Positions 1-64,000 of a stretch of DNA of 64,000 nt are shown one piece after another. Numbering within the stretch: the stretch's first letter is position 1; the number at the start of each line of letters is the position of its first letter. The position numbers were made by a program, and so were the translations under genes. The DNA is from Arenicola marina (lineage: Eukaryota > Annelida > Polychaeta > Arenicolidae): assembly GCA_964019135.1 (NCBI GenBank), contig OZ025248.1, forward strand, positions 44,447,670 to 44,511,669, written 5' to 3'. The notes under the pieces are model-generated. The model did no database searches. It was not told where the DNA came from and was given only the letters and a program-made list of their open reading frames with translations.

Positions 1-835
1 CTGGTGGTTGTCGGTGAGTGGGGTGGGTCAGTGTGACTGGTGGTTGTCGGTGAGTGGGGTGGGTCAGTGTGACTGGTGGTTGTCGGTGAGTGGGGTGGGT
101 CAGTGTAACTGGTGGTTGTCGGTGAGTGGGGTGGGTCAGTGTGACTGGTGGTTGTCGGTGAGTTTGGTGGGTCCGTGTCACTGGTGGTTGTCGGTGAGTG
201 GGGTGGGGTGGGGCAATGTGACTGGAGGTTGTCGGTGAGTGTGGTGGGTCAGTGTGACTGCATGGTGGTTGTCGGCGAGTGTGGTGGGTCAGTGACTGGT
301 GGTTGTCGGTGAGTGGGCTGGGTCAGTGACTGGTGGTTGTCGGTGAGTGGGGTGGGTCAGTGTAACTGGTGGTTGTCGGTGAGTGTGGTGGGCCAGTGTG
401 ACTGGTGGTTGTCGGTGAGTGTGGTGGGCCAGTGTGACTGGTGGTTGTCGGTGAGTGTGGTGTCAGTGTGACTGGTGGTTGTCAGTGAGTGTGGTGGGTC
501 AGCGTGACTGGTGGTTGTCAGTGAGTGGGGTGGGTCAGTGTGACTGGTGGTTGTCAGTGAGTGTGGTGGGTCAGTGTGACTGGTGGTTGTCGGTGAGTGG
601 GGTGGGTCAGTGTGACTGGTGGTTGTCGGTGAGTGGGGTGGGTCAGTGTGACTGGTGGTTGTCGGTGAGTGGGGTGGGTCAGTGTGACTGGTGGTTGTCA
701 ATGAGTGGGGTGGGTCAGTGTGACTGCATGGTGGTTGTCGGTGAGTGTGGTGGGTCAGTGTGACTGGTGGTTGTCGGTGAGTGTGGTGTGTCAGTGTGAC
801 TGGTGGTTGTCGGTGAGTGGTGCGGTTCAGTGTGA
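1..835. repeat. 36-bp minisatellite, about 23 copies, cut by the window edge
   Basis: Head-to-tail units of 36 bp, G/T-rich on the plus strand, run from base 1 to about 835 with a few shortened or variant copies. Because 36 is divisible by three, frames stay open and read as 12-residue repeats; these are not genes. Every plus-strand unit contains GGTGAGT, which matches a 5' splice-site consensus. The array begins before the window, so its true length and neighbour are unknown. Confidence 0.95.
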
Positions 836-1328
836 AAGCCGTATAATTAATGGAACCCATTAAATAAACGCAACAACATGTATTTGATCGCAAACTAAAC
901 GGGTACAAGTGACAAATATATTGAATGCATAGTCTACATGATATTACAGTTGGAAGTTTCCTGTTGTCTCCTGATGGTTGACTGCCTCGCCTTACGACTC
1001 CTTGACGTTGTTGTGACGTTGTAATCGTCACTGGCCCAATGTCCGGGGTTGAATACTTCCTACCGAAAAATGTAGAGAAAGTGACGTAAGTGAGTATTCT
1101 GGTACCGCATTTTAGACAATCTCTGTGCTGGATAGATGGTAGTTACGCTTAGGTTAGTGATTGTATACATTTTCCACTTTAATTGTTTCACTACTGTTGC
1201 GCTTATGGTGGATATGCAGCTTCTATGTTGTAATTTGGTCGTTACTACTCCCTTAAAAGAAATGAACAAGTATTCCAAACTTAAAGTTACTATTTCAACA
1301 AATTTTGCGGCGGGGGTGTTCCGTCAGA
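836..1328. other. No gene seen
   Basis: AT-leaning unique sequence after the minisatellite. Only short chance reading frames on both strands; no domain, RNA gene or repeat recognised. Confidence 0.6.
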
Positions 1329-1465
1329 TCACGTGAGGCGCCGCGGCTGTTGGAACAGCTGTAAACACTGTATAACACTCTGCCTCAAGGAGGCGCTGCC
1401 AGTCGCGAATCCTGGCCAATGACGTCTAGTATATATACGGTTGGTACCAGTGACTTCCGGAAAGT
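1327..1465 (+). promoter_or_regulatory. Possible TATA-type core promoter reading right
   Basis: A CACGTG E-box lies near 1330. A CCAAT box at 1416-1420 abuts a TGACGTC CRE-like site at 1420-1426, followed by TATATATA at 1430-1436. This spacing would place a start site near 1460. No convincing plus-strand protein follows: the downstream plus frame is the antisense of the acidic protein gene. It may drive an unrecognised first exon, or be chance. Confidence 0.35.
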
Positions 1466-1630
1466 TAGTCGTTGGCGCTCGCCCTGGCGGAGATTACTTC
1501 ATGCGTGTTACGTCACCAGCACATCAACGTCACTGTACACACGTTTTTTCTCCGCCAGATTTGGATCACAATGAATGTTTACTTTTTGTTATAATAGTAA
1601 CTTTAAACAAACCTGTCAGCATTAGTTTGG

Positions 1631-2053
1631 TTACACGTCAACGTTCACATCCGGGTCAACGTCCCCATGTGAGTCAACGTCCTCATCTGAGTCAACGTCC
1701 ACATCTGGGTCAACGTCCACATCCGGGTCAACGTCCACATCCGGGTCCACATCCTCATCCGTGTCTAGATCCACATCCGGGTCAACGTCCGCGGTTGGGA
1801 GGTCGTTCAACTTCAAGTAGCGCCACACGCGAATGAGCAATCCGACATATTGGTCAGGGCAGAATTTTCCGTAAGGTTCGTTAGGTCGTTTGTATGGAAT
1901 ACATTTAAATATCGGGGTCCATGTGTAGGGTTCATCCATGCCGGCTACAGTGAGGGGTGTCCCCGCCATCTCTGTGCTCTTCTTACCCTCAGCCAGTGAA
2001 CCCGTCATCAGGGCGACGCCCACCAGCAACATGGACAGTACCAGTCTCGACAT
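1631..2053 (-). CDS. Small secreted acidic protein with an alternating X-Asp tail
   Basis: 140 residues, no family recognised. Residues 1 to about 22 form a signal peptide (MSRLVLSMLLVGVALMTGS), so the product is probably secreted. The middle (about 25-87) has two cysteines and a Pro/Tyr-rich stretch. The last 53 residues are an almost strict alternation of Asp with Val or Pro: about 24 of 53 are Asp, from 18-bp DNA repeats. Such a strand would carry acid groups on one face, as in calcium- or mineral-binding matrix proteins; that role is inference. The frame is open for 16 codons upstream, but this Met is chosen because it starts the signal peptide. A plausible 3' splice site (TATTGTTTCAG) ends at 2084, so a 5' untranslated exon may lie further right. 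No clear AATAAA is seen downstream. Confidence 0.6.
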   Translation of the reverse strand: MSRLVLSMLLVGVALMTGSLAEGKKSTEMAGTPLTVAGMDEPYTWTPIFKCIPYKRPNEPYGKFCPDQYVGLLIRVWRYLKLNDLPTADVDPDVDLDTDEDVDPDVDVDPDVDVDPDVDVDSDEDVDSHGDVDPDVNVDV

Positions 2054-2101
2054 GGCCACCAAGCGATTCTTTGCGGCAAAAGGCTGAAACAATAGACCCA
2101 T

Positions 2102-4179
2102 TCAGTAAATATCAACACCGGCGCTATCTTTTACATCAAACCCACCCACTAGATGAAGGCTTTGAATAGCACAACACTTTTCGATGTTAAAAAGCAAGCA
2201 TGACGGCGTACGCAAGCAGCACTCCCGTAAATGGTTTATTTTTCACAAGTTAGTACGTATTTTGTCAGCGTTCGACTTCAGAAAAGCGCCGGGAATAAGA
2301 ATACAGTTTGTAGATTGCAAAAAGGTAAATATTTTAAGCACTATAGTTAAGACATTTTAAGCTGGCAGCTTTCGAAAATTTTGATGTCAGAAATACACCG
2401 ATATATGAACTATAAAGCAAATGTATTTAGGCCCTATTTGAAAAGGGAACCTTCAGAAAACTAACTAACACACATAAGCAGACATCATGTCAGCAACCAT
2501 TTTAGAAAATGCCTGGATCCCCAAACAAGAATACTCAACTGATTCCCCTGGTCAGACTGAAAGGCTGCTGAAGTAGCTCTACAGTGTTGTCATTTATATA
2601 CCAATCCTAGCTAATTAAACTTATGAAGAAAGCTGCTGAATCTGATTTAATTTAATTGCTTCCAGTTAAAAAAGTGAAGCTATGTTGAATATATTGGCGA
2701 AAGTTATTATTTTTCATTACATCGCGAATATAGGATTATAGGATTTGAAATATGGTGAGATTTTGTACAGCCACTTGTAACGTTTGTTGCCCGGGTTAGT
2801 GTCCATTTAATATCCGTCTTAGATTTGTAACATCAATGATTTCTTCTTTTCCTTTGCTTTGTGTATCTTGATATATTTTAATTGCTAAATGAAATTAATG
2901 AATTTGTTGCCCCACTATCTTCAACACGGGACAACTATCTGATTTTCTTTTTGTAGTAGACCTAGCGATATAACGATAGCTTGACTTTCTTGTCGTCGTT
3001 TTCGGGTAATACCTTTCGTATTGATGAATTTGACTGATATCTTGTTCATATATCATGGGTATTTCCTGTGAACGAATTAAACACGCGGGGTGATGGTGGT
3101 GGCCGGGGTAAGGGGGCTTGATGCATTGGTGTGTTTGGGACCTTTTTCACCTCCAAAATCCGCTGAAGGGGTATCTTTTTGCCATTGACCGCGCTGCGCC
3201 GTCGTTTCATGCTGATTTATTCAAATGCTGGTTTATACTGTTTTCTCGATGTGGTATGAGATCGCGCCCGCCAAGAAATGTTGTCCGGGCCGTAGTGCGC
3301 CTCCGTATTAGCGCTTTGCCCATGATGGCCATGAAAACTCGCCCTCTTTACAATGAGATGATTACATTTATCATCACGCGAACACACCTAAATACTAACA
3401 AATATTATATAATGCGACTGACACTGGCTGCGATGTTATTGCATTCTCATTTGGTCGATGTGGGAGCTGTCACATACTGTTTTGTGTCCCACCCTCAACC
3501 CACCGACTCATTCTGTGGACGTGGTGGCTGTTTGATAAGAGCGGACCAAATTTTATAGCGTCGTACCATAAAATTGTGTATTGCGCATGCCTTATATTGG
3601 ATCCGCAGGCTACTTGCTGGCGAAGGTTCATGTAAAGATTTATTTAATTTATACACTTATCTGTAAGGAAAAGAATATATGTTGAGAACTAGAGTCGAGG
3701 TTGTTATAGAAGTTAAAATTATTTATAAAAACACTTTGGTAGATGTATTCAGGGCTTAGGTAAAGTTACGACATGTACAGTCCAACGAAGATGTGAGATG
3801 CATGCCGTTACGAATAACTACGTTTTGTGCAACATTAATTAACCAAGCGGAAGCAAGAGTTTGTTGATAAATGTACTATATATATATATTAGTAGATGAA
3901 AATGGTACAATGTACAGTTGGGGGAAGTTTATAATACGACATAGAGTGCAAATTACCTTGGCAGATTACTACAGCCTCATACATTGTATCCCCCGAGAGT
4001 AGAACAGACAACTTGGTGGGGAAATGAATAGATTAGAAACCAACGAGTTGTAAATGCGAGTTATGTTATCTATTGACACTTGGTTTAAAATTTAGCAAAT
4101 GCAATGAGGTTAAGTGGTCTCAACACGTTAATGTCAAGATATCGGAAGCAGATTGGGTAAGGTATTACATGGTGCCGTA
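2102..4179. other. No gene seen
   Basis: About 2 kb of AT-rich DNA. A 146-codon plus frame at 3118-3558 has no recognisable domain, signal peptide or repeat and is judged chance. No RNA gene or transposon end was recognised. Confidence 0.6.
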
Positions 4180-4774
4180 TACAGGGTTGTCCATAAAAAA
4201 CGACCTATTTTGTTTTCCCTCTAAAAAAAAATTCTAATGATACTGCTCCATTATTTTCAGGTGATATAGAAGCCCAGACAATTCTTCTGATACCAATATG
4301 TATCTGAACAGGCAGTATACGATGCAGCAGCGGATAAAAATCGTTCAGGCCTACTTCGCGACAAAATCGGTGGTTCAGACGCTAAGACAGTATGAGATTT
4401 TGGAAGGGGACATGTGCCGACCAGACGGACTACTGAGGGCCTGATAGCTAAGTTTAAGTTGACTGGGAGTGTTGGAAACAATAATAAAGGTCAAATTTTC
4501 AGTTCGTACTCCAAACAGGATTGAGACGTTGCGTGACCGTCTCCGGGAATCTCCACGAAAGTCAACACGCCGACTTTCGTCGACTCAGCAGCGAGGAGCG
4601 TGGATAGAGCACATGATCAAATATTGAAATTTGACTACGTTAAAGGTTTCCAATTTCAGCAGAATTTGCAAGAATAAAATGGTCATCCTTCCGTCCTTTC
4701 CGTTGGAAATATCTTAATTGTATCAAAATTGAGATGGAAAGTAAAATAGGTGGTTTTTCATGGACCACCCTGTA
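4180..4774 (+). mobile_element. Short mariner-like DNA transposon with a transposase N-terminal remnant
   Basis: Terminal inverted repeats of about 39 bp start CAGGGTTGTCCAT at 4182 and end at 4772, flanked by TA target duplications at 4180 and 4773. Between them, about 4300-4440, a plus frame reads MYLNRQYTMQQRIKIVQAY, the helix-turn-helix start of the Tc1/mariner-type transposase group (DUF4817-like) common in invertebrates. It meets stops within about 50 codons, and the catalytic DDE/D part is absent. The roughly 590-bp copy is therefore an internally deleted, non-autonomous element. Inverted repeats, TA duplication and remnant all agree. Confidence 0.85.
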
Positions 4775-5096
4775 TATCGACAAAAGACGAACGAACAAGA
4801 AGCTTCCAGCATTGGTTACAGGTTCGCTACATTTCAACAAATTAGTATTTAGAGATGTGCAAGGTATCTAAAACCGAACAATGCAGAATACCTCTTTTGG
4901 AGATGCTGTACAAGCCCTTGAATTGGCGTGACGTGGACACGTGGTTACATTCGGCTTCTGATGTAGATTATAGACAGTAACGGTACCTTAGACTGCCAAA
5001 GTGTAATGTTTGGTTTGATTAAAACTGTAAAATAAGTGAACCTGAATGTGAAACGCTTTATATATTCATGTAACAGGAGAAATTTGGTTCCAAAAC
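4775..5096. other. No gene seen
   Basis: AT-rich spacer between the mariner-like element and the 38-bp array; nothing recognised. Confidence 0.5.
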
Positions 5097-5335
5097 CAAA
5101 GACGTCTAGCGGTCTTACAGACACCAAAGGGGCCTGATAGACGTCTAGCGGTCTTACAGACACCTAGGGGTCTGACAGACGTCTAGCGGTCTTACAGACA
5201 CCAAGGGGTCTGACAGACGTTCAGCGGGCTTATAGACACCAAGGGGTCTGAGAGACGTCTAGCGGTCTTACAGATATCTAGTGGTCTGACAGACGTCTAG
5301 CGGTCTTACACACACCAAGGGGTCTGACAGACTGT
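5097..5335. repeat. 38-bp tandem repeat, about six copies
   Basis: Unit contains GACGTCTAGCGGTCTTACAG followed by an ACACCAAGGGGTCTGA block. Units are partly self-complementary (CAGAC with GTCTG). Two further copies of the same unit lie at 11600-11677 in the same orientation. Confidence 0.9.
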
Positions 5336-5597
5336 AAAATGTGCTCCTTCAGGTATTTTAGAATATCGAATGTTTTATTTTATTTTATTTTACCATACTC
5401 AACCTCCTTACGGTTTACGAAGCAAGCCTTGATTATGGCTTAGCTTTTTCTGACGTTCGCTGTTACGTACTGACCTTTGGTTATCTCAGATAAGAGTATA
5501 CGCTCGACGAAAACAGGCTTTTACATAAGCCAGTGTTTACAGTGGAATGGTGAGAGTACTAAGTAAGTCGGATCGCCACGGCTGGGTCACAGTCTCA

Positions 5598-6045
5598 CCC
5601 TGCTAAAATGTCTTATAGAGTTTCTAAAGAACTCAATAGAAACTCTATAGAGCATGCAGTGTTCTATAGCGTTTCTACAGATGTCTTTATAGTGTCTCTA
5701 TAGGACACAAATATTCTATAAACTTTCTATAGAGCATGCAGTGTTCTATAGCGTTTCTATAGATGACTTTGTAGTGTCTCTATAGGACACAAATATTCTA
5801 TAGACTTTCTATAGAATATGCAGTGTTCTATAGTGTTTCTATAGATGTCTTTTTAGTGTCTCTATAGGACACAAATATTCTATAGACTTTCTATAGATCA
5901 TGCAGTGTTCTATAGATGTCTTTATGGTGTTTCTATAGGACAAATATTCTGTAGAATTGCTATGAAACACTGTTCTATATCATTTTTAAGATACGTAAAT
6001 GGCGTCTCTATAGAACATATTCAATAGAATCTGGTCGATATCGAT
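5598..6045. repeat. CTATAG-rich tandem repeat, 82-bp unit, about four to five copies
   Basis: Copies of an 82-bp unit, marked by GCATGCAGTGTTCTATAG at 5652 and 5734 and a variant at 5816, are built from palindromic CTATAG/TCTATAGA motifs. The left edge starts CCCTGCTAAAATGT at 5598. An inverted match to that edge ends the similar array at 11110. Confidence 0.85.
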
Positions 6046-6829
6046 TCAGACACACTGGTGAATGAAATCCTAAGTAGAGAGACTTCGTATTTTGGGCAGA
6101 TGAACAAATTTAAAATGGAAGATATGTCCCCAGTGGGCACATGCACCGCGGTCGTAAACTCGTCGATAAAATATGACATCGAGAACTCGTCAGCTGTTCG
6201 TCCATAATCCGTTATCATTAGATCGACGCACCTTGGGTTAGTGCCTAATCATACATTTTTAGTGATTGGATTCAAATAGATGGCGCAGCTATGACAGTTC
6301 ACTGATTATTAAAGACCTCTGGTCTTTGTCTGATAGGTGTCTATTACCCTATCACGGTATCGGGCGACTTCCTGATAACGTAAAATGCGAACACACAATA
6401 ATTAAATGTATATTCCTTCAGTTCCATACACTATATATATTGTAACACCAAGTTTCAATTACCACCTTTGTGGCAACGTAGCTTTTTTATATGGGTGGTA
6501 ATTACAGCAGGTCTAAAAGTATAACACTAGTAGGCCTATTCCCACGCATGTCCTGACACAATTAAGTGATTCAGCACCCCATGCACCCTCGCATCTCTCC
6601 ATCCCAGTATAATTCCTTCTAAAACGGAGAGCAACGTTGCAACACCAGTGAGATTTGTAGCGTGCCACAGGCGCTCAGATCAGTTAACACGAAAACTACC
6701 TGTGCAGCGTGCCAAAGCCCGCGAAGTACGCGAACCAGAGCATCACCGTGATTGTGCTGCCACCTTGCGGAGATATTGCTTGCAGATCATACTGCGCATG
6801 CGCCAAGTTTAAAAATATTCAACAGGGGC
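6046..6829. other. No gene seen
   Basis: Unique sequence with short chance frames only. A TGCGCATGCGC palindrome (NRF1-like) lies near 6795, but no promoter or exon could be tied to it. Confidence 0.5.
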
Positions 6830-7078
6830 TACGATCTTACCAGTGGTTGCGCCCCACAGCGACGCTACCCGGGGGAGGGGGTGGGGGGTGAATGTTATCC
6901 AATGTTATCCAATGAAAGACGGCGTCAGAGTGAGGCGGCTGGCTGTGGCGGGAGCCTGAGTGCGACTTTCTTTTCAGGGTGTTTCCGATAGCAAATTAAA
7001 TTGATATCGAAACAGTACATTACAGGTAATTAGTTAGTATACGTACCATGCAGTTTCTGAAGTGGCGGTTGGCGGATT

Positions 7079-7713
7079 GTGAGCTATTTCTCCCCTACCA
7101 TATTGGCGTCTTTCAGTTTAAGGGTGTTTCCGATAGCAAATGAAGTGACATATAAACAATACGTACAATACAAGTCTACAAGCCTACAAATAATTCCGTG
7201 GCCGAACGTCGAATCCCACCTGGAAAGTCATTTCCATGGCAAGAAGGGTGTTGTGCTGTTACGAGGTTTACTTATCACAGCCTGCCGCCAGCTTTGCCGA
7301 GATGCACGACAACGCAGCCACTACCACTGTCCTTTCTGCATGAAGACGTTTACGATGAAGGCCGACATTGTCTCCCGCGGAGAAAAATGTCTACCAGTCG
7401 CAGTTGAGCAGCCACTGTCTCCACCAGCCCTTCTGGAGGTAGAACTGCCGGTTGTAACACTCGACTCACCTCATACAACCTCTGATGGCTTTACTGAACC
7501 TCAGCAATGTGATACCATTGTCTGACCGCATTGCGTAAATAAATACCACAAGAAATACTTGTCAGACCACATACGGCGGGCTCATAAGAACAAGCCCACG
7601 TTGAACATTGACGAAAAACGGCATCATTACGCTGCATGTGTGGACAGCAGGAACGGAATCTTTTCCGTTGCGCGCACCATCAGAGGCATCTTGCATCCCG
7701 TGCACATCTGTTA
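7079..7713 (+). pseudogene. Transposon-type C2H2 zinc-finger protein remnant, part 1
   Basis: The frame from 7079 encodes HYHCPFCMKTFTMKADI (a finger-like CxxC segment), then meets TGA at 7523-7525. In the same frame it continues as PHCVNKYHKKYLSDHIRRAH, a C2H2-like finger, then CVDSRNGIFSVARTIRGI and HPVHIC before TAG near 7713. The order finger, V-D-x-x-N-G-I-x-x-V, H-P-x-H resembles repeat-derived zinc-finger proteins of fish and marine invertebrates; this is family memory, not a search. The internal TGA and the abrupt end mark it as dead. Confidence 0.5.
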
Positions 7714-8182
7714 GGGCCCAAAACGTCATAGTGACGAAAACGTCAGACCACACGGTCTGAGCCGTCTAGGAGCAAATGTACAGTTTCACATTGTGCCTCG
7801 ATCGCAGTGTCTGTTGATGAGGGCTATGAATATATGAGGCAGTAACTCTTCAGTTTGAGATATATTTAAGTGCTTTCATAAACGATGGAATATGGGTATC
7901 GCCTCCCCCCCCCCCACCGGGTCCACCCCTTGGAACCTTCTATTCCAAGAAACCTTAGATTTCCTTATTTTTCTTAATAATAATTTTTTCTTAATACGCA
8001 AATTTCGGCCTGCAAGAGGTCTCTAATTGTCAACCAATCAATCCTTTAGCCCCGAGTGGCCCCGCCCTGTCTCCTTCAGAAACGTCACGCAGGGTTCTTT
8101 GAGCGATAACCGGAATGGTTGACATTGAAGTTTAAACTGTATATTTCATTCTATCAAGGTATGACGTTTTGGTCACTATGAC
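7711..8182. mobile_element. Probable insertion inside the zinc-finger remnant
   Basis: A segment of about 470 bp separates two parts of what looks like one coding region. Near its left edge GTCATAGTGACGAAAACGTC (7725-7744) pairs with an inverted copy at 8162-8182. The flanks read CACATCT on the left and CACATGT on the right, a possible imperfect 7-8-bp target duplication. It contains a poly-C run near 7905. Family not recognised. Confidence 0.35.
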
Positions 8183-8429
8183 ACATGTCGTCAACAAGAC
8201 CACTGGGCTGCAAAGCAGGGTCGCCTGTGCGTGTGGCGACTGTGTCGATATGGACGAGACCGAACGTAGAAGTGGGAACACAGGTTACCGGTGCGACCAT
8301 CTCAAATCCACCGAATACGCCATCGCGGCAAATTCGGTCTTCCAGGCCATGGTGACGGCGGGCTTCATGAATTGTAAATACAGTTGTGTTGTATATTGTG
8401 TTGTATATATGTCTGATGATTTGATCTGA
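8169..8429 (+). pseudogene. Transposon-type zinc-finger protein remnant, part 2
   Basis: An 86-codon frame with CACGDCVDMDETERRSG followed by YRCDHLKSTEYA, a Cys-rich segment that in related repeat-derived proteins comes shortly after the HPxH segment seen in part 1. It lies in a different frame, 0.45 kb downstream, and continues to a stop at 8427. An ATAAA motif follows at 8432. Dead; function unknown. Confidence 0.4.
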
Positions 8430-8873
8430 GAATAAAAGTACATTATGAGCGCAAATTGTCTTTAAACTTTCATCTGTTAAATTAAGTTGGGTTATATAAC
8501 CCCTCCCAGACATCTTCCCCACCCAGACGCATGCACCTCCCCACCCAGACGCATGCACCTCCCCACCCAGACAGCCTCCCCACCCAGACGCATGCTGAAT
8601 ACTGAATATAGCCAACATTATACTGGCTAAGCGTCTGAGAGCGGCGGCCTGCCTCCTCCCCACCCAGACGCATGCAGATCGAGTGTGAGAGGGGTGCACG
8701 CAGGCGTAAAGGCCGCTAACACTCTGGTTAGGCGTCTGAGAGGGGAGGGCGCATGCGAGACGGCCGCTAACAGTGCAGGCAGTGTTATCGCATTGGATAA
8801 CATTCGCCCCCCACCCCCTCCCCCGGGTAGCGTCGCTGTGGGGCGCAACCACCGGTAAGATCGTAGACCCTTT

Positions 8874-10129
8874 GCGGAAAGGCAAACCGAATCCAAAGTT
8901 ACATGTACACATGAGCTCTAAATTCACGAATATTTGCTTACATATATAACTGAAAAGTATTTATTTATAAATATCTCATTGTGTAGCACATGAAGAAACC
9001 CAGGTTTGAACGGGACATCATAAATTAAGGCCAGAAGAAGATTTTATAAATTGGGTTTTGTTTTTTACAAGATTTGCCACTTTTTGACTTGGCACTTGCT
9101 CATTCGCTCATAGATCTACGCCCTGTACGCATACACTACAGGCCACACCTACTAGCCTACTGGATCCCGGCTGGCTGTAGCCTACGCTATAGGCTACAGT
9201 AAGTATAGTACTGGCGTTTAATGATGCAGACCATGGGACTTCTATTATGAACCAAGCACATGTATGCAGTCGAGAAGACAGAAGTGGAAGTGACACAACT
9301 CATTTCTCCTGACTTAATTTGCAGGTAGGTAAAGTTGGCGCAAGTGCCCCCAGGCAAGCCCGCTTCTCTTGGGGCACAACGGTAACCATGTTAAAATCCT
9401 TCGACGTTTTTGTATTTTATGTAATCATAAATGGGGACTATATATTTCATTCATTCGAACACATTCCTGGTATTAACTCTGTATGTAAGATAAAGAATGT
9501 CTGAGCAATTCCCATGGATTAGTATTTACTGTTTTTTATCTGGTTAATTACTAAAATTCATTGCAGTAAGCTGCATCGGTTAGATACTATTTGTGGGTAT
9601 ACATAAAGGTATATATGTCAGGAAAATATTGGATTTTCTTTCTGGGATGAATATGTACCGGCACTTTGAATTGTAGTGCACTGAACATGCTGAATATTTT
9701 ATGTTGGGTAGGTCAATATTCCTAGAATGTTGTACAGTTCATATTATTGCATTATGTTATTATTCACATTCTGTACCTTGTTTTTATAATATATATTTGG
9801 AAATGTGGATAATCAATATTGGATTTCTTATTCTTGTCTTTTTTGCGATTCTTGTCTGCATAGTGGTATACCAACGAAACCGGCCTACTATGCGGATTAC
9901 ACTTTACGCACACGAAGGACATATTTATGCAGCACCCGGTAATCCACATTTTTCGAGATACTCCGGCATGACCGGTGACCAGTGACTGTGTCACACTCAC
10001 AGGTGACAGATTAGCCTTGGGTTAGGAAGAGATACCTACACATTGACTGACGACGTTACGAGAACCTACCTCACCTACAATGGTTTCACACACAGGATTA
10101 CCAGATTCTGAGGTTCCCAATGATATTGT
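8874..10129. other. No gene seen; one dispersed 50-bp motif
   Basis: Mostly AT-rich. 9335-9383 (GCGCAAGTGCCCCCAGGCAA core) has an inverted relative at 62201-62254. A 94-codon frame at 9701-9985 has one hydrophobic stretch but no other sign of being a gene. Confidence 0.5.
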
Positions 10130-10384
10130 AAAAGGTATACCAATGAGATTCTGGGGTTAGTGGCATGCTTTTGACCCTACCATTGATGTTTTGAGTGGTA
10201 TACCTTTCAGTAGCCTATACCATTCAGTCCATTGACAACCTCAGTGCCAGTGGTATAGCCATAGGCGCAGACCTAGCTTTCGGCGTACCATTGGAGACCT
10301 GAGTGGTGTACCTTTCAGCATACCATCGGGATCGGAGTGGAATACTTGTCAGCATAGCATTGACGACCTCAGAGTCAGTGGTAT
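10130..10384. repeat. Degenerate tandem repeat with GGTATACC/ACCATTGA motifs
   Basis: Four to six diverged units of roughly 35-60 bp share ACCATTGA, GACCTGAGTGGTRTACC and TTTCAGCAT. Unit length is irregular; it is old and decayed. Confidence 0.55.
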
Positions 10385-11110
10385 GTCATTAGATTTATAT
10401 AGACTTGTTCTAGAGCCTTTTCATAGACTTCTATAGATCTGTCCTTTAGCTTGTCTATAGCTTTCTATTGACTTGTCTCATAGCATGTCTATAGAGTTCT
10501 ATGGCTGTGTCCCATAGCATGTCTATAGATGATGTCCTATAGCATGTCTATAGATGGTGTCCTATAGCATGTCTATAGAGTTCTATGGATGCGTTCTATA
10601 GCATGTCTATAGAATTCTATAGATGCGTCCTATAGCATGTCTATAGAGTTCTATAGATGGGTCCTATAGCATGTCTATAGAGTTCCATAGATGCGTCCTA
10701 TAGCATGTCTATAGAGTTCCATAGATGCGTCCTATAGCATGTCTATAGAGTTCTATAGATGCGTCCTATAGCACGTCTATAGAGTTCTATAGATGCGTCC
10801 TATAGCATGTCTATAGAGTTCTATAACATGTCTATAGAGTTTTATAGATACGTCCTATAGCATGTCTATAGAGTTCTATAGATGCGTCCTATAGCATGTC
10901 TATAGAGTTCTATAGATGCGTCCTATAGCATCTCTCTATAGAGTTCTATAGATGAGTCCTATAGCATGTCTATAGAGTTCTATAGATGCGTCCTATAGGC
11001 AGCCTATAGCGTTTTGTCCTAAAGTGCTATAGAATACTTCTTTAGAAATATTCTATAGAAACTCTCTAGAATATTTGTTATAGAAACTCTATAGAACATT
11101 TTTAGCAGGG
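10385..11110. repeat. CTATAG-rich tandem repeat, 34-bp unit, about 17 copies
   Basis: Core unit of 34 bp: CCTATAGCATGTCTATAGAG then TTCTATAGATGCGT. The unit is dense in self-complementary CTATAG. The right edge (TTTTTAGCAGGG at 11099-11110) is the inverted form of the left edge of the array at 5598. Confidence 0.95.
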
Positions 11111-11599
11111 CAGAGAGGGAAGGATATGACCTTGGATATTGTCCTCGCGTCCTTGCATGGTTGCGACTCCATGCTCCTGACTATCACATGATTAGGCAAC
11201 AGCTGTTGTCCGATATTTTGGGGAACAATAGGGACAAGTGGGTTGGGGTGAACCGCTGGGTCAAAGTGACCTAATGCTAGTTTTAAATAAAGAAAATAGG
11301 TTTCATAAGCAAGGCCTGGTGACTGCACTTTGCCTGCCACCATCACGTGCTGCTGAGATCTCGTAAAAGAGGGGCGGGGGCATGGAATTGTCCATGGTCA
11401 TGTGACCAAATGTAGCCCATGTACAGCCCAATATAAGACGCACCAAATAAACAGGCGGGCAGTTTGTCGATCGCCCGGCCTCAGATCGCAACTCACATTA
11501 GGCTTTCTTGTCTTTTGTTATTTTTCGAACTTGGAAACTTTGTATTTTTATTTCATTTGTAAAACTCTTCACGCCGGGCTGAAGAACGGCATTTTTAGA
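11111..11599. other. No gene seen
   Basis: Unique sequence between arrays; short frames on both strands only. Confidence 0.5.
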
Positions 11600-11677
11600 A
11601 GACGTCTAGCGATCTTACAGACACCAAGGGGTCTGATTGACCTCTGGCGGTCTTACAGACACCAAAGGGTCTGACAC
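11600..11677. repeat. Two copies of the 38-bp unit also found at 5097-5335
   Basis: Same GACGTCTAGCG...CTTACAGACACC motif and same orientation as the 5.1-kb array, with a few substitutions. Confidence 0.85.
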
Positions 11678-11784
11678 GTCACTAGCTTCCGTACTAAAAA
11701 GAGATACGACTTTCAACTGTATAACTGGAGTTAGTTTTCAGTTGAAAGCTAGTTAGAATTCAGTTATTCCTCAGCAATAGCATT

Positions 11785-11869
11785 TATCATGCAAATTAGT
11801 TAGTTTTCAACCGCCAACATCTCAACTGTTGAAATTTGGGCAGTTGAAAACTAACTAATTTCCATGATA
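11785..11869. repeat. Foldback: 32-bp arms, 21-bp loop
   Basis: The left arm at 11785-11816 contains AAATTAGTTAGTTTTCAAC. The right arm at 11838-11869 is its reverse complement with two mismatches. Related GTTAGTTTTCAGTTG copies lie just upstream near 11730. Looks like the core of a small palindromic element. Confidence 0.7.
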
Positions 11870-12638
11870 ACTTCTTTTTCTGATTTCATTACTAGCACAA
11901 TCATCAGCAACTTAGAGCTAACACAAATATGAATTACTGTTACAAAAGTATGATAATATACAAGACAGCCTCAGTTTCCTTCTGTTATATGATTCTCTAA
12001 TATGCACAGCAGTTTCTGATGGTCTCCATATTGTAGCCCCTTGTTTCTTCTTGGCCAGCTGGGAGTCACGATGCTTGTTATGAATGCACCTTTCATGATC
12101 TGAAATGTAAAAGTATTCACAAAACCTAAGCAGTATCACTTGCTTCTGTTCTTGTTCTGCAGTAAATACAGCATCAGCAGGTATTGGTTCGGTTCCCAGT
12201 TCGAGTTCAACTAGCAATCTGCTGATCTCTAGCCAATTTATATCTATAGATAAGACTAAAGGGGTGATCCCTCTAACAGAGGCCAGGTTTGGAACGGTTT
12301 GACTCCCTACTACCGGTACATAGACAAAACATAATGCTATGCATTAAAACTGCCTATACAACAACTTTCCACATGAACTATGATTTTCAAGCTGTTTTTG
12401 ATAAATATCCTTGACATACACATTATACTGTAACCATGTTTGACCTTAAACGTATTTATTATATGCTAATTATAAAGAATGAAGAAAATGTGCAATGTAT
12501 TATGACATAGTAGGTAGAAAATCATAATTTTGAACATGTGAGGTAACATATGGCAAGGTCACTGACAAGTAAATATTCTTCCATAATTGAATGCTTTATC
12601 AAGTATCAGCTATACAGATAATCAATCTATATATTATA
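11870..12638. other. No gene seen
   Basis: AT-rich unique sequence. A 99-codon minus frame at 11918-12217 shows no domain. Confidence 0.5.
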
Positions 12639-12883
12639 TGTTGCGGGTGTAAGCTTCGATGACTAATGGACCCACGGACACGGTGTGATCTTTCGTTTCT
12701 TTATTCGCAGTAATCAATAATCCGGGAGTGTCGTGGCCGGGGATAAAACGTAAGCGATTCCAGTATTCAAACAGTGCGCGGGAGCGAATCCGCGAATCCC
12801 AGCGCAAAGGCTCATGGGAGTCAACGTTCAAATAAAATTATTACTTCCCTAAACACCGAAAACATATTGCCTACCCGGCAACA
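12639..12883 (-). mobile_element. Probable solo LTR (fossil)
   Basis: 245 bp bounded by short inverted ends TGTTGCGGGT and ACCCGGCAACA. An AATAAA signal on the minus strand near 12700 is followed by a region laid out like the U5 part of the LTR at 36.9 kb. Flanks are AT-rich, with a possible TATA duplication. No internal region is attached, so it would be a solo LTR from a family different from the 36.9-41.9-kb element. Confidence 0.45.
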
Positions 12884-13035
12884 TATATATATACTACAGG
12901 CGCTCAGATCTCCTGACAGAACTCCTGAAGTAAATAATCAGTATCCTTCTTTCTGTCACCAGATCTGAATGCCTAGCTATGACTTTTGATCTTTTCCTAT
13001 ATACGCAATCACTGGTCTGCATGATTACTACACAC

Positions 13036-13317
13036 ATCTATGTCGGGGTCAGCGCGATAGCTCAGTGGGCTAGAGCGCTTGCATAGAGTGCTCTGGCCAC
13101 CTGGGAGCTTAACGGCACGTGAATCGGTGGTTCGAGCCCTACTGTGGCCATGTCTGTGTGGTCGCAGGATAAAGATCCCATGTCTTCCTTCTTAAAAGGT
13201 AGTGGGTTACCCCCGGAGACATGATTCGACTATCCCTCCCTTCTCCCATTGACGCGATATGACCAAAAGTGGTTAAAGCGTTCTGAATATACAACCAACC
13301 AACCACAGATCTATGTC
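13036..13317 (+). mobile_element. tRNA-derived SINE, apparently full length, with target duplications
   Basis: The body 13045-13308 (264 bp) starts with a tRNA-like head: A box TAGCTCAGTGGGCTAGAGCG near 13058 and B box GGTTCGAGCCC at 13129-13139. A non-tRNA body follows, with a short AACC repeat tail. A perfect 9-bp duplication ATCTATGTC flanks it (13036-13044 and 13309-13317). The head has an enlarged middle and no proper anticodon arm, so it is not a working tRNA gene. Confidence 0.88.
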
Positions 13318-16300
13318 TAAAGAATTGGTGGACTGAAAATCACCTGAATGTAACAAAAAAATAAGCGAAACAATAAGTTATATGATCATGATATGATAAT
13401 AGTTATTCGACTGCACATATTGACCTTACATATGATACAATATTATAGGGTAGTCAATAAAAGGAATAAATTTAAAGACCCAGTTGCTTCACCTGGACCT
13501 ACATGCCATTAGTCGTATATCACACTAGCCTAATCTCCATGTAGGATATCCAAATTGGGAGCCGACCGTATTTAATTTGTTGAACTAACTTCTTGACTGC
13601 ATATACAGAAGCGTTCGGCTTGTATAGCAGATGGAAGTCCTACAGCTTGTGCCAGTGTGTAGTCTACATGCTATAGCTAGTATTACGACAGGCCCCACTT
13701 CATCACTCCAGCCAGCATACAGGGAGTGGGTGGGGGGCGGGGGGGGTATAACATTGTCAACAAGACTGTCAACAATCACGATTTATAAAGGTTTCGTTTG
13801 GCGTTACGTTATGATGTCACCCTCAACCCTTGGATTTATCAGGTGCTATACAGTAAAGTACTTACAAATAAATACTTTTTATTTATACACATAAGCAAAT
13901 ATTCGTGAATCAAGATAAATATACAGAGGTCGTAGGACTCAAACCGCTTGTCTTTCCGCATATTTGCGCGTGCGCAGTATAATCTAGGACCGAAATCTTC
14001 ACTAGGTGGCTGCGCAAACTGCCTCCTGGCGGCGCGCGGGTTCGCAAACGATATGTTGGTGGTGGGGGAGTTGTTAGACATCATCTAACAGAAGCAAAAA
14101 AATTACCGTTCGCGAACAAGCGCTTCGCTTTAACAACATTTTCTACTAAGCTTACCTAAGACTTACTTACAAAAATGTCTTAAAAATCGAATCTACGAAC
14201 ATTTATGAAGGTGTGTGACAATGCTGGACTCTCTATAATATGATATTCCATATAATTTGTTTTGGAAACTAAGGTTTAAGTTTAATTGTTTTGTAAACTC
14301 GTTAACTTGTAAACTTGTAAACCATATGGCACCATATATATTTTCGCTATGTATATCTGTGACAAAATCCCTTTTACGGTTCTTCAAGTTTACAGAGGTG
14401 ACACCTAGTGGTGGTCTAAGATAGTATGTGGTATAAAAGTGTCACCACCTATTGGTATGTTTTGGTATATACGTGCTGCCATCTGGCGAGGCACCGCATT
14501 TCAACATCCGTTTCCGCTGAGAGAAATCGCGCCACGAACAACACGTCACGGGTTTCCGATTAAGAGTCGCATCAACAGTTTATTCCTTTGTCCCTTTTGC
14601 CGTCACTCACGTTAGTTTCTGGTATAATTCAGATGACGCCATGTCACTCATTATAACCGTTTGAACTATATTTTTAATAATTGTCTCATCAATTTTGAAA
14701 CAATTCTTAGTCTAAGCCTAGAAATACACACCCATATGCAATCTCTTCCGCTTTCTTCAGAAGAGGTTGACTTCCGGTGGATTTCACCAGATTATAACAG
14801 TATGGGATTCAGATATAGACCAATTTTATCATTTTGTAAATGTGTTTTATCTAAAGAGCTCACAACGCTCACTAAAATATTTACCTTTTTGCAATCTACA
14901 AACTTTATTCTCACTCCTGGCACTTTGCTGAAGTCGAACGCCGAGAAATTGTGGACTAATTAACTTAACTGAGAAATACGCCATTGGCGGGAGTTCAGTT
15001 TGCTTACGCCCGTAATGCTTGTTTCCACATCGAAAAGTGTTGTGTTATTCAAAACCTTCACCTTGGTGGTCGTATTGATGCCAGAGCTACATGTGTGTAT
15101 GTCGCCCTGTGTCTTGAGCGTTTGACAGAGTCCGTTTAGGTGTTGCATGTCATCCCAGTGATACTAATATTGAATATGTTATGAGTGTTACATGACTTTG
15201 AACCTATTGAGTTGACACTCATTGTAAATGTAGACCTTTAAAAGCTATGGCCATGACGTCACTTTGTGGTAGTTTTAATTAAATTACAGACCACACTGTT
15301 TCGAAGTGTGACCATGTTAATTCATGTGACTAGTAGTTTTCATGGCAAATGGTATTTTGGGTTTATGTATTGGTATTTTGTTTGTGGGTTGTATCGAATT
15401 TGTGAATGCCGCTTTATCCTTGGGAGTTCATGGCGCGAAATGGTAATTGTGCCTCAGCACGATATATGTTGATGGTATTTTACATGGTGTATTGCACATG
15501 TTTACAGAGCCGTGGTGACACACCCGATGGAGATGTAGTAAGTGAAATCATATCACTTTGGCTTAATTATGTCACCTCAGGGTATTTCATTATGTTATAG
15601 CCTATTATGGACGAGGAATTTCCACAACGGTACGGTTACCAAATATCAATTTTATGTGTTGCATTTTGGGATAATGATACTGGTTTTAAACTAGTATTTC
15701 TGATCATAGACTAAATCTGGACTGCAATAGATAATTCTGCTGCGGTTTAATTTGAGAATTATTAATTTTATACTGAATATATGTATTGTACAGCAATTGA
15801 ATATAATGTTGTCCTGCTACAATATACTAATGCAATCAACGGACAGAACTAAAACAATTTCTCAATATGCAATCATCCTTACTTTATTGAAGTTGTCTTG
15901 CGTAGCTAATCTTAAAGAAGCAATTAATTCGTAAATACACTTTTCATCAAGGCACTAATACTTTTCGGTGGTGTAGCGTTACTTGATTGTCAATTGAGTG
16001 ATCTTCACTTTTATCCTGTTTGGTCGGATTTGCAGACAATCAGCAATTAGCTTCCTGACTCACGAACCCTTAGGTGACATTTTCGAGGGCGCCCAGGCGA
16101 AGCACAAGAGATATTGATCGTTCACAAACACAACCATTCAGGTATAGTCACTGCCATATCATTCGATACGATGTCTGATTATTGAGGCCGTAGTACATAA
16201 GAAAGCCATACATTCTCGCAAGTGTGGCAACGATTGGGATAATCCTTGCGGGCAAAGGTCGGATCTCCTTCATATTCAGTTGAACATGCCATTCCCTCAA

Positions 16301-19069
16301 TTAGAACCAAATATATGACAAACAAATATTTTATATTCTTTGCAAATTAATATGGCTTGTTATTAATGGAGGAATGCCTTGTGTAGACTACCGCGGGTAA
16401 GTCGCGACCCACGAGCTTTTCGTTGTCTATTTCTTGTTCGCTTCCTCATCTTATTGATGGGAAGTTTACGGTTGGCCGATGCAACTTTGACGCCTCGTTT
16501 CCTCTACATGCTATGGATATAGACTTATCTCTTGTTGCGTTATCGTATCAAATGTGACTGCCAACAAATTTTCCACGTTCATAAAACTAGAAAACATGCA
16601 TAAGCTATCATATGTACTTACATGTTAAAGGACACAACACTTTAATTCTTTTTGAGCGGTAGGGCGGGTGGGGGTGGGGGATGGGGGTCCATTTGACCCC
16701 GCTGGCTCATACGCCTACAGAGTGTGAGCACGTCATGTCCTTTCCAGTCACCCACTCACTAACCTTGGCAGGTGTCTCTGTCATTAATTCAATATTCTCC
16801 TCATCGAGCGAAAGTGTGCACATGGCATATGCGCCTGAGTTGTCGTTGACGTAGCTGAATATGTTACACGCTTGAAGACACTGTTGGTGTTGGCTCAAAG
16901 AATTTCGGCTTAATGGCTCAAGCACACAGGTACGGCTGAGACATCAGCGTAGATGCCTTATCTATTGTTTATATCGGTATACGTGGACGGCGATTTTGAG
17001 GTTATGTGTTTGAATGCAGAACTTTTCTGTCAGTTTCAGTTTTTGTCAGCCGCCAGCCTAGCCTCTAACGATGCTTTACCGATTCATATAATACCCAAGT
17101 GTCTATCCTCCAAATTACACAACTTTCCGTCCTGTCTGTAGCTCACAATAGAATTTAGAAGTGACCGCCAGCCTTGATTGCGAAGCTTAAAGAAGGCATT
17201 CGGTCCTGAAATACGACGGCATTTACTTAGTTTATTCCATAAAAATGTTGTGACCACCCGTTTCCAATATTTCTAAAGCGCACGTGGAACCTAGCACTTA
17301 ATAAGCAACAGAGTGGCGGGGCTGAACCAACATGGTGTTGACCTAGGTTCTGCGCTCTCAGCCAGTGGGAGAGTGTATATGGCAAGGCCTTCGTATCGTA
17401 ATTCGAGAAACCTAGTTTCTCGACAAGAAACCCAGTTTATACATTACGATGGGTGTATTCCGAACCGAAGCCTTCCTTTAATCAGACGGCAGCCCTTTCT
17501 GGAGGTGTGCCCACGATTGACCAATCGGGAGGCGATACTCTAATTATGTTCAAACTGGAAATGACGCCTAATGTGTGAGCAAAACAAGAGCGCGTGATCA
17601 TCGCTAATGTAAATAGCTGGGATTATAACTGCAATCATCTTCCGTCTAGAGAAGTGGTGGCGGATTGTCCCACTAATCTTACTAAGCTTAATGAAAGTTA
17701 CTATGAAATCGATGTATAACTGTTTACCTCAGTTTACCTCCGTAATATAAGTACCTGCATGGTAAATAAATAAATAATTAATTTAACTTATGTAATATGT
17801 CTGTTCAGCCCATTTTTTTTTACCTCAACGGGTCGTATTCGACATTATTGTTTTAACTAGCATGGTGCTGCTGCATGACTGTGGAAACATAATCACCAAA
17901 ATATTCGTTTTCAACGTTCTCACTCACACGCATGCTCCTTGTCGATGGAAATTATTTGCCCTTTATGCGTTTAAACCTAAAAATATTAGTTGGTAATATA
18001 CAATTAACAATGTTTCTCTTATTCTGATAGCCTACTCAACCTGTTTCGCAGTTTACATGGAATTTAAATGGAAGGCCGTACCATATCATAACGCAGGTTA
18101 TACCACAATACTGCGCAACACTGTGTTAAATATAATGGACTATGCACAGTCCATGAGTAGAACTTGTCTGGATAGTTGACATCGGTGTTGCCGTTTCCGG
18201 TGTCACTCACGTCCTTCTCTGTTGTAACTAGACGTCACTGCAACGCCCATGTGTCGATTGGCAATATATATACAGCTTGCATTTAACGTATTATGACATC
18301 CAAATAAACAACACAATCACTGACATATAACTTCAGAATAACAAGCGAGAAAGTCGTCCGTATATGTCCTTGAAGCGTTGCAGAAAAAATGATGTCCTCT
18401 AGATACAAAACAATGAAAACATATAAGTTTCGAAATGGCAAGGAAAAAAAAACAGCATGCGCCGCAATGTTCCCAAAAATGTACGCTGCATGGCAAAAAT
18501 TATGTACGTTAGTCGAAAACACAACCTACTGTGCATTAGCAGCTGAATTGAACATTCCTGGCTCCACTCTTTAGTGTCGTTCAGTATCGTTTTTATTTTA
18601 CGTCGCTTTTCAGATCTTCGGTGTCGGAATTTGGGGCTCAATGTCGAATGTCGATTTTTCAATCTTTTTAAATTTTTCGAGTCGCTATAACGGCAGTCGC
18701 CATTTTATCACTTGGGTGAAATGTCCCTTAGGCGTTGCCTGTTTTCCCATTGTGAAATCAATATATTTTTGTCTTTACTATAGTCATGTCTATTATAAAA
18801 TATCGCATATAGGTCGTTACAAAGGTGGGCGCGTTGGCTTCAGTTTTTGTTCTCCATTTCAGCCGTTGATTAATGAGACCAGCATGAGACCAGCCGTTAC
18901 CCCCGGAAATGGCTTAATGGTTGAAATTTTCCAGTTAGCTGAATCGACTTTTACGCTCCTTTTCCTCTACATGTAAACGCACTTTATTGAATATTACTTT
19001 GAAATATAATTACTTCTGCTTGCAAACATATATGGAAGGGGATCGGGGCCACAATTCCTATACTCTTAA
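13318..19069. other. Long stretch with no gene seen
   Basis: Nearly 6 kb of AT-rich DNA with only short chance frames; the longest, near 14.7 kb and 18.6 kb, are about 100-110 codons without motifs. A poly-G patch occurs near 13735 and a G-rich patch at 16660-16690. No RNA gene or transposon end was recognised. Distal regulatory DNA cannot be excluded. Confidence 0.5.
13965..13976 (-). promoter_or_regulatory. NRF1-type site
   Basis: The minus strand reads TGCGCACGCGCA, a full match to the NRF1 consensus YGCGCAYGCGCR, in a locally CpG-rich patch (13960-14060). No exon was identified beside it. Confidence 0.3.
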
Positions 19070-19074
19070 TGCTA

Positions 19075-19395
19075 TCCCAGCTAACAATATAACGTTCGCG
19101 GAACGTTAGGTGAACCTTAGCCAAGAGTTAAAACGTTATTAAATAACGTTCGAAGAACCTTAACTGGAAAACTTTTCCTGGCATTCTGCGAAGGTTTTGG
19201 TAACGTTACACGAACGTTCTGATAACGTTCCCCGAACGGTCTGATAACGTTCCCCGAACGGTCTGATAACGTTCCCCGAACGTTCTGATAGCGTTCTACG
19301 AATGTTCTGCTAACGGTCCCCGAACGTTTTGCTAACGTTTCCTGAACGGTCTGATAACGTTCCCTAAACGTTCTGATAAGGTTCCCGGGACGATC
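19075..19395. repeat. AACGTTC palindromic array, about 22-bp unit
   Basis: Roughly a dozen units of GTTCTGATAACGTTCCCCGA type. AACGTT and GGAACGTT/AACGTTCC are self-complementary. The left edge is CCCAGCTAACA. Related motifs occur in the 59-bp-unit array at 20.98-21.38 kb. Confidence 0.85.
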
Positions 19396-20979
19396 TGTGA
19401 ACGTCCGTATGAAAGATAAAAACACATAATTTCGTTTTCGATGTTTTAATAAACCTAGACCTGGCAATACTAGCAATGAATTTGCCCAGTTGGTGTCCGC
19501 GGCTCCGGTCATCGCTGCTGCTCAGTCGAGGACAGTCAAACTGGTGTGCGTAGCCGCTTTCTGCAAAATATGTCACCCCGCATCTGAGGGTACATTATAT
19601 CATTAAACTAAGGCAGATATGAAGAACACTGTGATTCGGTGGTGTGTGGAGAAAAATATGGTGATGCGCGACCAGAAAACGAATCAGTGATTGTGCAATG
19701 CCCCCTCTCTCCATCCTCTAGATATAATACTTTGTAATAACATGATCCATTTCATACCTAACCAATTCAGTGCCAAAATACTATAGCATACAATAGCCTA
19801 TCTAGATATTATTGCCAGTAGCCGCATACACACAGTACACTCCATACACCCCCCCCCCTTCCGCGCATAGTAGCACACTACAACATTAAGGTTTTTTGAC
19901 CCGTTAGTGACCCCATTCGTCAGGCTCGTCAAAAAGTGTACACACAACGATACGAGTATTAAGACTGCCCGATCTCCATCCACGTTAACCACGTAAATAA
20001 GCGGTCTAAAATACGTTGAGATCCTCAGACTTCGCATACAAGATCGTAGCTTGGGGGTGCAAGGGGTATTTCCGTTCCTCGGTAATGAGCTTTTCATTTC
20101 ACCGTGAACTGGGAATGAGAAAAGTAATTCTTCGTGTACTGGGAATGGGATATTAGCCGACCGTCGTGATCAAGGATTTACCTTAATCGTGAACTGATAA
20201 TTTTAATATGAAATAACCATGAATTGGGAAATCGCCTATTTATATCATGTATCCGCCCCTTCCATTGTATGCGGGGAGTTCTCCATTTGATTGATCTTGA
20301 CATGAGAATATAGAAATTTGTTCTTCGTGATTTGGGAACACCCCCGCTCCTCCCCCCCCCCCACCCATAGCTAGGGTACATTTAAACCCGTACGAAACAC
20401 CACAGTTGACTAAATGCCAGCACACGATATAAGGCAGACATTAAATTCGGTTTTACACGTTAAGCACATGCGACAAAGCTGGCTGGATTAGACGAACCGT
20501 ACACACTTGATAAAATAACATAATCGGGATCTTGTACACAAAATAGATACCTCTAAGTAAAGTAGGCTTTCCCTTCTCTGTGCTCGAATCGGTGTGCAAG
20601 CCTGTAGGTCGCGGATGTTCCGGAAATTCGCAGATAACTAATGGCTAACCTGATCCGGACGCCATACCATTTTCAAACCATCACCCAGTTTCCGGCGAGA
20701 ACGACAGTCGTTTGCTAGAGGGCGCTACGCTGTCGTCACCCTAACGCCTTGCTCATTCGTTACGTGGCGCAACTAGAGCAACTCTGGGGCAATTAAGCTC
20801 TGCCTGGCTGGAAGCCAGGGCCCGCTAGGGGCACGCGGATAGCTTAAAATAAGTTATTTGTGTCCGTCAGGTTTTAGCCACTTCGTTTAACAAATGTTCG
20901 CACTCGAGGGGTGCGACCGGGGTGAGGCGGGGGTATCCGAGACCGAGGGTATCCACCAATTTCCATTATATACCCTAAA
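19396..20979. other. No gene seen; poly-C tracts
   Basis: Contains poly-C runs near 19850 and 20350. Between them are degenerate short motifs such as CGTGAACTGGGAATG (20080-20340), related to the CACGA/poly-C segments at 24.1, 26.7, 27.9 and 61.9 kb. No protein or RNA gene. Confidence 0.5.
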
Positions 20980-21380
20980 ATGAATCAACGTTCTCATAGC
21001 GTTTTTAGACGTTCACATTACAACTGACAATTATTCAACGTTCCCGGAACGTTTTTGGAAGGATCCATGATATATAAGCCTAACATAAGTCACCGTTCCC
21101 AGAACGTTCTTAGAAGGTTACAACATAACCTACAATTATTCAATGTTTGCTGAACGTTTTTGGAAGGTTGCATTATAACCCTAAAATTATTCAACGCTCC
21201 TATAACGTTTTGGGAAGGTTACATGATAATCTAAAATTATTCAACGTTGTAAAAACGTTTCTAGAAGGATCCATTATAACCGTTAAATAATTCACCGTTC
21301 CCAGAACGTTTTTCGAAGGATGCATTACAACACTAACATTATTCACCGTTCGCAGAAAGTTTTTGGAAGGTTACACTATA
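20980..21380. repeat. Second AACGTT array, unit about 58-60 bp, about seven copies
   Basis: Diverged units share ATTATTCAACGTTCCC, GAACGTTTTTGGAAGG and CATTATAACC. It is built on the same palindromic core as 19.1-19.4 kb but with a longer unit. Confidence 0.8.
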
Positions 21381-22593
21381 ATGATTTCATGTATAAAGTT
21401 AGTAAGTCAAAGTCGTCCGTCATATAGGGCTATACAGTTCTCGCGATCAAGCTGCGAGACTTCCGTTTTGGGGACAAATAAACACACGTGCTCCGTGTTG
21501 AAGTATAGGCAGCTATAAGTCAAATTCTTTCCAGGTTTATTCTAAAGCCTATGAGTACCATTTCACTAAACTTGGCTATGGAAGGTATACGTTAAAATAT
21601 TTAGAGGGAATGAAGCGCAGACCTTTGTGAATATACAAAGAAAAATCCGTCTTCAAAACACTCGAAATCGCGTTCTAAATTTAGCCCTGCACCCGAGCTT
21701 TCGCGAGTTTCCCAAACAGCGAGTGACGTCACAGAATTTCACGTGCCTCCGTGGTAACAAAAACGGCGAGAGCAAGTAGTTCACTTTTGGTTCACGAAAC
21801 GACAAAGTTTCTTCATTCTTTGTAAGGTTTCTGTTTGAAGCCTTGCGCCAACGTTGTCACAGGGGAGAATCTATGTGACGTCATAATGCCTCGTTTTCGT
21901 AGGAAATGCAAAAAAAGGTCAGTTTCTCAGCCATGTTGTCCCGTCGTAACAAATATTCGTCATTGTGATGGCGCAAATAAATGAAAAATATGTCGTCTAT
22001 CCCTTCTGTGCATCTATATTTCTTAAATATTCTTAATCATATCGCTAGGCATTCCGCAATGGACTCACCCCTCGGCGCCTGGCTATTGGGCAGGTAGTCT
22101 GGTTCCATGACTCTGTCTTTGCGTAAGATGTACGCCACACCTAAGGCACAGATAGTCAGGATACCAGTTTGCTCAGAAATTCTAAACGCATTCTGAACCG
22201 TGCTCGTTTGTTTGTCCCCAAAATAAGTAAACCGGAAGTCATAGCGAACGAGACTTTATAGCCCTTATTGTGACACGATGCTGGCATGGTAACCGTTTGT
22301 TCACATACATATCTACGACATGACCCCCCCCCCCGCGCCCCCCAGTGTACCAGCAGCACAGTTCCCTCACGTTTACTCCCTAAGGAGTACACGTGGGTCA
22401 AAATGTTGTGATAAGACATAGGACGTCCGCTCTGCATGGACAGTTTATTTTCCTTGCAATTGGCCCGCCATCTTGCTACTTTACTCGGTACAATGTTCAC
22501 CAGATATTTTTTTTAAACCACAGATGTGTTATGCTATCCACTCCTTCATGTGGAATAAAAACATGCCGGAATCGATGCCGAACGACAGGATGA
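21381..22593. other. No gene seen
   Basis: Unique to low-copy sequence with a poly-C run at 22325. A segment at 22200-22320 (GACACGATGCTGGCATGGTA, ACATACATATCTACG) recurs at 24.24-24.29 kb, so at least part is a dispersed repeat. Confidence 0.5.
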
Positions 22594-24055
22594 TAGGGGA
22601 ACATGGGGCAAAATGACCCATCGGGGTCAAATGGCCCACCACAATATCGCGCACTTGCGGTGCTGCCACCTGTATTGAAGCGTTTTATATTTATTCCTGT
22701 TTGTTACGTGATACCTTAACAAATCTACATGGGCGCTGAAGCAGACAGCTGACCTTCGTTACCGAAGTAAAAGATTCTGGGCTGTTTCCATTTGTGGTAA
22801 ACACTGGAAGAAAGTAGAGCTCAGTGGATACTAGCTTGGGGGAAAATTTTGATAAATTAACACGATCAATAATATGTCCAAGTCAAGCCCTAAACGTAAT
22901 TTAAATGCAGAATATACTGCGCTTTACTCACATACAATTTAATATGTATACTCTAACAGAAACGATTATCTTTAGCAAACTGGATGATATGTCCACTGAA
23001 TCGGAACATCTTTGATGATCATGAATGTGCTTGAAGAAGAAAACGATGTGCGTCACAGGGAGCTTGAAGAAGGGAGAGTTGTGCGCCCCTGGGAGCGGGA
23101 TTGAGGCAGAGCCAGGCGGCACGCGACATCGTGTCTCCATTCGATACATACAGCTCGTCAGAATAAAACGCAGATGGGGATGGGGGGGCTATTATACAAG
23201 TCTGGTGGGGGGGTTTCTCGGGTGCCTTGATGCCTGAGAGAGCGGACATTTATGATGAAAAAGATACCTATATAGAGCAGACATTTATGATTAAGATACC
23301 AATATAGCGCCGGTGGGGGGGGGGGGGGGGGGAGGGGTCTTTCAAAATGTGCGTTCATAGGGCAGATTTTGGCGGTTGAAAAAGGGGGGCTTTACCCCAG
23401 AACCCCCCAAACCCAGCAATGTATTTTTTACCCCCCCCTTCCTAAATCCTGGGGGCCTGTTTCAGGGTCGGATCCAGACATGCTGGATATGGGGCCGGTA
23501 AATGGTATAAATTATATACATTTCCGCCCTAAAAAGGGGGGCCGGGGCCGGGTCGTCCCCCACCCCATCCGCCCCTGCCCCGGGTCTGTTCAACAGTAGG
23601 ACTTGACATGAAAGGTGAGTTCCGCGCCTCAGATGGCCTAAATTTTGCACTGAAAAATGGCAAAAAGTGGGGAAAGGGGGTGTCCCCCCCCCGCCCGATC
23701 CGCCTCTGCTGACGTAAACGTTTTTTGGAATTCCTGTGTGTGATCCTTCTGGGTACAAACTGTTCCAGACAGTTAGGAGTTTGCCTTCTTAGGCTGTTCA
23801 CTTCACTCATTAACATGCTGAAATAATGTGCTGACCATTTTGCCCCATTAGGGGGGCAAAATGACCCACTGTGACATAAAACATGTTTTTTGTGCTATTA
23901 AAAATTTTGTTCGTGTCACTCGCATGTATCCAAGCTATGTTATTAACAATACTACTGTGGTCAGTTTACCAAAATTTGGCTCTTTTTATAGCACTGCTGG
24001 TCCTCCAAAAAATACAAAGAAAGTTAAGGTGGTCATTTTGCCCCATGTTCCCCTA
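22594..24055. mobile_element. 1.46-kb TA-flanked TIR element (Tc1/mariner-pogo type), non-autonomous
   Basis: The left end GGGGAACATGGGGCAAAATG starts at 22596, and its reverse complement ends at 24053. TA lies directly outside each end. Similar CAAAATGACCCAC motifs recur inside each end. No transposase is visible: the interior is AT-rich plus poly-G/poly-C segments (23.17-23.7 kb) that look like later insertions. TA target sites and short inverted ends fit the Tc1/mariner superfamily, possibly pogo-like. Confidence 0.7.
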
Positions 24056-26726
24056 TATATGGCCGGCGACAGCGTGAACAAGGAGGGGGGGGGGGGGGGG
24101 GGGGTTAAGAGGGGTATCCCGCATCACGAAATAAGCATCATGGCAGTTCACGATCAAGGAAATAAGGTGCCATCGCAGATCACGGAAATAAGCAAACTTG
24201 ATTTCATGTATAACGTTAGTAATTCAAATTCGTCCACCATATTGCGACACAATGCTGGCAAGGTAACAGTTTGTTTACATACATATCTACGGGGAAAAAC
24301 GAAGTTGAACGGTATGACAACGGCTTCGTCGTTACTAAGCGAATACAAAGAGCTCCATATAGTCTTGCTTTTCTAAAATCATCATTCGTCAGTTATCAAG
24401 AGCGAATATGTACCCAGCTGTATTGCCCAAATTCCATATTCACACTTAACTCGAACTAAATGTCTAATGTATTTTGCTTTGGAGAGTCCATATGGGTCTT
24501 GTTTGGTACATCATGGTCCAACATGCACCTAAATGCATCTTTTGCATCTTCAATATTACAAATATTTCCTGTACCTGGAAGCGTGAATACCGCTCTTAAC
24601 ATAAGAACGAAAATCACTTTCCATAATTATCTGATGAAAATCCAATCCAGATCGGCAGATGCGCGATAGATATGCTATAACTCGCGAAGCATTCTTCGCA
24701 TAGTTCGGGGGCGTACATCGCATGCAGGGTGGACGCATTTCAAAGGATACGCTCTATGGTACGCTAACATCGATATGGGTCTCTTCGTATCCGAAGTACT
24801 TGACGGCCCATAAGTGAGGATGGGCACCCTGGACCTTGGTGCGAGGTCGAACGGTACACCACCATGAGCTGTGGTTGGGAAAACATACACACGAAAGTTC
24901 AAGCCTCGGTCTCCACGTCCGCCGTCCATCTTAATTAAAGGGTTTAATGGCGCAACGACACGCTTTTGCGTCCGCCCCCGTCTCGGAATCCGTCAAATTC
25001 AATCCCCGGCCGAAGTTACTTAGAACTTATAAACTGGGTATGGAGAGGCATATAGAACTTAAAGCATAAGATTTCAAAAATAATTAAAATAATTAATTAG
25101 GATATCAGGTGGCCTCGGTGTACCTTCTCCAGCATGGCCTGCCGCAGGGATAGAGGGATAACTATCCGCTGGGATAGATCTATTTCAAGTTTGCTATGAT
25201 TGTAATTGTTTGTTTAAAATTGAACGAGGATCAGTATATTCCGTGATTACATACAATGACATGAAGTTCTGTAGTTCGATTCGGCTCCATATGCTTACTA
25301 GCTTGAACTGACCTTGCACAAGAGCTTCCACACATAGAAAAGTGGGCCGAGCGATGGAAAAGAAGACGAACATGTGTGTTCGCAGAAGACGGACGACGGA
25401 TGATGGATGCGGACGCGGAGGCGGATGAAACAAAACTGACATTGTGTTCCTTGCTTAATAGGAGGGAACGTCACCTGGAGCCATCCGTTATTCAGCGAAT
25501 CGAGGCTTTGGCATGGAGATTAAAATGTAATAATTTGCTGGCTGTCAAACGACTTTCGAAATCGATGCCATTTGGCAGACATATAATAGTGGTTCATGTA
25601 CTATGCATGGTCACCTTCATTTATTTGGTCACAGCGAATTTTAACAATTTTTACAGTAAAATATGACTGACCAACAACTATAAATCTTAAACAAAACAAA
25701 TGCAGCTCTCCATAGCAAATATTAACGGAGTTACGAAGGTTTTTCGCCACATTGACCTTGCTGCGACCTTGACCTTGGATACCTGACCTTAGCCAATATA
25801 CGCCATCCGCGCGCTAATACTAATGTTATTGTACGCAAGGTGTCATTTGTCGGACTTCCTTTATTGAGAAACTGAGTGGTGATATTCCCACCAAAATGTT
25901 CTCATATGTTCATATTATATATCAAAATATTGGCAGAAAAACCTGTCTGGCGATTTGCAAAATTTAAAATGCGGCGTACAAGCCCAATACGCCATACATT
26001 CTTCATGGTGATAATAAAAAACCCAACTATGACAGTGATAGCGATTTTCCCAAAGATTGACCCCCTCTGAATCGCGATTCCCAAAGATTTAGGGAGAGTA
26101 AGCTCGAATCCTCAAGATGGGGGCTGCTCAAGTCTGGGCACGAAAAGACTGGGCTTGAAGGTGATATCGCGAATATCGAGGAATTCACAGACTACTATAA
26201 TAACGGATCGCGTTGATCCAGTAATCTCGCGAATCTTAAGAATTCCTGGACGCCAATAACAGAGATCGGAAATGGTACCCCCCCCCCCCCCCGCCTCGAA
26301 ACTGGGATGTCTCAAGGCCTTCGACACGTATCGAAGGTCGTTACCAACAGACTACACACTGGCAGACCAACAGTACACACCAATTTAGAGCTTAACAATG
26401 CCTTCGATCAACTCATGTGCCACTGGCACTGCCATGAACCTATCAGTAAGCTTATTACCAAAGCAGCCGACACAGCTGACCACCACGGCAGCGAGCCGGG
26501 CGGAAGTTGATGCCAGTTCCCTGGTATGCACGTCTCGGAAACTTGCAATGGCGTTCAAATGGGTCAGGGAGTCAGCAGATTTCGTTGTAGAATAGTCGAT
26601 GACGGTTTATTAATTGAGGCCTTCTGGCGGCATCAGAGCGTGCTACCAGATTAATTTCATGGCAGCAAAAAAGGAACTAAATGCTGAGAATCACGGCAAA
26701 AAATGAAACGTCGCATATCACAATGA
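24056..26726. other. No gene seen; poly-G/poly-C tracts and dispersed repeat pieces
   Basis: Poly-G near 24085 and poly-C near 26285. 24.24-24.29 kb repeats part of 22.2-22.3 kb. Frames at 24154-24929 and 25194-25666 lack motifs. Near 25.75 kb a run of TGACCTTG-like half-sites is probably chance. Confidence 0.5.
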
Positions 26727-27887
26727 CGATAATATCTGTAGTGCAAATCACGATTACAAGTGAAACGGAGGTCACGGATCACGAAACCAATTGTTTCGCG
26801 CATCACGCATCACGGATTTGCAGTTTTACCCAAATCACGATCACGATCACGATCACGAGATCACAATCATAAATTTAAACGCAATCACGGATCACGAAAA
26901 AAGTATTACCCCCCCCCCCCCTCTTTGCTGGGATGTTCTTCAATCTTATGTCTAAAAACTGCATTCTAAGCGAAACGTTCATAACTATAACTTCTAAATC
27001 ATGCGTGATTGGTCGTTGCTTGTAATATTGCGTTATTTGCGTGGCTAACCCGTGAATGTTGATCCAAATTCGTGGAAAATTATCAAATTATTATATAAAA
27101 TAATCATACAGTTAAAAATTAATCAAGCGTGAAGAACATAAAGCAAATCATGAAGAACTATGAACCATGCAGATCGAGCTCAATCCAACTTATTTCCACT
27201 GTTATAACGCCAGCTATGCCTACGGGGTTTAACGGGCATAAGCTCCTACTAATTGTAAGTATACCCTACCTTTGAGTCTTCAAATACACGTTAGTTTAGG
27301 ACTATTTGATTTAGATAATCCTGTAACTAAATCCATCTATTGAAATCGTCATCTTGTCGTTGTTACCCAATGGCCACAAGCCGATCGCCCAAACCTGGGT
27401 TTAACGAGAAATACCGGCGGTCCCCGGTTTGTGGCCGGGGGGGGGGGGGCATCCCTTCCTTTTTTTGACGACCGGGGGGGGGGGAGGAATCCAAGCCGCT
27501 TCAGAAGGGGGGGGGGGGGACCACGCCTCAGATGGCCCTAAATTTGGCATTGAAAAACGGCATTCTTCCCCCAAAAAGGGGGGGGGGGGAGGCAGAGCCC
27601 TAGATCCGCACTTGGCATCATATGTCTCAGTGCTACGATACAGCTGTCAAGCCATATATTATAATTTATTCATGTCGTGTCGTGTTATAAGTTATCCGCA
27701 ATAGTTTAGTTCACCAATCGTTGATACTTGCAGTGAGCTGGTTACGTAACTGAGTCATGCTGCCCTGCTCCAACACTCTTGCCAGAACGAGTGCACTCTA
27801 GAACCTGGCACAGGCTAAAATTAAACATGGCCTACGGGGTATCATGCCTGTAAACCCCACACTCCAACATGGCAAGAGGACAGTTGT
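26727..27887. repeat. 1.16-kb tandem duplication, copy 1
   Basis: Begins CGATAATATCTGTAGTGC. It contains an ATCACG-rich stretch, a poly-C run, AT-rich DNA and three poly-G runs. No coding region is credible. Copy 2 follows immediately. Confidence 0.93.
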
Positions 27888-29045
27888 CGATAATATCTGT
27901 AGTGCAAATCACGATTACAAGTGAAACGGAGGTCACGGATCACGAAACCAATTGTTTCGCGCATCACGCATCACGGATTTGCAGTTTTACCCAAATCACG
28001 ATCACGATCACGATCACGAGATCACAATCATAAATTTAAACGCAATCACGGATCACGAAAAAAGTATTACCCCCCCCCCCCCTCTTTGCTGGGATGTTCT
28101 TCAATCTTATGTCTAAAAACTGCATTCTAAGCGAAACGTTCATAACTATAACATCTAAATCATGCGTGATTGGTCGTTGCTTGTAATATTGCGTTATTTG
28201 CGTGGCTAACCCGTGAATGTTGATCCAAATTCGTGGAAAATTATCAAATTATTATATAAAATAATCATACAGTTAAAAATTAATCAAGCGTGAAGAACAT
28301 AAAGCAAATCATGAAGAACTATGAACCATGCAGATCGAGCTCAATCCAACTTATTTCCACTGTTATAACGCCAGCTATGCCTACGGGGTTTAACGGGCAT
28401 AAGCTCCTACTAATTGTAAGTATACCCTACCTTTGAGTTTTCAAATACACGTTAGTTTAGGACTATTTGATTTAGATAATCCTGTAACTAAATCCATCTA
28501 TTGAAATCGTCATCTTGTCGTTGTTACCCAATGGCCACAAGCCGATCGCCCAAACCTGGGTTTAACGAGAAATACCGGCGGTCCCCGGTTTGTGGCCGGG
28601 GGGGGGGGGCATCCCTTCCTTTTTTTGACGACCGGGGGGGGGGGAGGAATCCAAGCCGCTTCAGAAGGGGGGGGGGGACCACGCCTCAGATGGCCCTAAA
28701 TTTGGCATTGAAAAACGGCATTCTTCCCCCAAAAAGGGGGGGGGGGGAGGCAGAGCCCTAGATCCGCACTTGGCATCATATGTCTCAGTGCTACGATACA
28801 GCTGTCAAGCCATATATTATAATTTATTCATGTCGTGTCGTGTTATAAGTTATCCGCAATAGTTTAGTTCACCAATCGTTGATACTTGCAGTGAGCTGGT
28901 TACGTAACTGAGTCATGCTGCCCTGCTCCAACACTCTTGCCAGAACGAGTGCACTCTAGAACCTGGCACAGGCTAAAATTAAACATGGCCTACGGGGTAT
29001 CATGCCTGTAAACCCCACACTCCAACATGGCAAGAGGACAGTTGT
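27888..29045. repeat. 1.16-kb tandem duplication, copy 2
   Basis: Same sequence as copy 1 apart from a few substitutions and changed poly-G lengths (over 99% identical by eye). It ends at ...GGACAGTTGT, exactly where copy 1 ends. Either a very recent duplication or unmerged haplotypes in the assembly. Confidence 0.93.
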
Positions 29046-30273
29046 CTTAGCTGGCTCAATCTGTGTTTCGGCCCAATATTCAAGCAATATTAACTCACTA
29101 TAGATTACGCCGACATTGATATTTAGGCTCAAATGAAAGCCCGTTGTTCGAATTTGCCACTCATGTATACAGCTTTCAGCCATATGAATCTGTTATAAAA
29201 TAGGTAATTTTGGTTTTGTCGTACCAATTATAGACGCCAGGTCGCATGTTTATCTAATTAACTATTTTACGATATATGGAGATACATCATAAGTGACATT
29301 GCCGGAGAGCGCGCGTTCAGACCCTCCCGCCGGTATAATTGGTATGACGATTACATGGATTTGGAGAAAGTGATATGTAATTCCGTGTCCCAGGAAACAC
29401 AAATTGAAGACTGGTCAGGAAATTCTAGGCAGCTCACTTTGGTTCTGGAGGCTGGCTCACCATCGCGTCCGCCAGGCGCCAATATAAGGGCCGGAAGACC
29501 AAACTTCGAAGAATTTGAAACATATTGGCATTCTCTTTAATTTGTCGGTTGTGATATTGGAGATCTCGGATAAACCCGCTGCCTGGGTAAGCACCCCCGG
29601 TTTCGGCTCTAGAAAAGTTCCTTTGGCGTCAGAAGAAAACCGGACTGATATATGTAAATGGCTTGTCTTGGCGTACTTAAAAACGTCCAGCTGGCAGAGC
29701 GACACCTTGCGGCCGAGATCCATTTCTAATGGCGCGGAAATAAGATGGACGTCATTCCCTTCTCACCCGCTGACCAATAATCGCAGGCGTACGTGGCACG
29801 GCTTGGGCTGGCTTCAACGCATAGCTGCGGTCTATTGTCGTCGGCCGAAACCTGGGAGGGTATCTATTAGTATAGCTCTATTTAACAACATAGTGCAGGG
29901 ACTCCTTGGAATACCACCTGAGCCCCAATTGTTTTGTTAGTTCCAGTCCGATTACCCTTCTGAGAGAGCCTCTCGGCTGCAGCAGCTGATTTTGCCATTA
30001 AACAGATAATCGATATGGCATGTGGCTATAAAGTGACCAGCAGAAACTGCCAGAGAGAGATTTGCAGCATTGGCGGCATCTTTATTACTAAATAACCAGC
30101 ATTAGATTATACACTAAGCACGGTCAAAAGCGTTTTATCGCGCGAATCCAAATACCGTTAAGACGTCAACATGTCGTTGATATATAATATATCATTACAG
30201 CTACATGGAAAGTGTAATTTTGATACTTGATCATATATGTGATAATGAATTATTTCTTGATCACGTTTCTTCA
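29046..30273. other. No gene recognised upstream of the ATP-grasp exon
   Basis: Frames at 29355-29540 and 29515-29940 (plus) and 29457-29723 (minus) have no recognisable domain. One or more upstream exons of the ATP-grasp gene may lie here, since its reading frame starts just behind a 3' splice site. Confidence 0.45.
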
Positions 30274-30281
30274 GGTCCGAT

Positions 30282-31442
30282 ATGTTGACAATCAGCGACA
30301 TTTACTCTCAAGATGTCGACCGAGACACGGTATTTGTGCTGGAGTACCCGACCAGCCACCCAGATTTGCGCAACGACGAAAGGTTTTTCCGGAATACCAC
30401 AAAGTATCTCCTGGATGACGTTTCGCTCAAAGCGGATTATAATAACTTCCACGTTGAGATACCGCACCGGGCTATGTCTGTGTTTGGAGACAAGGCCAGG
30501 GTGTACGCTGATGACGTCAGACCGGACCCCAGGCTGGAGGAACACTGGGACCGGAAGCTGGGTCGCCGCGGCAAGCTGCGCTACGCCGACCTGGGGGAAG
30601 ATGGCGTGCCACACGTCGTCCTCTGCCCGATGGAAGTTCTGCCGCGCGAGCTGCACGCCATCGACCCGGACGCCCACTATCGCGTCCACTCCAAGGCCTT
30701 CATCCCGACGGTGGCCTGCCCCCAGCCCGAGGTGCTCCACTCCCTGAGGCTGCCGGCCGTCCTCAAGGCCTGCCGGGCCTCCGGCAGCGAGGGGACCTGG
30801 AAGATACGCACCCAGGAGGACTACAACAACAGGATGTCGTGGCTGAAGGAACACCTGCCTTGGGCTGACATCCTCCTCACGAAAATGATCGAGGACGTAG
30901 TTGTAGATCACGATTGCAATGTTTACATCAATAAGAAAGGTGAGATGACGTGGATAGGGTCCACTGTTGAAAGTTTTGACAAAGATGACTTCTGGTGCGG
31001 ATCCTTCTGCGATATGGACAATGAGGAGAACGTTAAGCGCTCCCACCATTCAGTGGTTGAAGCAGTCGCCAAGGCTTTACATCAGCAGGGGTATTTCGGT
31101 TGGTGTGGGATGAACATCTTGCAGGACTCCAACAACAAGCTCTATCTGGTCGACATCAACCCTCGAATTTGCGGATCGACCGGTTTTCTCTTGGCCTGTA
31201 GGGTCATGAAGCAACGTGGATGGCCTTGGGGCTTGTTCAAGGCCGACTGCACTTCACAGAAGAGTTTGCATGACGTCATCAAAGCGGCAGACGACGTTCG
31301 GGGTCATGGCGAAGTGTTAATAATGTCTGGTAGTTACCGAAACGACTCAACTCGATTTCAAATTGCTTTCTTCTCCCGCTCCAAACAAGGAGCGCTCGAC
31401 ATATCAGAGAAATTCCTGTCCGAAGTGTTACATGCGGCGTAA
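30282..31442 (+). CDS. ATP-grasp domain protein
   Basis: 386 residues in one exon. ATP-grasp enzymes use ATP to join a carboxylate to an amine or similar nucleophile through an acylphosphate. Visible signs: VLKACRASGSEGTW at about 160-173 (nucleotide-binding lysine and Gly/Ser loop), ILLTKMIEDVVVDHD at 197-211, YFGWCGMNIL at 271-280, and DINPR at 291-295, the Mg-binding end of the fold. The substrate cannot be told from sequence. The upstream part (1-150) is presumably the pre-ATP-grasp region. A good 3' splice site (TTTCTTCAG) ends at 30274, seven bases before the ATG. Either the start lies in exon 2 behind a 5' untranslated exon, or more N-terminal coding exons exist. Codons about 65-195 are much richer in G/C at third positions than the rest. 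The long antisense frame at 30261-31049 is a shadow. Confidence 0.82.
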   Translation: MLTISDIYSQDVDRDTVFVLEYPTSHPDLRNDERFFRNTTKYLLDDVSLKADYNNFHVEIPHRAMSVFGDKARVYADDVRPDPRLEEHWDRKLGRRGKLRYADLGEDGVPHVVLCPMEVLPRELHAIDPDAHYRVHSKAFIPTVACPQPEVLHSLRLPAVLKACRASGSEGTWKIRTQEDYNNRMSWLKEHLPWADILLTKMIEDVVVDHDCNVYINKKGEMTWIGSTVESFDKDDFWCGSFCDMDNEENVKRSHHSVVEAVAKALHQQGYFGWCGMNILQDSNNKLYLVDINPRICGSTGFLLACRVMKQRGWPWGLFKADCTSQKSLHDVIKAADDVRGHGEVLIMSGSYRNDSTRFQIAFFSRSKQGALDISEKFLSEVLHAA

Positions 31443-34400
31443 TTCTTATGCATTAATGTATTAAGGGACAAGATTCGTCATATGACTTAAGGTAAGCAAC
31501 CCATAATAGCAAGGTAAAATAACTTTGTATTTGTGACTGATCATTTTATGAAATTACACACCTTCTGGCGAATGTTTTGGATATTTTACCGTCCCGTTAA
31601 AAAAATATTCTCCATTTTCCAAGTATACCCCCATTTCACAAAATGACCAAAACTTGACACCTTCCACGAATGCTACAAATCTGCTCAATATTAAGTCATT
31701 ATCATCAGTAACGGCTCTTTGAAAAGCTTTAGCCTAGTGCAATACAGAAATGATATTCAAAAATGTGAATAGTAGCCACACAAAAAAAAAGAATGGTAAT
31801 AGTAAAGTGCATTAATGCAAAATCAAGACGGTTTTGGCCAAAATTCGAAACAAACTTGGACATGGACGACTAAACCAAAGCAAGCAAGTGTTGTTATACT
31901 GGAAAGCAAGCTGTAACTGCTCGTTCGATTACTATAATATTAAGGCCTTCTGTTCTTCATGACAATATCTACTTATTGGTTAAAGTGCAACATAATCGAA
32001 GCGACAGTTTTTGCGTCATCTTTGAAATCATATCGCTGTTATTATTGAACTCGTCTAAGCGATCGATTGTGCATTAAATATACTGCCTCACATGTGTTGC
32101 GCTGCATGGGCCATAGGATGACAATCGCTCGATCAAATTTTGTATATTTACTAGGTTGATTTTTTTTCCAATTAATATAAAATGCTGAAAGATGAGGAAA
32201 ATCGAAGCGGCAGGCGGTCTGCTCGTAGAGAGTTATAGGCCTTTCTACCGGAAAAACTAATTTCTTTTCCATTAATAATCTGACCGCCCTTGATGTAATG
32301 AATTATTGAACGCGTGGAAAGCACATATATATGTACGTGACACATTATTCGGCCGTATGTACAGGCATCTGATTGTCGCTACTTTGCGTCAGTGTATGAC
32401 TTGCGTATGGCGTGATTTCCCGTATAAATGCGTCACGTCATGAAATCGTCAACATGGCGCGTAAATGCAGTCAAATGACGCCGTTAATTCGTATTAGCGA
32501 GAGCGTAATCAGGGGCCTATTTCATAAAACTGTATTAGGGATTAAATATTTAATACGGATTAAATATTTAATACGGATTGCCTAATACGAATTAACATGT
32601 ATCTGTATTAGCCGTTTCATAAAAGAAAATGTGAGTAGTATTAGTTAATCATTTTAAAAATAAATGAAATAGGACCAATCTCCAGATATTAATTACCTCA
32701 AGAGTGTGGTGTTGCTCCTGAGTTATTTATCTTACCGTGATGTTAGAATGGAGTATTGGTCAGGCGCCGACCTTATAATTTATCTCCTTATCTGACAAGG
32801 AAGTAACTATAGAGGCATAATAATATAGGTAATTGGATTAGACTGTTGCTGAGTGTTTATGGAATAACTGGTTTCAGATTGAGATTTCTGCTGTGTCCCT
32901 GCATGGTCCCACTAGATGCCGGTTGGATACACCCGCAGTTAACCTGCGGTATGACTTATTTATCGACTTTAAGTGATAAATATGGTTGTAACCGTGTGTA
33001 CCTGTCTACTCTGTAACCCTTACGGATAATATTAAGTGAAATATGTTAGACAAATTACATTTTTATACCTGTTTACGTCGCGCCAACCCACTCTGCATAT
33101 ATTTAGTGTCTACAGTTAATAAGCCATACTATTAGCTAAATAATTAGAAACTATGCAAAGCAATATTTATTATGTGGATGTAACGCGATTAAAATCTTTC
33201 ACTTATAATGGTGACAGGTAATTAATTTAATCCGAACGGGAAGGAATATCTCGTTATCTGTAATCCGTTGTAACGGATAAAATTAATGAAAGATTGTTCG
33301 TTTGCTAATGTTAATCATAATAAAAAGGATATGGGAATTAATTACTGATGTGCTGTATATACTTGTAGTATGTATGACTATTGACCTCTGCTTAATTTCA
33401 TTTCATTTGATTGTTGCAGGGTGTATGTAAGAATAAAATCAACTTGGACCTTACACATTGACTCTTTGTCATTGAGCCCTCTCGTCACCCAATTCAGACC
33501 ACTCTTTTACATATTGATTGACACACATTATTCTGGTATAATAATTCGCTTTTTTTACGATATGGCTTGCTTTGCACTCATTGTGCACGATTTGGCTTGC
33601 CATATTTTGTGAGCTACGAGGTTGTCGGATATGTGTGTTACTCGTCTATTTCTTGTGGCTTGCCATAGTCATACTGTGATTCTTCTGTGGCGAGCGCAAA
33701 TCTATTCATTTAATCATAACGCGTCGTTTGCAACAACAAATAAAAATCTAGCATTAGCCGGCGTAAAATTTTATTTGCACCTGGGTAACCCGTCCTCTGT
33801 GCAGATAACACTGACTTGGTCCCGAGAAACAAGACGTATCTGTCATGCAGGAAACTTAACATTCTATATAGGGAGCTAAGGAATGAAATAAACATCCAAA
33901 CTCAGTTGTCAGTTTCACTCTGTCGCCGGCTCACATTTGCCACCAACCTGCCTTACCAACCTACCTTTACGCGTTTTGGTTTACGGGGTGCGTATATAGC
34001 GCTTTATATGCACGCCTTTGTATTAATAAATGCAAATGCCAGGTTATGGTTCGTGTGGTTTCTCCCGCAAACCGAGCAAGTAGATGCTCTCGCACTTCGA
34101 CAATGAAATTCGGCCGCCATAAATGTAAATTTACGGAGCACTCAATCTGAAGGTAATTATCCCCGCAGTCCCTGGCTATGTTTGGTGCGGAGAGAAAAAA
34201 CTCAAATCAGCGTAATAGTCATGTATATATATATAATGTGAGGTAACGTTAGGACGTAGGTGAAAGAAGGGGCTGGATGGCGGGAAAATTGTTTGAGCAA
34301 ACCACGTTACCTAGCAGAATGGCTGACCGAGAAAGAGACGAGGCCCGGGTGTTGACCCGGAAATGGGATCAGTGGCCCTGGCCGTCATAACGGCCCCGTG

Positions 34401-34493
34401 CCCAGAGATGGTCAGACATAAGGATCTGGTCAGACAATGGTCGCGTTATGACTGGATAGGGGCTACAAGTAGGGTGGGAAAGTCACAGGAGTC
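31443..34493. other. No gene seen
   Basis: Three kilobases of AT-rich sequence. A local repeat of TTAAATATTTAATACGGA occurs near 32540-32580. Short frames only; no RNA gene recognised. Confidence 0.55.
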
Positions 34494-35195
34494 TTGGGGC
34501 GCAGTAAAGCAGATTTAATATTTAAATCGTATCTTATTGCGAATGTATACCGCGGTTCAAAACAAACCATTCGCACCAAAATGCTAATCTACAGGGCGTG
34601 TGTTCTAAGTAGCTTGTTGTATGGCAGTGAAACGTGGAGTACATATTGTGGCCAAAAAAAAAGTAAAATAACTTCCATGCTTCGTTGCCTGCGAAATATT
34701 TTAGGCATTTCTTGGTAAGACAAGGTAACAAATGCTGATGTGTTAGCCAGGCCCAACCTACCGAGCATTCTTGCTCTTGTGAAACAACGACGTCTTCGTT
34801 GGCTTGGAATCGTTCATCGAATGCAAGATGAACGCATTCCAAATGATGTGCTCTACGGTGAGCTTGCCGATGGCAAAAGGCTTACTGGACGGCCAAAGCC
34901 AAAGGTTTAAGGATGTTGGCAAGCGTGACATGAAGGCTTTCGGCATCGATTCAAATTCTGGGGAGGGTCTAGCATTCGAAAAGAGGGGATGGGTACGTGT
35001 CGTGCGTGGGGGAATGGCCTTCCACGACGGGCTCTGGTTTGAGAAATTGAACTTGAAACGCCAATCTAGGCACCCAGTGAGCACAAACCAAGACATATCG
35101 ACAGGCCATCGACGCGACGATTGCGGCAAGCTCTGTCGGTCACATATATAGGGTTATTCAGTCATAAGCGCGATGCCGCGACGCAATTCGTATCA
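34494..35195 (+). mobile_element. LINE 3' end: broken reverse-transcriptase ORF tail
   Basis: The plus strand reads IRTKMLIYRACVLSSLLYGS ETW, the typical post-thumb region of non-LTR reverse transcriptases. Across frame changes follow QRRLRWLGIVHRMQD, ELADGKRLTGRPKPK, and near 35110 RDDCGKLCRSH, the Cys/His motif found near the C-terminus of such ORFs. Stops (for example TAA soon after GISW near 34716, and TAA after RPKPKV near 34908) and frameshifts break it. Only the last quarter of the ORF is present, so this is a 5'-truncated dead copy. The exact clade is not resolved. Confidence 0.8.
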
Positions 35196-36136
35196 CTTGA
35201 TCAATCAAAGCTGTAAATCCATCGTCTTTTGCAGACGGGCGGATGCCAACCATGATACCGCGTGAACACTGAGTGACATCAACGCATGATTGGCAAACTA
35301 CAACAGACTTTCTGAAGAAAAATTCCGGTTTTAATCCGCCAAAGTTTGTAACCCGAAATAATTTATCAAACTGAATGAGGAGACGTTTCTGACACGTATA
35401 CCGGGATGCGGTTTTCCCGGAACTGGTGTCAACATTTTTATTAATCTTTGGTTCTAAATAGTGAGAAGCTGTCACTGAGCTGCGGTGTCGAGTTTGGTAA
35501 CGATGACATCCCGTATGGCAATGTATGGCAAGCCAAACATTTTTTTATTTTTTTTTTATTTATTTATTAATTAATTAATTAATTAATTTATTTATTTTTT
35601 TCCCCTTCGTATACGTTACCATAATAGCTCGCTAGAGCTATTATGGTATAATAATAATTATCATTATTGCCATGAAGTGAACACAATTCAAAATAATACA
35701 GAATAGGTTGGCAAGGAGCAGAAGCCGAGGCTTATTCGCTCAAAAAAAAACACAACAATAAATCACCCCAAAACAGGACAAATGGAAACAGTAATACGAC
35801 AATCTAGATAGTAGATCTAGATCTATATCGTTGCGCTACAATATATATTTTTTTTCTATTAACCGGTTAACAGATATGATTAAATTAATATTACATTGGT
35901 TGAATCACTTGCATCGATTATCTTTAACAAGTTATCCTTAGTATTTCTCTTTAAAAGGTGTTCAAAGCGATGATTGAAAATTTACCTTACCAAACTATTT
36001 ATTAATATATATTTGTGTCGTTATAGCAGCGACAACAACTCGAGAAGTTGGATTTATAAATTTATTATTAGACATGCACTCGTAGGTAACCATAATCCCC
36101 CCCGAGTGCCGTTTTATAAAGTCAGGAGTGGTGTCA
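35196..36136. other. No gene seen; A/T low complexity and a small hairpin
   Basis: Poly-T/TTAA low-complexity DNA at 35540-35600 is followed by a hairpin at 35618-35650 (ACCATAATAGCTC pairing with GAGCTATTATGGT). A 105-codon minus frame at 35158-35475 lies partly over the LINE tail and is not accepted as a gene. Confidence 0.55.
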
Positions 36137-36356
36137 CGCAGCAGCCTCTGACACACGCAGCCGCCTCTGACACATGTAGCAGCCTCTGACACACGCAGCC
36201 GCCTCTGACACACGCAGCAGCCTCTGACACATGCAGCAGCCTCTGATACACGCCGCAGCCTCTGACACAAGCAGCAGCCTCTGACACACGCAGCCGCCTC
36301 TGACACACGCAGCCGCCTCTGACACACGCAGCCGCCTCCGATACACGCAGGTGACC
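36137..36356. repeat. 19-bp tandem repeat, about 11 copies
   Basis: Unit CAGCCGCCTCTGACACACG with small variants. All three minus-strand frames stay open and give VSEAAACVRG-like repeats, because 19 is not a multiple of three and the unit has no stop. Confidence 0.93.
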
Positions 36357-36871
36357 GTAACCCTGATCCGCTGCTACATGAGCACCCCACTATGTTAACA
36401 TACTATAGTGCCGTCTAATGCATGGCTGTTCTAATGCTGTAGTTAATTCGAAGTCACTTGTAAGTTCTGCAAGACTGGGCGAGGTAATATTTGCATTTAT
36501 GTATTGTGTTTGTATGTCTGTATTCTCGCAAGTGACTATAATAAAAGAATATCTATCTATCTACACCACTAATTCAACATTCACATCAGCAGGTTACCGA
36601 TTATAAAACCAAATTTAACCCTTACATTACCAAAAGTAAAACCAGTTAAAGTTGCATGTCGAGTTCTTTCCCGCCAAAACTAAGCCCAGGCGAAATTTAT
36701 ATCAAAATTTGCAGAAAACTCGATTGTTCCATTCCATAAATTCAGAAACCTTATAAACCTCGCCGTTTCGGCTGTGGTGTGGCAAACGTGTCTATCCCGC
36801 AACACCACAGCACTCTGTCGCGGCACTGCTACTTATAACAAAGCACTCAAACTGATGACGTTTACCACTGA
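36357..36871. other. Left flank of the LTR element; old repeat edge
   Basis: 36595-36660 holds two diverged units of about 30 bp (TTACC...AAAACCA...TTAAC), matched by two similar units at 42105-42175 on the other side of the LTR element. A 38-bp segment at 36649-36686 (GCATGT, TTTCCCGCCAAAACTAA) recurs inverted at 42071-42108. These suggest that the LTR element landed inside an older repeat. Confidence 0.4.
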
Positions 36872-38133
36872 TGTGGCCAAGTACAGTTAGAGAATGCACT
36901 ACGACCACAGCCGGTGTGATTTCCGTTGTTTATTAAATCGGTAGAAAACGGTGGCCCTGCAACATAGTGAACCAAAATAAACACTCATGCAGGCAACCAC
37001 TATACACAATCACTCAGTGAGACAATTCCCATAGCCATACGTCATACTACATAAATACATATAATACAAGCTAGAGGTGGGCTTAATATATAATATATAA
37101 GCTTGGTAACGAGACAGGTAAAACAATGTGATTAGAACTTAAAATATAAACACACGTTGTATATAAACACACGTTGTGTAGTCAACTGTGTAGGTGCCGA
37201 GTGTAAGACAAAGAAACGTAAACAAACAGCGTAATCCCTCGGCACAATAACAATTAAATGGCCGCGGCCCTATAGCGGCCTACAGACCATGCAATAAAGT
37301 ACGTGGACAACAACAACCACCGACTCAAACTGGTAAACCAACACAAGATACGACAGATTAAACCAATTTAGTACCAATAAAGAATTAAACTGTATTATAG
37401 CATCACTATACGTGGGAGTAGATATAAATCAATCTCAACGCGGTGTAACGGCCGCCACAGCCTGTACTGACGGACCGCGCAAAGACAATACAAAGATGGC
37501 GGCCCATAACGGTTGAACGTAAAGTTCAAATATAGTGACCGTTAAATGACGGTTAAAGGTGTACACCTCCTACTTATCAAATACATCATCTTCAAATAAA
37601 ACTAAGGCAACTGGCGGTTTACCTATACAAGAAACCGAACCAACCAATGTATCTGGACGTTCAAACTGTGATAAAGAACCAGCTATAATAGAGAATCGTT
37701 ACAGGCCTATATTCAAACAGGGAATATCAAACAGACCGGTACATCGGCTTAAACCGCTTCGCCCACGACAATAATAGGGTTCAGGAAAACAATGTTTAAA
37801 CCTGTAAACATACAAGCAACTCTAGATATAAACTAGGAGATACAGGCTCAAGTAAAACCCTTACCGGTAATCTAAGTCAGTATGGATCCTGTGGTGATCC
37901 ACCGTAGGTCGTCCCGTTACTCTCCCGCTGATTCAGAAACCGCAGCCAAAACTGACGCTACAATTCAAACCGCGCGGTTTTGTCTGGATCGCTAGGGATT
38001 ATGGGTAACGGGACTACCTAAGTCGGCGGACCACCACAGAGGCGGACCAGTGCGCGAGCGTATTACTGCGCGGCAGATACCTGTCCGGAGCCGTCCGGAA
38101 TCCTCCGACATACTCCGAACCTACCCGGTTACA
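36872..38133 (-). repeat. 3' LTR (left copy)
   Basis: 1,262 bp, about a dozen differences from the right copy, most of them within the first 60 bases. AATAAA is present on the minus strand in the U3/R part. Confidence 0.93.
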
Positions 38134-40663
38134 CTCTCCCCTGCTAAAGTGTCACAGTCCCATGTGATACGTGACCAACATAAAGCCACATCATATGAAA
38201 CCAAAGACATAAATATATACATTTCGACAACGTAGCGTTGACACCAGTGCTCTCACTTCGTGTCAGTTACAACGCCCTCGGCGTCCTTAAGGAATCGCGC
38301 CGCAAGGTTCCACAACCTGACCACGATCTCCTGCGAACTGACAACACGAGGTTCTCGTTGGGGGTAGTCCTTCCGTCCCGCTGTGCGTCGTGTGGATCGT
38401 CGCGGCCCCGGTAGTCGCGGTGGTGTCCCAACAGAGCTTTCGTCTCGAGCCGCCACGTCCTCGGGTTTGTCGTCACCGGATCCTGGCAGCTGGCTTTCGC
38501 TGGCACGACGCTCTGTCGGAACCGCGGCTGGTGGGTGCTGGAGCTCAGCCTGCATGTCTGGCTCCGCCTGCAAGTCGGCCGACTTCCGCTCATTCCCGCG
38601 ATGACTCGGCCTCACATGACACCTCTGGCGTGTCTGCGGCGGGTGAACCGCCACGATAAAGCCATCGTCGTCGTCCGTGGAGTGGTCAATGATGGGGCGC
38701 GACGAGGGTTTCGGCAACTCGGGCCCACCATGTTGCGGCCGCGGCTGAGGCAACGGTTGGGGTGGCACCAGGGCCACAGTCAGGCGTAGGTTGGATCGGG
38801 TGACCTTCCTCGTGTCTCCGCCACCCACTGGCTGTACACCGTACATGTTGTACCCGAAGACCTCTGTCACCTGGTGCAGATCCGGAGCCCATCCGTCTTG
38901 CCTCGAGCTACCCGACGGTGCTTCGTTCCGCAGGTAGACGTACGCGCCGGGTCGCAGGACTGGATCTGCCCGGGCGTGCTCCTCGTCCACTGCCTCCAGC
39001 CTCTCCCCTGCTGTGAGGCTGTCATCTCCTGGGTGGTCTTTGTGGGCCTCCTGTCTAGTCCGGTCGTCCCGCTTCAATTGCCTATCGACGTCCCGATCAG
39101 CCCTTCCTTTCGAATCCGGGTTCGTTTCCGGCCGGACAGAGCCGACCGCCTGACCCGCTGGTACTGAGGCCGGTGCGGTGCAATTCTCAGGCACTGGGCC
39201 CGCCGCTGGTCCATAAGAGCGTGTGGAGAACGTCTGCACCCCTACACCTTGGCGTCCTTTCTCCGCGCCGGTCCATCTTCTCTCGCTGCAGTTCCGGGCC
39301 AGGTGACCGAGCCGACCGCAGCGGTAGCACTTCCGCTGGCTCCGCGCAGGGCAGTCGCGCTTTAAGTGGCCCTGTTGGCCGCACCTGAAACAGGCCCCTC
39401 CGCGGATCCGCCTGCCCGTCGGACAGTCCCTGACGACGTGACCAGTACGTTTACATCTGTAGCACATACGAACGAAGGTGCGTGTTGAACCAGACTCCCG
39501 AGATGTCACCACCTGGCTCACAGTGGTGCGGGACACTCGTTTCCCGCAGGATGTCCATTCTGCCCCGGCGCATTCTGTTGAGTCCGCAGGGGGCATCTCG
39601 TGGCTAGGTGGCCAACCTGGCCACAGTGGTAACACACATACGCCACCCGATGAGCCAGGTGCCCACCGCCTGGGTGGTCGGGTGTACCTGACCCTGCAGC
39701 CCTAGCCGCCTGCGTGGCGACAATCTCCTGGACGGCCTTCGTCAGGTCACACAGCACGCTTTGCTGACTGCGCATGGCGGCCATCAGCGCAGCAATACTG
39801 TCCTCACTAGGGAGTGCTGGACGTTGTGGCCGTCGACCAGGAGGACTGTCGCACTGCACCACGTGACACTCAGCCACGCTGGGGGCAGCTGACTGCCTGT
39901 CGCCCTCTTCCATCCAGAGAACACTCTTCTCGGAGGTCCATGAAGCTTATCGACGGTCGTTCCCGTACTAACTGCTTGAGACGCCGTCTCAACTGCGAGT
40001 CAAGCACTCCCTCTGCGAATTGGTCACGAAGTGAGAAGTCCGGATTGGGAAGTGCGTGAACGTCTTTAGCCTTGACCTTCTCTGTTAGCGATGACAAGGC
40101 GTAGGAGTACGCGCGCAGGGACTCTGTCGGACTCTGCCTGAGGTCATAGAACGTCCTCAACAGCTGTGACAGGGAACGCACCTCGTCGAACACACTGCGC
40201 AGGGTGTGAAACACGTCGCTGGCCTCCCGCGGACCAGGTCCCAACAATACCTCCTGCTTCGCTGCTCCCTCCAAGTGGGACACAACAAAGTCACAGGCGT
40301 CACGCGCGGACAGATCGCGCGTCCGAATGACGTGTTGCACGTCTGCGATGAAGTCTTCAAGCGGGGGATCTCCGTGGCCGGCGCCAGCGAACTTGTCGAT
40401 CCTCCGCTCCCTGGGGAGGTACACCAGCGGGGGAGCTGACTGCCCTCGCTGAGCCTCCAGTCGGCGCGCCGTGTCTCTCACTTCGGCCTGCTTCTTGGTT
40501 AAGTCTGCCACCATGGCAAGCAGACTTTCCATCGTGACGGGCTGTTCGCCCCCTTCCTCTTCAGCTGCATATGCAGCCCCGTCTCTCATCGCAAATGCTG
40601 GCACCACCGTTTTCTATTACACCGGGAGTTTGATTGCGGCGAAATCCTGCCGACTGCGCCAAT

Positions 40664-41925
40664 TGTGGCCAAGTACAGTTAGAAGCTGAACTAAAACCAC
40701 AACCGGTGTAATTTCCGTTGTTTATTAAATCGGTAGAAAACGGTGGCCCGGTAACATAGTGAACCAAAATAAACACTCATGCAGGCAACCACTATACACA
40801 ATCACTCAGTGAGACAATTCCCATAGCCATACGTCATACTACATAAATACATATAATACAAGCTAGAGGTGGGCTTAATATATAATATATAAGCTTGGTA
40901 ACGAGACAGGTAAAACAATGTGATTAGAACTTAAAATATAAACACACGTTGTATATAAACACACGTTGTGTAGTCAACTGTGTAGGTGCCGAGTGTAAGA
41001 CAAAGAAACGTAAACAAACAGCGTAATCCCTCGGCACAATAACAATTAAATGGCCGCGGCCCTATAGCGGCCTACAGACCATGCAATAAAGTACGTGGAC
41101 AACAACAACCACCGACTCAAACTGGTAAACCAACACAAGATACGACAGATTAAACCAATTTAGTACCAATAAAGAATTAAACTGTATTATAGCATCACTA
41201 TACGTGGGAGTAGATATAAATCAATCTCAACGCGGTGTAACGGCCGCCACAGCCTGTACTGACGGACCGCGCAAAGACAATACAAAGATGGCGGCCCATA
41301 ACGGTTGAACGTAAAGTTCAAATATAGTGACCGTTAAATGACGGTTAAAGGTGTACACCTCCTACTTATCAAATACATCATCTTCAAATAAAACTAACGC
41401 AACTGGCGGTTTACCTATACAAGAAACCGAACCAACCAATGTATCTGGACGTTCAAACTGTGATAAAGAACCAGCTATAATAGAGAATCGTTACAGGCCT
41501 ATATTCAAACAGGGAATATCAAACAGACCGGTACATCGGCTTAAACCGCTTCGCCCACGACAATAATAGGGTTCAGGAAAACAATGTTTAAACCTGTAAA
41601 CATACAAGCAACTCTAGATATAAACTAGGAGATACAGGCTCAAGTAAAACCCTTACCGGTAATCTAAGTCAGTATGGATCCTGTGGTGATCCACCGTAGG
41701 TCGTCCCGTTACTCTCCCGCTGATTCAGAAACCGCAGCCAAAACTGACGCTACAATTCAAACCGCGCGGTTTTGTCTGGATCGCTAGGGATTGTGGGTAA
41801 CGGGACTACCTAAGTCGGCGGACCACCACAGAGGCGGACCAGTGCGCGAGCGTATTACTGCGCGGCAGATACCTGTCTGGAGCCGTCCGGAATCCTCCGA
41901 CATACTCCGAACCTACCCGGTTACA
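40664..41925 (-). repeat. 5' LTR (right copy)
   Basis: 1,262 bp. It lies beside the primer-binding site, which orients the element to the left. Confidence 0.93.
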
Positions 41926-41929
41926 CTGA

Positions 41930-42808
41930 AATGAAAATTTGTGGTAAATTGATATCACGGGCGAGGCTAAGGGACACTATTTGGCAGTCTGGTATGGGTG
42001 GAGTATAGACAAAACCAATCTTGAATGATTGAAGGACTGATTCTTATTTGTATTTGGACCTCTTTAGTTTTGGCGGGAAAGAGCTCCACATGCAACTTTA
42101 ACACTTAACTTACCAAATTAAAAACCAAAATCAACCCACTCAGGTTACTAAATTTAAAACCAGAATTAACACTTTCCAATGCAAGCATAACCGCGTGCGA
42201 AGACGCTGCTTATATGCAAGGCGCATGGCGTAACAGCTGCCTCGTTAAGAAACTTGAATAAATGTAAGCGGTAACCTCAAACAGTTGTAACACTAAGTAC
42301 TCGAGTACACACTATAAAGTAAAACACTAGTATATATCATAGATAGTTTGGTCTAGGGTACAAGCTATCCGCTAACGCGAGAGCACAAACATGTTGGGTC
42401 TTAGTTCAGTGCCGCCAGTCAGAAAATATCTCGGTGATTACTCCAATATTAACGAAGATATCGGTCAAAAGGAGTGTGAACGGCATTAATGAATTTGAGT
42501 ATATGTATCCCATAGATATTTTCGTCAATTGACACTTATGTTTAGAAACATGTAATAGCTGCGACCTTCTTGTGCTATACTTATATATGTCAGCATTTCT
42601 TACAAGCAAATATTTTATGATAAGAGATTGCAGTCTATTGTGTTGCTTAAACATAAATAATGAAACGCTGAACTCGTATAATGATGTGAGCGGTAGAATC
42701 TTATTCATTACGAATAACGGTGCTGACTGGGCCCATTTATTGACTCCAAACAATATGCGGAACTGCTTTTTTTGGGATTATGATAAGAGGGGTTAAAAAG
42801 CTATTCCA
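41930..42808. other. No gene seen; right flank of the LTR element
   Basis: Contains the inverted 38-bp match to 36649-36686 and two 30-bp units related to 36595-36660. Frames at 42406-42796 carry no motif. Confidence 0.45.
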
Positions 42809-42940
42809 CTAGGCTCCCCATACTTCAATAAAATACAATAGATATGGTGATACAAAACAATTATATAAAATCCGCAGGGTGTCATTGGTTAATATTTTCC
42901 TTGGACAAGTGATTCTTCTAATACTAATTGTTTTTAAATT
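42809..42940 (-). mobile_element. Short LINE reverse-transcriptase fragment
   Basis: The minus strand encodes TNDTLRILYNCFVSPYLLYF followed by IEVWG and a stop. This is the pattern of the region after the RT active site in CR1/Jockey-like non-LTR elements (TLxxLYxxxxxPYLxYxxEVWG). Only about 40 codons are recognisable. Confidence 0.5.
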
Positions 42941-43059
42941 GTACATTTCCATAAATTTATTGTGGACGAAGTGGCACATGCATGACCAGAGGAAAAAAAC
43001 GTCAGCGATGCACAGGTTGAAGACATGGTAACCAGGGTTCATACAGGCAAGGGTCCATC

Positions 43060-43620
43060 TAGCCCTGATACATGGCTGCTCATACGCGCTGGTACCCGAC
43101 GCGCGAGAGAGCCATGAAGTGCACCCCACATGAGGCCAGGAATTGGTGGGGGTGTTTGTGCATCTTGTAGGCTTTTGCCCTTATCAATAAATCGTCTACC
43201 TTCCAAAGCGATAAAAGGTAATTCCACAATTGTTGAACTTTTCTTTCGTTGTCTTATATTCGCTGGGGGCATTTAAAAAAGTGTCATTACTGCAATAAAC
43301 AACACATTTTTCTCGACACTCGCTCCGCCATTTTGGCGTATCTTCCGTTGCGAGATTCTCAAAGTGACGGAGCGAGTTTGCGTAAACTTGCTCTTTAGTG
43401 CATGTATAAAAGGCTGACATTGAATATGAAGCCACGAAAGAAAAGTTTAACACTTGTGGAATTACTTTTCATCACTTTTGATGGTAGGGGATCTAGTGAT
43501 AAGGGCAAATAGCTACATGATGCACATGCACCCCCACCAATTCCTGGTCTCATGCGGGTTGTACTTCAGGACTCTCGCGCGTCGGGTACCAGCGCGTATG
43601 AGAGTCCTGTATCAGGGCTA
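43060..43620. mobile_element. Foldback element with about 200-bp inverted ends (Mutator-like MITE)
   Basis: Long inverted repeats, about 43060-43265 and 43415-43620, begin TAGCCCTGATAC and end GTATCAGGGCTA, and are about 80% alike. They enclose about 150 bp of spacer. Flanks GGGTCCATC (43051-43059) and GGTTCCATC (43621-43629) are a 9-bp target duplication with one mismatch. Long TIRs with a 9-bp duplication fit the Mutator superfamily. There is no coding capacity. It lies 0.3 kb beyond the IAP stop codon. Confidence 0.8.
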
Positions 43621-43953
43621 GGTTCCATCAAATTCAAGCCTTTTTAAGGAAAGCACTAGAAAAATACAAGGAATTTTCAAGAATTTTGTTATCCTCTCTG
43701 GTCTCTTTTAAGCATACAAATTGCAAAACTTGGGACTAACGCAAGCGCAAGGAGCGAAATTAATGGCGTATCACGCAACAATGTACACCAGGATAATATC
43801 GGATTGACCCAATTCGTAACGGTTGCTAAGGGAACACACGGGAACAAGGGACACTTTTTTTTCGCCTTTTATTTTATTGGACTAAAACCGACAAATGGAA
43901 TTCTTTGATTCGGTATGACAGTTAGTCAATTCTTAACTTTGCTTTTTACTTTA

Positions 43954-46900
43954 TTAGGAGAGGAAAACTCGCACGGTTCCCCGGATACTTTGTCGACATA
44001 TCGGACAGAGACGCAGGGCCGGGGCGCAGTTTCCGCAGCACACGAGGTGGCCGCACGGCAGGAAGACGATGTTCACCTCAGAGTCCATGCACACCTTGCA
44101 CATGCGCTGCTCCTTCATGCGGTCGTTCTCTTCAGCCAGAGAACCCGGATCTGTAATGATAGAACAAGGACAGGGTTAACAATAGCACACGGGAGGGGTG
44201 TGTTACCTTTTGAGGGTCAACATCAGGGGTAGACTCCTACTTTCATTATGGTCTGACTATATGGTACTGCTCCAACGGACTTTCAGGATACCATCGTCAA
44301 TATGAGGTCTCGACTCCTACTTTCATTATGGTCTGACTATGGTACCGTTTGTTCCAACCGGACTTTCAGGATACCATCGTCAATATGAGGTTTTGACGCC
44401 TACTTTCATTATGGTCTGACTATATGGTACCGTTTGTTCTAACGGACTTTCAGGATACCATCGTCAATATTAGGTCTCGACTCCTACTTTCATTATGGTC
44501 TGACTATGGTACCGTTTGTTCCAAGTGACTTTCAGGATACCATCGTCAATATGAGGTTTTGACGCCTACTTTCATTATGGTCTGACTATCTGGTACTGTT
44601 CCAAGGGACTTTCAGGATACCATCGTCAATATGAGGTTTTGACGCCTACTTTCATTATGTTATGATTATCTGGTACTGTTCCAAGGGACTTTCAGGATAC
44701 CATCGTCAATATGAGGTCTTGACTCCTACTTCCATTATGGTCTGACTATATGGTACCGTTTGTTTCAAGGGACTTTCAGGATACCATCGTCAATATGAGG
44801 GCTCGACTCCTACCTTGATCGTCGTCTGAGTCTCTGCCTCCCTCGGCACCCTGGGTCTCGAGGCTCTCTGGCTCTTCGGGGTCAAGTTCTTCCGGGTCCC
44901 CGGGGGTCTCACCCTCACCCTCTCCCGGCTTGCGGACCTCCTGGTCGACGGCCGCACGCTTCTTCTTCTCCTTCAGCCTCAGCCGCTTCCTCTTACCTGT
45001 ATGGTGGGGATCAGAACAGATAAAGCACCAATGTAACATATAGGCCGCTTCCTCTTACCTGTATGGTGGGAATCAGAACATATAAAGCACCAATGTAACA
45101 TATAGGCCGCTTCCTCTTGCCTGTATGGTGGGAATCAGAACATATAAAGCACCAATGTAACATATAGGCCGCTTCCTCTTGCCTGTATGGTGGGAATCAG
45201 AACATATAAAGCACCAATGTAACATATAGGCCGCTTCCTCTTGCCTGTATGGTGGGAATCAGAACATATAAAGCACCAATGTAACATATAGGCCGCTTCC
45301 TCTTGCCTGTATGGTGGGAATCAGAACATATAAAGCACCAATGTAACATATAGGCCGCTTCCTCTTACCTGTATGGTGGGGATCAGAACATATAAAGCAC
45401 CAATGTAACATATAGGCCGCTTCCTCTTGCCTGTATGGTGGGAATCAGAACATATAAAGCACCAATGTAACATATAGGCCGCTTCCTCTTACCTGTATGG
45501 TGGGAATCAGAACATATAAAGCACCAATGTAACATATAGGCCGCTTCCTCTTACCTGTATGGTGGGAATCAGAACAGATAAAGCACCAATGTAACATATA
45601 GGCCGCTTCCTCTTACCTGTATGGTGGGAATCAGAACATATAAAGCACCAATGTAACATATAGGCCGCTTCCTCTTGCCTGTATGGTGGGAATCAGAACA
45701 TATAAAGCGCCAATGTAACATATAGGCCGCTTCCTCTTGCCTGTATGGTGGGAATCAGAACATATAAAGCACCAATGTGACATATAGGCCGCTTCGTCTT
45801 GCCTGTATGGTGGGAATCAGAACATATAAAGCACCAATGTAACATATAGGCCGCTTCCTCTTGCCTGTATGGTGGGAATCAGAACATATAAAGCACCAAT
45901 GTAACATATAGGCCGCTTCCTCTTACCTGTATGGTGGGGATCAGAACATATAAAGCACCAATGTAACATATAGGCCGCTTCCGCTTACCTGTATGGTGGG
46001 AATCAGAACATATAAAGCACCAATGTAACATATAGGCCGCTTCCTCTTACCTGTATGGTGGGAATCAGAACAGATAAAGCACCAATGTAACATATAGGCC
46101 GCTTCCTCTTGCCTGTATGGTGGGAATCAGAACATATAAACACCCATGTGACATATAGGCCGCTTCCTCTTACCTGTATGGTGGGAATCAGAACAGATAA
46201 AGCACCAATGTAACATATAGGCCGCTTCCTCTTACCTGTATGGTGGGAATCAGAACATATAAAGCACCAATGTGACATATAGGCCGCTTCGTCTTGCCTG
46301 TATGGTGGGAATCAGAACATATAAAGCACCAATGTAACATTTAGGCCGCTTCCTCTTGCCTGTATGGTGGGGATCAGAACAGATAAAGCACCAATGTAAC
46401 ATATAGGCCGCTTCCTCTTGCCTGTATGGTGGGAATCAGAACATATAAAGCACCAATGTGACATATAGGCCGCTTCCTCTTGCCTGTATGGTGGGAATCA
46501 GAACATATAAAGCACCAATGTAACATATAGGCCGCTTCCTCTTGCCTGTATGGTGGGAATCAGAACATATAAAGCACCAATGTAACATATAGGCCGCTTC
46601 CTCTTGCCTGTATGGTGGGAATCAGAACATATAAAGCACCAATGTGACATATAGGCCGCTTCGTCTTGCCTGTATGGTGGGGATCAGAACATATAAAGCA
46701 CCAATGTAACATATAGGCCGCTTCCTCTTGCCTGTATGGTGGGAATCAGAACATATAAAGCACCAATGTAACATATAGGCCGCTTCCTCTTGCCTGTATG
46801 GTGGGAATCAGAACATATAAAGCACCAATGTGACATATAGGCCGCTTCGTCTTGCCTGTATGGTGGGGATCAGAACATATAAAGCACCAATGTAACATAT

Positions 46901-49900
46901 AGGCCGCTTCCTCTTACCTGTATGGTGGGAATCAGAACAGATAAAGCACCAATGTAACATATAGGCCGCTTCCTCTTACCTGTATGGTGGGAATCAGAAC
47001 ATATAAAGCACCAATGTGACATATAGGCCGCTTCGTCTTGCCTGTATGGTGGGAATCAGAACATATAAAGCACCAATGTAACATATAGGCCGCTTCCTCT
47101 TGCCTGTATGGTGGGAATCAGAACATATAAAGCACCAATGTAACATATAGGCCGCTTCCTCTTGCCTGTATGGTGGGAATCAGAACATATAAAGCACCAA
47201 TGTAACATATAGGCCGCTTCCTCTTACCTGTATGGTGGGAATCAGAACATATAAACATCAATGTAACATATAGGCCGCTTCCTCTTGCCTGTATGGTGGG
47301 AATCAGAACATATAAAGCACCAATGTAACATATAGGCCGCTTCCTCTTACCTGTATGGTGGGGATCAGAACATATAAAGCACCAATGTAACATATAGGCC
47401 GCTTCCTCTTGCCTGTATGGTGGGAATCAGAACATATAAACATCAATGTAACATATAGGCCGCTTCCTCTTGCCTGTATGGTGGGAATCAGAACATATAA
47501 AGCACCAATGTAACATATAGGCCGCTTCCTCTTACCTGTATGGTGGGGATCAGAACATATAAAGCACCAATGTAACATATAGGCCGCTTCCTCTTGCCTG
47601 TATGGTGGGAATCAGAACATATAAAGCACCAATGTAACATATAGGCCGCTTCCTCTTGCCTGTATGGTGGGAATCAGAACATATAAAGCACCAATGTAAC
47701 ATATAGGCCGCTTCCTCTTGCCTGTATGGTGGGAATCAGAACATATAAAGCACCAATGTAACATATAGGCCGCTTCCTCTTACCTGTATGGTGGGAATCA
47801 GAACATATAAAGCACCAATGTAACATATAGGCCGCTTCCTCTTGCCTGTATGGTGGGAATCAGAACATATAAGCACCCATGTGACATATAGGCCGCTTCC
47901 TCTTACCTGTATGGTGGGAATCAGAACATATAAAGCACCAATGTAACATATAGGCCGCTTCCTCTTGCCTGTATGGGGGCAATCAGAACATATAAACATC
48001 AATGTAACATATAGGCCGCTTTCTCTTACCTGTATGGGGGCAATCAGAACACATAAACACCAATGTGACATATAGGCCGCTTCCTCTTGCCCGTATGGTG
48101 GGAATCAGAACATATAAACACTGACAAACATGGGACAAAACGAGTGGTATAGATGAAATAGTTTGTATATTTTATCATATTTAAAGGGAAAAGCTTATCT
48201 TTGAAATAAATTTTTTTTTTGCGAATTGTATCATACATGTAAAATAGGTCATCTTGGGGCGCATGCGCAATTCCCTTTAAATTAAACCCCTCGTAACATG
48301 GCGATGCACAATGTTAACAACCTATAAATAGATCGTTACAATGTCGGCTCGTGCGGAGTATCGTATGTTTCAAGATACACGAGGTGGTCATTTACATGTG
48401 TATTCGATGTTGGCAGCCTTTTGAAATAAATAACGTCTACAATTGGTAAACATTAGCATCATCATTGGACGTGTTGAACTATAGTATGTCACGTACTCTT
48501 CGTTAAAGCTTGCTCACTTGCACCAGAAGCCGCCGCCCCCGACGATGCGGACGAGGCGCTGGGTGGGCCTGAGGGGGTGGGTGCCCCTGACGACGCGTGA
48601 GAGGCCTGGGTTCGGGTGGGTCGGGCCCGGGGGCCCCCGCGCTCCTCCTCCTCCTGGGCGTCGAACACCGCCTGGATCAGGCTCGCCGAGGTAGGAAAAT
48701 CGTTTCCTACGGAGGCAAACAAGAAGTAATAGGGTAATGGAAAACCAAAATGGCCACTTCATTGACCGTAGAATAATATCATCATGTCAAGTAAAATAAA
48801 GTATCAATTGTAACAGCATTTCAATTACAATTGCAATATCATATCACAATCTCACTTATAACCGCATGAGATCTCGTACCGATGCGAATAACAACTTATC
48901 CTTAAGACCATAGTAAGTGCTCGGCAACTAAACAAAAACATACAAATATTCGGTAAATCCATGGAATTATATTTTGACTTGAAACGAGTATACGTATTTC
49001 TCAAGTATAAACACTGCATTTCATCCTTTTTCATTCAAATTACTTGCCGAATATTATACAATTCTAGTCCTGCCAGCAGCAGGCTGCCCTTACTGGGCTA
49101 GTCCTGCCAGCAACAGGCTGCCCTTACTGGGCTAGTCCTGTCAGCAGCAGGCTGCCCTTACTGGGCTAGTCCTGTCATCAGCAGGCTGCCCTTACTGGGC
49201 TAGTCCTGTCATCAGCAGGCTGTCCTTACTGGGCTAGTCCTGCCAGTAACAGGCTGCCCTTACTGGGCTAGTCCTGTCAGCAACAGGCTGCCCTTACTGG
49301 GCTAGTCCTGTCATCAGCAGGCTGCCCTTACTGGGCTAGTCCTGTCATCAGCAGACTGCCTGTACTGGGCTAGTCCTGCCAGTAACAGGCTGCCCTTACT
49401 GGGCTAGTCCTGCCAGTAACAGGCTGCCCTTACTGAGCTAGTCCTGTCAGCAACAGGCTGCCCTTACTTGGCTAGTCCTGTCATCAGCAGACTGCCTGTA
49501 CTAGACTAGTCCTGTCATCAGCAGGCTGCCTTTACTGGGCTAGTCCTGTCAGCAGCAGACTGCCTGTACTGGGCTAGTCCTGTCAGCAGCAGGCTGCCCG
49601 TACTGGGCTAGTCCTACCAGCAGCAGGCTGCCCTTACTGGGCGAGTCCTGTCGGCAGCAGGCTGCCCATACTGGGCTAGTCCTGTCAGCAGCAGACTGCC
49701 TGTACTGGGCTAGTCCTGTCATCAGCAGGCTGCCCTTACTGGGCTAGTCCTGCCAGCAGCAGGCTGTCCTTACTGGGCTAGTCCTGCCAGCAGCAGGCTC
49801 CCCTGACTGGGCTAGTCCTGTCAAATGCAGGCTGCCCATACTGGGCTAGTCTTGTCAGCAGCAGACTGTCTGTACTGGGCTAGTCTTGTCAGCAGCAGGC

Positions 49901-52900
49901 TGCCCGTACTGGGCTAGTCCTACCAGCAGCAGGCTGCCCTTACCGGGCTAGTCCTGTCAGCAGCAGGCTGCCTGCACTGGGCTAGTCCTGTCAGCAGCAG
50001 ACTGCCTGTACTGGGCTAGTCCTGTCAGCAGCAGGCTGCTTGTACTCGGCGAGTCCTGTCAGCAGCAGGCTGCCCTTACTGGGCTAGTCCTGTCAGCAGC
50101 AGGCTGCCCTTACTGGGCGAGTCCTGCCAGCAGCAGGCTGCCCGTACTGGGCTAGTCCTGTCAGCAGCAGGCTGCCTGTACTGGGCTAGTCCTGTCAGCA
50201 GCAGACTGCCTGTACTGGGCTAGTCCTGTCAGCAGCAGGCTGCCTGTACTAAGCTAGTCCTGTCAGCAGCAGGCTGCCCTTACTGGGCGAGTCCTGTCCG
50301 CAGCAGGCTGCCCGTACTCGGCGAGTCCTGTCAGCAGCAGGCTGCCTGTACTGGGCTAGTCCTGTCAGCAGCAGGCTGCCCTAACAGGGCTAGTCCTGTC
50401 AGCAGCAGGCTGCCCTTACTGGGCGAGTCCTGTCAGCAGCAGGCTGCCCTTACTCGGCGAGTCCTCCCAGCAGCAGGCTGCCTGTACTGGGCTAGTCCTG
50501 TCAGCAGCAGGCTGTCCTTACTGGGCGAGTCCTATCAGCAGCAGGCTGCCCTTACTGGGCTAGTCCTGTCAGCAGCAGGCTGCTCGTACTGGGTTAGTCC
50601 TGTCAGCAGCAGGCTGCCCGTACTGGGCGAGTCCTTTCAGCAGCAGGCTGTCCTTACTGGGCTAGTCCTCTAAGCAACAGGCTGCCCTTACTGGGCTAGT
50701 CCTGTCAGCAGCAGGCTGCTTGTACTGGGCGAGTCCTGCCAGCAGCAGGCTGCCCTTACTGGGCTAGTCCTGTCGGCAGCAGGCTGCTCTTACTGAGCGA
50801 GTCCTGCCAGCAGCAGGCTGCCCTTACTGGGCTAGTCCTGTCAGCAGCAGGCTGCCCGTACTCGGCGAGTCCTGTCAGCAGCAGGCTGCCCGTACTGGGC
50901 GAGTCCTGTCAGCAGCAGGCTGCCCGTACTCGGCGAGTCCTGTCAGCAGCAGGCTGCCTGTACTGGGCTAGTCCTGTCAGCAGCAGGCTGCCCTTACTGG
51001 GCTAGCCCTGTCAGCAGCAGGCTGCCCTTACTGGGCGAGTCCTGTCAGCAGCAGGCTGCCCTTACTCGGCGAGTCCTCCCAGCAGCAGGCTGCCTGTACT
51101 GGGCTAGTCCTGTCAGCAGCAGGCTGTCCTTACTGGGCGAGTCCTGTCAGCAGCAGGCTGCCCTTACTGGGCTAGTCCTGTCAGCAGCAGGTTGCCCTTA
51201 CTGGGCTAGTCCTGCCAGCAGCAGGCTGCCCGTACTGGGCTAGTCCTGTCAGCAGCAGGCTGCCTGTACTGGGCTAGTCCTGTCAGCAGCTGGCTGCCCT
51301 TACTCGGCGAGTCCTGTCATCAGCAGGCTGTCTGTACTCGGCGAGTCCTGTCAGCAGCAGGCTGCCCTTACTCCGCGAGTCCTGTCAGCAGCAGGCTGCC
51401 TGTACTGGGCGAGTCCTGTCAGCAGCAGGCTGCCTGTACTGGGTGAGTCCTGTCAGCAGCAGGCTGCCTGTACTCGGCGAGTCCTGTCAGCAGCAGGCTG
51501 CCCTTACTCCGCGAGTCCTGTCAGCAGCAGGCTGCCTGTACTCGGCGAGTCCTGTCAGCAGCAGGCTGCCCTTACTCCGCGAGTCCTGTCAGCAGCAGGC
51601 TGCCCGTACTGGGCTAGTCCTGTCAGCAGCAGGCTGCCCTTACTGGGCTAGTCCTGTCAGCAGCAGGCTGCCCTTACTGGGCGAGTCCTGTCCGCAGCAG
51701 GCTGCCCGTACTCGGCGAGTCCTGTCAGCAGCAGGCTGCCTGTACTGGGCTAGTCCTGTCAGCAGCAGGCTGCCCTAACTGGGCTAGTCCTGTCAGCAGC
51801 AGGCTGCCCTTACTGGGCGAGTCCTGTCAGCAGCAGGCTGCCCTTACTCGGCGAGTCCTCCCAGCAGCAGGCTGCCTGTACTGGGCTAGTCCTGTCAGCA
51901 GCAGGCTGTCCTTACTGGGCGAGTCCTATCAGCAGCAGGCTGCCCTTACTGGGCTAGTCCTGTCAGCAGCAGGTTGCCCTTACTGGGCTAGTCCTGCCAG
52001 CAGCAGGCTGCCCGTACTGGGCTAGTCCTGTCAGCAGCAGGCTGCCCTTACTGGGCTAGTCCTGTCAGCAGCAAGCTGCCTGTACTGGGCTAGTCCTGTC
52101 AGCAGAAGGCTGCCCTTACTGGGCTAGTCCTGTCAGCAGCAGGCTGCCCTTACTCGGCGAGTCCTGTCAGCAGCAGGCTGCCTGTACTCGGCGAGTCCTG
52201 TCAGCAGCAGGCTGCCCTTACTTCGCGAGTCCTGTCAGCAGCAGGCTGCCTGTACTCGGCGAGTCCTGTCATCAGCAGGCTGCCTGTACTCGGCGAGTCC
52301 TGTCAGCAGCAGGCTGCCTGTACTGGGCGAGTCCTGTCAGCAGCAGGCTGCCTGTACTCGGCGAGTCCTGTCAGCAGCAGGCTGCCTGTACTGGGTGAGT
52401 CCTGTCAGCAGCAGGCTGCCCGTACTCGGCGAGTCCTGTCAGCAGCAGGCTGCCTGTACTGGGCTAGTCCTGCCAGCAGCAGGCTGCCCTTACTGGGCTA
52501 GTCCTGTCGGCAGCAGGCTGCTCTTACTGAGTGAGTCCTGCCAGCAGCAGGCTTCCCTTACTGGGCTAGTCCTGCCAGCAGCAGGCTGCCCTTACTGGGC
52601 TAGTCCTGTCAGCAGCAGGCTGCCCTTACTCGGTGAGTCCTGTCAGCAGCAGGCTGCCCTTACTGGGCTAGTCCTATCAGCAGCTGGCTGCCCTTACTGG
52701 GCGAGTCCTGTCAGCAGCAGGCTGCCCTTACTCGGCGAGTCCTGTCAGCAGCAGGCTGCCTGTACTCGGCGAGTCCTGTCAGCAGCAGGCTGCCCTTACT
52801 GGGCGAGTCCTGTCAGCAGCAGGCTGCCCTTACTGGGCTAGTCCTGTCAGCAGCAGGCTGCCCTTACTGGGCGAGTCCTGTCAGCAGCAGGCTGCCCTTA

Positions 52901-55900
52901 CTGGGTTTATCTATCCAGCATGTCGGTGGGGCCGCCAAAGTCGTTAAGCGACTGCCTAACATGAAAACGGAAGGCGTTCGATATATGGAACTGGTGGTTG
53001 TTGATTGTTTGTCATCAAAGCTTCAACGTATGTATACAAGAGTACCCTGCTAAACAATTCCTGGAACTTCGCAAGCAGCTGTCGGATATGATCACAGTAC
53101 ACACGATTTTGGCCCCCTTGTTAATAAGAAAGCTCAAAACTGAGAACCGGTGTGTCGTTAGCTGCTTTGCCATGACCAGTGCTTTCAAGACAAAAAACAT
53201 TTGATTGGTCGCTTTATATAATGTGACATACCTTCTGTGCGCAGGCGCTGTTCGATGACTTTCATGATCAGAGACTCTGGGAAGTCCATCTGGAGCACAG
53301 TCTGGACCGTGGCGGATGCCATCCGGGCTCTCACACTGGCTGGATCAACCTGGTACATCACCCCAGGCACGCCTGTTACCACGACAAGCAGTGTAAATAT
53401 GCATGTATGTTTATGACAGCAACATCAGTCCCATGCATGAGGCGCCTTGCATCAAAGGGATTAATCCACGCATTGATAATTCAAACAACAAAATTGTCAG
53501 GTAAGTTTAGTAATATAAATGTCCTATTTTTACGCTGTGTTAGTTATCCCAGGTGGCCTGAGGACCACATAAAGCAACCATGCATATTTCAGCATCAGTA
53601 CATCAAATATAATGACAGAATGTCTATGTGGGTGGGGGTTTACGGCAGCAGTCCTTACACGTACCCGCCGTGGGTGTTGGAGGCACCGCGATGTCTCCAC
53701 CTGATGACGCTGGCGCACGGTCATCCTGGAAGCAAAAGAACAAAAGTCAGGTCAATTGTTTAGTGGCTGAAAAAGTCGCATCTTCACACACGCTTTAGAG
53801 CTGAATGGACTGCTAACATCCTCGCCCCATTCCCGTGTTTGCGGAGATATTTCCACAAGTAACAGTTAGTGTACATTATAAGCTGCTATCACAGCTGTCC
53901 CAGAATGCTAATTGCAAAGATTTTGAATACGAGTGACGGCTTACATTGCAAAAATATATGTTATAGTTGCTCTACAATGCCACTGTCGCTAGTCGCAGAC
54001 CCAGTAGCCAGCTTACGTAGTGGGCTTGTATCGAGCGGATGTAGTCCTCTCCCTTGCACATCTTAAGGAAGCCACACTGGGGAAACCAACGCGCATGCTC
54101 AGACCACGGGTCATCCGACGGCTCCCAGTTTCTCAGCCCACCATCGCAGAAGAAACACTTGCAGTTGTCCCCATAGCCTAAAAGAAGAAAATTGTGCTAA
54201 AACTAAAAAAAAGTCAAGCCTTATATTTTCAAAACACTAGCCGCCCCGCTCGCGTGACGTCTAGCGTTCGTACTAATAAGCGAAAGAAATAACAGTAGGA
54301 CAGTATTTTGTTTTTACAGAATACTGAAATTGCGGCTAAAGCACGCTAATAAACGAATATCAGTCCAGTAAAACTAAGGCCCAAGCTCATACATGGATTG
54401 AGTAAAAAAAAAAGGGGTTTTTTTGAGTAAAAAAAGGGGCTGTTTCCCGCCCGTTGTTCGTCATTTAACGTGCCTTCAGTGGACAAAATTTGCTACTGAT
54501 GGGAAGTTGTGGACGCGAGACATTACGGGATTTGTTTGTTTTGATGACGGTTCGGGCGATAATGCGTTGGGAAAAATATTATTACTGTTGGCACCAAGCC
54601 AGGTAGCCCGCCGCAGACATGGTCACCATGCGGGATAAGCACCCGAAAGCGATATTATGCGCGGGATAAGGTGATAAGCACCCAGCGGTAGTGTTGACAC
54701 ATGCGATAGCGTTGACACATCTAAGAGCGACAAGGTTGATACATCCAAGGTGGACCATGCAGTGCATACAGTGGTTCGGTTGGATATAGGTTCAAGGCGG
54801 CTGCTGAAGCCAATGTCCTCTTGCATGCAGGGGCATAGTGGGACAGACAGCTTCATTTTATTAGTATAGATATTTTAAGCAAAACCGTTTAATGGGCCAC
54901 ACTAGCCTAAGCCAGGATATCAGTATCCTTCCAAAAATAAACATTATAACTGAAAGCTTCGTCTACCTGCCATGTACATATTAAACAACATTCGCTAGTA
55001 TGTATCAGTCTTGCCCTTCAACAAATGGTCTTTAATAAATTCGCCGTGGTACTCGTTGATTTATATTTTACTATGTATCTTATTTAAGAAGCCTGGAAAG
55101 TGTCTAATGTAGTGTCTGGATTTGCCGCACTGAAAACTTACTGAAAAGCAATGCAATATGTTCTGTGATTTGGACCAGCAACCACATATTTTAGACAGTT
55201 TAGTCCAGGCGAATGCACGAATGCCATAGTGAAACGAATAGAAAGACCGTAGCCGGTCAATGATGCAGCTGAGGTAATGAATGCGTAAACTTGCTGACAG
55301 TGGCAGCGAGTCGCAAGTTAAAAGTGACCGCGTAGGGGTTTGACCCCAGGATCACGTGACTGACGTGTAATGAGTGAATGAAAATGCAGTGTTGATGACG
55401 ACGATGAAGGAGAGTTGGATGACGCCCTAGTTGGTGAATGGTGGAACCGATTATGACACAATGCGAAATGATAATAGAAAGAAAAAGGAAAATGTAATAT
55501 TAGAATAGTTTCAATGAAAACGGTTACCCAAACAACCCTTTTCTTCCGTGATATACGCTAGCAATATAAACGTAGCCTTCATCCTATGGCACTGCGACTT
55601 TTGACACAAAAGCAAAAAAAAACATGTTAAATTATATAATACTACTATTACTGTGTAGATTACATTTAATGCAATACATATGTGGTTTGACAGTAGATAT
55701 GTATGGTCTGCCGCAGTTTCTCCTTTGCACCGAAAGCGCGTGGCGCACTGAAGAAGTTTCTAAACTTTAATGTAAAACGTTAAAATTAAACAATCGTAAG
55801 TAAACCAGACTTTGCTGTAACATACCGATGTAGAAGAATCCGGCCCGCGCCAACACTGACGGGCTGATGACGTTGGACTTGGGCCAGTTGGTGAAGGTGG

Positions 55901-57312
55901 CGGCCCGCGATGCCTCGATGGCGTATGCGGCATGCTTGGGTCTCTCCGTCAGCACACCCAAAGCCTCTGGGTCCTGTTCCATGGCCTGTGCAGGAAATAC
56001 AAGACAACGATATTGAGGTGACCATTTACAAGTCTATACGTTTGTTGGAAACAAAACACATACAAAGCGCGATATTTTAAGTGTGTTAATAGTAAGGGGG
56101 TGTAGCGTGCCTTTGCACTGGAGTTTTGACAGCGTCCCAATTATTTACATAATCACAGATTGTTTAGTATGTCATAAAAAGTTACTTCACGCTAGTACTA
56201 TGCCAATGATCAGGCCTGGTTATGGCAATTTATCCCTTTATCAAATGGATACAGAGTAAATGAGAGAAGTGGGGCGTTGTGTGTAAAGCAACGCGTGTAG
56301 CCAGATTACAAAGCAATACAGATTAACTCACATTGGCTCCTGACGTCTGTTGCAGTTCCGCTTCTAATGTGATGTTGTTGACATCCATCCCTCGCACGAA
56401 TGGACAAAAGCGGAAGTGACGTCGGTGTTCTTGCTTGACGTCATCCTCTGGGCGCCAGTTGCGGAGAGTGCCATTACAGAAGGCGCACTTCACTCGGTCC
56501 AAGCTCCCCAGATAGTAGAATCCGTTCTTGGCCAGCTCCGGGGGTCCGACGAACGAAGCCTCCGGCCATCCATGGAACGTACCGAGTCGGTAACCCTCCC
56601 GGTTGACCCTGGTCATGTCGACATCCGCCCTGCCGGTGGCGGGAGTTGATGACGGTAAAGACGTGAATGTGCGCGAGTTTTCCGGGGCCTGCGGTGTCGA
56701 GAGGCTCCTGACGACAGATTCTGGCACTGACCGGATCAGTGGATCGTCAGCCATAAGCAACTCCATCTGTTCAGCAAACGATTTCCCCTGAAGGTGTGGG
56801 TCGCTTTCGACACGCTGATTGACGTCGCGGAGCTCTGAATTGATGCTGTAGAGCTGTTCCAAACCCTTAAGGATGCATGACGTGTCTTGGGTGAGTGTAC
56901 TGGACCCTGTACCGCTAGTCCCACTGTGCCCTGGATTCTCTGCACGGGCATCGCTGCTGTCATCTCCATCGGCCTCGGGAGCGCAGGGGTCGGGTACCGC
57001 GATCAAGGGTACGTTGTCCGTGTCACGTCCAAGAACCAAGACACATCCAGGACTACGGCGGCGGTGTTCTGCCTCCGGCCTCTGCTCCGGTTGCCATTCA
57101 CCCATGTCGGAACCGCAGGAGAAGCAGCTCACGTGATCGCTGTTTCCAGTGTAATAGAGCCCAGCAGACGCCAGCTCAGTGGGCCTAACGCGGGCCCATG
57201 GCGGCCACGTGGTGAATGACGCCAGCCGGGCCAACTCATACTTCATCTCCTCTCCGGGAGAAAACGCAGGGCCACACACCATCTGCTTAAAGTAACTATC
57301 TGTCTCCGCCAT
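43954..57312 (-). CDS. Inhibitor of apoptosis protein, BIR-BIR-BIR-UBA-RING (XIAP-like), eight exons
   Basis: Model: exons 57312-56332, 55985-55826, 54177-54017, 53725-53665, 53372-53232, 48706-48518, 44996-44814 and 44150-43954; all junctions are GT-AG and the phases match, giving 690 aa. IAPs bind caspases or IAP antagonists through BIR zinc folds and ubiquitinate targets through a C-terminal RING E3. BIR1 is about 25-95 (C63, C66, H83, C90), BIR2 238-308 (C276, C279, H296, C303) and BIR3 348-415 (C388, C391, H408, C415). BIR3 keeps the groove tryptophans W398 and W411 and an acid at D402, so tetrapeptide binding is likely. UBA is about 457-520 across exons 5-6. A Ser/Ala/Pro linker follows, then exon 7 (566-625): a [13 protein letters not shown] stretch followed by an acidic tail. 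RING is 643-677 (C3HC4, [20 protein letters not shown]). There is no CARD, so it resembles XIAP rather than BIRC2/3. Exons 4 and 6 have alternative donors 6 and 21 bp away that keep the frame. AATAAA overlaps the stop codon. Confidence 0.9.
44225..44813 (-). repeat. Intron 7 minisatellite, 80-84-bp unit, about seven copies, starting at the exon 7 donor
   Basis: On the gene's strand, each unit starts GTAGGAGTC and contains TATTGACGATGGTATCCTGA. The first unit starts at the exact 5' splice site of exon 7 (CAAG/GTAGGAG), so the first intron bases recur seven more times. Units start near 44805, 44721, 44641, 44561, 44479, 44395, 44312 and 44232 (plus-strand positions of the GACTCCTAC motif). Confidence 0.92.
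44983..48120 (-). repeat. Intron 6 minisatellite, 62-bp unit, about 50 copies, carrying the exon 7 acceptor
   Basis: The last unit overlaps exon 7 itself. On the gene's strand, every unit contains CTGATTCCCACCATACAG followed by GTAAGAGGAAGCGGC or GCAAGAGGAAGCGGC. This is the 3' splice site and first 14 bases of exon 7. The boundary CAG/GTAAGA also matches a 5' splice site. Units are over 90% alike with a few short variants. The array fills about 90% of the 3.5-kb intron. Confidence 0.95.
48121..48517. other. Unique part of intron 6
   Basis: About 400 bp of AT-rich DNA between exon 6 and the 62-bp array, with a GGCGCATGCGCA site near 48258; nothing else seen. Confidence 0.5.
49062..52905. repeat. 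Intron 5 minisatellite, 34-bp unit, about 113 copies
   Basis: Unit on the plus strand: TAGTCCTGTCAGCAGCAGGC then TGCCCTTACTGGGC, with variants (CTGTACTGGGC, CTCGGCGAG). Larger multi-unit blocks repeat inside (for example 50.4-51.2 kb and 51.7-52.0 kb), showing stepwise growth. Open plus frames at 51443-51778 and 52395-52841 result from a stop-free unit and are not genes. Confidence 0.97.
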
Positions 57313-57486
57313 GCCTCAACGATTATATACGTCCTCCTAAACCAATGCTGTTATCTAATATACATTCACCAGCAAATACAATAATATGGTCTAAATATTA
57401 GTGGGAATATTGGTTGCACAGAATAGTATTTAGATATATATGTCTCAATGTCAACCAGCGCGATAAAATATTGTTCATTGCTGGTT

Positions 57487-58155
57487 TCAACATACAGCCA
57501 CCCCGGTACTATGTCCTCTCTGCAGCATCTTTCTGTGGAAACTTTTAGGGTCTCCGAAGTCTTTAGAGTGCCAGTGGGTTGCTAATGCATCAGGCGCGGC
57601 TATTGGATCAATTCTAATATGATATATAAGATAGAGTGGATTGACATTTCTGTTCGGGGCATACCATTTGTCTGACTGGGGGTCTTCCGTTGAGGTGCTT
57701 GTATTATTGGAATCTATTTCACGGTAGTTATCATCGACAAAAATTTTTCCAGAATTGTAACCAGGACATGTTTGTTCCGTCACTGTTGTCAGTTTAAAAC
57801 GTTCTAATGGATGAACGATACCACGCGGACCACTATCTATGCGGAAGGGATCGCCGATTACTTCAGCTTCCGTGTCGTCAGAATCAACGTCATACAAATA
57901 ATCGTACTGCGGGTTATCACTCACTTCAGCAAACTTATAAAGTTCCAATGGATGTACTTCAGTGTCGTCAGAATCAACGTCATACAAATAATCGTACTGC
58001 GGGTTATCACTCACTTCAGCAAACTTATAAAGTTCCAATGGATGTACTTCAGCGGTTTCGCCCGACTCTCGTGTTGGAACAGCAGTTACATCATAATCCG
58101 TGAAGATATCGTGCAGCTTTCCCCTTGAGCTAATATAGATTGCGAACATCTCCAT
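57487..58155 (-). CDS. Unrecognised 222-residue protein with VHPLE repeats
   Basis: A single open frame of 222 codons with a favourable start context (CACAATGG). It lies 175 bp upstream of the IAP start codon on the same strand. Residues 36-65 and 66-95 are identical (EVHPLELYKF...DVDSDDT), from a perfect 90-bp DNA duplication at 57871-58050. Diverged relatives follow at about 113-142 (VHPLERFKL) and about 171 (VNPLYLIY). The repeats are rich in Asp, Glu and Tyr; there is no signal peptide or membrane segment. The family is not recognised. It could be an independent small gene, part of a longer spliced gene, or upstream exon material of the IAP transcript. No polyadenylation signal lies between it and the IAP. 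Confidence 0.45.
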   Translation of the reverse strand: MEMFAIYISSRGKLHDIFTDYDVTAVPTRESGETAEVHPLELYKFAEVSDNPQYDYLYDVDSDDTEVHPLELYKFAEVSDNPQYDYLYDVDSDDTEAEVIGDPFRIDSGPRGIVHPLERFKLTTVTEQTCPGYNSGKIFVDDNYREIDSNNTSTSTEDPQSDKWYAPNRNVNPLYLIYHIRIDPIAAPDALATHWHSKDFGDPKSFHRKMLQRGHSTGVAVC

Positions 58156-60450
58156 TGTGTTTCACTTGCACAAAAACGGCATTTCGGCAGCACGACATGC
58201 CGATAACGTCTGTCATTTTAATGGATAGACAGTTGCTCCGTCCTGGAAACAATAAGCACAAGCATATTTTAGGTAGGGTAACGACACACAGTTAGGCATG
58301 AGCGCAATAACAGGAAAGGAAGAAACAGCCCCAGACAAATGGGTGATTTGAACCGCATGCAGTTGGTCTGCAGTCGAGTACGCTACTTTTCACAACTTAC
58401 TCGCTCTTAAGAGAGACTATTGTTTAATATTAAAGTCAATAATCAAAGTCAATACGCCTAGGGATATTGCGTCAATTGGAAGGATCAAGGAAAGAGCGGA
58501 CCCGCCATGACCCTGGGAGTACCCACTACACTTTCTGCTGCAGGGGATGGTTTCTCTATCCTCTACAAATTCGTAACCCGAACTTAGAAAAAATGGCTAT
58601 CCTAGAAAAGCCTAGTGTTTGTTCGTTCATTTTGTATTTAGTTTTCATTGGTTCGTTTATATGATGTACTTTGGGCCTGATGGCCTTGGAAACAGAAATA
58701 AAATCAACAACATCCATCCTAGTGTGTTAACTACAATATCATTTGCCTCTCTCGACCAAAGCAGCCCCCTTGGGAAAGAAAGACAGAACATATAGGCCTG
58801 TGGGTAGTCGTGGCATAAACATACAAGGCATGTAACTCATCAGACCAATATCAGTGTGAGTAGGCTGCTGATTCGAAAAAAGTGTGACTATCCAGAAATC
58901 TACTGCAGGATCAACATTTGGGTGAATCATTCACCAAATGGATAAATGTAATCAATGCAAGACGTCTCAGCTGATTTTAGTAATTTAATTATAGGAAATA
59001 TAGGAGTTTATGGGAATTATAGGATCTTTTATGACCTAAATTACTGAAAAATGTCACCAGAAATTCACATGATAACATGTGTTTTCACTGACCCAATGAC
59101 TGGGTCCCTGAGCAATGAACCAATTAGCATGGCTTATAATATCATGTGATGACCTGGCACACGTGCAGTAAACAACTTCCTGTTAAAAAAATGGTGGCAT
59201 GTTGTTGTCCATTTTTATGCCAGTAGGCAATTATAGCTCCTTTTAAAGACTTTAACAATGTTGGAAGAGTTTATACATCAGTAATTATATATAGAAAAGT
59301 ACTGTTACCTTGTTGAAACTAATTATGAAAGCTATACTTAAACAATTCAATTTGTCATGTGAATTTGATATTTCACTAGACTATAGAATGCTACATGGCT
59401 ATCATTCTTTAACCATAGCCATGGATTCATGGCTAGCCTTGACCCATATACAGTTGGGTCCTTAAGGCTTTTCCTGAGTCTCCAAATATTGTCCCAGGGG
59501 TCCAGTTTGGTCTCAACAGTAATGGTGATGAACATCCAACAGCAGAACATACATATCATAAAAAACTGATCCTAATGTGGATGGAGGAGTGATTATGAAC
59601 TATACTATTTCATGCATTAAATATTCCATAATGAATTAAATTTACACTTGTTTAACATGTTTAATAAGTCTCACTGCAGTACTCCTAATGTCTGACATAT
59701 TTATATTAATGCCTAAATTATAGTTTATTTTGATGCATATGTGCTTACTGTGCTCAGAGTAAATCAAGTCTCATTTGATATTTTTTTTATGTAAAGGGAA
59801 CATATACTGTTACCGTTGGGACAATATTATGGGATTAATGTTGAGCATATTTTAGTTTGTTATGTCTATATGCAAATCTACATCTATAGACAATTTTAAG
59901 GAATAAATCTCCAAATTTACAATATATTGTGTGGAAGATATGGCACACAACATTTTTATTTCTCATCATAGACCATTTGCAATTTTGCTGGCAAAATTGT
60001 TTAAATTTACCACCATTTTTTTTTTCATAATAAGCTTATAGATCTATAGATCTACTCCATTTTAGCAAGCATATACAAAATAATAATATACTTTAAGTTT
60101 TGAAATGATTTTTCACCCTTAATGATATTGTTTAGTCTCGATTCAGTCATGTACAGATAGTACAATATCTTTTCATTTTGGCTGTATTCATTCAGAATTC
60201 AGAATGAACAATAAATTCCATGTTGTATTAAATTAAATTAGCAAAATGTCACTTTTCCTACACCTGGCGATATTAAGCTTACATGTTAAAAGGTAAAATA
60301 TACAACAATGTCAATGGTTTAATGTTGATGTTTGAGATGACAGCTAGAGCTATAGACTACTCTTCTACATGAAGTCCCTAAATCTGGCTGGTATACAATC
60401 TTTTGAAAAAATAAACATTCGGTAATCGGAAGGATCGGACGGGCATTTAC
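58156..60450. other. No gene seen
   Basis: AT-rich, 2.3 kb. Short frames only. No array, RNA gene or clear transposon end was noticed. Confidence 0.55.
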
Positions 60451-60499
60451 CTAGCCCTGTCACATGCCGCAGGGCGGACCGGAGCCGGCGGAGGGCCAT
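60451..60499 (-). CDS. Possible first coding exon of a mitochondrial protein
   Basis: In a short GC-rich patch, an ATG at 60499 opens MALRRLRSALRHVTGL, an arginine-rich, amphipathic, acid-free stretch like a mitochondrial import presequence. It is followed by a donor-like CTAG/GTAAAT at 60451. No downstream exon on the minus strand could be identified, so this is only a candidate. The longer minus frame 60365-60616 containing it runs into the neighbouring hairpin. Confidence 0.25.
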
Positions 60500-60542
60500 G
60501 GATTCCAGAGCACGGCCCGCCGTCCGAGAGCAGGGCCAGGGG

Positions 60543-60624
60543 TAGCCTGAATGTTCAGACGTTACAGTCTTGACACAGTCACAAGAACAAGTGTCAAGAC
60601 TGTAACGTCTGAACATTCAGGCTA
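60543..60624. repeat. Perfect hairpin, 34-bp arms, 14-base loop
   Basis: The left arm, starting TAGCCTGAATGTTCAGACGT (60543-60576), is matched without mismatch by 60591-60624. Similar GGCCAGGGG sequence lies on both outer sides. Confidence 0.93.
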
Positions 60625-60627
60625 GGC

Positions 60628-60793
60628 CAGGGGGTGGTGACAAAGATTTCTGGATTTCATAAAAAATCACTTGGGGCCTTCAATCTTTGCACGAAACGCT
60701 TCGTAAATGTATCCTGGACATGAATATGTGACATATATGTGGCGTCTTCATCACATTTTTATGAAATCCAGAAATCTTTGTCACCATCCCCTG
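60628..60793. mobile_element. 166-bp MITE with about 42-bp inverted ends (CAGGGG...CCCCTG)
   Basis: 60628-60669 (CAGGGGGTGGTGACAAAGAT start) pairs with 60751-60793 with few mismatches. CAGGG ends are typical of hAT elements. No 8-bp target duplication is visible, so the superfamily is uncertain. Confidence 0.65.
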
Positions 60794-61170
60794 CTCCACG
60801 GCACTTGCGCCGACGGCGACGTTGTCGGGACAGGTTGACTGGTTGTAAAGATGTAAGCACTGGTAGGCCTAAGTGTTTGTCGTCCCATTGGCATTGCCAA
60901 TGGTCTTACGGCAGTAACGTCTTGTTTTCAGGCTAACATACATATATCTTCTTCAGTAGTTCATGTACTGCTTGTCATCAGTTCACCTGTTAGGCCTACA
61001 ATCATTTTTGTTGCTTTGATCCTTGTTCAGTTGTTGCGCAGGCAAAATGGCTCAAATGGTTTTTTTTCGGACTGACGTCATCATTTAGCGGGCATGCGCA
61101 ATCGTTCACTTGGCCTGGGCCGAGATATCACACTCTAGTGCAAATTTCAAGATTCTTGAAAAACAGTCAA
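60794..61170. other. No gene seen
   Basis: Mixed composition, with a GCATGCGCAATC site near 61092; no exon or RNA gene recognised. Confidence 0.5.
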
Positions 61171-61584
61171 ATCAGCTGGAATTTTCTGCTACATTATAGT
61201 TTTCAACAATTAAACATAAAAATAATGAGCTTTGCGTATTTAATACAACAAAACGCATCTTGTACCCTTTCGAAATAGTTATAATTGTGACAGAACTCTT
61301 TTCTTTTCATCACCTGATTTCATGCGTTATTAGGCTTAGGCTGGGTCCCAGCATTAATTTGTAGAAATGGGTGACGCATCAGCTGGAATTTTCTGCTACA
61401 TTATAGTTTTCAACAATTAAACATAAAAATAATGAGCTTTGCGTATTTAATACAACAAAACGCATCTTGTACCCTTTCGAAATAGTTATAATTGTGACAG
61501 AACTCTTTTCTTTTCATCACCTGATTTCATGCGTTATTAGGCTTAGGCTGGGTCCCAGCATTAATTTGTAGAAATGGGTGACGC
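61171..61584. repeat. 207-bp tandem duplication, two apparently identical copies
   Basis: Copy 1 is 61171-61377 and copy 2 is 61378-61584. Each starts ATCAGCTGGAATTTTCTGC. No difference was seen by eye, so it is very recent or an assembly duplicate. Confidence 0.93.
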
Positions 61585-62274
61585 ATTTTTCCTATCAATC
61601 TGCGCAGCTCCGCCCTGCCGAGCGAGTGTGAAAATGCATTCAGGACGTAGGCGACAACAAAGATATAATGGAGCCCTAGCGGTGTAAGTCGAAGGCAGAG
61701 AGTGACCCTAGTGCTGCAAGGGGGCCGGGGTCGTGTTCCCACACCATGAAGAAAATTTCTTAATTCCCAGGTCACAATAAATTAAATAGAGAACTCACCG
61801 TATATAATGGACGGTGCGGATACATCATATAAAATATCATTCTCAGTGCACGATTGATGAAAATCATTGATCACGATGGTCGGCTAATATCTCATTCCCA
61901 GTTCCCGAAGAAATGAAACGCCTATTCCCGAGAAACGAAGAAACGGCAATACCCCCCCCCCCACCCCCCTCGAAAGTCCAGTCTGATATAAATTGACTGA
62001 ACTTTTAGTGTGTGAATTTGCTAGCTGAGACTTTGGGGAAAACACTTTGATTCAATTGATGAGCGAGGGAAGGGGGTGGGGTGATGTCAGAAGATAAAAC
62101 AAGGTATATAGAATACGTAAGCACTATGATTGTACGCGCACGCATTATGATAAAGGCTACAGTCAATTCCCGACTGGCGTCTAAAGAACTTTGCATGAAC
62201 ACCGTTGTGCCCCTAGTCCTAGAAAGCGGGCTTGCCTGGGGGCACTTGCGCCAAGAAAATTGTTGGCCATTTCT
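61585..62274. other. No gene seen; poly-C tract
   Basis: A poly-C run near 61955 is preceded by CACGA/CCCGAGAAACGAAG motifs of the dispersed family noted elsewhere. 62201-62254 is an inverted relative of 9335-9383. Confidence 0.5.
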
Positions 62275-62386
62275 ACTAACGGTGATAAATGTATAAAAAA
62301 AGTTTAATGAATTAATGTTACAAAAATTTTTCCTTTTTTGTAACATTAATTCATTAAACTTTTTTTATACATTTATCACCGTTAGT
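62275..62386. repeat. Long palindrome, about 51-bp arms, tiny loop
   Basis: The left arm 62275-62325 (ACTAACGGTGATAAATGTAT start) pairs with the right arm ending at 62386 almost perfectly around a centre near 62330. AT-rich arms with a loop of only about 10 bases. Confidence 0.93.
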
Positions 62387-64000
62387 TTTTATTTAATTTA
62401 ATTTAATATTAAATATTTTGCCCTCCTAAATGGGCACATCTTGACTCCCCTCGAGTTAGCCCCATGTGGCGTTGTTGGGAAACTGCGCATGCGTACATGT
62501 CGTAAAAACCGCACCATTCGCTTGGTGGCGCTTCATACACGCAGCCATTGAGGTTACACACCAATAGGTCGTGCGTAGAAAAGTATATGGTGTCAAGTAG
62601 TGCGTAAAATTTGATGGTATATCAGGGTTATATGGTTACTGGTTATTTCTTTCTTTGTGTATATTGTTTCTTTTACTAATGTTTGGCCAGATTACTGCCT
62701 GTCGGATTAATCTGTGGCGTATTTAATCATGATTGCGGATGTTGCGGGTGCGTGGTTCGGTCGACCTCATCACATGCTGATTCGCTGGGTGTCTAATTTT
62801 CGGGGGGTCGCGCTAGGGGGGGGTGTCATACTATGGGCTGTAGCTAAAAATATCGCACGTGAACCTATGTTCTATTTGTTTTTAAAATAAAGTTGGGTAC
62901 TTGCTCTATACTTTCATATGGCCCATATAGTCAAACATGGTTACCGATTTTTTTCTAGCATGGGGTTGAAAATTTGGGTTTTTGCATTACTTAACATGGG
63001 GGTGGTTTCTATTGGTGTGTAACCTTAAATAAATTAGTATGACTATTGCTGTTTTGGTTATTACTTGTAGCCAGACTCAATAACTGCAATACAACTTGTG
63101 GGTTAAAAATAGATTTCCAAAATAAAAAATATATTTTGTGGAAACCTAGAGTCACCTAAAGCATCTATAGAGTCTGCTGCTTTTTAAAATTTATTTTCCT
63201 TTGGTATGTAGATATGTAAATATCCAATGTTATACTATTATAATTACTTATTAAAGCATTATGCTGAGAACATTTTACCAGGTTTTATATTTCTAGATTA
63301 TATGGCATATTGTGTGCAGGTATTTGCATTTGCATCTTTGAGGAAACTTTATTCTTTGATTGTCTCACTTCCTGCAAAGTAATATATGATATTTTCAAAC
63401 TGCCAGTTTTGCATCTGAGCTGTTACATATTGCCAAACCTAGTTTATCATTCGAGCACTCATTATCAAAGTACTACCACACATTGACAATTTAATGGTGG
63501 ATAATGAGACCTGTGTCACATATGTAACAAAGTGCACAATTGTCTTTACATGGATTCCTTGGATGGATTGCACTCACAATGTATATGGTTAGTTGTTAAT
63601 ATTATCATTAAGAAGAAATTATTAGCATGAGGAACACATTAGAACAGAGACAAACAAAAATCTGGTAGTATTAAGTGTGCCCTGTGCTACATTCATGCAG
63701 CACTTCATGAACATATAATCCTTGTTTGAGAATGATTTCTCTATGCTATTTACCGCCATGTCATATACTGTGGGTCTCGATCACCTCATTATGGTGCTAT
63801 GTAAACTATTTTTAATTGTTTTTTTGCATAACTTAGTAATTTTTGGATGGCAATGTTACTTTTTCTAATCCTGTGCACAATTGTGCTTTGACTAGCTAGA
63901 GGCAGTATACCTGGAATATAGCATACATATTATGTAATGTTATTTAGCAAAACTTTCTGATGATCTGTATGTCAATCCTGCAGGCATCTTTGTCTATTGT
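62387..64000. other. No gene seen
   Basis: AT-rich to the window end. A TGCGCATGCG site lies near 62487. No coding frame over about 60 codons and no repeat array. Confidence 0.55.

Follow-up and report, generated by a model that had tools for sequence, protein, structure and literature searches.

How can an intron made up largely of copies of its own 3' splice site still be removed to give a normal message, and how would such an intron come about? The question is raised by an IAP gene in a window of 64,000 nucleotides from the annelid Arenicola marina (contig OZ025248.1), in which about fifty tandem units containing the exon 7 acceptor fill most of intron 6. The answer we favor, and consider likely, is that this is a minisatellite of the 'mirage' type in an annelid IAP gene: a local duplication of the exon border, amplified some fifty-fold, close to neutral, with the mRNA made through the last acceptor. 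The evidence comes from a gene model, dissection of the array, related copies elsewhere in the genome and computed splicing consequences.

The host gene lies on the minus strand, where eight exons placed by hand close in phase and encode a protein of 690 aa. Its parts are as follows, in positions of the window:

56332..57312, minus strand: exon 1, with the start ATG and the first two BIR domains (gene model, Pfam)
55826..55985, minus strand: exon 2, start of the third BIR domain (gene model, Pfam)
54017..54177, minus strand: exon 3, end of the third BIR domain (gene model, Pfam)
53665..53725, minus strand: exon 4 (gene model)
53232..53372, minus strand: exon 5 (gene model)
48518..48706, minus strand: exon 6, with the donor CAA/GTGAGC (gene model)
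44814..44996, minus strand: exon 7, 183 bp, phase 1-1 (gene model; one-piece match of spliced exons 5-8)
43954..44150, minus strand: exon 8, RING finger and stop (gene model; Pfam zf-C3HC4_3)

Pfam recognized three BIR domains and a RING in the 690-aa protein, and the search for UBA gave no match at E ≤ 0.01; exon 5 we take to be UBA-like. The in-phase model and the domain matches bear out the original prediction that the array sits in intron 6 of an IAP gene. As exon 7 is of phase 1-1, skipping it would preserve the reading frame.

The array and the unit that adjoins the exon are placed as follows:

44982..48118, minus strand: array of 62-bp 3' splice-site units, 50.7 copies, over the intron 6/exon 7 border (Tandem Repeats Finder, unit dissection)
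44982..45058, minus strand: exon-proximal unit, comprising the acceptor of exon 7 (junction 44997/44996) and 15 bases from the exon start (gene model, unit dissection)

Tandem Repeats Finder gave this array a period of 62, 96% matches and a score of 5798, and its limits agree to within 2 bp with those first noted for roughly 50 copies, 44983-48120. The array accounts for 3122 of the 3521 bp of intron 6 (89%), and 396 bp of the intron lie outside it. Dissection on the minus strand gave 50 units (44 of 62 bp and six of 61 bp) plus the exon 7 acceptor itself at 44997/44996, hence 51 junctions. Each unit joins about 47 bp of intron end to 15 bp of exon 7 and is thus part intron, part exon. That the units are built from the exon 7 border, with the last one serving as the real acceptor, had also been proposed, and the dissection agrees, as do the coding phase, the paralogues and the spliced exons 5-8 match described below. 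Of the unit content first described, CTGAT lies within 30 nt upstream of all 51 junctions and ACCATACAG is exact at 48 of them. On the exon side, the first 14 bases of exon 7 are exact at 17 of 51 junctions, or at 44 if T or C is permitted at base 2. AG is present at 50 of the 51, the most distal junction reading CGG. The A of CTGA is just 14 nt from the exon, a short distance for a branch point, and the real branch point may therefore be elsewhere.

Could the array be an artefact of assembly, either a shorter true array that was inflated or a longer one that collapsed, so that the copy number is wrong? The units are nearly identical, with 13 distinct sequences among the 44 of 62 bp, which would agree with such an error. 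Against it, there are 18 distinct sequences among all 50 units, and by eye their order along the array follows no simple repeating pattern; we regard an artefact as very improbable. The mean difference among units is 3.6%, and neighboring units are no more similar than other pairs (2.16 against 2.21 differences). The two most distal units depart furthest from the consensus (5 and 6 differences), and two others, the 4th and 32nd counted from the distal end, have 4 differences; over all 50 units, however, divergence does not vary significantly with position (rho -0.12, p 0.40). Variants of the exon-proximal unit recur within the array interior, and this fits exchange between units.

The polarity of these events can be read from related genes. 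Two paralogues on C2 (L042 and L043) begin exon 7 with GCAAGAGGAAGCGG, encoding SKRKRLR, one silent base from the gene here, and have an intron at the same position as intron 6, of 256 and 327 bp respectively, with no array in this intron in either. Since the same exon start exists there without an array, the exon border is older than the array, which grew from an existing border. For the same reason an origin as a new intron was rejected, intron 6 being already present in the array-free paralogues. Both paralogues have GC at the start of exon 7, so GC looks the older form and GT bears no sign of selection. A comparison of the unit's intron part with the intron ends of L042 and L043 did not establish homology, with local p values of 0.80 and 0.36 and ungapped p values of 0.05 and 0.07. 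A search of the genome (867 Mb, 762 contigs) with the 62-bp units returned 23 matches, all within the array itself; the search leaves out very common words, so that match counts are lower bounds. A dispersed satellite or mobile origin is not supported, the unit matches of this lower-bound search being confined to their own locus. We therefore propose that a stretch combining some 47 bp from the intron end with 15 bp of exon 7 was duplicated in tandem, with slippage or unequal exchange as the presumed route to some fifty-fold amplification. Because the entire border is copied, the copy adjoining the exon would remain an intact acceptor, and the array is probably near-neutral.

Near-neutrality has to be squared with what the units could do in splicing. 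GT follows the junction in 19 cases out of 51, that of exon 7 itself among them, and GC in 32; all 19 read CAG/GT, followed by AAGA in 18. Donor strength was computed as U1 pairing, that is as free duplex energies in which the register was not forced. The GT unit, CAG/GTAAGAGGA, pairs at -11.0 kcal/mol and the GC form at -6.3, compared with -4.6 to -9.8 for the seven donors of the gene model (-9.2 for exon 7 and -4.6 for exon 6). The original prediction had given every unit a decoy usable as both acceptor and donor; a strong dual-use donor is found at the 19 GT junctions only, since the other 32 have GC.

Such sites invite the idea of recursive or stepwise splicing, with each GT unit acting as a zero-length exon between mini-introns of 62 nt and all GT routes leading to the same mRNA. 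The GT units outpair all seven model donors, and joining exon 6 to a GT unit re-forms a donor (-4.5) about equal to exon 6's own. With a GC unit the re-formed donor is weaker (-3.1), so that recursion is conceivable at GT units only, and these are the minority. In addition, GC appears to be the ancestral form in the two paralogues, and the intron is merely 3.5 kb long. Recursive splicing is, in our judgement, improbable here. Under the favored reading, that of a near-neutral border minisatellite, normal mRNA would join exon 6 to the last acceptor, probably picked through exon definition as the sole one that precedes a real exon and its donor, and messages using a decoy acceptor would be expected to decay. 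The strong array donors weigh to some extent against exon definition: decoy acceptors precede array donors by 62 nt, and the GT ones outpair the exon 7 donor, so pseudo-exons of 62 nt are conceivable.

Splicing to any one of the 50 decoy junctions, of which 49 have AG, predicts products of 579-641 aa in place of 690 aa. As these end before exon 8, each decoy acceptor would, by this arithmetic, cost the protein its RING. It could thus be argued that the decoys are regulated, with array acceptors or exon 7 skipping producing isoforms that depend on array length and lack either the RING or the basic exon 7 segment. Survival of the frame when exon 7 is lost would agree with this, as would the presence of arrays at both borders of the exon. 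The downstream one is:

44232..44813, minus strand: second array, intron 7, seven units of 80-84 bp (Tandem Repeats Finder; one match in genome search)

Its first unit opens at base +1 of the exon 7 donor (GTAGGAGTC), and the units start GTAGG[AC]GTC, resembling that donor. By manual count the units match the exon 7 end at only 8 of 13 bases, so this array may lie flush with its border and not cross it. Exon 7 has arrays at both borders, and only the upstream array clearly spans its border; the intron-7 array is not related to the 62-bp array. Its single match in the genome search, again a lower bound, is at its own locus.

Set against regulated decoys are the two array-free paralogues and an intronless copy on C4. 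The genome search gave one further close match to exon 7, at C4:25869060-25869246 (95%), and spliced exons 5-8 (710 bp) match C4:25868863-25869596 as one piece, query 1-710, at 93% over 734 bp. The gene itself, unlike the C4 copy, matches the spliced query exon by exon. We read the C4 copy as a retrocopy. The 24 bp by which it exceeds the query (by arithmetic, exon 8 exactly 197 bp, with some 6 bp extra in exon 7 and some 18 bp extra in exons 5-6) are less than one unit, so no 62-bp unit is left in it. None of the 17 genome matches to exon 1 falls at this copy, which is thus probably 5'-truncated. It contains exon 7 and supports the predicted exon joins, although it may predate the array or derive from a lost sister gene. 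Regulated decoys therefore seem unlikely to us. The predicted exon 7 border is supported by the coding phase, by the same exon start in two paralogues and by the one-piece match of spliced exons 5-8, and the array-free paralogues together with the intronless copy allow the growth of the array to be polarized.

A third array lies within the gene:

49064..52905, strand not assigned: 34-bp array, 113 copies, inside intron 5 with over 300 bp between it and each border, not border-coupled (Tandem Repeats Finder, gene model)

Arrays of 34 bp are fused to exon 5 in the C12 and C18 copies; these look like deletions rather than mirages. A few other homologues were inspected by eye for border coupling. 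In L041 one array stops 5 nt from the likely acceptor of exon 4, which it does not repeat, the exon in question having no tblastn match, and another in intron 2 is not border-coupled.

Similar arrays were sought more widely in the window and L026-L045, where arrays of period at least 20 and at least 2.8 copies came to 49 once overlapping rows were merged. AGGTRAG occurs in the consensus unit of none of the 49 (shuffle mean 0.43). AGGYRAG occurs in three, including the 62-bp array (shuffle mean 1.05, with three or more in 33 of 500 shuffles; none among reversed units). The other two are both in L037. Genome-wide, the triple pattern CAGGTRAG gave 26,176 matches, the highest of ten patterns, the nine controls giving 5,091, 17,788, 9,784, 8,426, 14,995, 17,641, 7,926, 9,392 and 9,031. 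This excess is suggestive at most, because long arrays yield many matches each and locations are known for the first ~100 only, and the motif counts among the 49 arrays weigh against it.

A bolder proposal links several of these threads in a 'splice-closed' array. GT units, being acceptor and donor at once, would allow any internal excision to restore the junction, so that the intron could expand indefinitely and, excised step by step, still yield the same mRNA; exon 7 inclusion would be tuned by array length; the basic start of exon 7 may act in nuclear localization; and border arrays would be general in the genome. Taken jointly we hold these claims to be quite unlikely.

The mitochondrial locus (L046, on contig C762), which holds the genome's only COX1 match, bears on the identity of the host. 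Its gene order is nad3, nad2, cox1, cox2, atp8, cox3, with nad3, cox1, cox2 and cox3 called by Pfam, nad2 taken from a Proton_antipo_M protein and atp8 found by reading the translation. There is no room for atp6 between atp8, which ends at 4034, and cox3, which starts at 4168. In annelids nad3 lies between nad1 and nad2, and atp6 has moved between cob and nad5, an arrangement seemingly limited to annelids and their kin (PMC2639372). The order in L046, in which nad1 and atp6 are not among the genes read, fits annelids and not amphioxus; it makes an annelid host very likely, and amphioxus was rejected as host on this ground. A Pfam search for GFP gave no match here or in any control genome and is therefore uninformative. 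Run under the bacterial code, ARAGORN detected no tRNA at this mitochondrial locus.

How does the array compare with known systems? Drosophila ratchet points, where recursive splicing takes place, occur singly in introns of great length and are backed by RNA evidence. The GT units resemble them in juxtaposing acceptor and donor as CAG/GTAAG, and 19 of the 51 junctions, that of exon 7 among them, have the juxtaposed CAG/GTRAG of such sites; here there are many sites within 3.5 kb. Introns can also be gained through tandem genomic duplication of AGGT segments, each unit becoming a GT...AG stretch (PMC3443670). The duplication of AG/GT is alike, but no new intron position has arisen here, as the array-free paralogues share intron 6. 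In human genes of recent duplication, internal tandem repeats that lie at exon-intron boundaries can change how the transcript is spliced and can form new introns (PMC2812944), whereas here the array is intronic save for 15 bp and sits in an intron that predates it. The CeRep25B minisatellite of C. elegans, over-represented near alternative splicing (PMC4039745), and a minisatellite in intron 1 of an earthworm metallothionein gene, itself an annelid case (PMC12783039), are intronic like the array here; border-spanning units are not reported for them in the accessible parts of these papers. Among the matches listed from the open-licence PMC literature, no annelid border minisatellite was recognized in titles and the starts of abstracts.

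The closest counterparts are the 'mirages' of amphioxus, tandem repeats across exon-intron borders in Adh3 and the globins BflGb6 and BflGb9 (PMC3087553) and in TnC and PGBD5 (PMC3902484). Amphioxus mirages are reported to leave regular splicing undisturbed (PMC3087553, PMC3902484), and that of BflGb6 has 6 and 3 units in two haplotypes (PMC3087553). A likeness to amphioxus border minisatellites had been suspected from the start, and it is borne out: like the array here, mirages are, as far as the available text of these papers goes, tandem minisatellite units crossing an exon-intron border, many with AG/GT, and they are known at either border. The present case differs from those descriptions in its annelid host, its ~50 copies, the arrays flanking exon 7 on either side and its mostly GC junctions. 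The mirage cases in the portions of PMC3087553 and PMC3902484 at hand all come from lancelets, yet a cephalochordate host is not demanded by the mechanism, and an annelid case would show border minisatellites to be no peculiarity of cephalochordates. Beyond this, the array provides a natural setting in which to test how the spliceosome chooses one acceptor among 51 near-identical ones.

Other copies of the IAP gene in this genome also carry arrays. In those on contigs C12 and C18 (extracted loci L030 and L034), exon 5 has lost its second half and its remaining part directly abuts a 34-bp array; both arrays belong to one family with the window's intron 5 array. At L041, a third extracted locus, the array stops 5 nt upstream of a likely exon 4 acceptor, which is not part of the repeat.

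L030:4021-9681, 34-bp array, 166.5 copies, at truncated exon 5 of an IAP copy
L034:4093-5108, 34-bp array, 29.9 copies, at truncated exon 5 of an IAP copy
L041:6784-7252, 31-bp array, 15.4 copies, in a further IAP paralogue

Exons 5-8 of the window gene were also found by genome search as a one-piece, intronless copy (C4:25868863-25869596, 93% identity). Among the matches listed by a genome pattern search, CAG/GTRAG occurs in the units of other arrays on contig C1 too.

C1:606015-612275, spacing 39 bp
C1:1064539-1067087, spacing 54 bp
C1:1754360 onward, spacing 34 bp

Elsewhere in the window, three features were noted.

30261-31439, plus strand, open frame of 393 aa with an ATP-grasp match
38256-40613, minus strand, Gag-like retroelement, from zinc-knuckle stretches and weak domain matches
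61171-61586, 207-bp tandem pair, 100% matches

Within the retroelement, zinc knuckles lie in three stretches at 38256-39701, and the segment at 39873-40613 weakly matches PNMA and Retrotrans_gag, each under its own cut-off. Because its copies match completely, the 207-bp pair is probably a very recent duplication.
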